Made by a program: the position numbers and the translations under genes. A stretch of 64,000 nucleotides of DNA from Actinoplanes sp. L3-i22 (lineage in GTDB: Bacteria; Actinomycetota; Actinomycetes; Mycobacteriales; Micromonosporaceae). This document shows, in pieces, positions 1 through 64,000 of this stretch. Position 1 is the stretch's first letter. Every line of letters begins with the position of its first letter. The stretch covers positions 10,777,501-10,841,500 of the forward strand of contig NZ_AP024745.1 of assembly GCF_019704555.1 (NCBI RefSeq), in the 5' to 3' direction. The notes beneath the pieces were generated by a model, which saw only the letters and a list, made by a program, of their open reading frames with translations, had not been told where the DNA came from and made no database searches.

Positions 1-269
1 GTCCGGGCGGAGCGGGTCAGCTGGGCGTGGATCGCGCGCTGCTGGGGCGGGATCCGGCGGGCGCCGATGCGCTCGAAGAGAGCCAGCGCGTCGGCCTGGT
101 CGGTCGGCTCGATGTCCTGCAGCGCGATGATCTGCGCGAGGAGAGCGAGCAGCCGGACGTCGTCCGGGTGCTCGTCATGGGCCGCGCGGGTCAGCTCTTC
201 CCGCAGGCCCACCGCGCGATTGCGGACCGCGGCGGCGACGAAGGCCACCGGATTCTCCACCTGGAACAT
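1..269 (-). CDS. hypothetical protein, N-terminal part only
   Basis: An ATG at 269 opens a frame that runs off the left edge of the window without a stop. About 89 residues are visible, starting MFQVENPVAFVAAAV. They are rich in Ala, Leu, Arg and charged residues and look alpha-helical, with no signal peptide or membrane segment. The gene follows glnD on the same strand with a 30-base gap. A GGAG sequence lies about 14 bases before the ATG, which is longer spacing than usual. I do not recognise the family. It may be the last gene of the amtB-glnK-glnD unit. Confidence 0.5.
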   Translation of the reverse strand, partial: MFQVENPVAFVAAAVRNRAVGLREELTRAAHDEHPDDVRLLALLAQIIALQDIEPTDQADALALFERIGARRIPPQQRAIHAQLTRSAR

Positions 270-299
270 CGGTGGTCCAACGCGCTCCGGCGCCGCCGG

Positions 300-2573
300 T
301 TACACCGCCGCGAGCACCGCTTGTTCGACCCGGTCCCGCTCGGCCACCGACGACCATGCCCCGACCAGGTAGAACGCGTCCACCACGTCCCCGCCGAGGG
401 TGGAGATGCGGGCCGCCCGGATCTCCGCGCCGGCCGCGTCGAGCGCCGCCGTCACCCGGTAGAGCAGGCCCGGCGAGTCCGCCGAGCGCAGTTCGAGGAC
501 CACCGCGTCGGTCGCCGCGGCCCGCTGCCAGATCACCTTCGGCTCGGCGGTGCCGCCACGGGCGCTCATCGCACGGGCGCGGACCCGCTGGGTGACCGAG
601 ACGTCCCCGGACGCGACCCGGCGCAGGTCGGCGGTGAGGGCGACCGGATCGTAGGGCGTCCCGTACCGCGGCGACGTGTAGAACTCGACGATCGCCCGCC
701 CGTCCACCGTCGAGGTGTTCGCGGCGACCACGTCCAGCCGGTGCATCGCCAGGCAGGCGGCCACACCGGCGAGCAGGCCCCGCCGGTCGGCCGCGGCCAC
801 CGACACCTGGTCGCCGTCCAGGTGCACCACCGGCAGCACCCCGGTGAGCAGCTCCGGATCGGGCTCGGGCGGCTCGGGCAGGGCGCCGGTGTCCAGCGCG
901 GTGTGCACCCGGCGGACCAGCTCGGCCATCAGCCGGCCCTTCCAGTCCGACCAGGCGGCCGGGCCGGTGGCCATCGAATCGGCCCGGGCCAGCGCGTGCA
1001 GCAGGTCGAGGGTGGCCGGGTCGCCGACCGCCTCGGCGACCGTGGAGATGGTCTTCGGATCGTCCAGGTCGCGGCGGGTGGCCACGTCCGGCAGCAGCAG
1101 GTGCAGCCGGACCATCTTCTCGATGGTGGCCACGTCGGCCGGCGGCAGGCCGATCCGGGTGGCGATGTCGGCCGCGATCGGGGCGCCGACCAGGCTGTGG
1201 TCGCCGGGCAGGCCCTTGCCGACGTCGTGCAGGAACGCGCCGATCAGCAGCAGGTCGGGGCGGTCCACCTCCCGGGCGTGCCGGGTGGCCTCGTAGGCGG
1301 CCTGCACCAGGTGCCGGTCCAGGGTGAACCGGTGGATCGGGTGGTGCTGCGGCAGGCTGCGCATCCGGGCCCACTCCGGGAGCCAGGCGTCGATCAGGCC
1401 GTACCGGTCGCAGGTCTCCCAGGCCGGGAGCAGGCCGGGCCCGGCGCCGAGCAGCGAGACCAGCGCGGCCCGGGCGGAGGCCGGCCACGGGTGCGGCAGC
1501 GGCGGGCAGAACGCGGCCAGCCACTCGCAGGTGGCCCGGGCGATCGGCAGCTGCACGGTGGCGGCCGCGGCGGCCACCCGCAGGGACAGGCTGGGGTCGG
1601 CGACCGGGCCGATCGCGGTCCGGGCCAGGACCAGCTCGCCGTCCTGCTCGACCACGTCCCGGGCGACCGGGCGGCGGCTCGGGCCGGGCGGGATGCCGGG
1701 GCCCCGGCGGCGGCCACCGCGCAGCCGGTCGACGGCGCGCCAGGCGTCGTCGACGGCGTGCGCGACCGTGCGCGCGTCGCCGGAGACCCGGCGCAGCAGG
1801 GTGTCCGGGTCCTCGATCTCGAGCAGGCCGGCGACCGCGGCCCGCTCCTGGGCGACCAGCCGGTCGACCCGGCGGCCGACGGCGAGGTGCAGGGCGTCCC
1901 GGGTGTCCAGCAGCCGCAGGGTGGCGGCGCGCACCGCGGGGCGCATGGTGTCGGCGATCCCGGCGCGGCCGATGCCGCGCAGCAGGGTCACGTCGCGCAG
2001 GCCGCCGGCCGCCTCCTTGAGGTCGCCCTCGAGCAGGAAGGCGAGCTCGCCGTGGCTGGCCCAGCGCGTCTGCGTGATCTCTTTCAACTGCGGCATGAGA
2101 CGTACGGCCGTCCGCCGCCACTGATCCGCCGCGGCCGCCACCACCTCGGCGGAGAGCGCCGCGTCCCCGGCCACGTGCCGCGCGTCGAGCAGCCCGAGCG
2201 CGGCCTTCACGTCGTCGTGCGCGACCGAGAGCACCTCGGGCAGCGTGCGCACCGAGTGGTCCAGGCCGAGGCGGGCGTCCCAGATCGGGTACCACAGCGC
2301 CGAGGCGATCCGGTCGATCCCGGCCGTCCCGCGGTGCAGGAGGACCAGGTCGAGGTCGCTGTAGGGGGCGCAGTCCCGCCGGCCGAGCCCGCCCACCGCG
2401 AGCAGGCTCACGCCGGGCAGGTGGCTCGGGAACAGCTCTTTGAGCCAGACGTCGAGAGCCGCGGCGCGCTCGTCGCGCGCCGCGGCACCGATGTGTTCGC
2501 GGAGCTTGTCGAGCGAGCCACCGGCCGTCGGCCGTGCGGGCGGGGCCGGGGGCTCACTCAACGGGTTGGTCAT
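300..2573 (-). CDS. glnD: PII protein nucleotidyltransferase/removing enzyme GlnD
   Basis: A bifunctional sensor that modifies and demodifies the PII protein in response to glutamine. Its 757 residues show the family order: an N-terminal nucleotidyltransferase domain with GGLGRRD and SDLDL near residues 60-80, an HD phosphohydrolase domain with HDVGKG near residue 450, and two C-terminal ACT domains that bind glutamine. The next gene upstream is the PII gene glnK, four bases away, itself behind amtB. In actinobacteria studied (Streptomyces, Corynebacterium) this enzyme adenylylates rather than uridylylates PII; the same chemistry here is inference. The start MTNPLSEPP follows glnK directly. 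Confidence 0.95.
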   Translation of the reverse strand: MTNPLSEPPAPPARPTAGGSLDKLREHIGAAARDERAAALDVWLKELFPSHLPGVSLLAVGGLGRRDCAPYSDLDLVLLHRGTAGIDRIASALWYPIWDARLGLDHSVRTLPEVLSVAHDDVKAALGLLDARHVAGDAALSAEVVAAAADQWRRTAVRLMPQLKEITQTRWASHGELAFLLEGDLKEAAGGLRDVTLLRGIGRAGIADTMRPAVRAATLRLLDTRDALHLAVGRRVDRLVAQERAAVAGLLEIEDPDTLLRRVSGDARTVAHAVDDAWRAVDRLRGGRRRGPGIPPGPSRRPVARDVVEQDGELVLARTAIGPVADPSLSLRVAAAAATVQLPIARATCEWLAAFCPPLPHPWPASARAALVSLLGAGPGLLPAWETCDRYGLIDAWLPEWARMRSLPQHHPIHRFTLDRHLVQAAYEATRHAREVDRPDLLLIGAFLHDVGKGLPGDHSLVGAPIAADIATRIGLPPADVATIEKMVRLHLLLPDVATRRDLDDPKTISTVAEAVGDPATLDLLHALARADSMATGPAAWSDWKGRLMAELVRRVHTALDTGALPEPPEPDPELLTGVLPVVHLDGDQVSVAAADRRGLLAGVAACLAMHRLDVVAANTSTVDGRAIVEFYTSPRYGTPYDPVALTADLRRVASGDVSVTQRVRARAMSARGGTAEPKVIWQRAAATDAVVLELRSADSPGLLYRVTAALDAAGAEIRAARISTLGGDVVDAFYLVGAWSSVAERDRVEQAVLAAV

Positions 2574-2577
2574 GTGA

Positions 2578-4316
<1,739 letters not shown>

Positions 4317-4436
4317 CGCTCTGCCTCCTCTCGGATAGGTGTCCTCTCAACACACGACCGAGGGGGCAGCATCGCCATGTCGGCCGGTTCGACGCAGACT
4401 GTGTCGGCTGGCTGTTTCGAGCACGGTCTACGCGCG

Positions 4437-4473
4437 ATTTCCGGCGCGTCACGGCTTGTTTCCGACGTGTGAA
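4437..4473 (-). promoter_or_regulatory. candidate GlnR operator upstream of amtB
   Basis: Read on the minus strand the sequence is TTCAC-N6-GAAAC-N5-GTGAC-N6-GAAAT. The Streptomyces GlnR consensus is two copies of gTnAC-N6-GaAAC. Both copies fit well: the first matches TnAC and GAAAC exactly, the second matches GTGAC exactly and GAAAC with one change. It lies between amtB and the neighbouring gene, at a normal distance from the amtB start. A GTGA...TCAC inverted repeat overlaps its upstream edge (4469-4484). Confidence 0.7.
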
Positions 4474-4530
4474 GAAACTCTCACAGGCCGGACGTTGATC
4501 TTGACTGACCTGGCAAAATGCCCGGCTACG

Positions 4531-5328
4531 TCAGCGAAGTGCGTATTCGAGCGTGTGCCGTTCGTAATCCAGCAGGCGCAGATCGCGCATTGGCCGCCGC
4601 AGATGACCCTTGTGCACGATCCGGACGAATGCCGGGTCGCCGGCGGCCGCCATCCGGCGGATGCCCTCGACGTGATCGACGATCCGCTTCCTTATGGTCC
4701 GCACCAGCCGGTGCCGGTCGCGCGGGATCAGCCCGTAGGCGTCGGCGAACAACCGGAGGCGGCGCGGCCGGTTCGGCCGCTTCCAGCCCAGGGTGTACGA
4801 GTCCCGGTCGCTGAACAGCGGCACCCAGGTCCACGCGGCGTAGGCCACGTCGTAGATCCGCGAGCCGGGCGAGGCCAGGTCGAAGTCGATCAGGGCGAGC
4901 GTGCCGTCCGGCCGCCAGACCACGTTGTGCGGGGCGGCGTCGTGGTGACAGATCACCTCGGTGTCCGGCGGGGGCGGGCCGAACGAGCGCCAGACCGCGC
5001 CGGGCGGGGGCACGAAACCGTACTGCGCGTCGTGGAACATCCGCAGCATGGTCGCGACCGTGACCAGCGCCTCCTCGGTCACCCAGTGCGGGGCCAGCGG
5101 ATACTCGCCGCACTCGCCGTCGAGGTAGGTGAGCACCTCGCGGCCCTTCTCGTCCATGCCCAGCGCGGAGGGCGAGCCGGTGAACCCGACCCGCTCCAGA
5201 TGGTTGAGCAGCGCGTGGACAGCGGGCGTCCACGGCCCGGCGTTACGCCGGACCGTGTCACCGATCCGGGACACCGTGCTGACGTTGCCACCGTGCAGCG
5301 GTATCTCGCGCAGCGGCTCCTGCGTCAC
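4531..5328 (-). CDS. aminoglycoside phosphotransferase-family kinase
   Basis: A 265-residue protein of the APH/choline kinase fold. The catalytic loop reads CHHDAAPHNVVW (the H-x-D-x4-N pattern) and the following metal-binding motif reads LIDFDLASPG. An AGGGAGG ribosome site precedes the GTG at 5328; the open frame extends further upstream but would run into ftsY. The substrate cannot be told from sequence. Members act on small alcohols, sugars or amines and only some confer drug resistance. It lies downstream of ftsY on the same strand, with a 43-base gap. Confidence 0.85.
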   Translation of the reverse strand: MTQEPLREIPLHGGNVSTVSRIGDTVRRNAGPWTPAVHALLNHLERVGFTGSPSALGMDEKGREVLTYLDGECGEYPLAPHWVTEEALVTVATMLRMFHDAQYGFVPPPGAVWRSFGPPPPDTEVICHHDAAPHNVVWRPDGTLALIDFDLASPGSRIYDVAYAAWTWVPLFSDRDSYTLGWKRPNRPRRLRLFADAYGLIPRDRHRLVRTIRKRIVDHVEGIRRMAAAGDPAFVRIVHKGHLRRPMRDLRLLDYERHTLEYALR

Positions 5329-5371
5329 CCACAGCCTCCCTGATACTTCCCCGTAACGTCCGTGTGTGAGC

Positions 5372-6556
5372 CTACGCGGTCTCGCCCAGCAGAGCCTCGA
5401 CGAAGGCCGCCGGCTCGAACGGCGCGAGGTCGTCCGGCCCCTCGCCCAGCCCCACCAGCTTGACCGGAATTCCCAGCTTGCGCTGTACGGCGATGACGAT
5501 GCCACCCTTGGCGGTGCCGTCCAGCTTGGTGAGCACCACACCCGTGACGTCCACCACCTCGGTGAAGACGCGCGCCTGTTCGAGCCCGTTCTGCCCGGTG
5601 GTGGCGTCCAGCACCAGCAGCGTCTCGTCGACCGGGCCGTGCTTCTCCACCACCCGCTTGACCTTGCCCAGCTCGTCCATCAGGCCGACCTTGTTCTGCA
5701 GCCGGCCGGCGGTGTCCACCAGCACGACGTCGATGCCGGTGTCGATGCCCCGCTTGACCGCGTCGAACGCCACGCTCGCCGGGTCGCCGCCCTCCGGCCC
5801 GCGGACCGTCTCGGCGCCGACCCGCTCACCCCAGGTGGCCAGCTGCTCGGCGGCCGCCGCCCGGAACGTGTCGGCCGCGCCGAACAGCACCGTACGGCCG
5901 TCGGCGATCAGCACCCGGCCGATCTTCCCGCAGGTGGTGGTCTTGCCGGCGCCGTTCACGCCGACCACCATGACGACCGCCGGGCGGCCGTCGTGCGGGG
6001 TGGTCCGCAGGCTGCGGTCCAGATCCGGTTCGAGCGCCGCGGTCAGCTCCTCGGCGAGCTGCTCGCGCACCCCGGCCACGGTCCGGGTACCGAGGATCCG
6101 GACCCGCTCCTTGAGCCGCGCGACGAGCACCTGGGTGGCCTCGACGCCGACGTCCGCGGAGATCAGGCTGTCCTCGATCTCCTCCCAGGCGTCGTCGTCC
6201 AGGTGGTCCCGGGAGAGGACGGTGAGCAGGCCGCGGCCCAGCGCGGTCTGCGAGCGGGCCAGGCGGGCGCGCAGCCGGACCAGGCGGCCGGCGGTCGGCT
6301 CCGGCGTCTCGACGACCGGCTTCTCCTCGACCGCCTCCTCGACCGGCGCCTCGACCGGCGCCTCGACGACGACCGGCCGGGGTTCCGCCGGTGCCGCGGG
6401 CTTCTCGATGAGCGGCGGGAGCTCCTCCTGGACCGCGGGCACCTGGGGCACCGGCGGCGGCGGAAGCTCCTTGCGGCGCATCCGGGGCACGACGAGCCCG
6501 ACCGCGCCCACGACCAGGACGACGAGCAGGATCACTGCGGCGACCACGTATTCCAT
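5372..6556 (-). CDS. ftsY: signal recognition particle receptor FtsY
   Basis: The SRP receptor GTPase that docks ribosome-SRP complexes at the membrane. The ATG at 6556 gives 394 residues. An N-terminal membrane segment (MEYVVAAVILLVVLVVGAVG) is typical of actinobacterial FtsY. It is followed by an acidic/Pro/Ala linker to about residue 100, then the NG domain. GTPase motifs are G1 GVNGAGKTTT near residue 200, G3 DTAGRLQNK near 280 and G4 TKLDGTAKGG near 342. The open frame upstream of this ATG is antisense to the next gene and is not part of the protein. In M. tuberculosis ftsY and smc are neighbours; here four genes separate them. Confidence 0.97.
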   Translation of the reverse strand: MEYVVAAVILLVVLVVGAVGLVVPRMRRKELPPPPVPQVPAVQEELPPLIEKPAAPAEPRPVVVEAPVEAPVEEAVEEKPVVETPEPTAGRLVRLRARLARSQTALGRGLLTVLSRDHLDDDAWEEIEDSLISADVGVEATQVLVARLKERVRILGTRTVAGVREQLAEELTAALEPDLDRSLRTTPHDGRPAVVMVVGVNGAGKTTTCGKIGRVLIADGRTVLFGAADTFRAAAAEQLATWGERVGAETVRGPEGGDPASVAFDAVKRGIDTGIDVVLVDTAGRLQNKVGLMDELGKVKRVVEKHGPVDETLLVLDATTGQNGLEQARVFTEVVDVTGVVLTKLDGTAKGGIVIAVQRKLGIPVKLVGLGEGPDDLAPFEPAAFVEALLGETA

Positions 6557-6676
6557 GCCGAAATCCTGACAGATGAGCCGTCCGGCCGTGGCGTGGGCCA
6601 CGCACTGGCGATTCCGGGCACTCATTGGGAAGTATGTGGGCACCCCCGAACCTGCTTGGAAGGCCGGTAACGCCAC

Positions 6677-8359
6677 GTGACCGCGCAACTGCTCATCGGA
6701 CCGGTTCTCCGCCGGGTCACCGGCGATCGCGCCACCCTCTGGGTGGAGACCAGCGAACCGGCCACCGTCCGGGTCGAGGCGGGCGGCGACGCCGCCGGGT
6801 CCGCTTCGACATTTTCGGCGTACGGCCACCACTACGCCCTGATCGTGGTGAGCGGACTGACCCCGGAGTCGGCCCACGCCTACCGGGTGCTGCTCGACGA
6901 CCGGGAGGTGTGGCCGGCGGCCGGGTCGCCGTACCCGCCCTCGGTGATCCGCACCCGGGCCGCCGACGACACCGCCCAGCCGGTCAGCCTGCTCTTCGGC
7001 TCGTGCCGGCAGGGCAGCCCGCAGGACGCCGGCCGGCAGCTCCCGCCGGACGCGCTGGACGCCTACGCCCGCCGCCTGATGGCCGACCCGGACCACCGCC
7101 CGGACCTGCTGGTCCTGCTCGGCGACCAGGTGTACGCCGACGAGACGTCCCGCAAGGTGCGCCGCTTCCTGAAGCGGAGCCGCCCGGCCGACCACGACGG
7201 CCCGGTCGACCAGGTGGTGACGTTCGAGGAGTACACGAAGCTCTACCTGGAGTCGTGGCGCGACCCGGAGGTGCGCTGGCTGTTCTCCACCGTGCCGAGC
7301 GTGATGATCTTCGACGACCACGAGATCATCGACGACTGGAACACCTCGGACTCCTGGCGGGCCGACATGGCGAAGCAGCCCTGGTGGCGGGAGCGGATCT
7401 CGGCCGGGCTCGCGTCCTACTGGGTCTACCAGCACCTGGGCAATCTCAGCCCGGACGAGCTGGCCACCGACCCGCTGTTCCAGAAGATCACCGCCAGCGG
7501 GGACGGCACCGAGCTGCTGCACGACTTCGGGCTCGAGGTGGACGATCCCGGGTCGTCGGAGAACACCGACCGGCCGTACCAGTGGAGCTTCGCCCTTGAT
7601 CTCGGCCGGACCCGCCTGGTCGTCCTGGACAACCGCTGCAACCGGGTGCTGACCCCGGGCGCGCGGGCGATGCTGCCGGCCGCCGAGTGGGACTGGTTCA
7701 TCACCCAGGCCCACGGCGACTACGACCACCTGGTCGTCGGGTCGTCGCTGCCGTGGCTGATGCCGCCCGCGATCCACCACCTGGAGGCGTGGAACGAGGC
7801 GGTGTCCGAGTCCCGCCGGTCGAAGCGCTGGGCCGCGTTCGGGGAGAAGGTGCGGCGCGCGTTCGACCTGGAGCACTGGGCCGCGTTCGGGAAGTCGTTC
7901 ACCGCGCTCGGCGAGCTGTTCCGGCGGCTCGGCGAGGGTGGCCTGGGCGCGCCCGGGCACCGGGTCGGGGCGGGCGGGGCCTATGCGGCGCCGGCGTCGA
8001 TCAGCGTGCTCTCCGGGGACGTGCACCACTCGTACGTCGCCCGGGCCGACTTCGGGCACGCCATGGCCACCCCGGTGATGCAGCTGACCTGCTCACCGAT
8101 CCACAACGAGGTGCCCGCGCCGATGCGCCCGCTGATGCGGATCGCCTGGCTGCCGCCGGTCACCCGGGCGGTCCGCGTCCTGGCCCGGTCGGCCGGGGTG
8201 AAGAAGCCGCTGATCCGGTGGAAGCGGCTCTCCGGGCCGTACTTCGGCAACGCGGTCGGCACGCTGACCCTGGACGGGCGGCACGCCCGGGCGCTGATCG
8301 AGGGCACCACCAAGGACGGCCGGCTGCACGAGGTGGTGTCGACCGAGTACCAGCCGTGA
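6677..8359 (+). CDS. PhoD-like alkaline phosphatase family protein
   Basis: A 560-residue metallophosphoesterase of the PhoD type, which hydrolyses phosphate mono- or diesters using Fe/Ca. Family motifs occur in order: FGSCRQG near residue 109, LLGDQVYADE near 147, FDDHEIIDDWN near 212 and LSGDVHHSYV near 444. An N-terminal fibronectin-like domain covers about residues 1-100. There is no signal peptide or twin-arginine motif from the GTG at 6677, so a cytoplasmic location is more likely than for classical secreted PhoD. The gene is divergent from ftsY, with a 120-base gap. Confidence 0.88.
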   Translation: MTAQLLIGPVLRRVTGDRATLWVETSEPATVRVEAGGDAAGSASTFSAYGHHYALIVVSGLTPESAHAYRVLLDDREVWPAAGSPYPPSVIRTRAADDTAQPVSLLFGSCRQGSPQDAGRQLPPDALDAYARRLMADPDHRPDLLVLLGDQVYADETSRKVRRFLKRSRPADHDGPVDQVVTFEEYTKLYLESWRDPEVRWLFSTVPSVMIFDDHEIIDDWNTSDSWRADMAKQPWWRERISAGLASYWVYQHLGNLSPDELATDPLFQKITASGDGTELLHDFGLEVDDPGSSENTDRPYQWSFALDLGRTRLVVLDNRCNRVLTPGARAMLPAAEWDWFITQAHGDYDHLVVGSSLPWLMPPAIHHLEAWNEAVSESRRSKRWAAFGEKVRRAFDLEHWAAFGKSFTALGELFRRLGEGGLGAPGHRVGAGGAYAAPASISVLSGDVHHSYVARADFGHAMATPVMQLTCSPIHNEVPAPMRPLMRIAWLPPVTRAVRVLARSAGVKKPLIRWKRLSGPYFGNAVGTLTLDGRHARALIEGTTKDGRLHEVVSTEYQP

Positions 8360-8392
8360 AATGCGTGGCGGGGTGACCCCGGCTGGGACAGG

Positions 8393-8920
8393 ATGACCCC
8401 GATGACTACCTGGACCGCCCCCGAGGCGCAACGCGTATCCGAACCACTGACCGGCGACGAGCGGCCCATGCTCCAGGGCTGGCTCGACTATCACCGGCAG
8501 ACGTTGCTGCTCAAGTGCGCCGGCCTGACCGCCGAGCAGCTCAAGCTGACCAGCGTCGAGCCGTCCGCGCTGACGCTGCTCGGCCTGGTCCGGCACATGG
8601 CCGAGGTGGAGCGCTGGTGGTTCCGGATCAAGGCCGCGCAGGCCGACCCCGGTGATCTGTTCTGCCCCGAGGGCAACGACAACGGCGACTTCGACGACGT
8701 GGCGACCGCGGACGCCGAGCCCGACTTCGCCACCTTCCGGGCCGAGATCGTGCTGGCCGACGAGGCGGTGGCCGCGCTGCCGCTGGAGCACGAGTTCCCC
8801 GGCCGGCGCGGCCCGATCAGCCTGCGCTGGGTCTACACCCACATGATCGAGGAGTACGCGCGGCACAACGGCCACGCCGACCTCCTCCGCGAACGCATCG
8901 ACGGCGTGACCGGCGACTGA
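8393..8920 (+). CDS. DinB/DUF664-family protein
   Basis: A 175-residue four-helix-bundle protein of the DinB-like DUF664 group, common in actinobacteria and related to mycothiol-dependent enzymes. Putative metal ligands are the His in VRHMAEVERWW and the His pair in EYARHNGHADLLRE. ATG codons at 8393 and 8402 are both possible. The GGACAGG just before the first fits the second better. The actual reaction is unknown. Confidence 0.8.
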   Translation: MTPMTTWTAPEAQRVSEPLTGDERPMLQGWLDYHRQTLLLKCAGLTAEQLKLTSVEPSALTLLGLVRHMAEVERWWFRIKAAQADPGDLFCPEGNDNGDFDDVATADAEPDFATFRAEIVLADEAVAALPLEHEFPGRRGPISLRWVYTHMIEEYARHNGHADLLRERIDGVTGD

Positions 8921-9619
8921 TCAGTCGCCCAGGCGCGGGAGGGTGGACTTGCCCTGGTCGCGGACGGTGAAGCTGGTCAGGCCGTCGCCCTCGCCGCTCT
9001 CCTGGGCGATGATCTTGTCGTCGGCGGTGGCCATCACGAACAGGCCGCCGACCTCGATCAGCCGCCCCTTGCCGTCCTGCGACTTCGGGAACGTGAAGAC
9101 CTGGTCGTCCTTGCCGGCGTCGCAGGCGGCGATCTTCAGCTGCAGGGACGCGCTGCCGCCGGGCGAGTGCACCACCAGGCACCACGGCTCGCCGCCCTCG
9201 ATCATCCTGGCGGTCTGCAGCACGTACTTGTCGCTGCCCGCCGCGACCGGCGTGGTCACGAAGTAGGCGCGGTCGTCGAGGTGGTCGGTGGTGGTCAGGA
9301 TGCCGTCCGCCCCGACGGTCAGCATCTTGCGCCCGCCGGACCGGGTGGTGGCGAAGACGAACTGCCGCCCGCCCTGGATCGCGGCGCCCGGCCCGACCGG
9401 CGCGATCCCGGCCGGCGCGCCCGGACTGCCGCCGCTCTCCACCGGCGCGCTGCTGCCCGCCGGCGCACTGCTGCCCGCCGGCGCGCTGCTCGCGACCGGG
9501 GCCGCCCCGGTCGCCGGCGCCGAGCTGCCGGTCGGCGCGGCCGCGGTGTCCCCCGCGGAACAGGCCGCCGCGCTCAGGGCGAGAAGGCAACTTCCGGCGA
9601 GCAGTGCGATCTTGGACAT
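8921..9619 (-). CDS. secreted lipoprotein with beta-trefoil-like C-terminal region
   Basis: The ATG at 9619 gives 232 residues with a clear lipoprotein signal: Lys3, a hydrophobic core, and lipobox LSAAAC with Cys20. A linker of Ala/Ser/Pro/Gly with repeated SSAPAG units runs to about residue 75, then a folded domain of about 150 residues with two internal cysteines. Short repeated strands such as FVFATT and LFVMAT suggest a beta-trefoil-like or lectin-like fold; that is inference. An AAAGGG ribosome site lies six bases upstream. It abuts the DinB-family gene end to end (convergent). Function unknown. Confidence 0.8.
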   Translation of the reverse strand: MSKIALLAGSCLLALSAAACSAGDTAAAPTGSSAPATGAAPVASSAPAGSSAPAGSSAPVESGGSPGAPAGIAPVGPGAAIQGGRQFVFATTRSGGRKMLTVGADGILTTTDHLDDRAYFVTTPVAAGSDKYVLQTARMIEGGEPWCLVVHSPGGSASLQLKIAACDAGKDDQVFTFPKSQDGKGRLIEVGGLFVMATADDKIIAQESGEGDGLTSFTVRDQGKSTLPRLGD

Positions 9620-9710
9620 GTCGACCCTTTCGGATGGGCGTGCCCCGCTGGCACGCCCCCATCCTGGACGAAATGCCCCATCGCCGCCGTCCGGGAACAC
9701 CCCGGCGGCA

Positions 9711-10325
9711 TCAATCCGGGAGATCAAGAACCTTGCGGAGGTACGGGATGTGCTCGGTGCCCGTCCACCGGTAGCCGGCCAGCCCCGCCGCCCGCGCGCC
9801 CCCGATCGCCCGGTCGTCGTCGTCCACGAACAGCACGTGCTTGGGCACCGCCCCGATCGCCAGGCAGGCCTGCTGGAAGAACTCCGGCGCCGGTTTGTGC
9901 ACCTTCAGCTCCCACGAGCTGATCACCAGGTCCACCTCGTCGGTCAGGCCGAGCGCGTCCAGGTCGGCGTGGAGCCGGTCGGTGGCGTTGGTGGCCAGCC
10001 CGACCTTGCGCCCGGCGGCCCGCACCGAGCGGACGAACGCCAGTGCCTCCGGGTCCACCTCACCCCGGTACGCCTGCCACTCCGCGACCGCCGCGGTGGC
10101 CGCCGCCTCGTCGAGCGGCAGCCGGCTCGCGACCAGGCCCATCCACTCCGCGTCGGAGATCTCGCCGGCCACCGCGGGGCGGTAGAGATCCCACGACATC
10201 GACGTCTCGAGGAGGGCGGCCGGTTTGAGGCCGTACTTCACCTCGACGGCGATCATCGGAGCCGGGTCCCAGCGGCGCAGCACGCCGTCCAGGTCGATGA
10301 GCAGGGCCCGGGCGCGGTCGCGCAT
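9711..10325 (-). CDS. HAD-family hydrolase
   Basis: A 204-residue haloacid dehalogenase-like phosphatase. Motif I is LIDLDGVL with the nucleophile Asp near residue 11, motif II is the Thr/Asn in GLATNATD, the motif III Lys lies in KVHKPAPEFF, and motif IV is FVDDDDRAI. The small cap between motifs I and II suggests a HAD-IA enzyme acting on a small phosphorylated metabolite. It lies 9 bases downstream of smc on the same strand, so it is probably transcribed with smc. Confidence 0.88.
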   Translation of the reverse strand: MRDRARALLIDLDGVLRRWDPAPMIAVEVKYGLKPAALLETSMSWDLYRPAVAGEISDAEWMGLVASRLPLDEAAATAAVAEWQAYRGEVDPEALAFVRSVRAAGRKVGLATNATDRLHADLDALGLTDEVDLVISSWELKVHKPAPEFFQQACLAIGAVPKHVLFVDDDDRAIGGARAAGLAGYRWTGTEHIPYLRKVLDLPD

Positions 10326-10334
10326 AAAAGTTAC

Positions 10335-13300
10335 CTAGTCCTCTGGTTCGCGGTTCAGGCGTTGGCTGATCACCTGGGTGACGCCGGCTCGCATGGTCAC
10401 GCCGTACAGCGCGTCCGCGACCTCCATCGTCCGCTTCTGGTGCGTGATGATGAGCAGCTGGCTCTTCTCCCGAAGTTGCTGGAAGAGCGTAATCAACCGG
10501 CCCAGGTTGACGTCGTCGAGGGCCGCCTCGACCTCGTCCATGATGTAGAACGGCGAGGGCCGGGCCCGGAAGATGGCACACAGCATCGCCACCGCGGTCA
10601 GCGAGCGCTCGCCACCGGAGAGCAGCGACAGCCGCTTGATCTTCTTACCCGCCGGCCGGGCCTCCACGTCGACGCCGGTGGTCAGCATGTCCTCCGGGTC
10701 GGTCAGGATCAGCCGGCCCTCACCACCCGGGAAGAGCACCTGGAAGACCTGCTCGAACTCGCGCGCGGTGTCCTCGAACGCGGACGAGAACACCTCGAGG
10801 ATCCGGTCGTCCACGTCCTTGACCACGGTGAGCAGGTCCCGGCGGGTCGCCTTGAGGTCCTCGAGCTGGTCGGAGAGGAACTTGAACCGCTCCTCCAGCG
10901 CGGCGAACTCCTCCAGCGCCAGCGGGTTGACCTTGCCGAGCAGGGTCAGGTCGCGCTCCGCCTTGTTGGCCCGCTTCTCCTGGGTCGGCCGGTGGAACGG
11001 CGCCGGCTCGGGAACCGGCTTGCCGTCCTTCTCCGCCGCGGTCACCTCGGCCTGGGTCGGCGGGACCGGCTGCTCCGGACCGTACTCGTTGATCAGCGTC
11101 TCGACGTCGAGCGAGAAGTCCTCGGCGGCCTTCGCCTCCAGCTGCTCGATCCGCATCCGCTGCTCGGCCCGGGCCATCTCGTCCCGGTGCACCTCGCTGG
11201 TCAGCCGCTCCAGCTCGGCGACCAGGCGTTTCGCGGTGGCCCGCACCTCCTGGAGCGCGGCCTCCCGGCTGGTCCGCTCGGTGGCGATCCGGTCCCGCTC
11301 CTCGGCCGCCGCGAGCACCGAGACGGCGACCCGGTTCAGCGCGGTGTGCGCGCCGGCCGCGACCGCCCGGGCGATCTCGGCGCCCCGCGCGCGGGCCGCC
11401 CGCCGGGCCGCGGCCCGCTCCCGGGCCTGCCGCTCCTGGTTCGCCTGGCGCTGCAGCGAGTCCGCCCGGCCGGCGATCGAGGAGACCCGCTCCTCGGCCG
11501 TGCGGACCGCGAGCCGGACCTCCATCTCGTTCTGCCGGGACTGCGGGACCAGCGCGCCCAGCCGGTCGCGCTCCTCGGTCGACGGCTCCTCGTCGATCGG
11601 GGAGTCCTCGGCCAGGCGCAGCCGCTCCTCCAACTCGGCCACCCGCATCAGGTCGGCCTCGCGGGCCGCCTCGGCCTTCTGCCGGGACGCGCCGAGCCGC
11701 TCGCTCTCCGCCTTCGCCGACCGGGCCGCCGCGCCCAGCTCGGCCAGCCGGCGGGCGGCGGCGTTCCGCTCACCCTCGGCGGCCCGCTTGGCCTGAGCCG
11801 CGACCTGCACCGCCTGCTTGAGCTCGGCGACCTGGGCACGTACCTCGGAAAGCTGTTCCTTGAACTCGGCGATCCGCGCCTCGGCGGCGGCCCGGCCGGC
11901 CTTCGCCTCGTCGACCGCCGCCTGCACCTCGATGTAGCTGGTCGCCTTCGCCGAGCCGCCGGCCGCCGCGTACATCCCGAGGACGTCGCCCTCCGGCGTC
12001 ACCGCGCGCAGCTCGGCGTTCTCGCCGATCAGTGCGACCGCCGCGGCCAGGTCCGGGACCAGCACCACGTCACGCAGCGCGCGGTTGACCGCCGGGCGGA
12101 GCTGCTCCGGGCAGTCGACCACGTCGGGCGCCCAGAGGGCGCCCTCCGGAAGATTCGGACGCAGAGCGTCCAACGACCCCTGCATCCCGGGCCCGGCCGG
12201 CGCCGCGATCACCAGCGCGGCTCGGCCGGCATCAGAGATCTTGAGGGTACGGACGGCCTCCACCGCCTCGTCCAGACTCGCCAGCGCGACCGAGTCGGCC
12301 AGCGTGTCCAGCGCCGCGGACAGCGCCGTCTCGTGCCCGGCGCGCACGGTCAGCAACGAGGCCAGGCTGCCGAGCAGGCCGGGCACCTGGCCCGGCTTGG
12401 CCAGCAGCGCGCCGGCGCCGTCCTTGCGCTGCAGGCCGAGGGCGAGCGCCTCCTCGCGGGCCTTCAGGCTGGCCGCGTCCTTCTCCGCCAGGCGCTCGGA
12501 GTCGGACCGCTCGCGGACCACCGCGGCGGCCTTGTCGTGCGCGGCGACCGCCTCGTCGTGCTTGGCGTCCAGGTCGGCGTTGTCCCGGTCGGCGTCCGAC
12601 GACTCGGCCGAGACCACGTCGACCTCGGCCTGCGCGGCCTCGGCCCGCATCAGCGCGTCCTCGTGCGCGGCGGCCAGGCGCTCGATCTCCTCGGCGGCGC
12701 TGCTCGTCCGGGCGCGCGCGGCGTTCACGTTGCCGACGAGCTTGGCCAGGCCCTCCCGGCGGTCGGCGATCGCCTTCGCGGCGGCCCGCAGCTCACCCTC
12801 CGCGGCGGCCAGCTGGCGCTCCAGCTCCTGCCGGTGCTCGACCGCCTCGGCCAGGCGCATCTGGTCGTCGGTGAGCGCCTCGCGGAGCTCCTCCTCCTGC
12901 TCCCGGACCCGCTCGGCCTCGGCCTCGAGCATCTCCGGGTCCCGGCCCGGGCGCTCGTCGTCCGGGGTGGCGGCCAGGTGCCGGAACCGCTCCGAGGCCA
13001 GCTGCTCGGTCGAGCGGAAGCGCTCCTGCAGGGCGGACAGCTTGTACCAGGTGTCCTGGGCGGCCTGCAGCAGCGGCGCGTCCTCGGCGTGCGCGAACTC
13101 GAGATCGGCGAGCATCCGCTGGACCTCGCGGTTCTCCTCCTCGACCTCGCCCCGCCGGGACCGCATCGCGGACTCGTCGGCGATCTCCCGGTCCAGCGTC
13201 GTCCGCAGCGTGAACAGGTCGTCGGCGAGCAGCCGCAGCCGCGCGTCCCGCAGGTCGGACTGGATGCCGGCGGCCCGGCGGGCCACCTCCGCCTGCCGGC

Positions 13301-13916
13301 CCAGCGGCTTCAGCTGGCGGCGCAGCTCCGCGGTCAGGTCGTTCAACCGGTTCAGGTTGACCTGCATCGCGTCGAGCTTGCGGACCGCCTTCTCTTTCCG
13401 CTTGCGGTGCTTCAGGACGCCGGCCGCCTCCTCGATGAACGAGCGGCGGTCCTCCGGCTTGGCGTGCAGCATCGCGTCCAGCCGGCCCTGGCCGACGATG
13501 ATGTGCATCTCCCGGCCGATCCCGGAGTCGCTCAGCAGCTCCTGGATGTCGAGCAGCCGGCAGGTGTTGTTGTTGATCTCGTACTCACTGGCGCCGTCGC
13601 GGAACATCCGCCGCGTGATGGACACCTCGGTGTAGTCGATCGGCAGCGCGCCGTCGTTGTTGTCGATCGTGAGCGTGACCTCGGCCCGGCCCAGCGGCGC
13701 CCGCCCCGCCGTCCCGGCGAAGATGACATCCTCCATCTTGCCGCCGCGCAGCGCCTTCGCCCCCTGCTCGCCGAGCACCCAGGCGATCGCGTCGACGACG
13801 TTCGACTTGCCGGAGCCGTTCGGCCCCACCACACAGGTGATGCCCGGCTCCAGCCGCAAGGTGGTGGCGGACGCGAAGGACTTGAAGCCCTTGACCGTCA
13901 GGCTCTTGAGGTGCAC
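10335..13916 (-). CDS. smc: chromosome segregation ATPase SMC
   Basis: The structural-maintenance-of-chromosomes protein that loops and compacts the chromosome with ScpA/ScpB. The GTG at 13916 gives 1193 residues, a normal length, starting MHLKSLTVKGFKSF. Walker A is GPNGSGKSN at residues 31-39. Two long coiled coils, rich in Ala, Glu and Arg, flank a hinge near residues 510-670. The C-terminal signature LSGGERSL lies near 1100 and Walker B YIMDEVEAALDD near 1127. An in-frame start at 13976 would add 20 residues ahead of the conserved beginning and is unlikely. GGAG lies just upstream of the GTG. Confidence 0.97.
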   Translation of the reverse strand: MHLKSLTVKGFKSFASATTLRLEPGITCVVGPNGSGKSNVVDAIAWVLGEQGAKALRGGKMEDVIFAGTAGRAPLGRAEVTLTIDNNDGALPIDYTEVSITRRMFRDGASEYEINNNTCRLLDIQELLSDSGIGREMHIIVGQGRLDAMLHAKPEDRRSFIEEAAGVLKHRKRKEKAVRKLDAMQVNLNRLNDLTAELRRQLKPLGRQAEVARRAAGIQSDLRDARLRLLADDLFTLRTTLDREIADESAMRSRRGEVEEENREVQRMLADLEFAHAEDAPLLQAAQDTWYKLSALQERFRSTEQLASERFRHLAATPDDERPGRDPEMLEAEAERVREQEEELREALTDDQMRLAEAVEHRQELERQLAAAEGELRAAAKAIADRREGLAKLVGNVNAARARTSSAAEEIERLAAAHEDALMRAEAAQAEVDVVSAESSDADRDNADLDAKHDEAVAAHDKAAAVVRERSDSERLAEKDAASLKAREEALALGLQRKDGAGALLAKPGQVPGLLGSLASLLTVRAGHETALSAALDTLADSVALASLDEAVEAVRTLKISDAGRAALVIAAPAGPGMQGSLDALRPNLPEGALWAPDVVDCPEQLRPAVNRALRDVVLVPDLAAAVALIGENAELRAVTPEGDVLGMYAAAGGSAKATSYIEVQAAVDEAKAGRAAAEARIAEFKEQLSEVRAQVAELKQAVQVAAQAKRAAEGERNAAARRLAELGAAARSAKAESERLGASRQKAEAAREADLMRVAELEERLRLAEDSPIDEEPSTEERDRLGALVPQSRQNEMEVRLAVRTAEERVSSIAGRADSLQRQANQERQARERAAARRAARARGAEIARAVAAGAHTALNRVAVSVLAAAEERDRIATERTSREAALQEVRATAKRLVAELERLTSEVHRDEMARAEQRMRIEQLEAKAAEDFSLDVETLINEYGPEQPVPPTQAEVTAAEKDGKPVPEPAPFHRPTQEKRANKAERDLTLLGKVNPLALEEFAALEERFKFLSDQLEDLKATRRDLLTVVKDVDDRILEVFSSAFEDTAREFEQVFQVLFPGGEGRLILTDPEDMLTTGVDVEARPAGKKIKRLSLLSGGERSLTAVAMLCAIFRARPSPFYIMDEVEAALDDVNLGRLITLFQQLREKSQLLIITHQKRTMEVADALYGVTMRAGVTQVISQRLNREPED

Positions 13917-14383
13917 GGATCTCCGAGGGTCGGCGGTGGTCTCTGCTGGGTGGCAGGCTACCCGCAGGTGGCACATGGGGCGGGGCTACGCCGCGCCCGG
14001 CACGTCCTGGCCGACCAGAATATCCGCCGGGGTGCGCTTGTCACCCCCGTGCCGTTCGCCGCTCACCGCCCGTTTCGCAGTCGGTCCCCCGCGCCGCCGG
14101 CCGCTCGCCGCTCATGCCGCACCCGGCCCCGGCGCCGACGTCACTCGCGGCCCGTCACGCCCGGCCCGCTACCTGTCGGCCGCGTCGCGCTCGGCCCCGG
14201 CGTCGCTCGTGTCGTGCCCGGTTCGGCGGCCTCGGCGCCGGTTTCGCACGGTTCAGGGCTGACAAAAAGCTGCGCGCCGCCACGTGATGTGGAGGCGCGC
14301 TTTTCTTCGGTGCCTTCTGTGGTGCGAGGGGGGATGATCGCCGGTCGGTCACCCCGCAGAGACGTCCCGGCGAACGGTCAAGC
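13917..14383. other. non-coding stretch between smc and the 64-aa gene
   Basis: Very GC-rich sequence with no convincing gene. Open frames here lack ribosome sites and recognisable protein sequence. Many actinobacteria carry an acylphosphatase gene in this position; I see none. The only clear element is the terminator hairpin at 14264-14304. Confidence 0.6.
14264..14304 (-). terminator. bidirectional intrinsic terminator
   Basis: GCGCGCC pairs with GGCGCGC across a 13-base loop. The stem is flanked by AAAA on one side and TTTTC on the other, so it can end transcripts from both directions. It lies 80 bases past the stop of the minus-strand 64-residue gene. Confidence 0.75.
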
Positions 14384-14578
14384 TCAGGTCAGTGCCGGCT
14401 CGGTCAGCCGCAGAATGTCGTCCGCCTCGGCAGCCGCCGCCGCCAGCCGGTCGTTGTCCGCCCGGAGGCGGGTGACCTCGAACTCCAAGGCCTGCACCCT
14501 GGAACGCAGTCGGGTGACCTCGTCGAGCAGGCGCCGATCGGGCGCCGCACCTACGTGGCCGTAGAGGGCCTTCGCCAT
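14384..14578 (-). CDS. small conserved coiled-coil protein, 64 aa
   Basis: The ATG at 14578 follows a good AAGGAG site. The protein starts MAKALYGHVGAAPDRRLL and then forms a single amphipathic helix with heptad-spaced Leu/Val through about residue 55, ending in LRLTEPALT. The short basic/aromatic head plus coiled coil resembles small conserved proteins seen in many actinobacteria. Function is unknown. A longer upstream in-frame extension exists but has no family character. It has its own terminator downstream. Confidence 0.75.
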   Translation of the reverse strand: MAKALYGHVGAAPDRRLLDEVTRLRSRVQALEFEVTRLRADNDRLAAAAAEADDILRLTEPALT

Positions 14579-14699
14579 CGTGACTCCTTGTGACGCGGTG
14601 CGTCTCATATGTTGTGAATGCTTCGCCGGACTTGACCGGCCGAAATGTGCGCCCAGCGCGAACTGACGCACTGAAGCACTCACGGGCACGCGTGAGCAC

Positions 14700-14729
14700 A
14701 GAGTTCTGCCACTGCTGCGGCGGAACTCT
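14700..14729. other. 11-bp hairpin in intergenic DNA
   Basis: AGAGTTCTGCC pairs with GGCGGAACTCT (one T-G wobble) around an 8-base loop. No T-run follows on either strand, so it is not a typical terminator. It sits 122 bases upstream of the 64-aa gene start and could be an operator or part of an untranslated RNA. Confidence 0.4.
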
Positions 14730-15072
14730 ACTTAAGTGCGGATGCCCAAGCCACGAATGGAACCGGGGCATGAGGCGGCGCGACTGGCGACATCTCCATA
14801 GTCCGCCCGAACCCATGCTCCGTCAAGCCGAGCGCACACGGATGCCCGGCCGACGTCAGTGAATCACGCCACCAGGGGGTCTTGAACAGCGATTATGCGC
14901 GTCCCCAGCAGCTTGTCGATCTCGGTGGGACACTCCCCACCGGCTTCACTCGACGAAGTTCGATCAACACCGTACGCGTTGGCCGTCCCTCCGGGCCACT
15001 TATTTGATCAAGAAAATCCCACCTCCGCACCCCAACACACTCCCCTTTACTCCCCAATAACTCCCCAGATCA

Positions 15073-15096
15073 CCCCTGCCCCACCCCAGCACCCCC
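15073..15096 (-). other. four-layer G-quadruplex motif
   Basis: On the minus strand the pattern is G5-N4-G4-N1-G4-N2-G4. All four tracts have at least four guanines and loops are only 4, 1 and 2 bases. Further G4 tracts occur nearby (about 15025-15070). This satisfies the strict quadruplex definition. Formation in the cell is not shown. Confidence 0.6.
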
Positions 15097-15675
15097 GGCT
15101 ACCCGCCGTCCCGCCGGCCCCACCACCCCGCCGACCCGTCAGCCGCACCACCCCGGCGCCACAGGTCGGCGTGCCGCACCCCGACATCACAAACCGACCG
15201 GCTACACCCCGGCGCCACAGCCCAACCATCTGCGCCACGGTCCTAAGCTCCGCCCGGGGCCGAGCGCGCGGCTGGGCCTGGCGTGGCCGCTGGGTCGCGT
15301 GGGTCCTTTGAAACCGCAACCACCCGCGGACGCCGCCCTGGAGGGTCTCGCGTTCTGGGCGCCCCGCGCCCTGCGAGACCCGGAAGGGTCCCCGCGGGAG
15401 CGACGGTCAGTTATTGGCCGCAGCCGAGGCAATGAAGAATTTGACCTTGATCTGGAACGCCTGCCGGGGTGGCGCCCGGAGGGGATGGGGACGGACTTCC
15501 GGTTCGGGGTGCGGCGGCCGGAGGGGATGATCTCGCCGGGGACGGGGTTCGATCCGGGGTGGGCGCGAGTGCGGCGCGAACAGCGTGGCCTTTCGGGCAA
15601 ATTCGGGCAAAGCTGGGCGACAAACTAGGACAAAGAGTACGTATTTCTGTCGCCTAGCTGACATGCTCCGGTGGC

Positions 15676-15702
15676 CTGGGGGCGTTCTGTCGTTGCCCCC
15701 AG
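15676..15702 (+). promoter_or_regulatory. hairpin immediately before the glycosyltransferase start
   Basis: CTGGGGGC pairs perfectly with GCCCCCAG around an 11-base loop, ending one base before the GTG at 15704. If translation starts at 15704 the stem would sit on the ribosome landing site. If it starts at 15671 the stem lies inside the coding sequence. Confidence 0.45.
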
Positions 15703-15703
15703 C

Positions 15704-17206
15704 GTGAATCCGACCCCGTCGCGCGAGCGCATCTGTCTGCTCACCGGCGGCGGGTACCCGTACCGCCGGGATGCCCTCGGAGGTTGGTGCCGGACGCTCG
15801 TCGACGGGCTGCACCGGTTCCGCTTCGAGTTGCTGACCGTCACGGACCGGGAACTGCCGTCCGCTCCCGCGTACCCGCTTCCGCTCAACGTCGGCTCGGC
15901 GCGCGCCATCGCGCTGAGCCGCAAACCGGCCCGCTTCGAGCGGCGCCGCGCCCATCTGCCCGACAGCGCCTCGGACGCCGTCGCCCAGTTCTGCCACGGT
16001 CTGCTCGACGAGTCGGCGACCGACGTGTTCGCCGACGGGCTGCGCGGCCTCGCCGAGATGGCCGGCAACCGGCCGAGCCCGCTGCCGCGACTGCCGCTCG
16101 CCGAGAAGCTGCTCGACGCGTGGCGGTGGGGGCTGCATCCCGAGCCGGACAACTTCCCGAAGCTCAGCGTGCGGGACGCGCGGATCGCGGCGACGCTGCT
16201 GCGGCACGCGCTGCGCGCCCTCGCCGTGCCGGTCCCGGACGTGGACCTGGTGCACTGCGTGGGCGGGACGACGCCGCTGCTCGCGGCGCTCGCCGGGCGG
16301 TGGCGCAGTGGCACGCCGCTGCTGCTCACCGAGGCGCGCACGCCGGTGACCCGGCGGCGGCCGGGCGAGGAGCGCCTGTCTCCCGCGGTCCGGCTGGTGC
16401 TGCGGCGGTTCCGCAGCGCCGTTGCCCGCACCGGATACGCCGAGGCCGAGATCATCGCCCCGCTCAGCGGTTACCACCACGGCTGGGCGCTGGACCACGG
16501 CGCGGAGCCGACCCGCCTGGTCCGGGTGCCCGCCGGGGTCGACCCGAAGGAGTATCCGGGGGCGGTCGAGGTGGAGAACCCGCCGAGCGTGGTGTGGGCC
16601 GGCAGCGGCGGCCCGGACAGCGGGCTGACCCCGATGCTGGACGCGTTCGCCGAGATCACGGCGGCGTTGCCGGGCACCGTGCTGCACCTGGTCGGGGTCA
16701 CCGCGAAGCACGAGGAGTACTGCGCCGACCGGATCGAGCAGACCGGTCAGGCCGGCGCGATCCGGATGAACCCGCTGCCCGCCGACCCGCGCGAGCGGTT
16801 CACCGTCGGGCAGGTCGTGGCGCACGTGCCGGGGCCGTCCGATCCGCCGTCCCGGCTGATCGAGGCGATGATGTCGGGCCGCCCGGTGGTGGCTCTCGAC
16901 GTCGGGCCGGCCGCCGAGACGCTCGGCGAGACCGGGGTCGTGGTGCCCGCCGACGACCCGTCCGAGCTGGCCATCGCCATCGTCGACCTGCTGCGGGCGA
17001 CGCCCCGGCGGCGGGCGCTGGGCGATGCGGCCCGGCAGCGCGCGCTGAACCACTTCACCGCCGACCGGGTGGTGCGGGTGTACGGCGCGCTCTACACCGA
17101 TCTGGCCGCGCCGCCTCCGGCGCAGGCCTTCGAACTGGCGCTCGCCGTGCCGGCGCCCCGCACCCCCATGCCGGCCACACTGCGCTGGCTGACCAGGGAG
17201 GACTGA
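15704..17206 (+). CDS. PelF-like family 4 glycosyltransferase (DUF3492 type)
   Basis: About 500 residues. The N-terminus ICLLTGGGYPYRRDALGGWC resembles the PelF/DUF3492 pattern. PLLLTEARTP occupies the place of the usual TEHGIY. The region from SGYHHGWALDHGA to PAGVDP fits the acceptor/nucleotide hinge, and SRLIEAMMSGRPVVALDVG with GVVVPADD is the GT4 sugar-nucleotide motif. PelF uses UDP-sugars to polymerise the Pel exopolysaccharide. Two GTG starts are possible, 15671 and 15704, neither with a clear ribosome site; the later one puts the conserved strand nearer the N-terminus. The next gene starts one base after the stop. Confidence 0.75.
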   Translation: MNPTPSRERICLLTGGGYPYRRDALGGWCRTLVDGLHRFRFELLTVTDRELPSAPAYPLPLNVGSARAIALSRKPARFERRRAHLPDSASDAVAQFCHGLLDESATDVFADGLRGLAEMAGNRPSPLPRLPLAEKLLDAWRWGLHPEPDNFPKLSVRDARIAATLLRHALRALAVPVPDVDLVHCVGGTTPLLAALAGRWRSGTPLLLTEARTPVTRRRPGEERLSPAVRLVLRRFRSAVARTGYAEAEIIAPLSGYHHGWALDHGAEPTRLVRVPAGVDPKEYPGAVEVENPPSVVWAGSGGPDSGLTPMLDAFAEITAALPGTVLHLVGVTAKHEEYCADRIEQTGQAGAIRMNPLPADPRERFTVGQVVAHVPGPSDPPSRLIEAMMSGRPVVALDVGPAAETLGETGVVVPADDPSELAIAIVDLLRATPRRRALGDAARQRALNHFTADRVVRVYGALYTDLAAPPPAQAFELALAVPAPRTPMPATLRWLTRED

Positions 17207-17207
17207 A

Positions 17208-20078
17208 ATGACGATCACTCCCCCACGCGGGAACTCCGGTACCGCGCGGACCGCGTCACGCAACCGGCGGCGGCGTCCGCAGCCGGGCGAGCCGCGCCAT
17301 GCGGCGAATCCGCCGGCGTCCGCCCCGGCTGTCACTCCGGCGTCCGCTCCGGCTATCACTCCGGCTTTCGCTCCGGCTTTCGAGGAGGCGCCCGCTTCGC
17401 GGCGCCGGAACACCAGGATGCCCGGCGATGGTCCGGGTGGGCGGTTCGGTGACGACTTCGACCAGGATTTCGACGTACGGGCGGAGCCCGGTCCCGCCGA
17501 GCCGCAGGACGGGCTCGGCGCGCAGCTCTACGAGGTGATGTCGGACTCCGAGCGGGAGACGGCGGTCGCCGAGACGCTGCTGTTCCGCAGGCCGGACTTC
17601 GGCGAGGAGCCGCCGGCCGCCGTGCTGCCGCCCGCCGCCGAGACCATCCTGTTCACCCGGCCGCCGGAGTGGGACGAGCACTATCCGGCCGACCCGGACA
17701 GCCACGACTTCGCGCCGCCGGCCCGCCGGGAGGTCAGCCCGCTGACCGAGACGTTCCTGTTCGGGACGCCGGCGCCGCTGTTCGGGACGCCCGCGCCGCA
17801 CGCACAGGAACCCCGGTCGCCGATCGACGGGGCGGCCGAGACGCTGCTGTTCGCCGGGCTGGCCCGGGCGCTCGCGACCCCGGCGCCCGAGCCCGCCGCG
17901 TGGGAGAAGACTCCCGCCGCCGAGCCCGCCGCGTGGGAAGCGCCCGGTCCCCTCGCTTGGGAGACACCCGCGCCCGAGCCCGCGGCGTGGGAGGCGCCGG
18001 CTCATATCGCGGACAGCGCGGGGTGGGCCGCGGGCACCGAACTGACGCCGGACGCGATCGCCGAGCCGGTGGACTGGACCGGGGACGGCGGGGGGTGGGC
18101 GGAACCTCCGTACCCGCAAATCGCGGAGCAGGACCGTCGCATCGCGGAAGGTCCGCGGCGGGCCTGGGCGGAGATCGATCGGAACGCGGCGCAGCCGCTT
18201 CCGGCGCCCTCGCCCTACCCGCGCAAGCGGAAGACCTACCCGGAGGACTTCGAGACCGGGGCGGCCGGCCTGGAGCGGCCCGGACGCGTGGTGAACCGGA
18301 AACGGTCCCGGGCCGCCGAGATCGACCGCAACACCCCGGCGCCGGACGCCGCCTATGCACAGGCGCCGAACCACTCGTGGCACGACTCGCTGGTCGAGGG
18401 CCAGGACCGGCAGTGGCACGACCCGGTCGTCGAAACGCCGGGCCGGCAATGGCACGACTCGGTCGTCGAGGCGCCGGGCCAGCAATGGCACGACTCGCTG
18501 GTCGAGGCGGAGCCGGGCGGCCCGTGGACCGCGGCGAGCCAGCCGGAGCACAACGCCGCCTGGACCACCGCGAATCCGGAGGAGCTGAACGCGGGCTGGA
18601 CCACCGCGAACCCGGAGGAGCCGAGTGCCGGCTGGAGCGCGGACGACCTGCAGGACCTGAACGCGGACTGGAACCTCGATGATCCCCGCGGACTCCAGGT
18701 CGATCAGGCCGGCCTGGTTCCCGAGGACCTGCCCGAGGCCGACCCGCTGCTGCTCGGCGCGGAGACCTCGCGCGAGCTGAGCCCGGCCGCCGAGGCCGCC
18801 TGGCGGGCGTTCGCCGTCGGTGACCGCGAGCCGGGCACCGAGATCCGCACCAACCGCCGCGCGAAGAGCCGCTGGACGACGTTCACCGGCGAGTCCGAGC
18901 CCGAACAGCCGAAGCGCCGGATCTTCCTCTGGCCGGTGTTCCTGCGCTGCCTGCTCTACCTGGGCCCGCTCAGCGTCGCGGTCGCCGGGGTCGGCGCGCT
19001 GGGTCACGTCGCCTGGCCGGTCCCGGCCGTCACGCTGCTGCTCGGCTGGGCCGCCGCACAGGCCCTGACCAGCGTCGGCGTCACCGTCGCCCGGCGGGCC
19101 GACCCGGAGGCCGCGGTCCGGCTGATCGGCGTCGGCTTCGCCGCGGTCACCGCCCTGTACTGGGCGCTCGTCTGGATCGCCCCGGCCTCGCTCCTCGGCC
19201 ACGACCGCCTGCTCGCCGCCGCCGTCGGCGCCGGTGGCCTGGCCACCCTCGCCACGGTGACCGCGGCGCTGGTCACCCGCTCCGAGACCGCGGTGATCCT
19301 CTGGTACCTGCCGTGCTGGCTGCTGGCCGGCACCTCGCTCGCCGCCGGCAGCGGGGCGAGCTGGGCCGGGCACATCCCGGTGGCGACCCTGCTGCCGGGC
19401 GCGATCGTGGCGGTGCTGATCCGGGCGTTCAAGCCGGCCGTGCTGATCGGCCGGGAGTGCCGGATCCCCCGGCTGACCCCGGCGGAACGGCGGCGCGGAC
19501 TGGCCTACCTGGTGATCGGGGCCGCCCAGGCCAGCTGCGTGGCGCTGCTCTGGCAGGCCGGTCCGGCCGGCGCCGGCGTGCTGGCGGCGCTGCCGCTGCT
19601 GCTCGCGGTGCCGATGCTGGAGGCGCTGATCGGCTGGCACACCGACCGGATCGACGCCGGGCTGGACTCCGCGCAGACCGTCGCCGAGCTCGACCGGCAC
19701 GTCCGCAACGTCACGGTGATCACGCTGGCCGGGCTGCTGCCGCCGCTCGCCGCCGGTGGGGCGCTGGCGCTGGCCGCGTACCAGCTGCCGTACCAGCTCG
19801 CCGCGCTCGGCGGGACCCGGGCCGCGGTGCTCGCGCTGGCCGCCGGCACGCTGCTCGGCGGGGTCTTCGCGATCACGTTCCTGCTGGCCACGCGGGCCCG
19901 CACCGGGATCGCCGCGACCCTGGCCGCGGCTCCGCCGGTGGCCACGCTGGCCCTGCCCGTCCTACCGCAACCCGACGCCGGGCCGCTGCCGCTCGCCGTC
20001 GCCGTACTGGCCGCGACGCACGTGGCCGGACTGCTCATCGTCGCCATGACCGCCGCCGATCTCCGGAGGACTTCGTGA
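17208..20078 (+). CDS. large membrane protein: disordered repeat-rich N-terminal half plus about 12 TM segments
   Basis: 956 residues. About residues 1-570 are low-complexity Pro/Ala/Glu/Trp sequence with three repeat types: ET[LIF]LF motifs near residues 121, 144, 180 and 210; PAAWE repeats near 225-265; and WHDS-VE units near 390-435 followed by GWTTANPEE units near 450-480. From residue 573 to the end there are about twelve hydrophobic segments separated by short loops, the topology of MOP-type exporters such as PelG. PelG identity is inferred from topology and from lying between a PelF-like gene and a spherulin-4-like gene. An AGGGAGGA ribosome site precedes the ATG. Confidence 0.75.
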   Translation: MTITPPRGNSGTARTASRNRRRRPQPGEPRHAANPPASAPAVTPASAPAITPAFAPAFEEAPASRRRNTRMPGDGPGGRFGDDFDQDFDVRAEPGPAEPQDGLGAQLYEVMSDSERETAVAETLLFRRPDFGEEPPAAVLPPAAETILFTRPPEWDEHYPADPDSHDFAPPARREVSPLTETFLFGTPAPLFGTPAPHAQEPRSPIDGAAETLLFAGLARALATPAPEPAAWEKTPAAEPAAWEAPGPLAWETPAPEPAAWEAPAHIADSAGWAAGTELTPDAIAEPVDWTGDGGGWAEPPYPQIAEQDRRIAEGPRRAWAEIDRNAAQPLPAPSPYPRKRKTYPEDFETGAAGLERPGRVVNRKRSRAAEIDRNTPAPDAAYAQAPNHSWHDSLVEGQDRQWHDPVVETPGRQWHDSVVEAPGQQWHDSLVEAEPGGPWTAASQPEHNAAWTTANPEELNAGWTTANPEEPSAGWSADDLQDLNADWNLDDPRGLQVDQAGLVPEDLPEADPLLLGAETSRELSPAAEAAWRAFAVGDREPGTEIRTNRRAKSRWTTFTGESEPEQPKRRIFLWPVFLRCLLYLGPLSVAVAGVGALGHVAWPVPAVTLLLGWAAAQALTSVGVTVARRADPEAAVRLIGVGFAAVTALYWALVWIAPASLLGHDRLLAAAVGAGGLATLATVTAALVTRSETAVILWYLPCWLLAGTSLAAGSGASWAGHIPVATLLPGAIVAVLIRAFKPAVLIGRECRIPRLTPAERRRGLAYLVIGAAQASCVALLWQAGPAGAGVLAALPLLLAVPMLEALIGWHTDRIDAGLDSAQTVAELDRHVRNVTVITLAGLLPPLAAGGALALAAYQLPYQLAALGGTRAAVLALAAGTLLGGVFAITFLLATRARTGIAATLAAAPPVATLALPVLPQPDAGPLPLAVAVLAATHVAGLLIVAMTAADLRRTS

Positions 20079-20644
20079 AAACCCTGTTCCCCGCGTACGC
20101 ACATCCCAGCCCCGAGCTGGAGCTGGACGCCGACACCTGGATCGTCCGCGAACACCCCGGCGACCGCAGCACGCTGCACCAGTCGCTCGGCCGGATCGAC
20201 CTGGACTGGGGCTCGCGCTCGCTGGCCGACGTCCTGCAGGACGTCGACGCGTGGCGGGCCGACGGCGTCGAGGGCCTGTTCCTGGACCGCGCCCCGGCCG
20301 GCTCCGGCGGGGTCGGGCCGGTCGCCCTCACCGTCCGGCTCGCGGCCCGCCGGGGCCTGCACCGCGTCGTGCTGAACCCGGGGGTGCCGACGCATCCGCT
20401 CTACCGCGACCTCGGGGTGCGGATCTGCACGTTCGAGGGGCCGTGGTCGGCGTACCAGAGCTGGGACGGCGACGGGACCCGGCCCGGGGACGGGCACATC
20501 GTGCACGGGGTACCGGCCGCGCTGCTCACCGCGGCCCGCCGGCTGATGGGGCGCCGGGGGGCCGGCTTCGGCCTGGCCACCGACGCCAGCCCGGACCTGA
20601 GCCCGGCCGGAGCTCCCGGCGGCGGCGCCCACAGCGCCGACTGA
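20075..20644 (+). CDS. spherulation-specific family 4 (GH135-like) protein, short form
   Basis: The GTG at 20075 overlaps the previous stop by four bases and follows CCGGAGGA. The 189 residues resemble spherulin-4 domains: LFPAYAHPSP at the start, an ADGVEGLFLDRAP motif in the place of the family's GIFFDE, RVVLNPGVPTHPLY, CTFEGPWSAYQSW, and HIVHGVPAALLTAARR with a final FGLATD. Relatives (fungal Sph3, GH135; PelA, GH166) cleave galactosamine-containing exopolysaccharides. There is no signal peptide, and the usual second acidic residue after the Asp is Arg, so activity is uncertain. Confidence 0.65.
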   Translation: MKTLFPAYAHPSPELELDADTWIVREHPGDRSTLHQSLGRIDLDWGSRSLADVLQDVDAWRADGVEGLFLDRAPAGSGGVGPVALTVRLAARRGLHRVVLNPGVPTHPLYRDLGVRICTFEGPWSAYQSWDGDGTRPGDGHIVHGVPAALLTAARRLMGRRGAGFGLATDASPDLSPAGAPGGGAHSAD

Positions 20645-21030
20645 TTCGACGGTACGGCCGTGAGCGGCGCCCGTGTCCCGCCCTCGGCGGGCCCTTGCCG
20701 GCGCCCGAGCCCCATCCTCGCCGCGGCCATTGTCGACGCCGTGCCGTTGTCAGCGCCCCCGCCTGCCCTCGGCGCGACCCTTTGCCCCGCCGGAGCGCGA
20801 GGTGGCCACCACCCCGGGTCACCTCGTGCTTCGGCGTGCCCGGGGCTGCGTGCTGGCGCTCCGATGGGATCGGCGGGTGCGTCGAGCACATCGGAGCGTC
20901 AGGCGCGGGTTATCCACACCGGCGGGTTATCCACAGGCCGTCCACATGATCTTCCGGGTCTCGCCACAATGGCGGGGAGCTGGAAGGAGGCAGCACGGGG
21001 CGGGGCGCACGGCGTACCAAATTGGGGGTT
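20645..21030. other. non-coding gap with paired DnaA boxes
   Basis: No gene supported. The stretch lies between the plus-strand exopolysaccharide-like cassette and the convergent minus-strand mutM. Apart from the DnaA-box pair at 20910-20935 I see only GC-rich filler and an AT-richer patch next to mutM. Confidence 0.55.
20910..20935 (+). promoter_or_regulatory. two perfect DnaA-box sequences, direct repeat
   Basis: TTATCCACA occurs twice in the same orientation, starting 17 bases apart with an 8-base spacer. TTATCCACA is the canonical DnaA box; actinobacteria usually prefer TTGTCCACA. The site is intergenic, far from any dnaA gene in this window. Binding is not shown. Confidence 0.5.
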
Positions 21031-21873
21031 TTATCGGGGTTTTGGCTGGCAGCGGGGGCAGCTGAAGGAGGAGCGGTTCATGAAGCTCTCCCGTCGCATG
21101 ATGGCGCCGCAGCGTTTGCAGGGCTCGCCCTCCCGGCCGTAGGCGTTCAGCGACCGGTCGAAGTAGCCGCTCTCGCCGTTGACGTCGACATACAGCTCGT
21201 CGAAGCTCGTCCCGCCGGCCACGATCGCCTCGGAGAGGACGTCGCGGACGTGGGCCAGCAGCCGGTCCACCGCGGGCTTCGAGAGTTTGTCGGTGGGGCG
21301 GGTGCCGTGCAGCTTGGCGCGCCACAGTGCCTCGTCGGCGTAGATGTTGCCGACACCGGAGATCAGCGTCTGGTCGAGCAGGGCGCGTTTGATCTCGGTG
21401 TGCCGGCCGCGCAGCCGGGCCGAGAACGCGGTGTCGTCGAAGAGCGGGTCCATCGGGTCGCGGGCGATGTGCGAGATCTCGTCGGGGAGCTCGGCGCCGC
21501 CCTCGGAGACCGACAGGCCGCCGAACGTGCGCTGGTCGACGAAGCGCAACTGCGGGCCGCCGTCGGTGAACGTGAAGCGGACGCGCAGGTGCTTCTCGTC
21601 CTCGGCGTCGGCCGGCTGCATCAGCAGCTGGCCGCTCATGCCCAGGTGGGCGATGACGGAGTCGCCGGAGTCGAGCGGCAGCCACAGGTACTTGCCGCGG
21701 CGGGCGACGTCCAGGACGGTCCGGCCGGTGAGCATGGCGATGAAGTGGGCGTCGCCGGGCAGGTGGCGGCGGATGGCGCGCGGGTGGTGCACCTCGACCG
21801 CCGCGATCGTGCGGCCGGTGACCCACTTGGCGAGGCCCATCCGGACGGTTTCGACCTCGGGAAGCTCGGGCAA
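21031..21873 (-). CDS. mutM: formamidopyrimidine-DNA glycosylase MutM/Fpg
   Basis: A base-excision repair enzyme that removes 8-oxoguanine and formamidopyrimidines and nicks the strand. Its 280 residues begin [11 protein letters not shown], with the catalytic Pro2 and Glu3. HLGMSGQLL and the helix-two-turn-helix segment [15 protein letters not shown] are present. A C-terminal zinc finger has CKRC and CPRC spaced 16 residues apart. It is followed on the chromosome by the PIG-V-like gene and rnc in the same direction. Confidence 0.97.
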
Positions 21874-21882
21874 CGGGGGTCC

Positions 21883-23082
21883 TCACATGGTGTAGGGCCA
21901 GATGGTGATCAGGTAGGCGCCGTACCAGAGGCCGAAGACGGCCCACGCGGTGATCGACAGCACCGCGACCCGGGGGCGGGCGCGGGCGGCGGCGACCACC
22001 GACGGCAGCAGCGTCAACAGTACGGGCAGCAGCAGCCGTGGCTTGGAATGGTAGAAGCCGGCCTGGCCGTAGACCAGGATCATGGCGATCACCCCGTAGA
22101 CGACCAGCGGCGGCCACGGCTTCTGGGCCAGCGCGACCCCGGCCGCGGCGAGCGCGGCGAGCAGGATCAGCCCGACGCTGATCTGCACCCAGCCGTCGCC
22201 GGTGGTGAACGTCGCGCGCAGGAACTCAACCGTGCTGCGGCCGTAGTCGAACGACGTGCCCCAGCCGGCCGTCTGGATCTTGAACCAGGCGTCCCACTCG
22301 CCGACCCGCCAGCCGACCCAGCCGAGGAACAGCGGCACCCCGACCAGTGCGGTCGCGGCCGCCGCGAGCGGCTTGACCTTGTTGGGCGAGTCCCGCAGCG
22401 CCAGCAGCGCGGCGACCGCCAGGGCGAGCGCGGCGGCGGCCCCGGTCGGCCGGGTCAGCGCGGCGCCGAGGCCGAGCAGGGCGGCCGGCAGCCAGGCCCG
22501 CCGGTGGGCCGCCGCCAGCATGCCGGCGACCAGGGCGAGGAACAGGCTTTCCGAGTACGCCATCGAGAGCACCACGGAGACCGGCGCGGAGCAGCAGATC
22601 GCCACCAGCGCCCAGCCGGCCCGCTTGCCGTACAGGGTGGTGCCGAGCAGGTGCAGCGCGACGGCCGCCCCGATCGAGGCGATCCAGGCGACGCCCACGG
22701 CGGCGGTGCCGGGCGCGACGCCGAGCAGCGAGACGCCGCGGATCAGCATCGGGTAGAGCGGGAAGAACGCCAGCTCGTTGGCCTGCAGCACGTGATTGTC
22801 GTCGAACGTGTACCCGTGCGGGTACCCGTTCGTCGCGACCCGCAGGAACCAGCCGCCGTCCCAGACCAGCAGCCGCTGCCAGACGCCGCCGTTCGACGTC
22901 GAGGCGCCGCCCAGCCACCAGATCATCAGCAGCTGGGCGACCCGGGTCAGGGCGAGCAGCCCGATCGCGACGGCGACCCCGCGACCGCCGCCGGCCTTCT
23001 CCCAGAGCGATTCCGGCGGCTCCTGGTCGACGGGCTGGTCCGCGGCGACCACGGTCGCCTCACTCGGGCTTGTCGTCGCCAT
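21883..23082 (-). CDS. PIG-V-like integral membrane mannosyltransferase
   Basis: The ATG at 23082 gives 399 residues, overlapping the end of rnc by 23 bases. After about 45 polar residues there are around ten membrane segments. The lumenal [15 protein letters not shown] and the [12 protein letters not shown] motif are typical of the GT-C PIG-V mannosyltransferase family, where the early Asp is catalytic. Such proteins transfer mannose from polyprenyl-phosphomannose to envelope lipids or glycans; the acceptor here is unknown. An alternative upstream start would overlap rnc further. Confidence 0.8.
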
Positions 23083-23797
23083 CGGCTTCGTTCCGGTCGG
23101 TGAGCGTCCGCCAGGCGGCCGCCGCGGCACGCTGCTCGGCCTGCTTCTTGCTGCGGCCGTCGGACCCGCCGTAGCGGATGCCGGCCACCACCACCCACGC
23201 GGTGAACGTCTTCGCGTGGTCCGGGCCGGAGTCCTCGATCACGTAGTCCGGCACGCCCAGCCCGAGCGCCGCGGTCAGCTCCTGCAGGCTGGTCTTCCAG
23301 TCCAGCGCGGCGCCCCGGCCGGCCGACTCGGCCATCAGCGGGTCGAAGAGCCGGTGGATCACCTCGCCGGCCGTCTCCAGGCCGTGCTCCAGGTAGATCG
23401 CGCCGAGCAGGGCCTCCAGGGTGTCGGCGAGGATGCTCGCCTTGTCCCGGCCGCCGGTGGTCTCCTCGCCCTTGCCGAGCAGCAGGTGCGGGCCGAGCCC
23501 GCCGGCGCCCAGGCCGCGCGCCACGTCGGCGAGCGCGTGCATGTTGACCACGCTGGCCCGCAGCTTGGCGAGCTGGCCCTCGGGCAGGTCCGGGTGGTTG
23601 TGGAACAGGGCCGACGTGATCACCACGCCGAGGACCGAGTCGCCGAGGAACTCCAGGCGCTCATTCGTGGGCAGGCCACCGTTCTCGTACGCGTACGAGC
23701 GGTGCGTCAGCGCACGTTCCAGCAGGTCGGCCTCGAACGGAATGCCGAAGGCCTCTTCCAGGGGGAGGGTTGGGGGACGGCGGCGCTTGTCATTCAT
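23060..23797 (-). CDS. rnc: ribonuclease III
   Basis: A double-strand-specific endoribonuclease for rRNA processing and antisense decay. The signature [14 protein letters not shown] carries the catalytic acidic residues. The second acidic site lies in [20 protein letters not shown]-terminal dsRNA-binding domain ends in [17 protein letters not shown]. The 245-residue length is normal. The start overlaps the end of plsX by 8 bases, indicating translational coupling. The plsX-rnc-mutM order is common in actinobacteria. Confidence 0.97.
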
Positions 23798-24752
23798 GCG
23801 ATACCTCGTTGTACGACAGCATGGTGGAAGTCAGCAATGCGATGACAGCCGCGAGGGAGGCGCGGCGATGCAGGTCCGCGGCGAACGCGATGCCGCCGGC
23901 CAGATCGGCGCCGGTGGCGGCGCCGTGGCAGACCACGACGATGCCGGCGACGCCCAGCAGGACGGCCGCGCGCGTCTCGTCGCGTTGTTGCCCGGAGTAC
24001 GCCGTCTCAAGAGCCTTGAGCAGGACATTTCCGGTGAAACCATCGGTGACCACCACGTCGGCAGCGGTGCCGCGAACCACGTCGCCGCCCTCGACCAGCC
24101 CGGCGTACCGCAGTGGCAGGTCCTCGAGGAGCAGGGCCGCGGCCCGGCGCAGGCGATCGCCCTTGCCGCGCTCGCTCCCGATGGTGAGCAACCCCACCCG
24201 GGGGTCGGGGATGCCGTGGACCGCGACGGCGTAGGCGGCGCCGAGCCGGGCGTGCACGGCCAGGGTCGCCTCGTCCGGATCGACGGTCGAACCCACGTCG
24301 AGCAGGATCAGGCGACCGGCGGCGGTGGGCAGCACGGCGGCGAGCGGCGGTCGGCGGATACCGGGCCAGCGGCCCAGGGCACGTGCGGCGGAGACGACCG
24401 TCACGGCGGTGTCGCCCGCGGAGACCAGCGCGTCGGCCAGGCCCGCGGCGACGGCCTCGGCGGTGGTGCCGCCGGGCACGACGGTGATGCGGTGGCGCTG
24501 CGCCGGATGAAGGGCGCGAAGCACCGCGTCGGCGGCTTCAGCCGGGCCGACGAGAGTCAGGTGCAGGGCCGGATCGTCCTCGAGGGCACGCAGAGCGCCG
24601 TCAACCACGACGGCGGGAGCCTGGTCCCCGCCGAGGAGGTCGACGGCGATCCGCGCGGTGCCCGGCTCCCCGACAGTCCGCTGTCCGGGAGCCGTGGCAC
24701 CGGTGGAACGCCACTGCTCAGGTACGACCCGCCCGATGATCGGGCGCGTCAC
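23790..24752 (-). CDS. plsX: phosphate acyltransferase PlsX-like
   Basis: PlsX makes acyl-phosphate from acyl-ACP for phospholipid synthesis. The 320-residue protein keeps the family skeleton: [12 protein letters not shown] (usually VDAMGGDHAP), [25 protein letters not shown] and [13 protein letters not shown]. Several positions differ from the consensus, including Met to Leu and His to Gln in the first motif, so it is a divergent member. It lies 9 bases downstream of rpmF and overlaps rnc, the usual rpmF-plsX arrangement. Substrate identity is inferred. Confidence 0.8.
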
Positions 24753-24761
24753 TAGGCGACG

Positions 24762-24935
24762 TCAGACCTCAAGGACCTGACGGCCGTTGTAGGTCCCGCA
24801 GACCGAACAAGCGGTGTGCGGCAGCTTCGGCGACTTGCACTGCGGGCAAGCCACGGTCGAGACCGCGGTCGCCTTCCAGTTCGCCCGCCGCGAGCGGGTG
24901 TTGCTGCGCGACATTTTGCGCTTCGGGACGGCCAC
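24762..24935 (-). CDS. rpmF: 50S ribosomal protein L32
   Basis: 57 residues starting [17 protein letters not shown], the universal L32 beginning, from a GTG at 24935 with GAGGAG eight bases upstream. Four cysteines in CPQC and CSVC form a zinc ribbon. It is the zinc-binding form of L32. Gaps to DUF177 (5 bases) and plsX (9 bases) place it in one transcription unit. Confidence 0.97.
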
Positions 24936-24940
24936 GGTTA

Positions 24941-25549
24941 CTACTCCTCGTCGAATTTTTGCGGGTGTTGCGGCGGAGCCGCCTCGGGCTGCTCAGCTTT
25001 CGTGAGATTGCGCAAAGCGGCCCAACGGGCATCGACTTCCTCGTGGCTGTGGTCAGCCGGAAGGTCGTCGAAATGCACCCCGCACTCGGGGCACAGCCCT
25101 GGGCAGTCCGGCCGGCAAAGCGGGTTGGTCGGCAGGGTCAGCACCACCGCGTCCCGTACCGCCGGTTCCAGGTCGAACAGGTCGCCCTGCATCCGGCCCA
25201 CCTCGTCCTCGTCGGTGGTCTCCTCCGTGGTGCTGGCCTCATAGGCATACATCTCCTTGAGGTACACCGCGAACGAGCTGTCGATCTCGTTGAGACACCG
25301 CCCGCACTCGCCCTTGAGCGAGCCACGCACGGTGCCGCTGACATAGACCCCTTCGGAGACCGACGTCATGCTCAGATCGAGCTCGAGGTCGGACCCTTCC
25401 GGGATCGAGATCAACTCCAGGTTGAGGTCCGCCGGCGCCGGCACCACCCGTTTCAGGGCACGCGTCGCACCAGGTTGCCGCGGCAGCTTCGTCGTGTCGA
25501 CGACCAGCGGCTTCCTGGGATCCAGGTGACTCTGCGGTGACTTGGGCAT
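24941..25549 (-). CDS. DUF177 (YceD) family protein
   Basis: About 202 residues. YceD/DUF177 proteins sit beside rpmF in most bacteria and are linked to 23S rRNA metabolism. It has the family cysteines CGRCL near residue 85, [13 protein letters not shown] near 150, and the C-terminal [11 protein letters not shown] second ATG three bases upstream (25552) is possible; the GAGGAA site is better spaced for 25549. Acidic stretch TEETTDEDE in the middle. Co-transcribed with rpmF by position. Confidence 0.9.
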
Positions 25550-25624
25550 CATGTTCCTCAGCCATGGGTAGGCCGACCGAAAACATTACCTGAGCTTGTA
25601 CGACATCGTCGAATCGGCTCAGGC

Positions 25625-26122
25625 TCAGAACGGTAGTGGCCGCTCCGCGTCCTCACCCTGGAAGGTTCCGATCTCGCGGAGCGCATGCATTTTGTCACGG
25701 CCGCGCTCGATCGATGCCAGCGCCCTGGTCAGGAACTGCTCGAAGTTCGCCAGCGCGGTGTCGACGTAGTCGTCGACCTCCTCGCGCAGCCGCTGTGCCT
25801 CGCCTCGCGCGTCGGCGATGATCCGGGCGCCCTCGTGCTCGGCCGACACGGTGATCTCGTTCACCGAGACCAGGCGAGCGTGCTCGGCCTCGCCCTCGCT
25901 GACGATCCGATCCGCCTCGCGACGACCGGCCTCGATGATCCGGTCACGCTCGTCCAGGACGGCGGCCGACTTGCGCAGCTCGGAGGGGAGCTCGGCGCGG
26001 AGCTCCTCCAACCGCTCGATCATCTCGCCCCGGTCGAACATGAAGTTCGTCCGTGACATCGGAACCGAACGCGCGTCCTGGACGTGCTCGATGAGCTCGT
26101 CGATACGGTCGAGCGGATCCAC
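25625..26122 (-). CDS. sepIVA: DivIVA-like coiled-coil septal protein, SepIVA type
   Basis: 165 residues from a GTG at 26122, mostly coiled coil, with the segment RADRIVSEGEAEHARL-like heptads and a central ATP-synthase-b-like helix. The mycobacterial counterpart (Rv2927c, SepIVA) occupies the same place next to DUF177-rnc and is needed for division and envelope growth. The assignment rests on coiled-coil pattern plus gene order. It lies 75 bases upstream of DUF177. No other cell-division gene is nearby. Confidence 0.75.
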   Translation of the reverse strand: MDPLDRIDELIEHVQDARSVPMSRTNFMFDRGEMIERLEELRAELPSELRKSAAVLDERDRIIEAGRREADRIVSEGEAEHARLVSVNEITVSAEHEGARIIADARGEAQRLREEVDDYVDTALANFEQFLTRALASIERGRDKMHALREIGTFQGEDAERPLPF

Positions 26123-26216
26123 CGGTGTCTCACTCCCGTCGTCGAACCGCCACCCAGCGTGGTGCGATCACGTTACTGTGCCGCCGCCCGCCCTGGTTCC
26201 GGCGCGCCGGTGGCTC

Positions 26217-26696
26217 CTAATTCTGCTTCAGCCGATTGACCAACCGGGCCAGCACCGGGTCCGGGAGGTACGCCGAGGCGTCGCCACCCCACTTGACCAC
26301 GTCCTTGACCAGACTGGAAGACAGGAACGAGTACAGCGGGTTGGTCGGCATGAACAGTGTCTCCACACCGGAGAGCCCGATGTTCATCTGCGCCATCTGC
26401 AACTCGTAGTCGAAGTCGCTGACCGCGCGGATGCCCTTGACCACGACGTCGGCGCCCTGGTCCCGGCAGAAGTCCACCAGGAGCCCATGAAAAGCCATCA
26501 CCCGGACATTCCCGTACGGGGCGGTCACCTCGGAGAGCATCTCGAGACGCTCGTCGATGGTGAACATTCCGGACTTCGTCTGATTGATCAGCACCCCGAC
26601 GATGACCTCGTCGAACAGCCGGCTGGCCCGGCCGACGATGTCCAGGTGACCGTTCGTGACCGGGTCGAAGGAGCCGGGACACACCGCTCGTCTCAT
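26217..26696 (-). CDS. coaD: phosphopantetheine adenylyltransferase
   Basis: Catalyses ATP plus 4'-phosphopantetheine to dephospho-CoA, the fourth step of CoA synthesis. The 159 residues start MRRAVCPGSFDPVTNGHLDI, with the TNGH nucleotidyltransferase motif at residues 14-17. KGIRAVSDFDYE and the terminal SSSLVKDV (family ISSTxVR) are present. The ATG at 26696 shares an ATGA with the rsmD stop, so the two genes are translationally coupled. A longer start inside rsmD was rejected. Confidence 0.96.
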   Translation of the reverse strand: MRRAVCPGSFDPVTNGHLDIVGRASRLFDEVIVGVLINQTKSGMFTIDERLEMLSEVTAPYGNVRVMAFHGLLVDFCRDQGADVVVKGIRAVSDFDYELQMAQMNIGLSGVETLFMPTNPLYSFLSSSLVKDVVKWGGDASAYLPDPVLARLVNRLKQN

Positions 26697-27256
26697 GATC
26701 GGCGACCGTACCAAAGAGTGGTCTCGCCATAACGCCGGGTGCGGTCGCCGGAGAGGCCGTCCACCCAGCTCAGCGGCTCCGTCCGAGTCGAACGCTCGAA
26801 CACCACCACCGCGTCCGGGGCCAGCCAGTCGTTGGCGATCAGCTGCTGTTGCACTGTGTCCACCTCGTCACTACCCAGCGCATAGGGCGGGTCGGCGAAG
26901 ACCACGTCGTACGGTCCCCCGGCCGGGGGATCCGCGAGCACCTGCGTCACCTTGCCGGTGACGAGTCGCGCGGCCGGGCCGACACGGAGCGCCACCACGT
27001 TGTCACGGACGACGCGTGCCGCCTTGCTGTCCGATTCGACCAGAAGGACGTGATCGGCACCGCGGGACAGCGCCTCCAGGCCGACCGCGCCGGATCCGGC
27101 ATAGAGGTCGGCGAACCGCGCTCCGGACAGATCCGTCATCGTGTCGAGGGCACTGAAGAAGGCCTCACGAACCCGGTCAGATGTGGGCCGAGTGTTCACA
27201 CCGGACGGAACGGACAGACGCCGCCCGCCATGTGCCCCGGCGATAATCCTCGTCAT
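26693..27256 (-). CDS. rsmD: 16S rRNA (guanine966-N2)-methyltransferase RsmD
   Basis: A SAM-dependent methyltransferase modifying G966 of 16S rRNA. The ATG at 27256 gives 187 residues beginning MTRIIAGAHGGRRL. The SAM loop is FADLYAGSGAVGLEAL near residue 48, and the catalytic motif VVFADPPYALG lies near 118. The frame is open 111 bases further upstream, but MTRIIAG is the conserved beginning. It is coupled to coaD, as in most actinobacteria. Confidence 0.95.
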   Translation of the reverse strand: MTRIIAGAHGGRRLSVPSGVNTRPTSDRVREAFFSALDTMTDLSGARFADLYAGSGAVGLEALSRGADHVLLVESDSKAARVVRDNVVALRVGPAARLVTGKVTQVLADPPAGGPYDVVFADPPYALGSDEVDTVQQQLIANDWLAPDAVVVFERSTRTEPLSWVDGLSGDRTRRYGETTLWYGRRS

Positions 27257-27585
27257 CGTCCACGACGCTAGTGCACCCCAACCGAACGGCCACCAGCGCG
27301 TAAACAATTCCCTCGTCACAGGCACTACGCGCAACGGGACCGTTCCGTTGCAGTGAAAAAAGATCACGGGTTCATAACAAGACCCTTATGTGACGCTGAG
27401 ACGTTTCTTTGATCGCAGGAAGTGGCTAGGGTCGGGCCTCGTTGCGAACGTCCTTCACGGACCGTCCGCAGGCGACGTGGGGAGGCGTCGTCGCAGCCCT
27501 CGCTGATTTTCCATAGCGAGCGGCCGATGTCGCGTTGCCTCCTTGCGCACTCTTCTTCCTGACCCCGTTCCCAGGAGTAAAGCGC
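27257..27585. other. divergent intergenic region rsmD / LALTG surface protein
   Basis: No gene. It must hold the promoters for the minus-strand rsmD operon and for the plus-strand surface-protein gene. Seen: a perfect inverted repeat at 27331-27351, an AT-richer segment at about 27352-27415 that probably contains promoter elements, and a GC-rich leader of about 160 bases before the start at 27586. No known riboswitch was recognised. Confidence 0.5.
27331..27351. promoter_or_regulatory. 7-7-7 inverted repeat, possible operator
   Basis: GCAACGG and CCGTTGC flank a 7-base centre, followed by an A-rich run. The repeat lies 75 bases from the rsmD start and about 235 bases from the surface-protein start. 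The symmetry suits a dimeric regulator; no family could be assigned. Confidence 0.4.
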
Positions 27586-28590
27586 GTGAACCTGTTCAAG
27601 TCCCCCTCTCGTCGGGCCGGCTCCGTCATCGCCGGCACGGCCCTTGGCCTCGTTGGTGTGCTGAGCTCCGCCGTGCCCGCCCTGGCCTGCCACCCCCAGG
27701 CCAACGACACCACCACCTGTGCGAACGCCGACGGCAGCTGGGTCGTCAACTGGAAGGTCTCGACCACCGACAACGCGTTCGGTGACGGCTACGTCAAGTC
27801 GGTCGAGTACACCCCGGACACCAACAACGGCACGGTCTCCTTCGACGGGATCAAGGCCGACGACAAGCTGTCGCACAACGGTCACATCGAGGCGACCCAG
27901 GTTCTGAAGGGCGAGGCCACCACGGCCACCCTCCAGGTCGTCGGCAAGTGGCACAACCGCGGTGGCTGGTTCTACGCCGGCTTCGAAAACGGCCCGGTGA
28001 CGGCCAGCAAGCCGACCAAGCTGTGCGACGGCCAGCAGACCACGCCGCCGCCCACCGAGACCACCACGCCGCCGACCACCACGCCGACGACGGAGCCGAC
28101 CACCACCGCGCCGACGACGGAGCCGACCACCACGGCCCCGACGACCGAGCCGACCACGACCGGCCCGACCACCGCGCCGACGACCGAGCCGACCACGGCC
28201 CCGACCGACACCCCGGTCGTCACCGAGCCGCAGCTGCTCTACGACACCACCTGTGACACCTTCACGGTCGGTATCGAGGTCCCGGCGGACAACACCACCG
28301 ACGTCACCGTCAAGTTCACCCCGACCAAGGGCGACGCCAAGACCGTCACCGCCAAGCCGGGCGAGACCAAGACCGTCGACTTCGACGCGTTCGCGGGCCT
28401 GAAGGTCACCGCCAGCTCCGAGGGCCAGGCCGACACCACCATCGCGTACGAGGCTCCGGCCGACTGTGACGTGCTCGCCCTGACCGGCACGAACACCAGC
28501 ACGATCGCCGGTGGCGCCGTTCTGGTCCTGCTCGTCGGCGCCGGCCTGTTCTTCATGGCCCGCCGCCGCAAGATCCGCTTCACCGCCTGA
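27586..28590 (+). CDS. sortase-anchored surface protein (LALTG motif) 1
   Basis: 334 residues from a GTG with AGGAG upstream. A signal peptide ends at ALA-CHP near residue 31. An exported domain of about 110 residues follows, then a Thr/Pro-rich stalk (repeats of TTEPTTTAP) at about 148-208. Next is a 75-residue domain bounded by Cys in DTTCDTF and ADCDVL. The end is LALTG, a hydrophobic segment and ARRRK, a sorting signal of the LAxTG type used by class E sortases of actinobacteria. The protein is therefore predicted to be covalently linked to peptidoglycan. No sortase gene is in the window. Confidence 0.85.
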   Translation: MNLFKSPSRRAGSVIAGTALGLVGVLSSAVPALACHPQANDTTTCANADGSWVVNWKVSTTDNAFGDGYVKSVEYTPDTNNGTVSFDGIKADDKLSHNGHIEATQVLKGEATTATLQVVGKWHNRGGWFYAGFENGPVTASKPTKLCDGQQTTPPPTETTTPPTTTPTTEPTTTAPTTEPTTTAPTTEPTTTGPTTAPTTEPTTAPTDTPVVTEPQLLYDTTCDTFTVGIEVPADNTTDVTVKFTPTKGDAKTVTAKPGETKTVDFDAFAGLKVTASSEGQADTTIAYEAPADCDVLALTGTNTSTIAGGAVLVLLVGAGLFFMARRRKIRFTA

Positions 28591-28620
28591 TAACTCGGGT
28601 GCTTCACCGCTAGCAGCAAG

Positions 28621-28653
28621 GGGCGCGTCGACTTCCGGTTGGCGCGCCCCTTT
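28621..28653 (+). terminator. intrinsic terminator after surface protein 1
   Basis: GGGCGCG pairs with CGCGCCC around a 15-base loop and is followed by CTTTCC. It starts 30 bases after the stop. The second surface-protein gene begins 35 bases later, so it may have its own promoter or depend on read-through. Confidence 0.65.
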
Positions 28654-28687
28654 CCGTCCCCCCACACACCCCGTACCAGGAGCACGA

Positions 28688-29983
28688 ATGAAGTTCACCC
28701 CCCGTCTGCGGAACGTCGCGGCCCTCGCGGCCGGCGCCCTGCTCAGCCTCGGCAGCCTGGTCGCCTTCGCCGCCCCGGCGCAGGCCGCTGTCGGCTGCAC
28801 CATCGCCGCGAACGCCAAGTTCGAGCACAGCTTCAACGGCCCGGCCGGCACCGCGAGCATCAAGCTGCTGAACGGCCCGATGTGCGAGAACCAGACGGTC
28901 CCGCTGTCGCTGGTCTCCTACACCGCGCCGTCGGCGTCGTTCTCGCTGCCGCAGTACGTGCTGGACAGCTCGACCCAGTACTTCACCTCCACCACCCCGG
29001 AGAAGAACGGCGAGCTGCGGCTGGACTTCACGGTCGCCGTCCCGACCTGTTTCACCCAGGTCGACTTCGTCTTCGGCGACAAGGTCATCAACCCGCTGAC
29101 CGACAAGAGCGACCGGTACAACAACGACAAGGTCGGCAGCCCGGCCGCGCCCGGCTCGCAGTCGACGCCGGCCTCGGGTCAGCCGCAGAACGCCTGGTGG
29201 AACGGGAACAACGGGGACGGCAAGGACGGCGCCTGCAAGGCCGAGCCGGCCGTCGAGGCGATGCCGGACTGTGACGGCAACGTCAAGCTCTCGCTGATCA
29301 ACCGGGACACCAGCGTCACCGCGGTGCGCTTCGAGATCACCGCCGACGGTGGCTACTCCCAGAGCGTGAAGGTCGACAAGAACGCCAAGGGCGACGTCAC
29401 CATCCCGGCCGCCAACGCCAAGGACATCAAGGTCACCGCCGGTGGCAAGGAGCTGTACTCGGGTTCCTGGGCCAAGCCCGCGGAGTGCACCAAGCCCGAG
29501 GTCGGCGCCCCCACGACCGAGATCAAGAGCACCTGTGACTCGCTGACCTTCACCCTGGCGAACCCGGAGAACGGCGCCGAGTCGCTGGGCGCGACCTTCA
29601 CCCCGAACAAGGGCGAGGCGCAGACCGTCAGCGTCAAGGCCGGCCAGACCAAGACCGTGACCTTCCCGGCCGCCGAGGGCCTGACCGTCGCCGTGACCGG
29701 TGACTTCCTCAAGCTGAACGGCGACGTCAAGTGGACCGCGCCGGAGAGCTGCACCACCGCGCCGACCACGGCGCCGACCACCGGCTCGCCGAGCCCGTCG
29801 GCGTCCGCCACCACGGAGACCCCGGGCACCGCGACCCCGTCGACCAGCTCGACCGACGGTGGCGTCCTCGCGCTGACCGGCTCCAACTCCAGCACGATCG
29901 CCGGCGGGGCGGTCCTGCTGGTGCTCGTCGGCGCCGGCCTGTTCTTCATGGCCCGTCGCCGCAAGCTCAACTTCAAGGCCTGA
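28688..29983 (+). CDS. sortase-anchored surface protein (LALTG motif) 2
   Basis: 431 residues from an ATG with AGGAG five bases upstream. Signal peptide ending AQA-AVG near residue 37. A unique domain of about 155 residues follows, then two tandem copies of a Cys-bounded module of about 75 residues (from MPDCDGN and from KSTCDSL). A Ser/Thr/Pro stalk leads to LALTG, a hydrophobic helix and ARRRK. The last module and the whole anchor match those of the gene just upstream, so the two are paralogues by tandem duplication. Predicted cell-wall anchored; function unknown. Confidence 0.85.
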   Translation: MKFTPRLRNVAALAAGALLSLGSLVAFAAPAQAAVGCTIAANAKFEHSFNGPAGTASIKLLNGPMCENQTVPLSLVSYTAPSASFSLPQYVLDSSTQYFTSTTPEKNGELRLDFTVAVPTCFTQVDFVFGDKVINPLTDKSDRYNNDKVGSPAAPGSQSTPASGQPQNAWWNGNNGDGKDGACKAEPAVEAMPDCDGNVKLSLINRDTSVTAVRFEITADGGYSQSVKVDKNAKGDVTIPAANAKDIKVTAGGKELYSGSWAKPAECTKPEVGAPTTEIKSTCDSLTFTLANPENGAESLGATFTPNKGEAQTVSVKAGQTKTVTFPAAEGLTVAVTGDFLKLNGDVKWTAPESCTTAPTTAPTTGSPSPSASATTETPGTATPSTSSTDGGVLALTGSNSSTIAGGAVLLVLVGAGLFFMARRRKLNFKA

Positions 29984-30002
29984 TAGCCCGTAGGCCCTGA
30001 AC

Positions 30003-30035
30003 GAGGGGCGTCGACCTTACCGGTCGGCGCCCCTC
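30003..30035. terminator. hairpin between convergent genes
   Basis: GAGGGGCG pairs with CGCCCCTC, extended inward by a GACC/GGTC pairing. It lies 20 bases after the surface-protein stop and includes the stop region of the convergent DUF952 gene. No T-run follows. Confidence 0.5.
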
Positions 30036-30364
30036 TGCCATGCCGGGAACGACCCGTCGGGCAGCGGCTGGTACTCGTGGACGGCGAGCACGGCGGTGGC
30101 GGGCAGAACGCCGTACACATGCGGGAATTGCCGGCCCGAAGGGTCCGGTGGGCTGCCGTCCTCCCAGATGACCGGGACGTCGACCCGGGACGGGTCGATC
30201 TCCAGCAGGACCAGGTCGGTCCGGCCGCGGTAGAACAGCGTGGCCGGGACGTGCACCCATTCCGGGTCGGAGCAGTGGACGAAGCCCTCGGTGGCAAGCG
30301 AATCAGCGGTGTAACTGTCCGAAACCGACGCCCACACCGAGCGTGGGCAGAGGTGGAAGATCAT
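30017..30364 (-). CDS. DUF952 family protein
   Basis: 115 residues beginning MIFHLCPRSVW, with the DUF952 hallmarks EGFVHCSDPEW (His and Cys), LLEIDPSRV, WEDGSPP and HVYGVLP. Members are small cytosolic proteins of unproven function with an ADP-ribosyltransferase-like fold. The ATG shares an ATGA with the recG stop, so the gene is coupled to recG. Confidence 0.88.
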   Translation of the reverse strand: MIFHLCPRSVWASVSDSYTADSLATEGFVHCSDPEWVHVPATLFYRGRTDLVLLEIDPSRVDVPVIWEDGSPPDPSGRQFPHVYGVLPATAVLAVHEYQPLPDGSFPAWQRGADR

Positions 30365-32544
30365 CCCTTCTCCAAGTACTCGGCGCGGTCCTCGTCGACC
30401 AGCGCGGCCACCGAGGCGGCCAGCGCCGGGTGCGCGGTCAGGTCGGGGTCGTCGCCGACCAGCTCGGCCGCCTCGACCCGGGCTTCCTTGATCAGTTTCT
30501 CGTCCCGCAGCAGCGAGAGCAGCCGCAGGTGGGAATGCTTGCCGGACTGGGACGCGCCCAGCACGTCACCCTCGCGGCGCTGCTCCAGGTCGATCTCGGA
30601 GAGCTTGAAGCCGTCGGTGGTGGAGGCGACCGCGTCGAGCCGCTCGCGCGCGGCCGAGCCCTCCACCGCCTCGGTGTGCAGCAGGCAGACGCCGGGCGCC
30701 GAGCCCCGGCCGACCCGGCCGCGGAGCTGGTGCAGCTGGGAGACGCCGAACCGGTCGGCATCCATGATGATCATGACGGTGGAGTTCGGCACGTCGACGC
30801 CGACCTCGATCACCGTGGTCGCCACCAGCACGTCCAGGTCACCGGCGGCGAAGCCGCGCATCACCGCGTCCTTCTCGTCGGGCGGCATCTTGCCGTGCAG
30901 CATCGCGATCCGCAGGCCCTTCAGATATTCCTGCTCGAGCGCCGGCAGCACCTCGGTGACGGCCAGCGGGGGCCGCCGGGCGGGTTCGTTGTCCGACGGC
31001 GGGGCGGAGTCGTCCTCCGGGCCCTCACCGATCCGGGGACACACCACGTACGCCTGATGGCCGGCCGCGACCTCCTCCTTCACCCGTTTCCACGCGCGAT
31101 CCAGGTAGGCCGGTTTCTCCAGGGCCGGGATCACGTGGGTGGCGATCGGCGAGCGCCCGCGCGGCAGCTGCGACAGCACCGACGTCTCCAGGTCGCCGTA
31201 GACGGTCATCGCGACCGTGCGCGGGATCGGCGTCGCGGTCATCACCAGCACGTGCGGCGGACGGGCCGCCTTGGCGCGCAGCGCGTCCCGCTGCTCCACC
31301 CCGAACCGGTGCTGCTCGTCCACGACCACCAGGCCCAGGTCGTGGAAGTCGACACCCTCGTACAGCAAAGCGTGTGTCCCCACCACGATGCCGGCGGTCC
31401 CGGCCGCGACCTTGGCCAGCGCCGCACGCCGGGCCGCCGCGCCCAGCGAACCGGTGACCAGGGACAACTGCGTGCCGGACGGGTCGCCGTCGAGCTCACC
31501 GGCGCGGCCCAGCGCCCCGAGCTGCGCGCTGATCCCGCGGAAGTGCTGGGTGGCGAGCACCTCGGTGGGGGCGAGCAGCGCGGCCTGGCCGCCGGCGTCG
31601 ACGACCTGGAGCATCGCGCGGACCGAGACCAGCGTCTTGCCCGAGCCCACCTCGCCCTGCAGCAGCCGGTGCATCGGATGCGCCCGGGTCAGGTCGGCGG
31701 CGATCTCCTCGCCGACCGACGCCTGGCCCTCGGTCAACTCGTACGGCAACCCGGCGTCGAACTTGTCCAGCAGCCCGCCCTCGACGCGCGGCCGGGCGGT
31801 GCCGGGCGCGGCCGCGGCCCGGGCCCGGCGCTGCGCCAGGGTCAGCTGGACGGCGAACGCCTCGTCCCACTTCAGCCGGTGTTTCGCCGAGTAGAGCGCG
31901 GCGTCCGAGCTGGGCCGGTGGATCTCCCGCAGGGCGGTGCCGATGCCGACCAGGTTCCGATTCGCCCGGACCGTGGCGGGCATCGGGTCGGCCGGCGGCT
32001 CGAACGTGTCCAGCAGGGTGCGCACGCACTTGGCGATCGTCCAGGTCGGCACGGCCTGGGCGGCCGGGTAGACCGGGATCAGCGCGCCGGCGAACTCCTC
32101 GATCTCCTCGGCCGCCTCGTCCTGCGTCGCGTCCGCCTTGAGCAGCTGATAGGCCGGGCCGTTGAGCTGCCGCTTGCCACGGAAGTCGGTGACCTTGCCG
32201 GCCCACAACCCCCAGCGGCCCCGGGTCAGCTCCCGCTCGCGCCACGCCTGGTTGAAGAACGTGCAGGTCAGGGTGGCACCGGAGCCGTCGCCGATGGTCA
32301 CCTCGAGCATGTTGCCCCGGCGCTGGCGCATCGGCTTGAGACCGATCCCCTGCACCTGGGCCAGCACGGTGACCTGCTCGCCGATCTCCAGCTGGCGCAG
32401 GTCGGTGTGCTCGCCGCGCTCGTCGTAGCGCCGCGGGAAGTGATAGATCAGATCCCCGGCGGTGTGCAGGTCGAGGTGCTCGGCCAGGGCTTTCGCCGTC
32501 TTGCCGCCCAGCACCTTGTCCAACGGTGTGTCGGTCGTGGTCAT
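30361..32544 (-). CDS. recG: ATP-dependent DNA helicase RecG
   Basis: Remodels stalled replication forks and Holliday junctions. The ATG at 32544 has AGGAG five bases upstream and overlaps the DAK2-gene stop (ATGA). The 727 residues hold an N-terminal OB wedge domain (FRGKRQLNGPAYQLL), helicase motif I GEVGSGKT near residue 298, motif II VVDEQHRFG near 408, motif III MTATPIPRT, and motif VI QLRGRVGRGSAPGVC. The open frame continues upstream of the ATG only as an antisense-free overlap with the previous gene in another frame. Confidence 0.97.
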   Translation of the reverse strand: MTTTDTPLDKVLGGKTAKALAEHLDLHTAGDLIYHFPRRYDERGEHTDLRQLEIGEQVTVLAQVQGIGLKPMRQRRGNMLEVTIGDGSGATLTCTFFNQAWRERELTRGRWGLWAGKVTDFRGKRQLNGPAYQLLKADATQDEAAEEIEEFAGALIPVYPAAQAVPTWTIAKCVRTLLDTFEPPADPMPATVRANRNLVGIGTALREIHRPSSDAALYSAKHRLKWDEAFAVQLTLAQRRARAAAAPGTARPRVEGGLLDKFDAGLPYELTEGQASVGEEIAADLTRAHPMHRLLQGEVGSGKTLVSVRAMLQVVDAGGQAALLAPTEVLATQHFRGISAQLGALGRAGELDGDPSGTQLSLVTGSLGAAARRAALAKVAAGTAGIVVGTHALLYEGVDFHDLGLVVVDEQHRFGVEQRDALRAKAARPPHVLVMTATPIPRTVAMTVYGDLETSVLSQLPRGRSPIATHVIPALEKPAYLDRAWKRVKEEVAAGHQAYVVCPRIGEGPEDDSAPPSDNEPARRPPLAVTEVLPALEQEYLKGLRIAMLHGKMPPDEKDAVMRGFAAGDLDVLVATTVIEVGVDVPNSTVMIIMDADRFGVSQLHQLRGRVGRGSAPGVCLLHTEAVEGSAARERLDAVASTTDGFKLSEIDLEQRREGDVLGASQSGKHSHLRLLSLLRDEKLIKEARVEAAELVGDDPDLTAHPALAASVAALVDEDRAEYLEKG

Positions 32545-34112
32545 TCGACTCCTGCCAACAGGTGGTAGCGGGGCTGCCCGCCGGCGTAGCACTGCAACTC
32601 GATGAACGGCCAGGTGCGGTGCACGTGACCGCGGAGGTCCTCCTCCAGCTCGGGCGGGGCGTCCGCGCCGAGGACCAGGGTGACCAGCTCGCCGCCGCCG
32701 CCGAGCATCCGGTCGAGCAGGCGGCGGCTGACCTCGGCCAGATCGGCGCCGATCACGTGCACCTCGCCGTCGACCAGGCCGAGCAGGTCGCCGGCGCGGC
32801 ACGGGCCGGCGATGGTCAGGGCGTCGCGCTGGGCGGTGCAGACCTCGCCGTACCGGCACGCGCCGGCGGCCTCGGCCATCGCGATCACGTCGTCGGTGAA
32901 CGGGCGGCCGTGATCGCGCACCGCGAGGGCGGCCAGGGCCTGCACCGGGGAGCGGGTCGGCACCACGCTGACCCGGACGCCGGTCGCCTCCGCCTCGCGG
33001 GCCGCGGAGACCGCCACGGCCTGCGTGTTCGCGTCGTTGGGCAGCAGCACCACCGCGGCGGCGCCGCAGGCGTGGATCGCGGCCAGCATCTCGGCGGTGG
33101 ACGGGTTCCGATCCACCACCAGCGCGCCCTCGGCCTCGAAGAGCGCGGTCAGCCCGTCGCCGGCGGCCACCACGACCGCGCCCCGGGAATCGGCGCTCGG
33201 CCGCTTCTCGTCCAGCGGGGTGACCCGGATCCGGAAGGGCCGCCCGGCCTCGACGCCGGCCTCGATGGCCGGGCCGATCTCGGCGACGTGGACGTGCACG
33301 TTCCACGTGCCGTCCCCGGTGCCGACCACGACCAGCGAGTCCCCCAGCCCGGCCAGCACGTCGCGGAGCTTCTCGACCGCCGCGGGGGTGGCGTCGAGCA
33401 GATACTGCACCTCGTAGCCGAAGCCGGTGCAGTCGTCGTGCTCGTGCGGCGCGGGGGCAGTCACGACCGGCAGCGGCGGCGTCTCGAACGCGCTCTCCTC
33501 CACGGTGTCGACCAGCGCGTCCAGAAGCACGCAGAGGCCGCGGCCGCCGGCATCCACCACCCCGGCCCGGGCGAGCGCCGGGAGCTGCTGAGGCGTGCGA
33601 TCCAGGGCCTCGGCGGCGGCCCGCGCGGCGGCTCGCGCCACGGCCACCAGGTTGTCCGACTTGATCCGGCCGGCCCCCTCGGCGGCGGCGGCCACCACGG
33701 ACAGCACGGTGCCCTCGACCGGGCGGGCGACCGCGCCGTACGCCGCGTCGGTGGCCTGCCGCAGCGCGCGGGCCAGCTCGCCGCCGCGGACCGTGACCGC
33801 GCTGGCGAACGAGTCGGCCATGCCGCGCAGGATCTGCGAGACGATCACGCCGGAGTTGCCGCGGGCGCCGAGCAGGGCGCCGCGCGCCATCCGGCCCATC
33901 AGCCGGCCGAGCGGGGTGCGCGGCTCATCCAGCAGGGCGGACTCGATCGCCTCCTGCGCGGCGGTGAGGGTGAGGACCAGGTTGGTCCCGGTGTCGCCAT
34001 CGGGGACGGGGTAGACGTTCAGGTCGTCGATTTCACGCTGGTGGGCCCGGAGAGCCTCCAGCCCACCGTCGCACCAGCGGTGCACGGCAGCGGCATCGAG
34101 GGTCTCCAGCAC
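32541..34112 (-). CDS. DAK2 domain protein (YloV/FakA-like)
   Basis: 523 residues. The N-terminal DAK2 domain has VYPVPDGDTGTNL with the metal-binding aspartates and GARGNSGVIVSQILRG. A middle domain and a C-terminal DegV-like region follow. FakA of Staphylococcus is the kinase half of fatty-acid kinase; no FakB is visible here, so the substrate is uncertain. The mycobacterial equivalents (Rv2974c/Rv2975c) also sit beside recG and rpmB. Lies upstream of recG with an ATGA overlap and divergent from rpmB. Confidence 0.88.
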   Translation of the reverse strand: MLETLDAAAVHRWCDGGLEALRAHQREIDDLNVYPVPDGDTGTNLVLTLTAAQEAIESALLDEPRTPLGRLMGRMARGALLGARGNSGVIVSQILRGMADSFASAVTVRGGELARALRQATDAAYGAVARPVEGTVLSVVAAAAEGAGRIKSDNLVAVARAAARAAAEALDRTPQQLPALARAGVVDAGGRGLCVLLDALVDTVEESAFETPPLPVVTAPAPHEHDDCTGFGYEVQYLLDATPAAVEKLRDVLAGLGDSLVVVGTGDGTWNVHVHVAEIGPAIEAGVEAGRPFRIRVTPLDEKRPSADSRGAVVVAAGDGLTALFEAEGALVVDRNPSTAEMLAAIHACGAAAVVLLPNDANTQAVAVSAAREAEATGVRVSVVPTRSPVQALAALAVRDHGRPFTDDVIAMAEAAGACRYGEVCTAQRDALTIAGPCRAGDLLGLVDGEVHVIGADLAEVSRRLLDRMLGGGGELVTLVLGADAPPELEEDLRGHVHRTWPFIELQCYAGGQPRYHLLAGVE

Positions 34113-34226
34113 GCGAAAATCGTACTAACCACCCCTGACAATCGCTGGGTACGCACCCTGACCGGGGGCGATTGGGTGTTCGCCCACCCGGTCGGGTAAG
34201 CTCGCCGGGTTGCCTGGCGAGTCTTG

Positions 34227-34265
34227 CTCCTGGGCCTTTTCAGATCTTCGAATCAAACCCAGGAG
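34227..34265 (+). promoter_or_regulatory. rpmB leader hairpin covering the ribosome binding site
   Basis: CTCCTGGG at 34227-34234 pairs perfectly with CCCAGGAG at 34258-34265. The 3' arm contains the AGGAG ribosome site of rpmB, whose GTG follows six bases later. The 23-base loop contains a small AGATCT palindrome. Such folding would hide the ribosome site, as in autoregulated ribosomal protein leaders. Confidence 0.55.
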
Positions 34266-34271
34266 TATCCC

Positions 34272-34463
34272 GTGGCTAGCGTGTGCGACGTCTGTGGCAA
34301 GGGACCGGGCTTCGGCCACAACGTGTCCTTCTCGCACCGGCGGACCAACCGCCGCTGGAACCCGAACATCCAGTCGGTGCGTACCCCGGCCGGTGGCGGG
34401 ACGACCAAGAAGCTCAAGGTCTGCACCTCGTGCATCAAGGCCGGCAAGGTCACCCGCGCCTGA
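34272..34463 (+). CDS. rpmB: 50S ribosomal protein L28
   Basis: 63 residues from a GTG with AGGAG six bases before it. It begins [22 protein letters not shown] and ends [15 protein letters not shown]. Two CxxC pairs (CDVC, CTSC) make this the zinc-ribbon form, like L32 in this window; many actinobacteria also carry zinc-free paralogues elsewhere. The 5' leader may control translation, and a strong terminator follows, so this is a single-gene transcript. Confidence 0.97.
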
Positions 34464-34481
34464 GCTGACAGCTTTGCGGAC

Positions 34482-34511
34482 AGCCGCCTGGTCATCGACC
34501 AGGCGGCTTTT
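34482..34511 (+). terminator. intrinsic terminator of rpmB
   Basis: AGCCGCCTGGTC pairs perfectly with GACCAGGCGGCT around a 3-base loop and is followed by TTTTCT. It starts 18 bases after the rpmB stop and 21 bases from the convergent acetyltransferase gene. Confidence 0.9.
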
Positions 34512-34531
34512 CTCTGTCCTTTTGGAAAAAA

Positions 34532-34996
34532 TCAGATCTTCTTTGCGTACGACAACACGCCGTCATGCCCCTTGTAATACCCGAAGTCCTCGATCCGCTC
34601 GTACCCCGCGGACTCGTACAGCGCGATCGCCTCGGGCTGCTTGTCACCGGTCTCCAGGATCACCCGCACGCAGCCGGCCGCCCGCGCGGACTCCTCCAGG
34701 GCGCCCAGGATCCGCCGGGCCACGCCCTGACCCCGCGCCTCGGGCCGGGTGAACATCCGCTTCAGCTCCGCGTCGGTGCCGTGCCGGCGCCAGCCCGCAC
34801 TGCCCACGATCCGGTCGTCCTCGGCCCGGACGGCGACCAGGAAGTCACCGGCCGGCGGCCGGAAGTCGGCCGCCGTGATCGGGGTGTCGTCGCCACTGCC
34901 GCCGTACCGCTCGGAGAGGTCGCGCATGTTCTCCGCGACCAGCTCCGCCACGCCCGGCTCGTCGAACCGGGCTGTTCTGATCTTGATCTGTCCCAC
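34532..34996 (-). CDS. GNAT-family N-acetyltransferase
   Basis: 154 residues from a GTG at 34996. The acetyl-CoA motif A reads RMFTRPEARGQGVARRILGALE (R-G-Q-G-V-A pattern, within residues 90-112), followed by VILETGDKQPEAIALYESAGY. The substrate is not predictable. No strong ribosome site is visible; the frame stays open upstream into the next gene, but the conserved fold begins at IKIRTARF. Lies 23 bases after the DUF4304-like gene. Confidence 0.85.
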   Translation of the reverse strand: MGQIKIRTARFDEPGVAELVAENMRDLSERYGGSGDDTPITAADFRPPAGDFLVAVRAEDDRIVGSAGWRRHGTDAELKRMFTRPEARGQGVARRILGALEESARAAGCVRVILETGDKQPEAIALYESAGYERIEDFGYYKGHDGVLSYAKKI

Positions 34997-35019
34997 CCGG
35001 CCAGCGTAGAACGCCGCGG

Positions 35020-35580
35020 TCAGGCCTTGGTGGCCGCGTAGCCCCGGATCACATCCGCGATCTCGCCCACGCCCGGGTTCGCCCGGACCTGCTCGGCGAA
35101 CAGGCTCTCCAGCTCGGCGGAGGGCCCGTTCTCGGCGAGGATCCAGGCCCGCATCCGCCAGGCTCCGCCGCCGAAGATCTCCTCCAGGCGGCTGTCCAGC
35201 TCGGTGCGGTCGAGCAGCCCGACAAGGCCGGGCAGCACCTCGTCGAGCTGGGTGACCACGGCGTCCAGGACATGGGTCATGGTCGCCTCGTTGACGATCC
35301 GCCAGCTGTCCTCGTACGGACTGACCGGCCCGATCCGGGTGAGCAGCCGCCCCGTCTCGGCCTGGAGGTGCTCCCACGTCGGATTCAGCAAGAGGAAGAC
35401 GTTGACGAAGAAGCGCGCCTCGTCGTCGGTCCACAGCTTGGCCTGCTGAAACTCGACGATCAGCGCGTCCCGGTGCTCCGAGAAGCGGCGGAACGTCCAC
35501 TCGTCGGCCTCGAACCCCTGCCCGGCCAGGTAACCACCGAGCCGGACCGCGAACTCGTCGAGCAGCGCCTCGGCGTCCAT
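35020..35580 (-). CDS. DUF4304-like hypothetical protein
   Basis: 186 residues from an ATG at 35580 that overlaps the thiL stop by one base (TGATG). The N-terminal part (LGGYLAGQGFEADEWTFRRF) resembles DUF4304 proteins, small cytosolic proteins often encoded singly or as immunity-like partners of unknown role. No membrane segment, no catalytic motif. Translational coupling to thiL suggests co-expression but not shared function. Confidence 0.65.
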   Translation of the reverse strand: MDAEALLDEFAVRLGGYLAGQGFEADEWTFRRFSEHRDALIVEFQQAKLWTDDEARFFVNVFLLLNPTWEHLQAETGRLLTRIGPVSPYEDSWRIVNEATMTHVLDAVVTQLDEVLPGLVGLLDRTELDSRLEEIFGGGAWRMRAWILAENGPSAELESLFAEQVRANPGVGEIADVIRGYAATKA

Positions 35581-36518
35581 CACCGGAAGTGATCCCACCC
35601 CAGCGGCCCGTTCCACGGCTTGCGATCCACCGTGACGCCGGAGCCGTCATGCACCGAGCCGATCTCCAGCCACCCGTCCGGCAGCCTCGTCCCGGCCGGG
35701 AACGTCGCGGCGAACGGGTGATCGTCGCCACCCGCCAGCACCCACTGGTACGGATCCACCCCGAGCGCCTTCGCCGCGTCCCGCATCTGGTCCGGCACGT
35801 CGAACGCCCCGGACCGGATGTCGATCCCGACCACGCTGGCCATCGCCAGGTGCCCGACGTCCTGCAGCAGCCCGTCCGACACGTCGATCATCGAGGTCGC
35901 GCCGTGCCGGGCCGCCTCCGGGCCGGCCGAGTACCGCACCTGCGGCCGCCGGTACGCCTCGACGAGGATCTTCGGCGTCCGGAAGCCCCGGGACAGCACG
36001 GTGTACCCGGCCGCCGCGTACCCGATCCGCCCGCACAGCGCGAGGATGTCCCCCGGCTGCGCCCCGTTGCGCCGGACCGGCTCCAGCCCGCCCAGATCGC
36101 CCAGGGCGGTCACCGCGACGGTCAGCGTCGGGCTGGACGACGTGTCCCCACCCACCACCCCCGCCCCGCACAGCGCCGCCTCCGCGCTCAGTCCGTCGGC
36201 CAGCCCCTCGGCCCACTCCGGGTCCAGGTTCCCGGGCACGCAGAGCGCGACCAGCAGCGCGGTCGGCGTCGCCCCCATCGCGGCGATGTCGGCCAGGTTG
36301 GCGGCGGCGGCCCGGTGCCCGACGTCGGCCGGGCCACACCAGTCGCGCCGGAAGTGCCGGCCCTCGACGAGCACGTCGGTGGAGGCCACCACCCGGCCGT
36401 CGGCCGCGCGCACCACGGCGGCGTCGTCGCCGGGACCGAGCAGGGTGGCCGAACCGGCGCCGAGGCGCGTCACAATTCGGCCTATTAGTCCGAATTCACC
36501 GGACTCTGCGATGCTCAC
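35580..36518 (-). CDS. thiL: thiamine-monophosphate kinase
   Basis: Phosphorylates thiamine monophosphate to thiamine pyrophosphate with ATP. The roughly 312 residues show the ThiL/PurM-like pattern: GPGDDAAVV, STDVLVEGRHFRRDW, AAANLADIAAMGATP, and SMIDVSDGLLQD near residue 200. A GTG two codons upstream (36524) is possible; GAAGGA is better placed for 36518. The gene is divergent from an Lrp-like gene with a 123-base gap, the same order as in mycobacteria. Confidence 0.94.
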   Translation of the reverse strand: MSIAESGEFGLIGRIVTRLGAGSATLLGPGDDAAVVRAADGRVVASTDVLVEGRHFRRDWCGPADVGHRAAAANLADIAAMGATPTALLVALCVPGNLDPEWAEGLADGLSAEAALCGAGVVGGDTSSSPTLTVAVTALGDLGGLEPVRRNGAQPGDILALCGRIGYAAAGYTVLSRGFRTPKILVEAYRRPQVRYSAGPEAARHGATSMIDVSDGLLQDVGHLAMASVVGIDIRSGAFDVPDQMRDAAKALGVDPYQWVLAGGDDHPFAATFPAGTRLPDGWLEIGSVHDGSGVTVDRKPWNGPLGWDHFR

Positions 36519-36641
36519 GTGCACGTCCTTCGATGGTGGCGTCCCGCTGCCGGGTCACTTCGTACGGTAGTTTCACGATCGGGGATCACCGACGGTGGCG
36601 GATCAGCGATGGCGGATCTGCGTGGCGGATGGGAGTCGATC

Positions 36642-36875
36642 GTGGTCCAGGCATACATCCTCATTCAAACGGAGGTCGGTAAGGCCCGTGACGTGGCCGC
36701 AGCGATCGAGAAAATACAAGGGGTGGTCCGCGTCGACGCGGTCACCGGGCCGTACGACGTGGTGGTGCTCACCGAAGCACACACGGTCGACGAGCTCGGC
36801 GGCCTGATTGTGAGCAAGGTCCAGTACGTGCCGGGCATCACCCGGACCCTTACATGCTCCGTGGTAAACCTCTGA
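36642..36875 (+). CDS. stand-alone Lrp/AsnC ligand-binding (RAM) domain protein
   Basis: 77 residues from a GTG with GGGAG six bases upstream. The sequence MVQAYILIQTEVGKARDVA to TRTLTCSVVNL covers the complete RAM domain that binds amino acids in Lrp/AsnC regulators, but no DNA-binding domain is present. Such proteins may sense amino acids or modulate full-length Lrp proteins by mixed oligomers. Two bases separate its stop from the DUF3515 gene. Confidence 0.88.
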   Translation: MVQAYILIQTEVGKARDVAAAIEKIQGVVRVDAVTGPYDVVVLTEAHTVDELGGLIVSKVQYVPGITRTLTCSVVNL

Positions 36876-36877
36876 GC

Positions 36878-37546
36878 ATGGTCGACGTGGACACCTCGCA
36901 GGACGCCCCCGCTCAGGGGGAGAAAAAGCCGGACAACACCACTCGGATCGCCGCCATCTGGGCGACCGCGGTGGCCGTGCCGATCGTCCTGATCGTGGGG
37001 CTCGTCGCTTTTTCACAGATCCGGAAGTCGACGGCGCCGGAGGCCGACCCGGCGCCGGCGGCGAGTGGCCCGGTCGCCGTGCCCAGCACGGCGGTCGAGT
37101 TCGCCGCGCCCAAGCTGAGCGAGCGCGCCGCGGACGTCTGTCTCTCGGTCACCTCGCAGCTGCCCACGCAGGTGCGGAACCTGCCGGCCCGCAAGGTCAG
37201 CGCCGGCCCCGAGCAGAACGCGGCGTACGGCGAGCCCCCGCTCACCGTCGCCTGCGGCGTCCCGCAGCCGAAGATGTGCGAGACGGTCGACGACACCTCC
37301 GGCACCTGCGTGCCGCTGGTCGCCGACCTGCTGCTGATGAACCGGGTCTGCTGGTATTACCAGGACCGGAGCGGGCAGACCACCTTCACGACGATGGACC
37401 GCGAGGTCCCGGTGCAGGTGGTCGTGCCGTCGGCGTACGAGAACCGCGCCCAGTGGGCGAACGAGTTCTCCGACATCGTGGTGGAGACCGACAAGTCGAT
37501 CACCGAGGGCGTGCCCAGCGGGTGCGACCCCGGCCTGGGTCAGTGA
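36878..37546 (+). CDS. DUF3515 membrane-anchored protein
   Basis: 222 residues from an ATG at 36878. A cytoplasmic start of about 25 residues is followed by one membrane segment (AAIWATAVAVPIVLIVGLVAF), then an extracytoplasmic domain with conserved cysteines (near ADVCLSV, TVACGV, KMCET, GTCVP, NRVCWY and the terminal SGCDPG), probably disulfide-bonded. The mycobacterial relative Rv2980 is likewise next to ddl. The end overlaps the convergent ddl by 7 bases. Function unknown. Confidence 0.85.
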   Translation: MVDVDTSQDAPAQGEKKPDNTTRIAAIWATAVAVPIVLIVGLVAFSQIRKSTAPEADPAPAASGPVAVPSTAVEFAAPKLSERAADVCLSVTSQLPTQVRNLPARKVSAGPEQNAAYGEPPLTVACGVPQPKMCETVDDTSGTCVPLVADLLLMNRVCWYYQDRSGQTTFTTMDREVPVQVVVPSAYENRAQWANEFSDIVVETDKSITEGVPSGCDPGLGQ

Positions 37547-38634
37547 AGCCCGGTCCCCCGGCGTAGTGCGGTGCGGATCAACCGGTCCACGACCTTCGGG
37601 TACTCCAGGCCGGTGGCCGCCCACATCTGCGGGAACATCGAGGTCGGCGTCATCCCCGGCATGGTGTTGATCTCGTTGAGGAAGATCTCGCCGTCCGGCG
37701 TCACGAAGAAGTCGACCCGGGCCAGGCCGGCGCAGTCCAGCGCGGTGAAGGTCCGCTGCGCGAACTCCTGCACCTGCTTGGTCAGGTCGTGGCCGAGCGC
37801 CGCCGGGATCGTGTAGCGGCTGCCGACCAGGTACTTCGTCTCGAAGTCGTACCACTCGGCGCCGTCCACGTGGATCTCGGCGAGCAGCGACGCCTCGGGC
37901 GCCCCGCCGGCCTCGCTCTCCAGCACCCCGCACTCGATCTCGCGGCCCACGATCGCCGCCTCGACCAGCACCTTCGGGTCGATCTCGCGGGCCTTCGCGA
38001 TGGCCGCGTCCAGATCGGCCCAGTCCGAGACCTTGGTGATGCCGGTGGACGAGCCGGCCCGCGACGGCTTCACGAAGACCGGCAGGCCCAGCCGCTCCTT
38101 GTCCGCCTCGGCGAGCGAGACGCCGGCCCGGAGCACCGCGTACGGCCCGACCGGGATGCCCTCGGCGATCGCGAGCTTCTTGGTGAACTCCTTGTCCATC
38201 GCCGCCGCCGAGGCGAAGACGTTGGCGCCGACGTACGGAATCCCGGCCATCTCCAGCATTCCCTGGATCGTGCCGTCCTCGCCGTACGCCCCGTGCAGGA
38301 CCGGGAAGACCACGTCCACACCGGCCAGTTCGGAGACGCCCTCGACGGCGTCCCGCACGATCAGCTCGGTCGCCGTCGGGTCGGCCGCGAGCACCACCGC
38401 GCTGCCCGAGGCGGCGGTGATCTCCGGGAGCTTGGCATCCGCGATCGCGAGCTGCGACGGGTCGCCGGCGGCCAGCACCCAGCGACCCTCCCGGGTGATT
38501 CCCACCGGGACCGCCTCGTACTGATCCGGGTCCAGCGCACCCAGGATCGCGCCCGCGCTCACGCAGGAAATGGCGTGCTCAGTGCTACGCCCGCCGAACA
38601 CGATCGCGACACGGGTCTTCCGGGGGGTCGTCAC
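37540..38634 (-). CDS. ddl: D-alanine--D-alanine ligase
   Basis: An ATP-grasp enzyme that makes the D-Ala-D-Ala dipeptide for peptidoglycan. 364 residues beginning MTTPRKTRVAIVFGGRSTEH, with VFPVLHGAYGEDGTIQG, VFVKPSRAGSSTGITKV (nucleotide lysine), and the metal-binding FFVTPDGEIFLNEINTMPGMT near the C-terminus. The active-site loop residue is Tyr-type (WYDFETKYLVGSRYTIPA), as in normal D-Ala-D-Ala ligases rather than D-lactate ligases of vancomycin-resistant strains. Confidence 0.97.
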   Translation of the reverse strand: MTTPRKTRVAIVFGGRSTEHAISCVSAGAILGALDPDQYEAVPVGITREGRWVLAAGDPSQLAIADAKLPEITAASGSAVVLAADPTATELIVRDAVEGVSELAGVDVVFPVLHGAYGEDGTIQGMLEMAGIPYVGANVFASAAAMDKEFTKKLAIAEGIPVGPYAVLRAGVSLAEADKERLGLPVFVKPSRAGSSTGITKVSDWADLDAAIAKAREIDPKVLVEAAIVGREIECGVLESEAGGAPEASLLAEIHVDGAEWYDFETKYLVGSRYTIPAALGHDLTKQVQEFAQRTFTALDCAGLARVDFFVTPDGEIFLNEINTMPGMTPTSMFPQMWAATGLEYPKVVDRLIRTALRRGTGLH

Positions 38635-38743
38635 TCTTCTCTGCGCCTCTCGCTAGCGGGCATGCCGGGGGTGACCCTACTCTGCGTAAGCCAGAATCGG
38701 GATTGCGGCGGCCGCTGCCATGGCAGGGGGAGACGAACAGTAA

Positions 38744-39190
38744 ATGGGACCAGCACTCCACGTGATCGCGGGGCCGGGGCCAGGGCAGTTGGCAACGATG
38801 GCACACCCCGGTGACGAACCGTGGTCACCGCAGGAGCTGGGTGCGCTGGCGCGCGCCGGCGTCCAGATTCTGGTGTGCGGCGCCGGGCATCGCCCGGCCG
38901 CCGCCGAGAGCGCCGGGATCGAGCTCGTCGCCTACCCCGATCCGGACGATTCGGCCCCGCGCAAGGAGGCCACCGCGATGGTCGCGCTCGCCACCCGGCT
39001 CGCCCAGGAGGTCCGCTCCGGCCGTTTCGTGGTCACCCAGTCGAGCTCCGAACTCGGCCGCACGACCCTGCTCGCGACGATGACCCTGGCACTCCTGGGC
39101 ATCCGTCCGGGCGAGGCCCTCCGCCGCATCGGCATCGGCCCCGGCCAACCGGTCCCCCAGGACTGGCTGCACGACTTCGTCGCCCGATAA
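38744..39190 (+). CDS. dual-specificity phosphatase-like protein lacking the catalytic Cys
   Basis: 148 residues. The segment VVTQSSSELGRTTLLATMTLALLG aligns by length with the HCx5R(S/T) loop of dual-specificity phosphatases: Gln99 replaces His, Ser100 replaces the nucleophilic Cys, Arg106 and Thr107 remain. Asp residues at 66-69 lie at the general-acid distance, and GIRPGEALRRI follows as in the family. It is best read as a pseudophosphatase. No signal peptide. The start has only a distant GGGGGAG. Alternative: an unrelated fold with chance resemblance. Confidence 0.6.
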   Translation: MGPALHVIAGPGPGQLATMAHPGDEPWSPQELGALARAGVQILVCGAGHRPAAAESAGIELVAYPDPDDSAPRKEATAMVALATRLAQEVRSGRFVVTQSSSELGRTTLLATMTLALLGIRPGEALRRIGIGPGQPVPQDWLHDFVAR

Positions 39191-39229
39191 CCCCCACAAA
39201 GCCTTATTCGGTACGGCCTGAGCCCCGCC

Positions 39230-39305
39230 CCACCAAGCCAAGCCGCCCACCAAGCCAAGCCGGCCCGCCAAGCCAAGCCGGCCCAAGCCGCCCCACCAAG
39301 CCGCG
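39230..39305. repeat. short imperfect tandem repeat, CCAAGCCAAGCCG type
   Basis: Units of about 14-19 bases built from CCAAGCC and GGCCC recur about four times. The pattern looks like slippage-generated simple sequence rather than a coding repeat. Confidence 0.6.
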
Positions 39306-39631
39306 CCGCCGCGTCGCCGAGCCACGCCCGGGCCGCGCCGCCGAGCCACACCCGGGCCGGGTCGGGCCTCGCGCCGCGCCCGGGCCGAGCCATCGCGCCA
39401 CGCGCCGGGCCGGGCCGAGGCGCGCCGGGCCGGGCCATCGCGCCGCACTGAGTCGCCGGGCTGCGCCCGCCCAAACCGGGCGCAGCCTTCCGAACCAGCC
39501 ACACCCCGGCAAATCGGGCGCGACCCAAAGTCGATCAAGAAAGGCCCCACCACCCAGTCCCCACCCCAACCTTGGGGGCAGACCACCCACGACCCATTGT
39601 CGTCCGCCAGGCCATGATCACGTCGGGGCCC

Positions 39632-39657
39632 TGTGGACAACGCGGCGCTGTGGACAA
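39632..39657 (-). promoter_or_regulatory. two perfect actinobacterial DnaA boxes, direct repeat
   Basis: On the minus strand TTGTCCACA occurs twice with an 8-base spacer, starting 17 bases apart. This is the preferred DnaA box of actinobacteria. The pair ends three bases before the stop codon of the zinc-ribbon gene. The geometry equals that of the pair at 20910-20935. Confidence 0.55.
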
Positions 39658-39660
39658 CCG

Positions 39661-40020
39661 CTAAGCGGCGAAGGTCTGTGGTAACGCGCCGGCGTCCCAG
39701 AGCTCGTCCAGGTGGGCGAGGAACCCGGTGAGACTGCCCTCCACCGCCCGACGCTCCTCGGCGGACATCGCCGCCAGCGGGTCGGAGAAGATCAGCCCGT
39801 CCGGGTGCTTGGCCCGGGTGCCGACGAACTTGCCGCACCCGGTGCACCAGACGTAGCTGACCAGCGTGGGCCGCCGTGCGTTCGCCGGGGCGGTGAAGTA
39901 CGCCCGCAGGCGGTGCTCGCCGCACCCCGGGCAGTCCCGCTCGCCCGGCGCGAGGAAGAAGCTCTCGCCCTGGGTCAGTGCCGCGACCTCGTCGCCGCTG
40001 AAGCTGTTCCAGGCGGTCAC
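39661..40020 (-). CDS. zinc-ribbon hypothetical protein
   Basis: 119 residues. CPGCG near residue 31 and CTGCG near residue 60 form a probable zinc ribbon; the rest is helical, with GFLAHLDELWDAG near the end. The ATG shares an ATGA with the stop of the cystathionine lyase-like gene, so it is the last gene of the plsC-gpsA-lyase operon. Function unknown. Confidence 0.7.
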   Translation of the reverse strand: MTAWNSFSGDEVAALTQGESFFLAPGERDCPGCGEHRLRAYFTAPANARRPTLVSYVWCTGCGKFVGTRAKHPDGLIFSDPLAAMSAEERRAVEGSLTGFLAHLDELWDAGALPQTFAA

Positions 40021-41120
40021 TTCGAGGCGTCCAGCGCCTGGCTCACGTCGGCGACCAGGTCGGCGGTGTCCTCGATGCCGCAGGAGAACCGGACGAACCC
40101 GGGGGACGTGTCGTCGCCGAACTGCGCCCGCCGGTCGGCCGTGGTGTGCACGCCGCCGAACGAGGTCGCCGCGAACACCAGCTTCGCCGCGGTCAGGAAC
40201 CGGGCCACCCGCTCGGCGCTGCCCAGGTCGAACGCGACGATTCCGGGAATCCGCCGCATCTGCTCACGAGCGATTCGGTACGACGGGTCGGTGGCCAACC
40301 CGGGCCACCGCAGCCCGGTCACGTCGGAGCGCCCGGCCAGCAGCTCGGCGACCGCGGCCGCGTTCTGGCTCTGCCGGGCCAGCCGCAGGTCCATCGTGGC
40401 GATCGAGCGGTGCGCCAGCCAGCAGTCGAACGCGCCGGGCACCCCGCCGGTCAGCTTCCGCCAGTTCTCGACCTTGGCCAGCAGCTCCGGGTCGGTCGCC
40501 GCCACGTAGCCGAGCAGCAGGTCGGAGTGGCCGGTCAGGGCTTTCGTGCCGGACGCCACGACCAGGTCCGCGCCGAGGGCCAGCGGGTTCTGCCCGAGCG
40601 GGGTGGCCGCGGTGTTGTCGACGGCGAGCAGCGCCCCGGCGGCGTGCGCGGCGGCGGCCAGCGCGCGGATGTCGGCGACGTCCAGGCCGGGGTTCGCCGG
40701 GGTCTCCACCATCACCAGGCGCAGACCGGCGAAGTCCGGGTACGGCCCGGCGGTCGGCACGAGCACGCTCGCCACGCCCAGGTCGGCCAGCGCGCCGCGG
40801 GCGAACGCCCGTACCGGGAAATAGCCGTCGCCCGGGAGCGCGACCGTGTCGCCTGCCTTGACCACCGACAGGAGCATCGCCGTGACGGCCGCCTGGCCGC
40901 TGGCGAAAGCCAGCGCCGGACCGCCCTCCAGCTCACCGATCGCGGCCTCGAGCGCCTCGCGGGTGGGTTGCTCGGTGCGCGCGTAGCCGTGCTCGCCCGG
41001 CCCGGTCACCGGGTCGAGATGGTACGGCGCGGCGAACACCGGCCCGGGCAGGAACGGCTCGCCGACCACCGGCTCCGGAAGCCCGGCATGAACAGAGCGG
41101 GTGCCATCGGCGTACGTCAT
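40017..41120 (-). CDS. cystathionine gamma-lyase-like PLP enzyme
   Basis: The ATG at 41120 (ATGA overlap with gpsA) gives 367 residues starting [17 protein letters not shown]. The Cys/Met-metabolism fold is clear: [47 protein letters not shown], and the PLP lysine in [11 protein letters not shown] near residue 195. It could be a cystathionine gamma-lyase, methionine gamma-lyase or synthase; sequence alone does not decide. It is unusual to find it coupled to gpsA, so the operon probably reflects housekeeping clustering. Confidence 0.85.
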
Positions 41121-42112
41121 GATTCGGGTTTCATCTCTCGGGTCATCAGCAGCTTGACGGCGACGCGCGGGTCGGCGCCCTCGTGGCAGACCCGCTCGAC
41201 CTGTTCCACGATCGGCATCTCGACGCCGTGCGCCCGGGCCAGGTCGCGGATGGACAGGCAGCTCTTGACGCCCTCGGCGGTCTGCCGGGTGGCGATCTGC
41301 GCCTGCTCCAGGCTGTCGCCGCGGCCCAGGTGCTCGCCGAAGGTCCGGTTCCGGGCCAGCGGGGAGCAGCAGGAGGCGACCAGGTCGCCGAGGCCGGCCA
41401 GGCCGGCGAAGGTGAGCGGGTCGGCGCCGAGCGCCACGCCGAGGCGGGACGTCTCGGCCAGGCCGCGGGTGATCAGCGAGGCCTTGGTGTTGTCGCCGAG
41501 CCCGATCGCCGAGGCCATCCCGTAGGCCAGGGCGATCACGTTCTTGGTCGCGCCGCCCAGCTCGCAGCCGAGCACGTCGTCGCTGGTGTAGGGACGGAAG
41601 TACGGGGTGGCCAGGGCGTGCTGGACCTGGCGGGCCCGGGCCTCGTCGGTGCAGGCCACCACGGTCGCGGTGGGCTGCTCGGCGGCGATCTCGGGGGCCA
41701 GGTTCGGGCCGGAGACGACCACGACGCGGTCGGCCGCGACGCCGGCGGTCTCCACGATCACCTCGCTCATCCGCTTGAGCGTGCCGAGCTCGATGCCCTT
41801 CATCAGGGAGACGACCGTGGCGTCCGCCGGGAAGAACTCGGCCCAGTCGGCCAGGTTCCCGCGCAGCGTCTGGGAGGGGACCGCGATCGCGATCAGCTCG
41901 GCGCCGGCCACCGCCTCGGCCAGGTCGGTCGTCGCGGTGACCCGCTCGGACAGCCGGATGCCGGGCAGCGAGCCCTCGTTGCCGTGCTGCTCCCGGATCT
42001 CCGCGGCGACCTTCTCCCGGCGCGCCCACACGGTGACCTCCGAGCCGGCCTCGCCGAGCACCTTGGCGAACGCCGTGCCCCAGGCTCCGGATCCGATGAC
42101 GGCGGCCCTCAT
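41117..42112 (-). CDS. gpsA: glycerol-3-phosphate dehydrogenase (NAD(P)+)
   Basis: Makes sn-glycerol-3-phosphate from dihydroxyacetone phosphate for phospholipids. 331 residues with the Rossmann start [15 protein letters not shown], the SLMKGIE motif near residue 108, the catalytic-lysine region [14 protein letters not shown] near 204, and [15 protein letters not shown]. It overlaps plsC upstream (ATGA) and the lyase downstream, so plsC-gpsA supply and acylate glycerol-3-phosphate in one operon. Confidence 0.96.
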
Positions 42113-42891
42113 GACGCGTCCTCCGATTTCGTGACCCGTCGCGCGGGCCGGTCGTAGAGCGCCGGCGGTTCGCCGTCGCGGATCGTACCGAGCAGATCAC
42201 GGATGCCGAGCATGATCTTCTCGGTCATCTCCTCCAGCACCTGACGGGTCGGCTCGGCGCCGGACCAGCGGCTCAGGTCGATCGGGTCGCCGGTGGTGAC
42301 CGTCACGGCGGCCCGGGTCATCTTGAGCTTGTTGGTCCGCGGGTCGAACACGCGCTGGGCGCCCCAGTTCGCGATCGGCACCACCGGGGCGCCGGTGAGC
42401 AGGGCCAGCCGGGCCGCGCCGGTCTTGCCGCGCATCGGCCACAGGTCCGGCTCCCGGGTGGTGGTGCCCTCCGGGTAGATCACCACCGCGCCGCCCTCGT
42501 CCAGTGCGGCGACCAGCGTCTCCAGCGACTTCACCGCCTCCACACTGCCGCGTTCCACCGGCACCTGCAGGGTCTTGACCAGCAGTGGCCCCACCAGTGG
42601 CACCCGCCACAGGCTGGCCTTGCCGAGGAAGCGGGGCCAGCGGCCGACCTTGTAGATGTAGTGCGCCACCACGAGCGGGTCGAAGTGCGACACGTGGTTG
42701 GGGACCAGGATCACACCGCCCGACTTCGGGAGCTTCTCCTTCCCGAGCCAGGTCCGCTTCGTCCAGAGCGTCATCGTGGGAATCACCAGCATCACCGCGA
42801 AACGCTGCCAGAATCCGAGCCGCTGCTGCGTCACGGCCTCCCCCGTCCCTCGATCGGCGACCACGTCGCCCGTCACCTGCGACGAAATCAT
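42109..42891 (-). CDS. plsC: 1-acyl-sn-glycerol-3-phosphate acyltransferase
   Basis: 260 residues of the PlsC family. The acyltransferase motif [10 protein letters not shown] (H-x4-D) lies near residue 66 and [16 protein letters not shown] near 130. A hydrophobic stretch [16 protein letters not shown] anchors the N-terminal part to the membrane. It acylates lysophosphatidic acid, downstream of GpsA in the same pathway, and the genes overlap. First gene of the minus-strand operon. Confidence 0.93.
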
Positions 42892-42972
42892 GCCCCTTCA
42901 CTGCCCGCCGTACCAGGCAGGGGTATTGCCAGTTAATTCGTGCAAACTTGCTGGGTGGTAGCAAGGAAGTGG

Positions 42973-43608
42973 ATGACGGTCGTGCCGGTCAAGGGGCTGA
43001 GTGCGGCGAAGAGCCGGTTGCGGGGCGCGGTTCCGGAGGAACGGCATCCGGAGCTGGTGCTCGCCATGGTGCGGGACACCGCCCTGGCTGTGTTGAGCGC
43101 CACCACCGTGGCCGAGTTGATCATCGTCACCGACGACCCGGTGGTGGCCGCGGCGGTCCGGGAGCTCGGGGCCAAGGTGGCGCCGGATCCCGGGGCCGGG
43201 CTGAACGCCGCCCTGCGGTTCGGCGCCGACGAGGTGGCCGGCCTCGACGCGTACCGCGCGGTCCTCACCGGCGACCTGCCCGCCCTGCGCCCCGCCCAGC
43301 TCGACGCCGCCCTGGCCGCGGCCGACCGGCGGACGTTCGTGCCGGACGCCGAGGGCACCGGCACGGTGCTGCTCGCCGTCCCGCCGCGGGAGTCGCTCGA
43401 CCCGCGGTTCGGCCCGGGCTCGGCGGCCGCGCATCGGGCCTCCGGCGCGACCCCGCTGGCCGGCGACTGGCCGGGCCTCCGGCAGGACGTGGACACCCCC
43501 GCGGACCTGGCGGCCGTGCTCCGGCTGGGGGCCGGCGAGCGAACCCGGGCGCTGCTACGTGATCTCGGACTCAGCCAGGCGTGCACACCGGCCGCCTGCG
43601 CCGGGTAG
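42973..43608 (+). CDS. cofC: 2-phospho-L-lactate (phosphoenolpyruvate) guanylyltransferase, F420 synthesis
   Basis: 211 residues from an ATG with AAGGA five to six bases upstream; a longer frame begins at 42940. It starts MTVVPVKGLSAAKSRLRG, the nucleotidyltransferase P-loop of CofC/FbiD, with VTDDP, DPGAGLNAALRFG, LTGDLPALRP and a final GLRQDVDTPADL. The enzyme activates the side-chain acid with GTP in coenzyme F420 synthesis. Mycobacterial FbiD (Rv2983) has the same place beside gpsA and ppk. Divergent from plsC. Confidence 0.93.
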   Translation: MTVVPVKGLSAAKSRLRGAVPEERHPELVLAMVRDTALAVLSATTVAELIIVTDDPVVAAAVRELGAKVAPDPGAGLNAALRFGADEVAGLDAYRAVLTGDLPALRPAQLDAALAAADRRTFVPDAEGTGTVLLAVPPRESLDPRFGPGSAAAHRASGATPLAGDWPGLRQDVDTPADLAAVLRLGAGERTRALLRDLGLSQACTPAACAG

Positions 43609-43618
43609 CGTCTGTCGC

Positions 43619-43816
43619 ATGCAGGGCACCATCGCCACGTTCGACGCGGGCACCCACCACGGCACGCTGCTCCTCGACGACGGCTCTGAGCTGGCCTTCG
43701 GGGCGGAAGCGTTCGCCCGTTCCGGTTTGCGCCTGCTGAGACTCGGGCAACGTGTCTCGATCGAGGCGGAACCGGACGGCCGGGTGCACCGGGTGTTAAT
43801 TCCCGGAATCGCCTGA
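43619..43816 (+). CDS. small cold-shock/OB-fold-like protein
   Basis: 65 residues from an ATG at 43619. MQGTIATFDAGTHHGTLLLDDGSELAFGAEAF resembles the first strands of cold-shock domains, but the RNA-binding aromatic motifs (GFGFI, VFVH) are missing. GQRVSIEAEPDGRVHRVLIP forms the end of a small barrel. It is only 10 bases from cofC. Likely a small OB-fold protein of unknown ligand. Confidence 0.7.
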   Translation: MQGTIATFDAGTHHGTLLLDDGSELAFGAEAFARSGLRLLRLGQRVSIEAEPDGRVHRVLIPGIA

Positions 43817-43871
43817 GTTGATCATCCGGTAGTTCGTTTCACGTTCCGCTCGGAACGGCAAGAATGAACGC

Positions 43872-46148
43872 ATGAACCCGCCCCGGACCCCCGAGACCCG
43901 CCGGCGTGGCCCGAACGGCCGCTTTCTCCCCCGACCCGAGCCCGCCGACGGCGTCGCAGCAATCGAACCGGTCCCGGCCGAGCCCGTGGTGGAGGTAGAG
44001 GTAGCGGTGAACAGCACCGAGGTGGCAGTCGTCCCCGTCGAGGCCGCGTCGGAGGCGGCCGACGTCGCCGACGACGAGTACTTCCTGCCCGACGACCGGT
44101 TCCTGAACCGGGAGATGTCCTGGCTGGACTTCAACGCGCGGGTGCTCGCGCTCGCCGAGGACCCGGGCACCCCGCTGCTGGAGCGCGCCAAGTTCCTCGC
44201 GATCTTCGCCAGCAACCTGGACGAGTTCTACATGGTCCGGGTGGCCGGCCTGAAGCGCCGGCTGAGCGCCGGCCTGCCGGTCCGCGGCGGGGACCGATCT
44301 CCCCTGCGGCTGCAGATCGAGATGATCACCGGGCGGACGGCGGACCTGGTCACCCGGCACGCCGCCTGCTTCGCCGACGAGGTCCGGCCGAAACTGGCCG
44401 CGGAGAGCATCGAGCTGGTCAGCTGGAAGGAGCTGGACGCGCCGGAGCAGGGCCGGCTGCGTACGTTCTTCCGCGAGCAGGTGTTCCCGGTCCTCACGCC
44501 GCTGGCGGTGGATCCGGCGCACCCGTTCCCGTACATCTCGAGCCGGTCTTTGAATTTGGCCGTTGCCCTTCGCTATCCGGACGGTGACAACCCCGAGTTG
44601 TTCGCCCGGATCAAGGTGCCGAACAACGTGTCCCGCTTCGTGACCGTGCAGAACGACGGCCGTGGCGTGCGGTTCCTCCCGATCGAGGAGTTGATCGCCA
44701 ACCACCTCGACCAGCTGTTCCCGGGCATGCAGATCCTCGAGGTGCACGCGTTCCGGGTGACCCGCAACGCCGAGCTGGAGGTCGACGAGGACCGCGACGA
44801 GGACCTGCTGCAGGCCCTGGAGCGGGAGCTGGCGCAGCGCCGGTTCGGCCCGCCGGTCCGGCTCGAGGTGGCCGCCTCGATCAGCGACCACGTGCTCGAC
44901 CTGCTGGTCCGCGAGCTCGACATGGACAGCCACGACGTGCTGCGGGTGCCCGGTCTGCTCGACCTGTCGGCGCTCTGGCAGGTCTTCGGCGAGTGCGACC
45001 GGGATGATCTGAAGGACCGCCCTTTCGTCCCGGCCACGCATCCGCAGCTGGCCGACGGCGAGGTCCCGCGGAGCGTGTTCAACCGGTTGCGTGAGTCGGA
45101 CATCCTGGTCCACCACCCGTACCACTCGTTCTCCACCAGCGTGCAGCGGTTCATCGAGCAGGCCGCGGCGGATCCGAACGTGCTGGCCATCAAGCAGACG
45201 CTGTACCGCACGTCGGGCGACTCACCGATCGTCGACGCGCTGGTCGACGCGGCCGCCGCCGGCAAGCAGGTGGTGGTGCTGGTCGAGGTGAAGGCCCGGT
45301 TCGACGAGGTGGCCAACATCGCCTGGGCGCGCACCCTGGAGCGGGCCGGCTGCCACGTGGTCTACGGCCTGGTCGGGCTGAAGACGCACTGCAAGACCGC
45401 CCTGGTGGTCCGGCAGGAAGGCAACCAGCTGCGGCGCTACTGCCACATCGGCACGGGCAACTACCACCCCAAGACCGCCCGGCTGTACGAGGACTTCGGC
45501 ATGCTGACCGCCGACCCCGAGGTGGGGGCGGACGTCACCGACCTGTTCAACGTGCTCACCGGATACAGCCGGCAGACCACGTTCCGGCGCCTGCTGGTCG
45601 CCCCGCACGGGGTCCGCAAGGGCCTGCTGGAGCGGCTCGAGGAGCAGGCCAAGATCGCCCGCTCGGGCGGCGAGGCGCTGGTCCAGTTCAAGGTGAACTC
45701 GCTGGTCGACGAGGAGACCACGGACGCGCTCTACCGCGCCTCGCAGGACGGCGTGAAGATCGACCTGATCATCCGCGGGATGTGCGCGGTGCGCCCGGGC
45801 GTGCCCGGCCTGTCGGAGAACATCCGGGTCCGCTCGATCGTCGGCCGGTTCCTGGAGCACTCGCGGATCTTCCGGTTCGGCGCCGGCGACGACTCGGAGT
45901 ACTGGATGGGCTCGGCCGACCTGATGCACCGCAACCTGGACCGCCGGGTCGAGGCACTGGTCAAGGTGACCCTGCCGTCGGCGCGCGAGGAGATGCGCTA
46001 CGTGCTGGAGCTGTCGATGGGCGAGGGCACCGAGGGCTGGGACCTGGACGGCGACGGCCTCTGGCACCGCAACGTCGGCACCCCCGGCAAATCGCAGCTC
46101 CACCTGCAGGAGGCCCTGCTGCGGCGCGTCATCGGCAAGAAGAGCTGA
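43872..46148 (+). CDS. ppk: polyphosphate kinase 1
   Basis: Reversibly polymerises ATP gamma-phosphate to polyphosphate. 758 residues: a disordered acidic N-terminus to about residue 70, then [22 protein letters not shown] (N-domain), [15 protein letters not shown], and the two phospholipase-D-like catalytic parts with [14 protein letters not shown] (phospho-histidine motif) and [19 protein letters not shown]. The C-terminal [29 protein letters not shown] is intact. The stop overlaps mutT1 (TGATG). Confidence 0.97.
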
Positions 46149-47026
46149 TGCCCGAACCGGTCCGCGCGGCCGGCGGTGTGCTCTACCGCCCCGGAGCGGG
46201 TGGCGTGCCCGAGATCTGTCTGGTGCACCGCCCGCGGTACGACGACTGGAGCCTGCCGAAGGGCACCTACAAGCCGGACGAGCCCGCGCTGGCCGCCGCG
46301 ATCCGCGAGGTGGCCGAGGAGACCGGCGCGGCCGGCAGTCCGGAGCTGGGGCTGCCCGAGGTGACGTACCGGTTGCCCGACGGGCGGCCGAAGACCGTGC
46401 GGTTCTGGTTGATGCGCGCCGCGGACGACGGCCCGATCCAGGACACCGCCGAGGTCGACGAGCTGGCCTGGCTGCCGTTGCCGGAGGCCGCGGCGCGGCT
46501 CACCTACCCGGCCGAGCGCCCGCTGCTCGACCTGGTCGCCGGCCTGCCGCCGGTGACGTCGGTGGTGGCGCTGGTCCGGCACGCGCACGCCGGCGAGCGC
46601 AAGCACTGGTCCGGTCCGGACTCGCTGCGCCCGATCAGCTCGAAGGGCGCCAAGCAGGCCGCCCGGGTCGCCGAGCGGCTCGCCACGTTCGGTCCGCACC
46701 GGCTCTTCGCCGCCACCCCGCTGCGCTGCTCGCAGACCCTGCAGCCGCTGGCCCGGGCGACCCGGCTGCCGCTGGTGGTGGACAACGCGTTCGCCGAGCC
46801 GGAGACCGCCGAGGAGCTGCCCGGCCGGCTGGCCGCGGCCCGGGCCCGGCTGGCCCAGGTACGGACCGCCGGCCGGGTCGTGGTGTGCAGCCAGGGCAAG
46901 GTGATCCCGGCCCTGCTGGCCTCGGTCGCCCGGGACCCGGACGTGGCCGCCTACCGCACCCGCAAGGGCGAGGGCTGGCTGCTCACCTGGTCCGGCGAGA
47001 GACTGCTAGGGATCTCCCGCTGGTGA
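46148..47026 (+). CDS. mutT1: MutT1: Nudix hydrolase fused to histidine phosphatase
   Basis: 292 residues from an ATG overlapping the ppk stop. The N-terminal Nudix box runs from GTYKPDEPALAAAIREVAEETGA. A histidine-phosphatase domain follows with VALVRHAHAGERKHW. In mycobacterial MutT1 (Rv2985) the two domains convert 8-oxo-dGTP to the monophosphate and hydrolyse related dinucleotides. Coupling to ppk is conserved. The last 44 bases overlap the convergent membrane-protein gene. Confidence 0.93.
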   Translation: MPEPVRAAGGVLYRPGAGGVPEICLVHRPRYDDWSLPKGTYKPDEPALAAAIREVAEETGAAGSPELGLPEVTYRLPDGRPKTVRFWLMRAADDGPIQDTAEVDELAWLPLPEAAARLTYPAERPLLDLVAGLPPVTSVVALVRHAHAGERKHWSGPDSLRPISSKGAKQAARVAERLATFGPHRLFAATPLRCSQTLQPLARATRLPLVVDNAFAEPETAEELPGRLAAARARLAQVRTAGRVVVCSQGKVIPALLASVARDPDVAAYRTRKGEGWLLTWSGERLLGISRW

Positions 47027-47393
47027 CCTGGTCGGCCCGCCAGTAACCGATCAGGTCGCCGGTGAGCCAGCGCGCCCGCCACAGTTCGTCGCGGCGTGGC
47101 TCCCAGTCCCGGCAGGGCAGCAGCGCGAGCCGCCAGCTCAGCACGCCGGCCAGATACCAGCCGTAGAGCGGGATCGCCCCGGCCAGCCCGTCCCGGGCCC
47201 GGTAGGACGCCCACGGGGCGAACCCGGCCACCACCAGGCCCGACCAGCCGCAGGTGAGCAACCAGTCCAGCACCGGCCAGCCGGTCGCCCGCTCGGCCCA
47301 GTCGCCGAGCGACCAGCCGGGCACGATCGCGACGGCGAACAGCAGTGCCGCGACGCTCGCCCGGGCGACCAGCCCTCTCGGTCTGCGTTCCAT
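46983..47393 (-). CDS. hypothetical membrane protein
   Basis: 136 residues from an ATG at 47393. A basic start is followed by three hydrophobic segments (VAALLFAVAIVPGW, LLTCGWSGLVVAGFAPW, GAIPLYGWYLAGVLSW) and a Trp/Arg-rich tail ending ADQVTSGRSLAVSRRTR. No known family. It lies downstream of hup on the same strand past a terminator, and runs into the end of mutT1. Confidence 0.55.
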   Translation of the reverse strand: MERRPRGLVARASVAALLFAVAIVPGWSLGDWAERATGWPVLDWLLTCGWSGLVVAGFAPWASYRARDGLAGAIPLYGWYLAGVLSWRLALLPCRDWEPRRDELWRARWLTGDLIGYWRADQVTSGRSLAVSRRTR

Positions 47394-47437
47394 GCCCGGA
47401 CGGTAGGCCCGGCGCCGGGTCCGCCCGGCACAAACGA

Positions 47438-47468
47438 AAAGGCGTCCACCGTACGGGTGGACGCCTTT
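47438..47468 (-). terminator. intrinsic terminator of hup
   Basis: AAAGGCGTCCACC pairs perfectly with GGTGGACGCCTTT around the loop GTACG. The minus-strand tail reads TTTTCG. It lies 17 bases after the hup stop. Confidence 0.9.
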
Positions 47469-47484
47469 CGTTGTTCCGGACCGG

Positions 47485-48246
47485 TCAGCGAGCCTTGCGG
47501 CTGGACGCCGCCCGGGCCGTCGCCGGGCTCTTGGCACGCGCCGAGGACGCCACCGGCGCCGCGGTCTTACGAGCCGTGGCCTTCTTCGCCGGCGTCGCCG
47601 TCTTCTTGGCCGCCGCGGTCTTGCCGGCGGTGGTCTTGGTCGCGGTGGTCTTCTTTGCCGCCGCGGTCGTCGCCGTCGTCTTCTTCGCCGGTGCCGCCGC
47701 CGTCGTGGCGGTCTTCTTGGCCGCCGCCTTGGTCGTCGTCGTCGCCGGCTTCGCAGCCGTCTTCGCCGCCGTCTTGGTCGCCGCCTTGGTGGCGGTCGCC
47801 TTGGTCGCCGGCGCGGCCTTGGTCGCGGCCGTCTTCCGTGCCGCGGTGGCCGTCGTCTTCACCGGCGCGGCCTTGGTGGCCGCGGTCTTCCGGGCAGTGG
47901 TGGCAGTCGTCTTCGCCGGGGTGGCTGCCTTGGTCGCGGCGGTCTTCTTCGCCGTCGCGGCCTTGGCGGGCTTTCCACTGGCGACGAGTTCCCGGAAGGT
48001 GTTGCCGGCCCGGAATGCGGCGACCGACGTCTTCTTCACCTTCACGGCCTCACCGGTTCGCGGATTCCTTGCGGTGCGCGCATTACGCGTCCGCTTCTCC
48101 CAGGATCCGAAGCCGGTGAGGGAAACTTTGTCACCCTTGGCGACGGCGTTCTGCACCTCACTGATGAACGCGTCCAGGGCAATCGTCGCCGTCTTCTTGT
48201 CCCCCAGCTTGACGGCGAGCGCCTCAATGAGCTCGGCCTTGTTCAC
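47485..48246 (-). CDS. hup: HU-family nucleoid protein with long basic C-terminal tail
   Basis: 253 residues from a GTG with GGGAGGA five bases upstream. The first 95 residues are HU: MNKAELIEALAVKLGDKK and the DNA-binding arm GSWEKRTRNARTARNPRTGEA. The remaining 155 residues consist of Ala/Lys/Thr-rich repeats (AAKKTA, ATKAA), a histone-H1-like tail as in mycobacterial HupB (Rv2986c). HupB compacts DNA and is subject to lysine modification. An upstream in-frame extension is not conserved. Between mutT1 and leuD as in M. tuberculosis. Confidence 0.95.
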   Translation of the reverse strand: MNKAELIEALAVKLGDKKTATIALDAFISEVQNAVAKGDKVSLTGFGSWEKRTRNARTARNPRTGEAVKVKKTSVAAFRAGNTFRELVASGKPAKAATAKKTAATKAATPAKTTATTARKTAATKAAPVKTTATAARKTAATKAAPATKATATKAATKTAAKTAAKPATTTTKAAAKKTATTAAAPAKKTTATTAAAKKTTATKTTAGKTAAAKKTATPAKKATARKTAAPVASSARAKSPATARAASSRKAR

Positions 48247-48359
48247 GGTTTCCTCCCGGACGTGAGAACTGGCCCGTCGCAGGCCATTCTGCGCGCACCG
48301 TATGCCCTCTGACCTGGAGACACAAACATTCGTGGCAAAAATCCGTTGTGTCCCAACGA

Positions 48360-48396
48360 AATTCGCCCCCACCGGCGACACCGATGGGGGCGAATT
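48360..48396 (-). terminator. intrinsic terminator of leuCD
   Basis: A perfect 12-bp stem AATTCGCCCCCA/TGGGGGCGAATT with a 13-base loop begins 12 bases past the leuD stop. On the minus strand it is followed by TCGTT rather than a strong T-run, so efficiency may be moderate. Confidence 0.8.
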
Positions 48397-48407
48397 CAGT
48401 CTTTGAG

Positions 48408-48998
48408 TTAAAGAACGACGACCGGCTTGAAAGACGGGCGGTCCTTCTCGTACGCGCTAATCGCGTCCTCGTGGCGCAACGTCAGTCCGATGTCGTCGAG
48501 CCCCTCCATGAGACGCCAACGGCTGAAATCGTCGATCGGGAACGGGTATGCCGCGTCGTCCACGCGGACCGCCCGGGCATCGAGATCAACGGTTATCTGC
48601 TTTTCCGGCTCGCTCTCGGCGAGGTCCCAGAGGCTCTCCACGATCTTCTGGTCCAGCTGGACCGGGAGCAGCCCCTCCTTGAGCGCGTTGCCCCGGAAGA
48701 TGTCGCCGAACCGGGCCGCGATCACCACCTTGAAGCCCCAGTCGCGCAGGGCCCAGACGGCGTGCTGACGGGACGAGCCGGTGCCGAAGTTCGGCCCGGC
48801 CACCAGGATGGTGGCGCCGGCGTGGGCCGGGTTGTGCAGCACGAAGCTCGGGTCCTCGCGCCAGGCGCTGAAGAGGCCGTCCTCGAAGCCGGTGCGGGTG
48901 ACCCGCTTGAGGTACACCGCCGGGATGATCTGGTCGGTGTCCACATCGGAACGGCGCAGCGGCATGACCTTGCCGCTGTGGGTGACGAATTTGTCCAT
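48408..48998 (-). CDS. leuD: 3-isopropylmalate/citramalate isomerase small subunit
   Basis: 196 residues beginning [26 protein letters not shown], with [17 protein letters not shown] near residue 70, the LeuD swivel-domain hallmark. With LeuC it isomerises 2-isopropylmalate (leucine) and citramalate (isoleucine from pyruvate), which links it to cimA at 58413. The gap to leuC is 16 bases. Confidence 0.97.
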
Positions 48999-49014
48999 GA
49001 CTGTCTTCCCCTAC

Positions 49015-50469
49015 TCAGAGGTCGGCCGGAGCGGCCAGCTTGCCGATCACCGCGGTGGCCGCGGCGACCTGCGGCGACACCAGGTGGGTACGCCCGCCCT
49101 TGCCCTGCCGGCCCTCGAAGTTGCGGTTGGAGGTGGACGCCGCCCGCTGCCCGGGGGAGAGCGTGTCCGGGTTCATGCCGAGGCACATCGAGCAGCCGGC
49201 GAAGCGCCACTCGGCGCCGGCGTCCGTGAAGATCTTGTCCAGGCCCTCGGCCTCGGCCTGCTCGCGCACGACGTAGGAGCCCGGGACGATCATCATCCGG
49301 ACGCCGTCGGCGACCTTGTGGCCACGGATCACGTCGGCCGCGGCCCGCAGGTCCTCCAGCCGGCCGTTGGTACAGGAGCCGACGAAGACCACGTCGACCG
49401 GGACCTCGCGGAACGGGGTGCCCGGGGTCAGGTCCATGTACGCCAGCGCGCGCTCGGCGGCGCCACGCTCCTGCTCGTCCAGGAAGTCCTCGGGGTTCGG
49501 CACGACGCTGTCCAGTGCGGCGCCCTGGCCCGGGTTGGTGCCCCAGGTGATGAACGGGCTGATCGCCGACGCGTCCAGGACGATCTCGGTGTCGAACTCG
49601 GCGTCCTCGTCGGTGACGAGGGTCTTCCAGTACGCCACCGCGGCGTCCCAGTCGGCGCCCTGCGGGGCGTGCTTGCGGCCCTTCAGGTACGCGAACGTGG
49701 TCTCGTCGGCCGCGATCATGCCGGCCTTGGCGCCCCACTCGATCGACATGTTGCAGATCGTCATCCGGCCCTCCATGGAGAGCTTGCGGATCGCCTCGCC
49801 CCGGTACTCCACGATGTGGCCGTTGCCGCCGCCGGTGCCGGTCTGCGTGATCAGCGCCAGGATCAGGTCCTTCGCGCTCACGCCGGGACGCAGGTCGCCG
49901 ACGACCGTGACGGCCATCGTCTTCGGCTTCGACTGCGGCAGCGTCTGGGTGGCGAGCACGTGCTCGACCTCGCTGGTGCCGATGCCGAAGGCCAGCGCGC
50001 CGAACGCGCCGTGGGTCGCGGTGTGCGAGTCGCCGCAGACGATCGTGGTGCCGGGCTGGGTCAGGCCCAGCTGCGGGCCGATCACGTGCACGATGCCCTG
50101 GTTCACGTCACCGAGCGGGCGGATCTCGACACCGAACTCGGCGCAGTTCTTCCGGAGCGTCTCGATCTGGGTGCGCGAGACGGTGTCGGTGATCGTCAGG
50201 AGATCGCCGCGACGGGTGTTGAACGACGGATCCGCGTACCCGGTCGGGGTGTTGTGGTCTTCCGTCGCGAGCGTGAGGTCGGTCCGTCGAACGGGCCGGC
50301 CGGCCAACCGCAGGCCGTCGAACGCCTGCGGGCTGGTGACCTCGTGCAGCAGGTGCAGGTCGATGAAGAGCAGGTCCGGCTCGCCCTCGGCCGTGCGCAC
50401 CACGTGGTCATCCCAGACCTTCTCGGCCAGGGTCCTGGGTTTCCCGCTCTGGGGAGTGACTCCCACCAT
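49015..50469 (-). CDS. leuC: 3-isopropylmalate/citramalate isomerase large subunit
   Basis: 484 residues with the aconitase-type Fe-S ligands in [14 protein letters not shown] and [12 protein letters not shown], and the [19 protein letters not shown] substrate loop. First gene of the leuCD operon on the minus strand, divergent from an IclR regulator with a 49-base gap. LeuC/LeuD serve leucine synthesis and the citramalate route. Confidence 0.97.
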
Positions 50470-50473
50470 CTGG

Positions 50474-50494
50474 ACATCCTAAATTCTGGAATGT
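50474..50494. promoter_or_regulatory. candidate operator between leuC and the IclR gene
   Basis: An imperfect inverted repeat ACATCC-N8-GGAATGT occupies the middle of the short divergent region, 5 bases from the leuC start and 25 bases from the regulator start. IclR proteins usually bind such palindromes. The core TAAATTCT is AT-rich. Confidence 0.4.
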
Positions 50495-50518
50495 ATGTTT
50501 CGGCTTGTGGGACACAGT

Positions 50519-51205
50519 ATGAGCGGTGTTGGCGTTCTCGACAAGGCGGTTGTCATCCTCGCCGCCTGTGTCGACGGCGCCAGCCTGGCCGAGTTAGTCG
50601 AGCGCACGAAGCTGCCCCGGGCGACCGCACATCGCCTGGCCCAGGCCCTGGAGATCCATCGGATGCTGGTCCGGGACACGCAGGGAAGATGGCGTCCCGG
50701 GCCCCGTCTGGGCGAGTTGGCGAACGCCGCACCGGACGTTCTGCTGACCGCCGCGGAGCCCCTGCTTTCCGCATTGCGGGACGCGACGGGAGAGAGTGCA
50801 CAGCTTTACTTGCGCCGGGCGGACGAACGGATCTGCGTCGCCGCGGCCGAGCGCGCCAGCGGTCTTCGCGACACCGTCCCGGTCGGCTCGGTGCTCCCGA
50901 TGGTCGCCGGTTCGGCCGCGCAGATCCTGCTCGCGTGGGAGCCGCCGGAGGCGGTGATGCCGCTGCTGCCGCGCTGCAAGTTCACCGGCCGCACCCTCGC
51001 CGAGGTCCGCCGCCGCGGCTGGGCGCAGAGCGTCGCCGAGCGCGAGCCGGGCGTGGCGAGCGTCTCCGCCCCGATCCGCGACCGCACCGGCCGGGTGATC
51101 GCGTCGATTTCAATAAGCGGTCCGATCGAACGACTGGGCCGCCGCCCCGGCGAGCGTCACGCGATGGCCGTCGTCCGCGCCGGCCAGCGCCTCTCCGGCC
51201 TGTAG
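50519..51205 (+). CDS. IclR-family regulator, NdgR/LtbR type
   Basis: 228 residues from an ATG at 50519. A winged helix-turn-helix (SLAELVERTKLPRATAHRLAQALE) is followed by the IclR ligand domain (LRRADERICVAAAERASGL, VLPMVAGSAAQILLAW). NdgR of Streptomyces and LtbR of Corynebacterium are divergently transcribed from leuCD and control leucine and tryptophan or related amino acid genes. The placement and size fit that group; the effector is not visible from sequence. Confidence 0.9.
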   Translation: MSGVGVLDKAVVILAACVDGASLAELVERTKLPRATAHRLAQALEIHRMLVRDTQGRWRPGPRLGELANAAPDVLLTAAEPLLSALRDATGESAQLYLRRADERICVAAAERASGLRDTVPVGSVLPMVAGSAAQILLAWEPPEAVMPLLPRCKFTGRTLAEVRRRGWAQSVAEREPGVASVSAPIRDRTGRVIASISISGPIERLGRRPGERHAMAVVRAGQRLSGL

Positions 51206-51242
51206 GACCCGCTTCCCCCGACCCCCCGTCCGCTTGCTTCTC

Positions 51243-51276
51243 GCGCCCGATGGCCGCCTCCGCGCCCATCGGGCGC
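51243..51276 (+). terminator. hairpin after the IclR gene
   Basis: GCGCCCGATGG pairs perfectly (11 bp) with CCATCGGGCGC around a 12-base loop, 38 bases past the stop. Only GCATTT follows, so there is no strong T-run. Confidence 0.55.
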
Positions 51277-51429
51277 GCGCATTTCCACAACCCACCAACC
51301 CCTCAAGACAATTTTCCCGTACGGCGGTAGCCCGCGCCCCATGACCTTCGGCCCGTCGCCGCCGCGCTGAAGGCTGACGACCGCCGTATTCAGTGGGATT
51401 TTTCGGGCACACGACCCGCGTGACCGGTC

Positions 51430-52098
51430 TCAGGGGGTCCAGACGGCGTTGTCGTGGGCGAAGAGCACCCGGCGCGGATCCAGGGCCAGCAGCCGGTCGA
51501 GCCAGGCCGGCGGCCGCCCGACCCCCGCGCGCCGGCCCAGCACGTCCCCGGTGAACGCGGTCGCGTGATCATGGCTCTGACCGGCGACGATCACCGTGCC
51601 GTCGCCGGTGGTGACCACGACCGACTGATGTCCGGCGGTGTGCCCGGGCGTGGGCACGATCAGCACCCCGGGAAGGATCTCGGTCTCCCCGTCGAGCTCG
51701 GTCAGGACGGCGCCGGGATGATCGACCAGCTCGGCGAGGTACTCCTCGGACGTCCGCGCCAGAGCCAGCTCGTTCCGCTGTGTGAAGACCGGAGCCCCGG
51801 CCAGCTCCGCGTTCCCGCCGCAGTGGTCGAAATGCAGGTGACAGTTGACGACGTACCGAATCTCGTCGATCTTGCCACCGGCAACCGCGAGCGCCTCGCC
51901 CAGAGCGACCCGGCGGGGTTGATAGTGCGCGTCCACCCCCGGCACCCGCCCCATCCCGGTATCCACCAGGATCCGGCCGGCCGGATGGTCGATCAGGTAG
52001 CCGAGCGCGGGCTCGACCCGCGCCGCCCCGGTCCCGGTCTCCTCGGCCGGCCGGACAAAATACCCATAGTCCACGCGCCGAACAGTGATGTCGGTCAT
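51430..52098 (-). CDS. metallo-beta-lactamase-fold hydrolase
   Basis: 222 residues with the zinc motif NCHLHFDHCGG near residue 85 (HxHxDH), HTAGHQSVVV near 150 and FAHDN at the end. The pattern resembles AHL-lactonase-type (AttM/AiiA-like) members of the MBL fold, but lactonase activity cannot be claimed from sequence. No signal peptide. The gene stands alone between the IclR gene and the tRNA block. Confidence 0.83.
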   Translation of the reverse strand: MTDITVRRVDYGYFVRPAEETGTGAARVEPALGYLIDHPAGRILVDTGMGRVPGVDAHYQPRRVALGEALAVAGGKIDEIRYVVNCHLHFDHCGGNAELAGAPVFTQRNELALARTSEEYLAELVDHPGAVLTELDGETEILPGVLIVPTPGHTAGHQSVVVTTGDGTVIVAGQSHDHATAFTGDVLGRRAGVGRPPAWLDRLLALDPRRVLFAHDNAVWTP

Positions 52099-52438
52099 CA
52101 GGGCAGTATCCGCACCGCGCCCGGCCGGTCACAGAAACTCTGCCACCAGCAGAGCGGCCACCCACACCAGCCCACACCCCGGCCGCGGCCGGCACGAGCG
52201 CCCAGAACCGGCCCACGCCCCGGCTGCACCCAGCGCGATCACCCGCACCAGCCCACTCCGCGACTGCGCCCAGCGCAATCACCTACATGGCGCTCGCCTC
52301 AGGGCAACCGGGGCCAGCGGCTCGCTTCCCATCGGCGGCGGGCGCGGGGAAGGCGGCCCCGGGTCCGCCCTGGCCGACGGGTTCGTCCCGCCACTTCCGA
52401 GGACCTCCGCTGGATCCTCGACCTGCCGGCTGAAACGA
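52099..52438. other. non-coding gap upstream of the MBL gene
   Basis: No gene supported. GC-rich sequence with degenerate copies of a unit containing CCCAGCGCGATCACC and CACCAGCCCAC near 52170-52280, resembling the 34-bp repeats at 52650-52819. Confidence 0.5.
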
Positions 52439-52472
52439 AAGTGGCCCGCATCGCGAACGATGCGGGCCACTT
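52439..52472 (-). terminator. terminator downstream of tRNA-Glu copy 1
   Basis: AAGTGGCCCGCATCG pairs perfectly (15 bp) with CGATGCGGGCCACTT around a 4-base loop. On the minus strand TTTCGTTTC follows. It lies directly after the 3' end of the tRNA. Confidence 0.9.
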
Positions 52473-52479
52473 CTCGTGG

Positions 52480-52552
52480 TAGTCCCAGCGGGATTCGAAC
52501 CCGCGCTACCGCCGTGAGAGGGCGGCGTCCTAGGCCACTAGACGATGGGACC
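52480..52552 (-). tRNA. tRNA-Glu (CTC), copy 1
   Basis: 73 bases with a complete cloverleaf: acceptor GGTCCCA/TGGGACT (closing G1-U72 wobble), D-arm TCTAGTGGCCTAGGA, anticodon stem CCGCC/GGCGG with loop CTCTCAC (anticodon CTC), T-arm with GGTTCGAATCC. CCA follows A73 in the genome. Identical to the copy at 52869-52941. Confidence 0.97.
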
Positions 52553-52831
52553 AAGAGCCTTCCGTACACCGCCTGCTTCAGCGGCGAGAGGAACTTTAGC
52601 AGCACCGCAGCCGAATCCTCGAATCGGCCGCCCCGCCTCGTGACCACCCCCACAGCCGCGCCCACCGGCGCCCAAGACCGACCCCACAGCCGCACCCACC
52701 GACGCCCGGAACCGGCCCCACAGCTCCGCCCACCCGGCGCCCAGGACCGGCCCCGCAGCCGCACTCATCAGCGCAAGAAACCAGCCCGCAGCCGCACCCA
52801 CCGACGCCGGAACCGGGCCCGGAATGCGGAA
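52553..52831. other. spacer between the two tRNA-Glu genes
   Basis: No gene. It contains the promoter region of tRNA-Glu copy 1 (a TAAAGT hexamer near 52590-52595 resembles a -10 box, without a convincing -35) and the 34-bp tandem repeats at 52650-52819. Confidence 0.5.
52650..52819. repeat. five imperfect 34-bp tandem repeats between tRNA-Glu genes
   Basis: Units start at 52650, 52684, 52718, 52753 and 52787, with lengths 34, 34, 35, 34 and 33. The common core is CCACAGCCGC-ACCCACCG-CGCCC followed by GAACCGGCC-like sequence. Units differ by several bases. Non-coding, between two identical tRNA genes. Confidence 0.7.
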
Positions 52832-52858
52832 AAACCCGCATCCGACGGATGCGGGTTT
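52832..52858 (-). terminator. terminator downstream of tRNA-Glu copy 2
   Basis: AAACCCGCATCC pairs perfectly (12 bp) with GGATGCGGGTTT around a 3-base loop; the minus-strand tail is TTTTTCC. The stem shares CCCGCATC with the terminator of copy 1, so tRNA and terminator were probably duplicated together. Confidence 0.92.
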
Positions 52859-52868
52859 CACCTGCTTG

Positions 52869-52941
52869 TAGTCCCAGCGGGATTCGAACCCGCGCTACCG
52901 CCGTGAGAGGGCGGCGTCCTAGGCCACTAGACGATGGGACC
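52869..52941 (-). tRNA. tRNA-Glu (CTC), copy 2
   Basis: 73 bases, identical to copy 1 including the G1-U72 closing pair. CCA is not encoded (CAA follows A73). The tRNA-Gln gene lies 56 bases upstream in the same direction, so the two may share a transcript. Confidence 0.97.
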
Positions 52942-52997
52942 AAAAACTGCTGTTGCGGTGAAGCTCCAGCGACGCCAACCCCGAAAGATCGACAGCG

Positions 52998-53069
52998 CTG
53001 GGGTACCAGGACTCGAACCTAGACTAACTGGACCAGAACCAGTTGGGCTGCCAATTACCCCATACCCCA
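52998..53069 (-). tRNA. tRNA-Gln (CTG)
   Basis: 72 bases with acceptor TGGGGTA/TACCCCA, anticodon stem ACTGG/CCAGT with loop TTCTGGT (anticodon CTG), T-arm GGTTCGAGTCC and discriminator G73. CCA is not encoded. A good promoter lies just upstream. Confidence 0.96.
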
Positions 53070-53097
53070 TTTGGCCCCGTTTGCTGAGCCGTGGAGA

Positions 53098-53126
53098 ACT
53101 TTACCCGAGCCTCCCCGGCCCGCCAA
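53098..53126 (-). promoter_or_regulatory. promoter of the tRNA-Gln/tRNA-Glu block
   Basis: On the minus strand TTGGCG and TAAAGT are separated by exactly 17 bases, a good housekeeping-type promoter. The -10 box lies 29 bases upstream of the tRNA-Gln 5' end. Confidence 0.65.
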
Positions 53127-53271
53127 ATCGGGTTACCCAAACCCGTCTCCGTGATCATGCAACCACTCCGGGTAACCGCCATTCCGGCCCCAGGAGCAGC
53201 TCGAACACCACCGCCGCAACCGGCCGCGCACCACCTCGACGCCGGGGTGGTGGCGCGGCCCGCGGCGGCGG

Positions 53272-54066
53272 TCAGTCCAGCGCCACCACGGTGTTGCGCA
53301 GCTCGCCGATGCCCTGCACGGTCACCGACACGGTGTCCCCCGGCTCGATCTTGCTGACGCCGGCCGGCGTGCCGGTCAGGATCACGTCGCCGGGCAGCAG
53401 CGTCATCACGTGCGAGACGTAGGACACCAGGGTCGGGATGTCGAAGACCATGTCCTTGGTCCGGCCGATCTGCCGGACCTCCATGTTCTGCGCGTTGCGG
53501 CCGACCTCACACCGCACCTCCAGGTCGCTGACGTCGAGGTCGGTCTCGATCCACGGCCCGAGCGGGCAGAACGAGTCGAAGCCCTTGGCCCGGGTCCACT
53601 GCGGATCCTTGCGCTGCAGGTCCCGGGCGGTCACGTCGTTGGCGCAGGTGTAGCCGAAGATCGCCTTCTCGGCGCCGGCCCGGTCGACGCGGCGGGCGCC
53701 GCTGGCGCCGATCACGACGGCGAGCTCGGCCTCCTCCTCGACCTGGGTGGTCACCGACGGGATCCGGATCGCGTCGTTCGGCCCGATCACCGAGGTGGAC
53801 GGCTTGATGAAGATCAGCGGCTCCTTGGGCACCTCGTTGCCCATCTCGGCGGCGTGGTCGGCGTAGTTGCGGCCGACCCCGATCACCTTGCTGGAGAAGA
53901 TCGGCGCGAGCAGGCGCACGTCCGGAAGCGCCCAGCGCTGCCCGGTGAAGGCCACCTGTTCGAACGGGAGGCTGCTGATCTCGGCCACCGTGAGGCCGGA
54001 GGCGCCGTCACCCTCGACGACGCCGAAGGACACTCCCTTGGCATGAACAAAGCGGGCGAAGCGCAC
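53272..54066 (-). CDS. fumarylacetoacetate hydrolase (FAH) family protein
   Basis: 264 residues beginning MRFARFVHAKGVSFG. FAH-fold motifs: VIGVGRNYADHAAEMG, EEEAELAVVIG (metal-binding Glu pair), FGYTCANDVTARDLQ and DVILTGTPAGVSKIEPGD. Members cleave C-C bonds in aromatic-acid breakdown or decarboxylate oxaloacetate. In M. tuberculosis the relative Rv2993c lies next to gltX; gltX is absent at this place here. Confidence 0.92.
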   Translation of the reverse strand: MRFARFVHAKGVSFGVVEGDGASGLTVAEISSLPFEQVAFTGQRWALPDVRLLAPIFSSKVIGVGRNYADHAAEMGNEVPKEPLIFIKPSTSVIGPNDAIRIPSVTTQVEEEAELAVVIGASGARRVDRAGAEKAIFGYTCANDVTARDLQRKDPQWTRAKGFDSFCPLGPWIETDLDVSDLEVRCEVGRNAQNMEVRQIGRTKDMVFDIPTLVSYVSHVMTLLPGDVILTGTPAGVSKIEPGDTVSVTVQGIGELRNTVVALD

Positions 54067-54104
54067 GGGTAAACCCCATCTTCAGAAGGACGGACCCCTG
54101 AAAT

Positions 54105-54347
54105 CTACGCCGGACGGGACGCCGCACCGAGCCGCGGGAACGGCTCCAGGGCGAACACCACCTCGACCGGGACCTCGAAGTACTGACAGATGCGCAACGC
54201 GAGGTGGAGGCTCGGGCTGAACTCGCCCCGCTCCAGGTAGCCGACGGTCTGGTAGTGCACCCCGAGCGCGTCCGCCAGCTGCCGCCGGGAGATGCCCCGC
54301 TCGGCGCGCAGCATCGCGATCCGGTTGTACGTGATCTCGCTCGCCAT
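54105..54347 (-). CDS. small XRE-type helix-turn-helix regulator
   Basis: 80 residues from an ATG overlapping the permease stop (TGATG). The whole protein is a Cro/CI-type HTH: MLRAERGISRRQLADALGV (helices 1-2), then HYQTVGYLERGEFSPSLHLAL (recognition helix and next helix). Such YozG-like regulators are often last in ABC exporter operons. It may control its own operon through the palindrome at 56128-56143. Confidence 0.85.
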   Translation of the reverse strand: MASEITYNRIAMLRAERGISRRQLADALGVHYQTVGYLERGEFSPSLHLALRICQYFEVPVEVVFALEPFPRLGAASRPA

Positions 54348-55186
54348 CAGCGCCCCACTCGGGACAGCGCCCGCTCCCGCCGGGCCTCGACGGCCGAGCC
54401 GGACTCGCGGGCCGCCATCCGCCGCAGCAGCACCGGGGCCAGCAGCAGCCCGACGACCGCCCAGCCGGCCAGCACCCCGAACGTCTCCAGGTGCCGCCAG
54501 GAGTGCCCGATCTCCACCGCGGCCAGGGAATCGGGCAGGAAGACCGAACGCATGCCCAACCCTAGCCAGTACATCGGCAGGACCTGGGCCAGGCCCTGCA
54601 GCCAGCCGGGGAAGTCGCTGATCGGATAGAAGATGCCGGAGATCGCGATGGTGCCGAAGATCGGCAGCACCACCAGGGCCATGTTGCGCGGGTCGTCGAA
54701 GAGCGAGCCGATCGCCGCGCCCAGCGGCAGGGTGGCCGCGAAGCCGATCGGGATCAGCCAGGCCAGGGTCAGCCAGCCGCCGCCGTCCACCGACAGGCCG
54801 TCCACCAGGAACAGGCCGGGGATCAGCTGGATCAGGAAGCCGACCAGCGTCATCCCGCCGATCAGCACCACCTTGCCGGCCAGGTAGCTGGTCATCCCGC
54901 TCGGGACGGCCTTGGCCCGCAGCAGCGTGCCGTCCTCCCGGTCCATGATCAGCTGCTGGGCGGTGGTCATCAGGCCGCCCATCGCCATGCCCATGCCGAA
55001 GACGCTGGGCAGGGTGCGGGCGCCGAGCGAGAACGAGGTGCCGGGCACCGTCGCGTTCCGCATGAAGAAGACCGTGCCCAGCAGCAGGACCGCCGGGAAC
55101 AGGTACGACCACAGATCGGTCCCGTTGGTGAGGGTGTGCCGGATCTCGATCCACCCGCGCCGGAACCCCATCTTGATCGGAGTCAT
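54347..55186 (-). CDS. ABC-2 type transporter permease
   Basis: 279 residues with six hydrophobic segments in the ABC-2 pattern: an N-terminal segment SYLFPAVLLLGTVFFM, then GGLMTTAQQLIMDREDGTLLRAKAVP (the conserved E/D loop) and four or more further segments ending LAGWAVVGLLLAPVLL. Coupled by ATGA to the ATPase gene. Exported substrate unknown. Confidence 0.9.
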   Translation of the reverse strand: MTPIKMGFRRGWIEIRHTLTNGTDLWSYLFPAVLLLGTVFFMRNATVPGTSFSLGARTLPSVFGMGMAMGGLMTTAQQLIMDREDGTLLRAKAVPSGMTSYLAGKVVLIGGMTLVGFLIQLIPGLFLVDGLSVDGGGWLTLAWLIPIGFAATLPLGAAIGSLFDDPRNMALVVLPIFGTIAISGIFYPISDFPGWLQGLAQVLPMYWLGLGMRSVFLPDSLAAVEIGHSWRHLETFGVLAGWAVVGLLLAPVLLRRMAARESGSAVEARRERALSRVGR

Positions 55187-56112
55187 CGGGTCGCCTCCGC
55201 CTGCTGGACCAGCTTCATGTACGTCTCCTCCAGACTGGACCGGCGCACCTCCAGGTCACCGATGGCCTCGCCGTACTGACGGAAGAGCTCGCGCACATAG
55301 GCCGTGGCATCCGCCGTGGAGTGCACGAACCGCTGCCCGTCCCGGGTCCAGCGGATCTCGGTCTCGCCGGCCACCTGCCGGGACAGCTCGTCGGCCGAGC
55401 CCTCGGCGATGATCCGCCCGCCGGCCAGGATCAGGATCCGGTCGGCGAGTTTCTCCGCCTCGTCCAGGTCGTGCGTGGTGAGCAGGACCGTGGTGTCGGC
55501 CATGTCGGTCAGCTCGTGGATCAGATCGTGGAACTCGCGCCGGGCGGCCGGGTCGAACCCGACCGTCGGCTCGTCCAGGAAGAGCAGCTCGGGACGGCCG
55601 ACGATGCCGATCGCCACGTCCAGCCTGCGGCGCTGGCCGCCGGAGAGCTTGCTCACCCGGGTGCGCCCGGAGTCGGTCAGGCCGACCGCGGCCAGCAGCT
55701 CGTCGACCGGCCAGGGGCGGACGATCCGGTCGGTGGTGAACGGCGCGAAGTGCCGGCCGATGTGCTCCAGCAGCTCACGGACCTGCCACTTGCCGTGGTC
55801 GCGCCAGGACTGCAGGACCACGCCGAGCCGGGCCCGCCAGCGCTCGTTGCCCCGCTCCGGGTCGACGCCGAGCACCCGGACGTGGCCGGCCGAGCGGCGC
55901 CGGAAGCCCTCGAGGATCTCGATCGTGGTGGTCTTGCCGGCACCGTTCGGCCCGAGCAGCGCGATCACCTCGCCGGGCTGCGCCGCGAAGCCGATGCCGT
56001 CCAGCACCTCTTTGGGGCCGTATCGCATCCGCAGGTCACGGACCTCAATGACCGACTCGGCGACCAGCGGCTCGCCGCTGGCGCTCTTCAGTACCGCCTC
56101 CGTCATGTCCAT
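55183..56112 (-). CDS. ABC transporter ATP-binding protein
   Basis: 309 residues of the DrrA/NatA-like exporter type: Walker A GPNGAGKTTT near residue 55, LSGGQRRRLDVAIG signature near 150, Walker B LLFLDEPTVGFD near 172 and the His-loop TTHDLDEAE. A C-terminal extension of about 80 residues is typical of this group. The first gene of a three-gene operon (ATPase, permease, HTH). The start is ATG at 56112. Confidence 0.95.
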   Translation of the reverse strand: MDMTEAVLKSASGEPLVAESVIEVRDLRMRYGPKEVLDGIGFAAQPGEVIALLGPNGAGKTTTIEILEGFRRRSAGHVRVLGVDPERGNERWRARLGVVLQSWRDHGKWQVRELLEHIGRHFAPFTTDRIVRPWPVDELLAAVGLTDSGRTRVSKLSGGQRRRLDVAIGIVGRPELLFLDEPTVGFDPAARREFHDLIHELTDMADTTVLLTTHDLDEAEKLADRILILAGGRIIAEGSADELSRQVAGETEIRWTRDGQRFVHSTADATAYVRELFRQYGEAIGDLEVRRSSLEETYMKLVQQAEATR

Positions 56113-56127
56113 CAGGCTATCAAAGCT

Positions 56128-56143
56128 GTAGTAGATGTACTAC
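56128..56143. promoter_or_regulatory. palindromic operator of the ABC-HTH operon
   Basis: GTAGTA and TACTAC are separated by GATG, 16 bases before the ATPase start codon and within the likely promoter. It is a plausible target of the 80-residue HTH protein encoded at the end of the operon, or of a GntR-type regulator. Confidence 0.5.
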
Positions 56144-56153
56144 ATTGCTGAGT

Positions 56154-56333
56154 ATGGCTTCTGTCGTTGTCCTGACGCTGGGTCTCGGGCCCCGGCTGGG
56201 GTTCGCGCTGCCCGGCGCACCCGGGCTCGGCTGGCCGCCGGCACGCCGGAACCAGCCCATATCAGAAGAAAACGAAAGCGACGCACCGGTCGCGCCGAAA
56301 GAACACGCCGTGGCGGACCTCATTCGCGCCTAA
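56154..56333 (+). CDS. possible small protein, 59 aa
   Basis: An ATG at 56154 opens 59 codons: a hydrophobic start (MASVVVLTLGLGPRLGF), then Pro/Gly and a polar tail with EENESD. Codon positions show weaker G/C preference in the last third. No ribosome site is clear. It is divergent from the ABC operon and might be spurious. Confidence 0.3.
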   Translation: MASVVVLTLGLGPRLGFALPGAPGLGWPPARRNQPISEENESDAPVAPKEHAVADLIRA

Positions 56334-56374
56334 CGGTGATCGTGTTGATCGCTTCGGCTAGATACATTGGTGCG

Positions 56375-57316
56375 ATGGGGATCAAGCAGGTGAGGGCACT
56401 CACCACCACGCTGCCCTCGGCTACCTGGACACCCCTCGCCCGGGCGCACGCCGAGCGTGCCGACCAGATGACCGCGGGCCACCGCGCCCGCCGGGCGACG
56501 GGTGAGAAACACGCCATCGAGGATTTCCTCTACGACTACTACAACACCCGCCCGGCGATGCTGCGCCGCTGGCATCCGGGCGTCGGCGCCGGCCTGACCC
56601 CGGCCCCCGACGGCCTGGCCGAGCACGCCGGGTGGAAGTTCTACGCGACCTACGAGGACGACGTCGTCGCCCTCGACCTGGACGCGTTCGTGCACGCCCG
56701 GGGCGAGAGCGTGCGGTACATCCACGGCCTGCTCACCGCGACCGCGTCGCGCCCGGTCTTCTCCGGGTGCTTCGGCCTGCACGAGTGGGCGATGGTCTAC
56801 CGCGACCCGGAGCACCGGCATCAGCTGCCGCTGCGCCTGGGCCAGTCGGAGACCGACAAGGTGGTCGAGCAGCACACCATCCGCTGCACGCACTTCGACG
56901 CGTTCCGGTTCTTCACGCCGGAGGCGGTCGGTCTCAACCGGCTGCAGCCCACCCGGGCCACCCAGGTCGACCTGGATCAGCCGGGCTGCCTGCACGCGGC
57001 GATGGATGTCCACAAGTGGGCGCAGAAGCTGGGGCCGGCCGTCCCGGGCGCGCTGGCGCTGGACTGTTTCGCCCTGGCCGGCGAGATCCGCCTGCTGGAC
57101 ATGCAGGCGAGTCCGTACGATCTGACCTCCTACGGGCATCCCCCGGTGAAGATCGAGACCCCGGACGGCAAGGCGGAGTACGTGGGCCGGCAGCGCGAGC
57201 TGGCCCGCCGGGCGGCCGGGCTGCGCAGCCGCCTGATCCGGGTCTGCGAGGCGCTTCTCGGGCCGGAGGGCGCCGCCCGCAATCGCGAGGCGGTCGCCCC
57301 TTACAACCACCGTTGA
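56375..57316 (+). CDS. conserved actinobacterial protein (often annotated 3-methyladenine DNA glycosylase)
   Basis: 313 residues beginning MGIKQVRALTTTLPSATW. The conserved blocks GEKHAIEDFLYDYYNTRPAML, RRWHPGVGAG, GLHEWAMVYR, HFDAFRFFTPEAVGLN and DLDQPGCLHAAMDVHKWA are those of a family common in actinobacteria that databases label 3-methyladenine DNA glycosylase. I see no helix-hairpin-helix or catalytic Asp pattern to confirm that reaction. Alternative starts up to 56135 are possible. Confidence 0.7.
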   Translation: MGIKQVRALTTTLPSATWTPLARAHAERADQMTAGHRARRATGEKHAIEDFLYDYYNTRPAMLRRWHPGVGAGLTPAPDGLAEHAGWKFYATYEDDVVALDLDAFVHARGESVRYIHGLLTATASRPVFSGCFGLHEWAMVYRDPEHRHQLPLRLGQSETDKVVEQHTIRCTHFDAFRFFTPEAVGLNRLQPTRATQVDLDQPGCLHAAMDVHKWAQKLGPAVPGALALDCFALAGEIRLLDMQASPYDLTSYGHPPVKIETPDGKAEYVGRQRELARRAAGLRSRLIRVCEALLGPEGAARNREAVAPYNHR

Positions 57317-57414
57317 CCGGATTCAGCCAGAAACGCCGGAATCCGCTCTCCCGGGCCGCCGCCCACACAAGCGGCCGCCGCCCACACAAACGGCCGCCGC
57401 GGACGGCAGCCGGG

Positions 57415-58158
57415 TCAGTCGGTCAACAGGTGGCGGCGCATCGCGGCGATCTCGGTCCCGGTGAGGCCGGTCTCGCGGACGTAGTTCTCCACCGACCCGT
57501 GCAGCGCGCGCAGGTCGGCCAGGAAGAGCAGCATCGCGGCCGGCGGCGAGTCGAACATGTGCTCGTTGCCGCGCACCGCCTCGGGATCGGTCCGCAGCAG
57601 GTATTCGGTGAGCGGCGCCATCGCCTCGGTGGTCAGCGCGTAGTCCGCGGCGATGTCCGCGTCGTCGACCCCGAGCAGGGACAGCGTCAGCGCGCAGACC
57701 GTGCCGGTCCGGTCCTTGCCGGCCATGCAGTGCACCACCACCGGGGCGGCCGCCGGGTCGGCGATCAGGCGCAGCGAGTCGCGGATGCTCTCCCAGCCGT
57801 CCTCGGCGAAGTTCAGGTACCGATCGGCGAGCCAGCGCTCGTGCACCGTCCCCTCCGGATGGCCGACCTGCTCCCAGTCGACGTGCTGGAGGGTGAGGTT
57901 GCGGTAGTCCAGCCCGTACCGCTCGTGGACGCGGCCGAACTTCTCCACCTCGAACGGGCGGCGCAGGTCGATCACGGTCCGGATGCCCAGGGCGGTGAAG
58001 GCGGCGGTGTCCGCCTCGTCGATCCGGTGCAGCGAGTCGGCCCGGAAGAGCCGGCGCCAGCGCACCTGACGGCCGTCGAGGCCGGGGTATCCCCCGACGT
58101 CGCGGAAGTTGTAGGTGGCGGAGAACCCGAGATTTCGCGAGTAAGATTCGGCAACCAC
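57415..58158 (-). CDS. tyrosine-protein phosphatase
   Basis: 247 residues from a GTG. The PTP loop VVHCMAGKDRTG (HCx5R) lies near residue 142 and is intact. NFRDVGGYPGLDGRQVRWRRLFRADSL at the start and IDLRRPFEVEKFG are typical of the Tyr/Ser phosphatase group that includes M. tuberculosis PtpB. Divergent from the cimA leader by about 110 bases. Contrast with the Cys-less phosphatase-like gene at 38744. Confidence 0.9.
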   Translation of the reverse strand: MVAESYSRNLGFSATYNFRDVGGYPGLDGRQVRWRRLFRADSLHRIDEADTAAFTALGIRTVIDLRRPFEVEKFGRVHERYGLDYRNLTLQHVDWEQVGHPEGTVHERWLADRYLNFAEDGWESIRDSLRLIADPAAAPVVVHCMAGKDRTGTVCALTLSLLGVDDADIAADYALTTEAMAPLTEYLLRTDPEAVRGNEHMFDSPPAAMLLFLADLRALHGSVENYVRETGLTGTEIAAMRRHLLTD

Positions 58159-58271
58159 GGCTCCAACCTATCCCCGCGACCGATCGGCGGGGATCGACGG
58201 ACCCGGGTGACATCGGACTCAGACCCGTCCCAGCTTGTGGATTTGTCGTCCCACCCACCACAGAGCGTGGC

Positions 58272-58316
58272 ATGCTTCGAATCGTGACCCACCTCGTGCT
58301 GATTATTCGCACCTAG
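58272..58316 (+). CDS. cimA leader peptide, branched-chain amino acid rich
   Basis: 14 codons: MLRIVTHLVLIIRT then TAG. Eight of the fourteen residues are Leu, Ile or Val, including the run LVLII. It lies upstream of a terminator hairpin and of cimA, the layout of ribosome-mediated attenuation (leuA and ilvB leaders in actinobacteria). No strong ribosome site is seen. Confidence 0.75.
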   Translation: MLRIVTHLVLIIRT

Positions 58317-58375
58317 CGCGCCGGCTGACGATTTCGCCGACGCGCAGACCTCCCGCATCCGCGGGGGGTCTTTTT
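58317..58375 (+). promoter_or_regulatory. transcription attenuator of cimA
   Basis: Two hairpins follow the leader peptide stop. First: CGCGCCGGC (58317-58325) pairs with GCCGACGCG (58336-58344), one mismatch. Second: GACCTCCCGC (58347-58356) pairs with GCGGGGGGTC (58361-58370), ten pairs with one T-G, followed by TTTTTG at 58371. The second is a textbook terminator 38 bases before the cimA ATG. Confidence 0.8.
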
Positions 58376-58412
58376 GTTGTGGTGTGGGTTGACCGACTGA
58401 AAGGACCTCCCG

Positions 58413-59987
58413 ATGGACTATCAGGTGTTCGACACGACGCTGCGCGACGGGGGGCAGCGCGAGGGAATCAGCTACACGGTCGCCGACAAGCTCGCCGTCG
58501 CGCGGTTGCTGGACGAGTTCGGCGTCGGTTTCATCGAGGGCGGCTGGCCGGGCGCCATGCCGAAGGACACCGAGTTCTTCGAACGCGCGAAGACCGAGCT
58601 CGAGCTGAAGAACGCGGTCCTGGTGGCATTCGGGGCGACCCGCAAGGCCAACGTCGACGTGGCCGGGGATCCGCAGGTCAAGGCCCTGCTGGACGCGGGC
58701 ACCCCGGTGGTCTGCGTGGTGGCCAAGTCGGACGTCCGGCACGTGGAGCGGGCGCTGCGCACCACGCCCGAGGAGAACCTGGCGATGGTCCGGGACACGG
58801 TCGAGCACCTGGTCGCGAACGGCCGGCGCGCGTTCGTGGACTGCGAGCACTTCTTCGACGGCTTCCGGTTCGACCCGGCGTACACCTCGTCGGTGGTCAA
58901 GACCGCGATCGACGCCGGCGCCGAGCGCGTGGTCATGTGCGACACCAACGGGGGCATGCTCCCCTCGATGATCACCAAGGCGATCAACGAGGTCGTCGAG
59001 CGCACCGGGGTGAGCGCCGACCGGCTCGGCATCCACTGCCAGAACGACACCGCGTGCGCGGTCGCGAACACCATCGCCGCGGTCGAGGCCGGGGTCGAGC
59101 ACTTCCAGTGCACCGCGAACGGATACGGCGAGCGCCCCGGCAACGCCGACCTGTTCGCCGTGGTCAGCAACCTGCAACTCAAGCTCGGGCGGAAGGTCCT
59201 ACCGGACGGATGCCTGGAGAAGGCGACGCGGGTCTCGTCCGCGCTCGCCGAGATCGCCAATATCGCCCCCGACACCCACCAGGCCTATGTCGGGGCCGCG
59301 GCGTTCGCCCACAAGGCGGGCCTGCACGCGAGTGCGATCAAGGTGGATCCGCTGCTGTACAACCACGTCGACCCGGCGGTTGTCGGCAATGACATGCGGA
59401 TCCTGGTGACCGAGATGGCCGGCCGGGCCAGCATCGAGCTCAAGAGTCGCGAGCTCGGCATCGACCTGGCCGGCCATCCGGACACCCTCTCCACGGTCAC
59501 CCGGAAGGTGAAGGACCTGGAGGCGGGCGGCTGGTCCTTCGAGGCCGCGGACGCCTCGTTCGAGCTGCTGGTGCGGAGTGAGCTCCCGGGCAGCGAGGTC
59601 ACCACGCCGTTCACGCTGGAGTCCTACCGGGTGCTGGTCGAGCACCGTGAGGACGGCAAGGTGATCTCCGAGGCGACCGTCAAGATCCGCGTCAAGGGCG
59701 AGCGGGTGATCGCCACCGCCGAGGGCAACGGCCCGGTCAACGCCCTCGACGAGGCGCTGCGCGGGGCGCTCTCCAACCACTACCCGGCGCTGAAGTCGTT
59801 CGAGCTGACCGACTTCAAGGTCCGGATCCTGGAAGGCACCCACGGCACCAACGCGATCACCCGCGTCCTGCTGGAGACCGGTGACCACCAGCGCGAGTGG
59901 ACCACGGTCGGCGTGCACGAGAACATCGTCGAGGCCAGCTGGACCGCGCTGGTCGACGCGCTCACCTACGGCTTGAGCAAGAGCTGA
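58413..59987 (+). CDS. cimA: (R)-citramalate synthase
   Basis: Condenses pyruvate and acetyl-CoA to citramalate, giving 2-oxobutyrate for isoleucine without threonine. 524 residues: MDYQVFDTTLRDGGQREGISYTV, FIEGGWPGAMPKD, CDTNGGMLPSMI, GIHCQNDTACAVANT and the HAGLHASAI catalytic block (KAGLHASAIKVD), followed by the C-terminal LeuA allosteric domain from about residue 390. The GGAGAT-free start has AAAGGA upstream. The last 22 bases overlap the convergent thrS-like gene. Expression is probably set by the upstream attenuator. Confidence 0.95.
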   Translation: MDYQVFDTTLRDGGQREGISYTVADKLAVARLLDEFGVGFIEGGWPGAMPKDTEFFERAKTELELKNAVLVAFGATRKANVDVAGDPQVKALLDAGTPVVCVVAKSDVRHVERALRTTPEENLAMVRDTVEHLVANGRRAFVDCEHFFDGFRFDPAYTSSVVKTAIDAGAERVVMCDTNGGMLPSMITKAINEVVERTGVSADRLGIHCQNDTACAVANTIAAVEAGVEHFQCTANGYGERPGNADLFAVVSNLQLKLGRKVLPDGCLEKATRVSSALAEIANIAPDTHQAYVGAAAFAHKAGLHASAIKVDPLLYNHVDPAVVGNDMRILVTEMAGRASIELKSRELGIDLAGHPDTLSTVTRKVKDLEAGGWSFEAADASFELLVRSELPGSEVTTPFTLESYRVLVEHREDGKVISEATVKIRVKGERVIATAEGNGPVNALDEALRGALSNHYPALKSFELTDFKVRILEGTHGTNAITRVLLETGDHQREWTTVGVHENIVEASWTALVDALTYGLSKS

Positions 59988-61168
59988 TCAGGTAGTCGGG
60001 CGGCGGCGACCGCGCTGATCAGTGCGATCGCCTCCGCCCCCGGCATCGGGTCCAGCTGCCGCCCGTCCCGCAGCCGCAGCGAAACCAGGCCCTCGGCGGC
60101 CTCTCGGGCGCCGATCACCGCGACGTAGGGCACCTTGGACGCAGCCCGGATCCGCGCCCCGAGCGAGCCGTCGTGATGTTCGGAAACCCGCAGCCCCGCG
60201 GCGACGGCGTCCCGGGCGAACGACGAGTCGACGCCGAGGGGCATGACGGCCAGTTGGATCGGGGCGTACCAGACCGGGAACGCGCCGCCGTGCTCCTCGA
60301 TGAGCTGGCCGAACAGGCGCTCCATCGACCCGGCCAGACTCCGGTGGACCATCACCGGGCGGGCCTTGGCGCCGGACGCGTCGATGTACGACAGATCGAA
60401 CCGCTCCGGCTGGTGGAAGTCGATCTGGACGGTGGCGATGGTCCACTCCCGGCCGGCCGCGTCCACGACCTGCACGTCGATCTTGGGACCGTAGAACGCG
60501 GCTTCGCCGGCCTTCACCTCGTACCCAATCCGCTCTGCAGAAAGCGCGCCCCGCAGCAAGGCCTCGCCGGCCGCCCAGGTCTCCTCCCGCCCACCGTATT
60601 TCTTTCCCGGCCCGCGCAGCGAGAGCTGGAAGCTCGCCGGCCGCAGGCCGAGCGCGGCGTGGGCCTCCCGCATCAGCCGCAGCACCCCGGCGACCTCGTC
60701 GGCGGCCTGCTCGGGCGCGCAGAAGACGTGCGAGTCGTTGAGCGCGATCGACCGCACCCGGGACAGGCCGCCGAGCACGCCGGACCGCTCCTGGCGGAAC
60801 ATCTGGCCCAGCTCGGCGATCCGCACCGGCAGATCCCGGTACGACCGTTGCCGCGCCCGGAAGATCAGCGCGTGATGCGGGCACATGCTGGGCCGCAGCA
60901 TCAGCTCGTCCGCACCGACCGGCATCGGCGGGAACATGTCGCCGGCGAAGTTCGCCAGGTGCCCGGAGAGCTCGAACATCTGCCGTTTGCCCAGCACCGG
61001 CGAGTACACGTGCTGGTAGCCGTGGCGGCGCTCGAGGTCGTGCAGGTAGTTCTCCACCTCGCGGCGCGCGGCGGCGCCGGCCGGGAGCCAGAACGGCAGG
61101 CCGGCGCCGATCAGCGGGTCGGAGTCGAAGAGGTCGAGCTCGCGGCCGAGTCTGCGGTGGTCGATCAT
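59966..61168 (-). CDS. thrS: short threonyl-tRNA synthetase (no TGS or editing domain)
   Basis: 400 residues versus about 640-690 for bacterial ThrRS. The N-terminal TGS and editing domains are absent. The catalytic core begins DHRRLGRELDLFDSDPLIGAG. Motif 2 region MLRPSMCPHHALIFR supplies the zinc Cys, DSHVFC the first zinc His and VMVHRSLAGSMERL the second. GSGVLGGLSRVR-like RSGVLGGLSRVR and the anticodon domain follow. It may be a second, starvation- or inhibitor-related ThrRS. GAAGGAGA lies upstream of the ATG. Upstream is a Thr-codon attenuator. Confidence 0.9.
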   Translation of the reverse strand: MIDHRRLGRELDLFDSDPLIGAGLPFWLPAGAAARREVENYLHDLERRHGYQHVYSPVLGKRQMFELSGHLANFAGDMFPPMPVGADELMLRPSMCPHHALIFRARQRSYRDLPVRIAELGQMFRQERSGVLGGLSRVRSIALNDSHVFCAPEQAADEVAGVLRLMREAHAALGLRPASFQLSLRGPGKKYGGREETWAAGEALLRGALSAERIGYEVKAGEAAFYGPKIDVQVVDAAGREWTIATVQIDFHQPERFDLSYIDASGAKARPVMVHRSLAGSMERLFGQLIEEHGGAFPVWYAPIQLAVMPLGVDSSFARDAVAAGLRVSEHHDGSLGARIRAASKVPYVAVIGAREAAEGLVSLRLRDGRQLDPMPGAEAIALISAVAAARLPDQLLLKP

Positions 61169-61205
61169 GACGGGTCTCCTTCGAGAGAGGGCAACCCGCG
61201 GCCAC

Positions 61206-61275
61206 GAAACAGGCCCCGGGCGATTGCCCGAGGCCAGAGTCGTCAGCGCGACTCGACGCCGGGAGGTCCCGGCGT
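61206..61275 (-). promoter_or_regulatory. threonine attenuator of the short thrS
   Basis: Read on the minus strand three hairpins follow the Thr codons: ACGCCGGG/CCCGGCGT (61256-61275), GAGTCG/CGACTC (61237-61254) and the terminator GGCCTCGGGC/GCCCGGGGCC (61212-61235, ten pairs with one T-G) followed by TGTTTCG. The first hairpin overlaps the leader codons right after the Thr triplet, so a stalled ribosome would disturb it. Confidence 0.7.
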
Positions 61276-61299
61276 GGTCGTCATCGCGCTGCTGTACAT
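61243..61299 (-). CDS. thrS leader peptide with three Thr codons
   Basis: 18 codons: MYSSAMTTTPGPPGVESR, then TGA, from an ATG with AAGGT nine bases upstream. A shorter start at the second Met gives MTTTP. Three consecutive ACG/ACC codons precede the hairpins and terminator before thrS. It lies 10 bases after the GNAT gene stop, so the attenuator may also be reached by read-through. Confidence 0.65.
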   Translation of the reverse strand: MYSSAMTTTPGPPGVESR

Positions 61300-61309
61300 G
61301 TCGCCGACC

Positions 61310-61846
61310 TTAGGCCCGGTCGTCATGACGGGCCAACCAGTTTTCCGCGACGATCTGGTACAGGTGGTGGTCCTGCCACTCCCCGGCGATCTTGAGGTAG
61401 CGCGGCGCCGTGCCGAACCGCTCGAAGCCGTTCTTCAGCAGCACCCGCTGCGACCGCTCGTTGGTCAGCAGCGTGCCGGCCTCGACCCGGTGCAGGTCGT
61501 ACTCGGTGAACGCGCGCCGCAGGATCTCGGCGACCGCGAACGACGCCACCCCCCGGCCGGCGTGCGCCGAGGCCACCCAGTAGCCCAGGCTGCACGACTG
61601 GAACGGGCCGCGGACCAGGTTGTTCAGGTTGACCCGGCCGATCAGCTCGCCGTCGGCCCGGATCACGTGCGGCAGCGAGCCGCCGCCGCGCAGCACCTCC
61701 GAGACGATCTTCCGCTGGCCGTCCTCGGTGTAGTAGCTGTCGTCGCGGATCGGGTCCCAGGGCGCCAGGTAGTCCCGGTTCGCGGCCAGGACGGCGGCCA
61801 GCTCGGGCACGTCGTCCACGGTCAGTGGGCGGATGGTCAGGCTCAT
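61310..61846 (-). CDS. RimJ/RimL-type GNAT acetyltransferase
   Basis: 178 residues beginning MSLTIRPLTVDDVPELA. RVNLNNLVRGPFQSCSLGYWV and ILRRAFTEYDLHRVEAGTLLTNERSQRVLLKNGF are typical of the ribosomal-protein/antibiotic acetyltransferase group; the acetyl-CoA loop is AHAGRGVASFAVAE. Coupled by ATGA to the upstream EEP-family gene. The acceptor is unknown. Confidence 0.88.
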   Translation of the reverse strand: MSLTIRPLTVDDVPELAAVLAANRDYLAPWDPIRDDSYYTEDGQRKIVSEVLRGGGSLPHVIRADGELIGRVNLNNLVRGPFQSCSLGYWVASAHAGRGVASFAVAEILRRAFTEYDLHRVEAGTLLTNERSQRVLLKNGFERFGTAPRYLKIAGEWQDHHLYQIVAENWLARHDDRA

Positions 61847-62838
61847 GACGCCGCCGGCAGGATCAGCTCGGCGACCACGCTGCGGTGATCGGAATCCCGC
61901 ACCGGGTGAACGGACACCTTCGTCACTCCGATCTGCTCGTCGACAAGAACATGGTCGATGATGACCGGTGGGATCGGATCGCCGTCGTACGGCCCCCAGG
62001 TGCCGATCAGGCCCCGGCCCACGGTGTCCGCCGCGTCCCGGTAACCGTGCGCGATCAGCCGCCGCAGCGCGCCGTGGTCCAGCGTGGAGTTGAAGTCGCC
62101 GAGCAGGATCCGGCGCGGGTTGTCCCCGTCCGAGCGGGGCTCGTTCGCCAGGTCGGTCTTCCAGCCGGCGAACGTGTCCGGCGCGGACGGCGCCAGCGGA
62201 TGCACCGACTCGACGAAGACCGGCGCGGCACCCGGCGGCTGGATCGTGCCGAACGTCTGCCAGAAACCGCCACGGTTGCGCTGGGAACCGGGCTCGATCA
62301 GCGGAAACCTCGAGTACAGCCCGGAGCCGCTCGCGCCCGGCTCGGCCGCCAGCGAGTGGAACGGCAGCAACTCGCCCAGACCGGCCGCGGCCAGCCGGGT
62401 CTCCGCGCCCGGCGAGAACTCCTGCAGCGCCAGCACGGCCACGTCGTTCTGCCGCACCAGGGCGACGATCTCGGCCGCGTCCGCGCCGCCGAACAGCAGG
62501 TTCGCGGTCATGAAGCGCACCCGGACGCCCTCCGCCGCGCCCCGGTCCAGATCCGGCAGGGTGCGCGGCAGGACGCACGCCGCCAGCGTGCCGGCGATCA
62601 CCACGGCCACCACGCCGGCGAGCCAACGGCGAAAGATCAAGGTCAAGAGCAACGGGATCAAAGACCCGATTGCGACGTACGGCGTGAAGGCCATCAGCTG
62701 GATCAGCCGCCCCGGCTCCCAGCCCACCAGCCGGAGCCCGGTCCACACCAGACCGGGCACGACCAGCAGCCAGAGCAGAACGGTGACCGAGCGGCGCCGG
62801 ATCGGGCGCGCCTCCACCGGCGCGTCGATGATCGTCAT
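61843..62838 (-). CDS. membrane-anchored endonuclease/exonuclease/phosphatase-family protein
   Basis: 331 residues. Three N-terminal hydrophobic segments (about residues 18-90) anchor the protein. The catalytic EEP fold lies outside: TANLLFGG, VLALQEFSPG (metal Glu), LLGDFNSTLDH near residue 245 and the terminal DSDHRSVVAEL. Such proteins may be phosphodiesterases or nucleases acting in the envelope. Overlaps the GNAT gene by four bases. Confidence 0.85.
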   Translation of the reverse strand: MTIIDAPVEARPIRRRSVTVLLWLLVVPGLVWTGLRLVGWEPGRLIQLMAFTPYVAIGSLIPLLLTLIFRRWLAGVVAVVIAGTLAACVLPRTLPDLDRGAAEGVRVRFMTANLLFGGADAAEIVALVRQNDVAVLALQEFSPGAETRLAAAGLGELLPFHSLAAEPGASGSGLYSRFPLIEPGSQRNRGGFWQTFGTIQPPGAAPVFVESVHPLAPSAPDTFAGWKTDLANEPRSDGDNPRRILLGDFNSTLDHGALRRLIAHGYRDAADTVGRGLIGTWGPYDGDPIPPVIIDHVLVDEQIGVTKVSVHPVRDSDHRSVVAELILPAAS

Positions 62839-62874
62839 GGCCGCGACGCTAGTACGTCGCGGCCATGAACCCGG

Positions 62875-64000
62875 TCACACCACGGCGTCGGAGAGGTCGC
62901 CGAACTCGGCGAGCTCCGCGCGGATCTTCTCGCCGTCGCCCTCGACCACCAGCGTCAGACCGTCCACCGCGAGGTGGCGGCCGGCGGCCTCGGACACCTG
63001 CTCGACGGTCGTCTCCAGATACTCCCTGCGGAGCGTCTCGTAGTAGTCGTCCGGCAGGCCGTGCACGACCATCCCGGCCAGCGCCCCGGCGATCGCGCCC
63101 GGGGTCTGCATCTCCACCGACAGCTGACCGGCCCGCCAGGTGCGCGCCACCGCCAGCTCCGCCTCGGTGACCCCCTCGGCCTGGGTGCGCCGGATCTCGC
63201 CGAGCGTGTCCTTGATCGCCGGGCCGGTCACCGCGGTCTGCACGCCCGCGGCCACCTCGAAACGGCCGGCGCGGCGGGTCATCGCGTAGGAGCCGCGGAT
63301 CCCGTACGTGTAGCCCTTGACCTCGCGGATCAGGTGGTTCAGCCGGGACGTGAACGCCCCGCCGAGCACCGTGGCGGCCAGCGTCATCGGCACGTAGTCC
63401 GGGGTGGCCCGCTCCGGCGCGCGATGCCCGATCCGCAGCGTCGACTGCACCGAGCCGGGCCGGTCCACCAGGATCACCCGCGGCTTCGCCGGGATCGCCA
63501 GGCCGAGCGGCGCGTCCAGCGACAGCGACTGGCCGGTGGTGTCCGCGAACGCGACCTCGGCCAACTCGGCCAGGTCCAGCCCGTCCAGGTCGCCGGCGAC
63601 CAGCAGCACGCCCGGCCGCAGCATCCACTCGGCGTGGAAGGCGAGCACGTCGTCCACCGTCACCGCGGCCACCGACGTGGGATCGCCGTGCAGCGGCCGG
63701 CTGTACCGCCCGTCCGCGGCGAACAGGGCGCCACGCAGCGCGGCGTCCGCCCGCGGGCCGGGCTGCGCCCAGTCCATCCGCAGCGCGGTCACCTCGTCGT
63801 CGCGGACCCGGACCACGTCGGCCGGGTCCAGCTTCGGGGTGCGGGCCGCCTCGGCGGCCAGGCGCAGCGCGCCGACCAGCTGCGGGGCCGGGGCGGAGAC
63901 CCCGATCCGGAACGCGTCCCAGTCGACCGACGGGGACAGCTCGGCGCCGAGACCCTCCAGGGCCAGGGCGTACGCCGCCGAATCGCGCTTGCGCGTGCCC
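62875..64000 (-). CDS. M16 family peptidase, C-terminal part
   Basis: The frame stays open to the right edge; about 375 residues are visible from GTRKRDSAAYALALEGLG onward. The M16 C-terminal features are REVKGYTYGIRGSY and SRLNHLIRE. The zinc motif HxxEH is not in the visible part; it lies further upstream or the protein is the non-catalytic partner of an M16 pair, which actinobacteria often encode together. The last gene before the window edge. Confidence 0.85.
   Translation of the reverse strand, partial: GTRKRDSAAYALALEGLGAELSPSVDWDAFRIGVSAPAPQLVGALRLAAEAARTPKLDPADVVRVRDDEVTALRMDWAQPGPRADAALRGALFAADGRYSRPLHGDPTSVAAVTVDDVLAFHAEWMLRPGVLLVAGDLDGLDLAELAEVAFADTTGQSLSLDAPLGLAIPAKPRVILVDRPGSVQSTLRIGHRAPERATPDYVPMTLAATVLGGAFTSRLNHLIREVKGYTYGIRGSYAMTRRAGRFEVAAGVQTAVTGPAIKDTLGEIRRTQAEGVTEAELAVARTWRAGQLSVEMQTPGAIAGALAGMVVHGLPDDYYETLRREYLETTVEQVSEAAGRHLAVDGLTLVVEGDGEKIRAELAEFGDLSDAVV

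Follow-up and report, generated by a model that had tools for sequence, protein, structure and literature searches.

Leader-peptide attenuators of aminoacyl-tRNA synthetase genes have been described for trpS and leuS in Streptomyces (PMC1262725) and for alaS, leuS, trpS and thrS in S. lividans (PMC8079986). The system closest to the one reported here is thrL-thrS of S. lividans TK24 (SLIV_19412 / SLIV_19410), published in 2021, in which a leaderless Thr-run leader peptide, MKRVRPFLETTPGFVPAR, precedes thrS (PMC8079986). Leaders close to this peptide lie ahead of short thrS copies, one of them being MKRACSSLMTTPGTVPAR in S. tendae, and SLIV_19410 is probably a short ThrRS paralog. In S. coelicolor a second thrS, thrS2, belongs to the antibiotic-induced WblC regulon (published in 2020, PMC7157823), and this gene is probably a short paralog too; the word "leader" is not found in the main text on thrS2. 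The attenuators of the actinobacterial trp operon, trpS and leuS likewise combine a leader ORF containing regulatory codons with alternative hairpins before an aminoacyl-tRNA synthetase gene, but they use other amino acids, and those of trp and leuS are read as terminators; the same survey reports no conserved threonine structures (PMC1262725). The LEU element before leuA brings leader codons and the gene's Shine-Dalgarno sequence (SD) together in one structure (PMC1262725). Outside the actinobacteria, Anabaena ThrRS T2 is a stress-induced second ThrRS with impaired proofreading that exists alongside a constitutive accurate enzyme and belongs to a Zur-controlled operon induced by zinc limitation (PMC4787780).

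The locus compared with these systems lies in a window of 64,000 nucleotides from Actinoplanes sp. L3-i22, a soil actinobacterium. Positions are those of the window, and all features lie on the minus strand. An initial annotation, made from the DNA letters alone, had proposed a truncated ThrRS behind a threonine-codon attenuator and had called such control of a synthetase by its own amino acid unusual in actinobacteria. The last point was overstated, because the Streptomyces and S. lividans attenuators listed above were already in print.

The short ThrRS gene (thrS2-like, 59966..61168, with its start codon at 61168) encodes 400 aa. The protein matches positions 172-561 of the 565 in TIGR00418 with 416 bits (cut-off 384), and Pfam detects a class II core and, more weakly, a HisRS-type core, as well as an anticodon-binding domain. 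Pfam matched neither a TGS nor an editing domain, and the TIGR00418 match begins only at position 172. A full-length thrS, which the initial annotation had suggested looking for, is present elsewhere in the same genome, and the short gene is not its sole ThrRS. The catalytic residues, namely the zinc ligands Cys/His/His and the motif 2 and 3 Arg, at what we take to be the corresponding sites in E. coli numbering, are retained in 150/150 short copies. Clustering of ORFs from 80 loci found no conserved operon partner: the second-widest cluster (36/80 loci) consists mostly of antisense ORFs over thrS or its surroundings, and the next clusters cover at most 18/80. Unlike Anabaena T2, the Actinoplanes gene stands as a single gene with a Thr-codon leader. 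A borrelidin-resistant paralog was considered as well. At the site of E. coli L489 (PMC4389257), 123 of the 150 short enzymes carry Q, 24 K, 2 M and 1 R, but the site is uninformative between the paralogs because the full-length ThrRS in the same genome, read by eye, likewise has Q.

Relatives were collected as family, named and class sets. A short copy is present in 78 family genomes, eight of which were left out, as was one of the 46 class hits outside the family (at a contig edge). Because some genomes occur in more than one set, the counts of the three sets are not independent. The background count of 66/617 is an upper estimate, because the background holds reverse strands of some leader hairpins.

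The leader ORF (61243..61299) encodes MYSSAMTTTPGPPGVESR (MYSSAM-TTT-PGPPGVESR, then a stop), with the Thr codons ACG ACC ACG at 61273..61281, three where S. lividans thrL has two (PMC8079986). A counterpart lies upstream of the short gene in 70/70 family loci read, 76/79 named and 44/45 class-level loci, and in 0/21 of the 600-nt regions upstream of full-length thrS genes. The leader is conserved across several actinobacterial families. In the family leaders the predicted Thr run is TTT in 68/70 and TT in 2/70; the Thr-codon leader, and the conservation of its codons across orthologous loci that had been set as a check, were therefore both borne out. Across 190 leaders the run codons are ACG 547, ACC 15 and ACT 2 (ACG 547/564); for comparison, ACG makes up 42/125 Thr codons in seven window genes. 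Judged by these counts, a Thr-codon leader before short thrS is more than chance, and the codon run very probably lets a starved ribosome turn short thrS on.

The leader ATG begins 7 nt past a -10 element, TAAGGT (61307..61312), which shares bases with the TAA stop codon of the GNAT gene lying upstream; the sequence thus suggests a leaderless arrangement. A WblC/WhiB7-type box, GAAAAC (61340..61345), stands 3 nt before a putative -35-like TTGGCC (61331..61336) and 27 nt before the -10 element. The promoter is an exact match to the consensus GAAAWY (PMC7157823) at 3 nt before the -35, with a TANNNT -10, and in this it resembles S. coelicolor thrS2; WblC-dependent transcription is reported for the S. 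coelicolor gene, not for Actinoplanes (PMC7157823). Within one mismatch the box was found in 116/189 leaders, compared with 0.8% of shuffles. The -10 spacing is tested by the 70 family loci only, because it was a search condition for the named and class sets.

Compared with its own shuffles, the leader RNA folds better (z -4.5, 0/200). Helix P1 ties the leader start to the leader stop: its 5' strand, CAGCGCGA (segment 1, 61284..61291), pairs with UCGCGCUG (61244..61251), which takes in part of the stop codon, and the strands pair better with their own partners than with swapped ones (0/5000 permutations). P2 comes after the Thr codons, with a 5' strand CGCCGGG (61268..61274) that starts inside the last of them and a 3' strand CCCGGCG (segment 2, 61257..61263). 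Then follows P3, GGCCUCGGGCAAUCGCCCGGGGCC (segments 3 and 4, 61212..61235), a terminator-like hairpin of -21.9 kcal/mol located 7 nt past the leader stop and followed by a weak U-tract. Its 5' arm is CUCGGG rather than CCGGG, which places the window among the 3/70 family loci without CCGGG. An alternative 2:3 hairpin (61227..61263), predicted for a ribosome on the Thr codons, would capture this arm. Downstream, segment 5 (GGUUGCCC, 61189..61196) forms an anti-SD zone, and in the SD hairpin P4, where the thrS SD pairs with an anti-SD segment, GCGGGUU (61193..61199) is the 5' strand and GACCCGU (61170..61176) the 3' strand; the SD of short thrS is AAGGAG (segment 6, 61176..61181). The layout first proposed, "three nested hairpins and a terminator", is corrected to P1 enclosing P2, then the terminator-like P3, then the SD hairpin. 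Pairing of the SD with an anti-SD segment had no place in that earlier description.

Co-variation was tested on 163 leaders, after exclusion of 27/190 with a misplaced start codon or a segment too short or too long; two more were excluded from the folding set. A 4:5 helix built from the P3 3' arm alone gave no consistent signal in three sets (own value reached by 1944, 138 and 1950 of 2000) and was rejected. Segment 4 was redefined after this failure, and the 4:5 signal emerged once the P3 loop was included; in the window it is GGGCAAUC (61222..61229, within P3), whose 8 possible pairs with 61189-61196 were checked base by base. Both 4:5 (P3 loop with anti-SD) and 5:6 (anti-SD with SD) then co-varied (0/2000 permutations each, z about -13 for both). 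The key tests were rerun on unique segments, and in 67 leaders with unique loop segments the result was 0/5000 for each pairing, while three control pairings gave no signal. Pairing of the SD with the anti-SD, a feature of the off state, is thus supported by co-variation and by the window fold. The swap tests for 2:3 were weak (189/5000; 45, 408 and 1218 of 2000).

When the growing transcript is folded, the position of the ribosome is predicted to decide which of the mutually exclusive hairpins forms. Across 161 leaders the predicted pairing of the P3 5' arm with the leader is 0.98 if a ribosome is stalled on Thr, 0.11 if there is no ribosome and 0.33 if the ribosome is at the stop, and pairing is higher in the stalled state in 156/161. 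The corresponding window values are 0.82, 0.00 and 0.01. For the SD, equilibrium folding gives a small average release and none in the window. Predicted mean SD exposure rises only from 0.291 to 0.315 on stalling (p 0.012 against shuffled segment 4, with only the 2:3-used part of the P3 5' arm masked), and with the whole arm masked it does not differ from shuffles (p 0.76). In the window, predicted exposure falls from 0.35 to 0.30 with a stalled ribosome, anti-SD pairing with segment 4 is barely above shuffles (9.04 vs 8.57), and 2:3 and 4:5 overlap by three bases. At equilibrium, the window RNA with a stalled ribosome prefers P3 plus the SD hairpin (-50.7 vs -42.6 kcal/mol with 4:5 forced).

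The explanation that appears most probable, if by no means certain, is an attenuator based on ribosome stalling. It would respond to the supply of threonyl-tRNA and control a second ThrRS of the stress type that lacks editing, probably by releasing the SD of its gene. Transcription would begin at the leader's own start codon from the WblC/WhiB7-type promoter, as a leaderless start is reported for the S. lividans counterpart (PMC8079986). With ample Thr-tRNA, the ribosome would reach the leader stop, segment 2 would be covered or kept in P1/P2, P3 would form, and the anti-SD strand would pair with the thrS SD, giving low expression. When threonine starvation or a failing main ThrRS leaves Thr-tRNA scarce, the ribosome would stall on the Thr codons and block P1/P2, and segment 2 would capture the P3 5' arm. 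The freed P3 loop strand could then capture the anti-SD and release the SD. The off state 1:2, 3:4, 5:6 would thereby give way to an on state with 2:3, 4:5 and a free SD. Computation shows that the Thr codons are conserved, that the arrangement is leaderless, that P1, 4:5 and 5:6 co-vary and that folding of the growing transcript yields the 2:3 switch; the identity of the inducer, and translation initiation as the main readout, are what these features suggest. An anti-SD that co-varies with both the SD and the P3 loop points to translation initiation as a controlled step, either together with termination or in its place. Since the thrS SD belongs to the same set of co-varying pairings, a transcription terminator is just one of the readouts that the leader may have; termination at P3 may add to or replace SD control.

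A classical transcription attenuator, with P3 as intrinsic terminator, 2:3 as antiterminator and the SD hairpin constant or in a separate role, is the strongest competitor, though an unlikely one. Attenuators of the trp type exist in Streptomyces (PMC1262725), the hairpin P3 that follows the leader is strong, the predicted switching of 2:3 against P1/P2 would suit this design, and the 8 nt after P3 are rich in T by the standard of a GC-rich genome (on average 3.54 in family, 3.22 in named and 3.22 in class loci). However, the longest T run after P3 is at most 2 in 44/70 family, 66/76 named and 37/41 class loci (3/44 class loci excluded from the count), and the S. lividans authors, in the part of their report on thrL, give one hairpin with no U-rich sequence and leave termination unclear, describing there neither SD pairing nor conservation (PMC8079986). 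A terminator also leaves the co-variation of P3 loop and anti-SD unexplained. Automatic terminator calls, which fused P3 with later pairings, were discarded.

It is improbable that the leader peptide itself is sensed instead of starvation at Thr codons, with a nascent-chain or antibiotic-dependent arrest of the sort found in drug-inducible leaders. The WblC-type box and the regulon membership of S. coelicolor thrS2 (PMC7157823) would fit such a leader, as would the peptide end TTTP..VPAR, well conserved in class-level loci. Yet within the family the peptide flanking the Thr run varies freely (PGxPG.., PRRR, PETVPAR) while Thr codons and helices are kept, and the conserved amino acids fall on the P1 and P2 strands. 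Even less probable is an upstream ORF that only aids thrS translation, e.g. by reinitiation, as proposed for actinobacterial leaders (PMC4833913); this leaves the family-wide Thr run, the near-exclusive ACG and the alternative helices unexplained. A T-box sensing tRNA-Thr directly, of the kind that precedes ileS in several actinobacteria (PMC1262725), has a negligible probability here, as the initial annotation had held: the short leader is taken up by the ORF and the hairpins, and when the window was scanned with Rfam at gathering thresholds, three tRNAs were the only matches, which rejects a T-box as far as the Rfam models reach.

The stalling attenuator with SD release can be extended, tentatively, to a doubly gated stress synthetase: WblC would open the promoter under translation attack, and the leaderless Thr-codon leader would need a shortage of Thr-tRNA to open the message. 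It would do so by a chain of six segments, with the P3 loop imitating the SD side and drawing off the anti-SD. In the LEU element the Leu codon run itself pairs with the SD (PMC1262725), whereas here a separate anti-SD co-varies with the P3 loop. Coupling of a Thr-codon leader to the ribosome-binding site of thrS was not found in the open-access literature searched and looks new. With its co-varying P3 loop, anti-SD and SD, the leader would connect a stalled ribosome to a start site by a compact natural chain of RNA switches, and the system would join a WblC-type antibiotic-stress promoter to a direct Thr-tRNA sensor. The near-exclusive use of ACG makes isoacceptor-specific sensing testable, with the caveat that the last ACG takes part in P2 as well. 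More generally, the leader offers a testable rule for when actinobacteria switch on a second, non-proofreading ThrRS, and hence for when they may tolerate more Ser-for-Thr errors. If the doubly gated reading is true, at least five actinobacterial families would share a translational attenuator that acts on an aminoacyl-tRNA synthetase gene by ribosome stalling, a guard against failure or inhibition of the main ThrRS that is paid for in proofreading.

The short ThrRS gene (59966-61168, minus strand, 400 aa) encodes a class II core and an anticodon-binding domain; domain searches found neither TGS nor editing domain, which upholds the absence of both proposed in the initial annotation. Its top solved-structure match is the S. 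aureus threonyl-tRNA synthetase 1nyq, and its nearest named relatives are found in A. siamensis (87%), A. liguriensis (87%) and A. cyaneus (86%). The Actinoplanes sp. L3-i22 genome (12.0 Mb, single contig) also contains the second, full-length thrS whose existence had been left to be checked: a 669-aa frame (G000:C1:9859110-9860303) with 41% identity to the short ThrRS over the common part. Its N-terminal 240 residues have a single match in this genome.

The short copy (at least 51% identical) is present in 78 of 121 family genomes, and the N-terminal part of the full-length ThrRS is matched in 120. The one genome lacking the latter is 69% complete and has no short-copy match either. A stop was counted within five of the full-length N-terminal matches; two of these come from Actinoplanes genomes with the short copy (G056, G111), in which the frame nevertheless stays open for 676 and 662 aa. 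None of the 121 family genomes searched for both is clearly dependent on the short copy alone. The short ThrRS is an accessory gene, since only 4 of 8 sampled Actinoplanes genomes contain it; at E 1e-100 or better it was detected in 48 of 296 sampled class genomes, in five families. As the zinc ligands and motif Arg are retained in 150 of 150 short copies, the protein should, judging from its sequence, charge tRNA. One stop codon was counted inside the short thrS match at L033, L053, L061 and L064 (genomes G043, G039, G047 and G062), possibly representing decaying copies or alignment ends. At its 3' end (59966-59987) the short thrS has a 22-nt tail-to-tail overlap with a citramalate synthase gene (58413-59987, plus strand, TIGR00977, 603 bits). 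Two tRNA-Glu(CTC) and one tRNA-Gln(CTG) are clustered at 52477-53069 on the minus strand.

The leader ORF (61299-61243, minus strand) encodes MYSSAMTTTPGPPGVESR followed by a stop. Among the family loci with a short copy, 70 of 78 were included (8 were not fetched) and all 70 have the leader, with TTT in 68 and TT in two (L024, L033): its Thr codons are kept in related genomes. In all 70 an in-frame RTG has TANNNT 6-8 nt upstream, a spacing as in a leaderless transcript. The named-genome search, which overlaps the other sets, produced 80 loci, and the leader was found in 76 of the 79 having at least 100 nt upstream, spanning Streptomyces, Kitasatospora, Jiangella, Catenulispora, Amycolatopsis, Nonomuraea, Prauserella and others; one of the three exceptions, L093, lies close to a contig end. 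Outside the family, the class set contains 46 short copies. The leader precedes 44 of the 45 that were fetched, and the remaining one is truncated by a contig end. A scan of the same type found no leader in the 600 nt upstream of full-length thrS (0/21). A leader covariance model matched this locus at E 4e-16; the next match in the genome is partial (E 0.0098), so no second copy is seen there. The Thr runs of 190 leaders comprise 547 ACG, 15 ACC and 2 ACT codons; Thr codons in seven window genes are 83 ACC and 42 ACG.

The promoter (61307-61345) reads GAAAAC, TGG, TTGGCC, 18 nt, TAAGGT, and is followed by 7 nt and the ATG. It falls inside the preceding gene, which encodes a GNAT (RimJ-like) protein, at its 3' end; the TAA stop of that gene overlaps the -10 element. 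In S. coelicolor thrS2 is reported as WblC-activated, the WblC box being GAAAWY, 3 nt upstream of the -35 (PMC7157823). An exact box lies 25-28 nt upstream of the -10 in 57 of 189 leaders with enough sequence (48 of the 57 at 27 nt). Boxes at 26-28 nt are exact in 56 leaders and carry one mismatch in 60 (shuffles: 0.0% and 0.8%); the remaining 73 leaders have at least two. In S. coelicolor under ethanol stress, threonyl-tRNA synthetase SCO3778 is listed as a binding target of sigma-E (PMC10771440).

In the RNA, helix P1 joins the opening codons of the leader to the region around its stop codon (CAGCGCGA with UCGCGCUG in the window). The helix is highly variable in sequence among loci, but swapping strands between loci weakens the pairing: -19.2 kcal/mol for own vs -16.3 for swapped strands in 70 family loci and -15.7 vs -14.4 in 167 unique leaders from all sets (0/5000 permutations as low in each). 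P1 encloses P2, whose 5' strand starts within the last Thr codon. In the 70 family loci a strong hairpin, P3, follows 7-35 nt past the leader stop. Its 5' arm contains CCGGG in 67 of 70 family loci (CUCGGG in the window); among other strong hairpins from the same loci and the window, 66 of 617 have it. The 3' strand of P2 (segment 2) is therefore able to pair with the P3 5' arm (segment 3). When transcripts of 161 leaders were folded only as far as the P3 loop, predicted pairing of this arm to the leader was 0.98 with a ribosome on the Thr codons, 0.33 when the ribosome sits at the stop and 0.11 when there is none (window: 0.82, 0.01 and 0.00); it was clearly higher when stalled in 156. Swap tests of the 2:3 pairing were weak (189/5000; in three sets 45, 408 and 1218 of 2000), which is what two nearly invariant strands would give.

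Downstream of P3 and before the gene lies a segment (anti-SD, segment 5) that pairs with the Shine-Dalgarno (SD) region, segment 6, forming P4: own -18.6 vs swapped -15.6 (0/2000 permutations, z -13, 163 leaders). The P3 loop strand pairs with the same segment (-17.1 vs -14.8, 0/2000, z -13), segment 4 having been redefined to include the loop after an initial loop-free test failed; the P3 loop thus mimics the SD side. Once identical loop segments are discarded, leaving 67, both pairings persist (z -9.2 and -8.5, 0/5000 each), and pairings of these 67 with spacer, SD region and leader gave no such signal. The permutations ignore the tree, and these two controls lessen the kinship concern and do not remove it. 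The 4:5 pairing in the window is GGGCAAUC with GGUUGCCC (8 pairs); further examples are GGCGAUCC with GGAUCGCC (L022), GGGCGACC with GGUCGCCC (L015), CGAGACGCCC with GGGUGUCUCG (L069) and GGCGGGUG with CACCCGCC (L202). These observations suggest a six-segment chain in which 1:2, 3:4 and 5:6 would be exchanged for 2:3, 4:5 and a free SD. The initial observation holds, and the threonine-codon attenuator then proposed was right in kind and incomplete on its readout, as the SD coupling was omitted.

At equilibrium with a stalled ribosome, P3 and P4 are still favoured in the window RNA (-50.7 vs -42.6 with 4:5 forced), and three bases are common to 2:3 and 4:5. Mean predicted SD exposure rises only slightly on stalling, from 0.291 to 0.315, is not above shuffles under a stricter mask, and drops in the window from 0.35 to 0.30. 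The switch would depend on the order of synthesis, like classical attenuators. The P3 U-tract is weak (mean 3.2-3.5 T in 8 nt); transcription may terminate at P3.

The description of such control as unusual in actinobacteria was overstated. Attenuators of Streptomyces trpS and leuS were reported earlier (PMC1262725), in a survey that reports having found no conserved threonine structures. In S. lividans TK24 a leaderless thrL (MKRVRPFLETTPGFVPAR, then stop) is described upstream of thrS SLIV_19410, with one hairpin and no U-rich tract according to its authors (PMC8079986); from that description it is clearly the same kind of leader. The metL leader in Table 4 of that paper (MSTTSDRTPATEATTTPGARCMCRRMCAF, then stop), reported as a methionine leader, contains TTTPG like the window Thr leader. 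In searches of one open-access library, neither the clade-wide conservation of the leader, nor its truncated target, nor the SD coupling, nor the WblC box at this leader was found to be described.

Two named-set exceptions are natural tests of the attenuator model: by eye, the leader of L078 (Actinoplanes sp. TFC3) retains P2- and P3-like sequence but is down to a single Thr codon, and L128 (Streptomyces sp. ms191) retains a P3-like hairpin and has no such leader. Anabaena T2 is a functional parallel to the short ThrRS, but is described as Zur-controlled (PMC4787780). The short ThrRS would probably serve as a backup synthetase during failure or inhibition of the main ThrRS, with a shortage of Thr-tRNA as its putative inducer.
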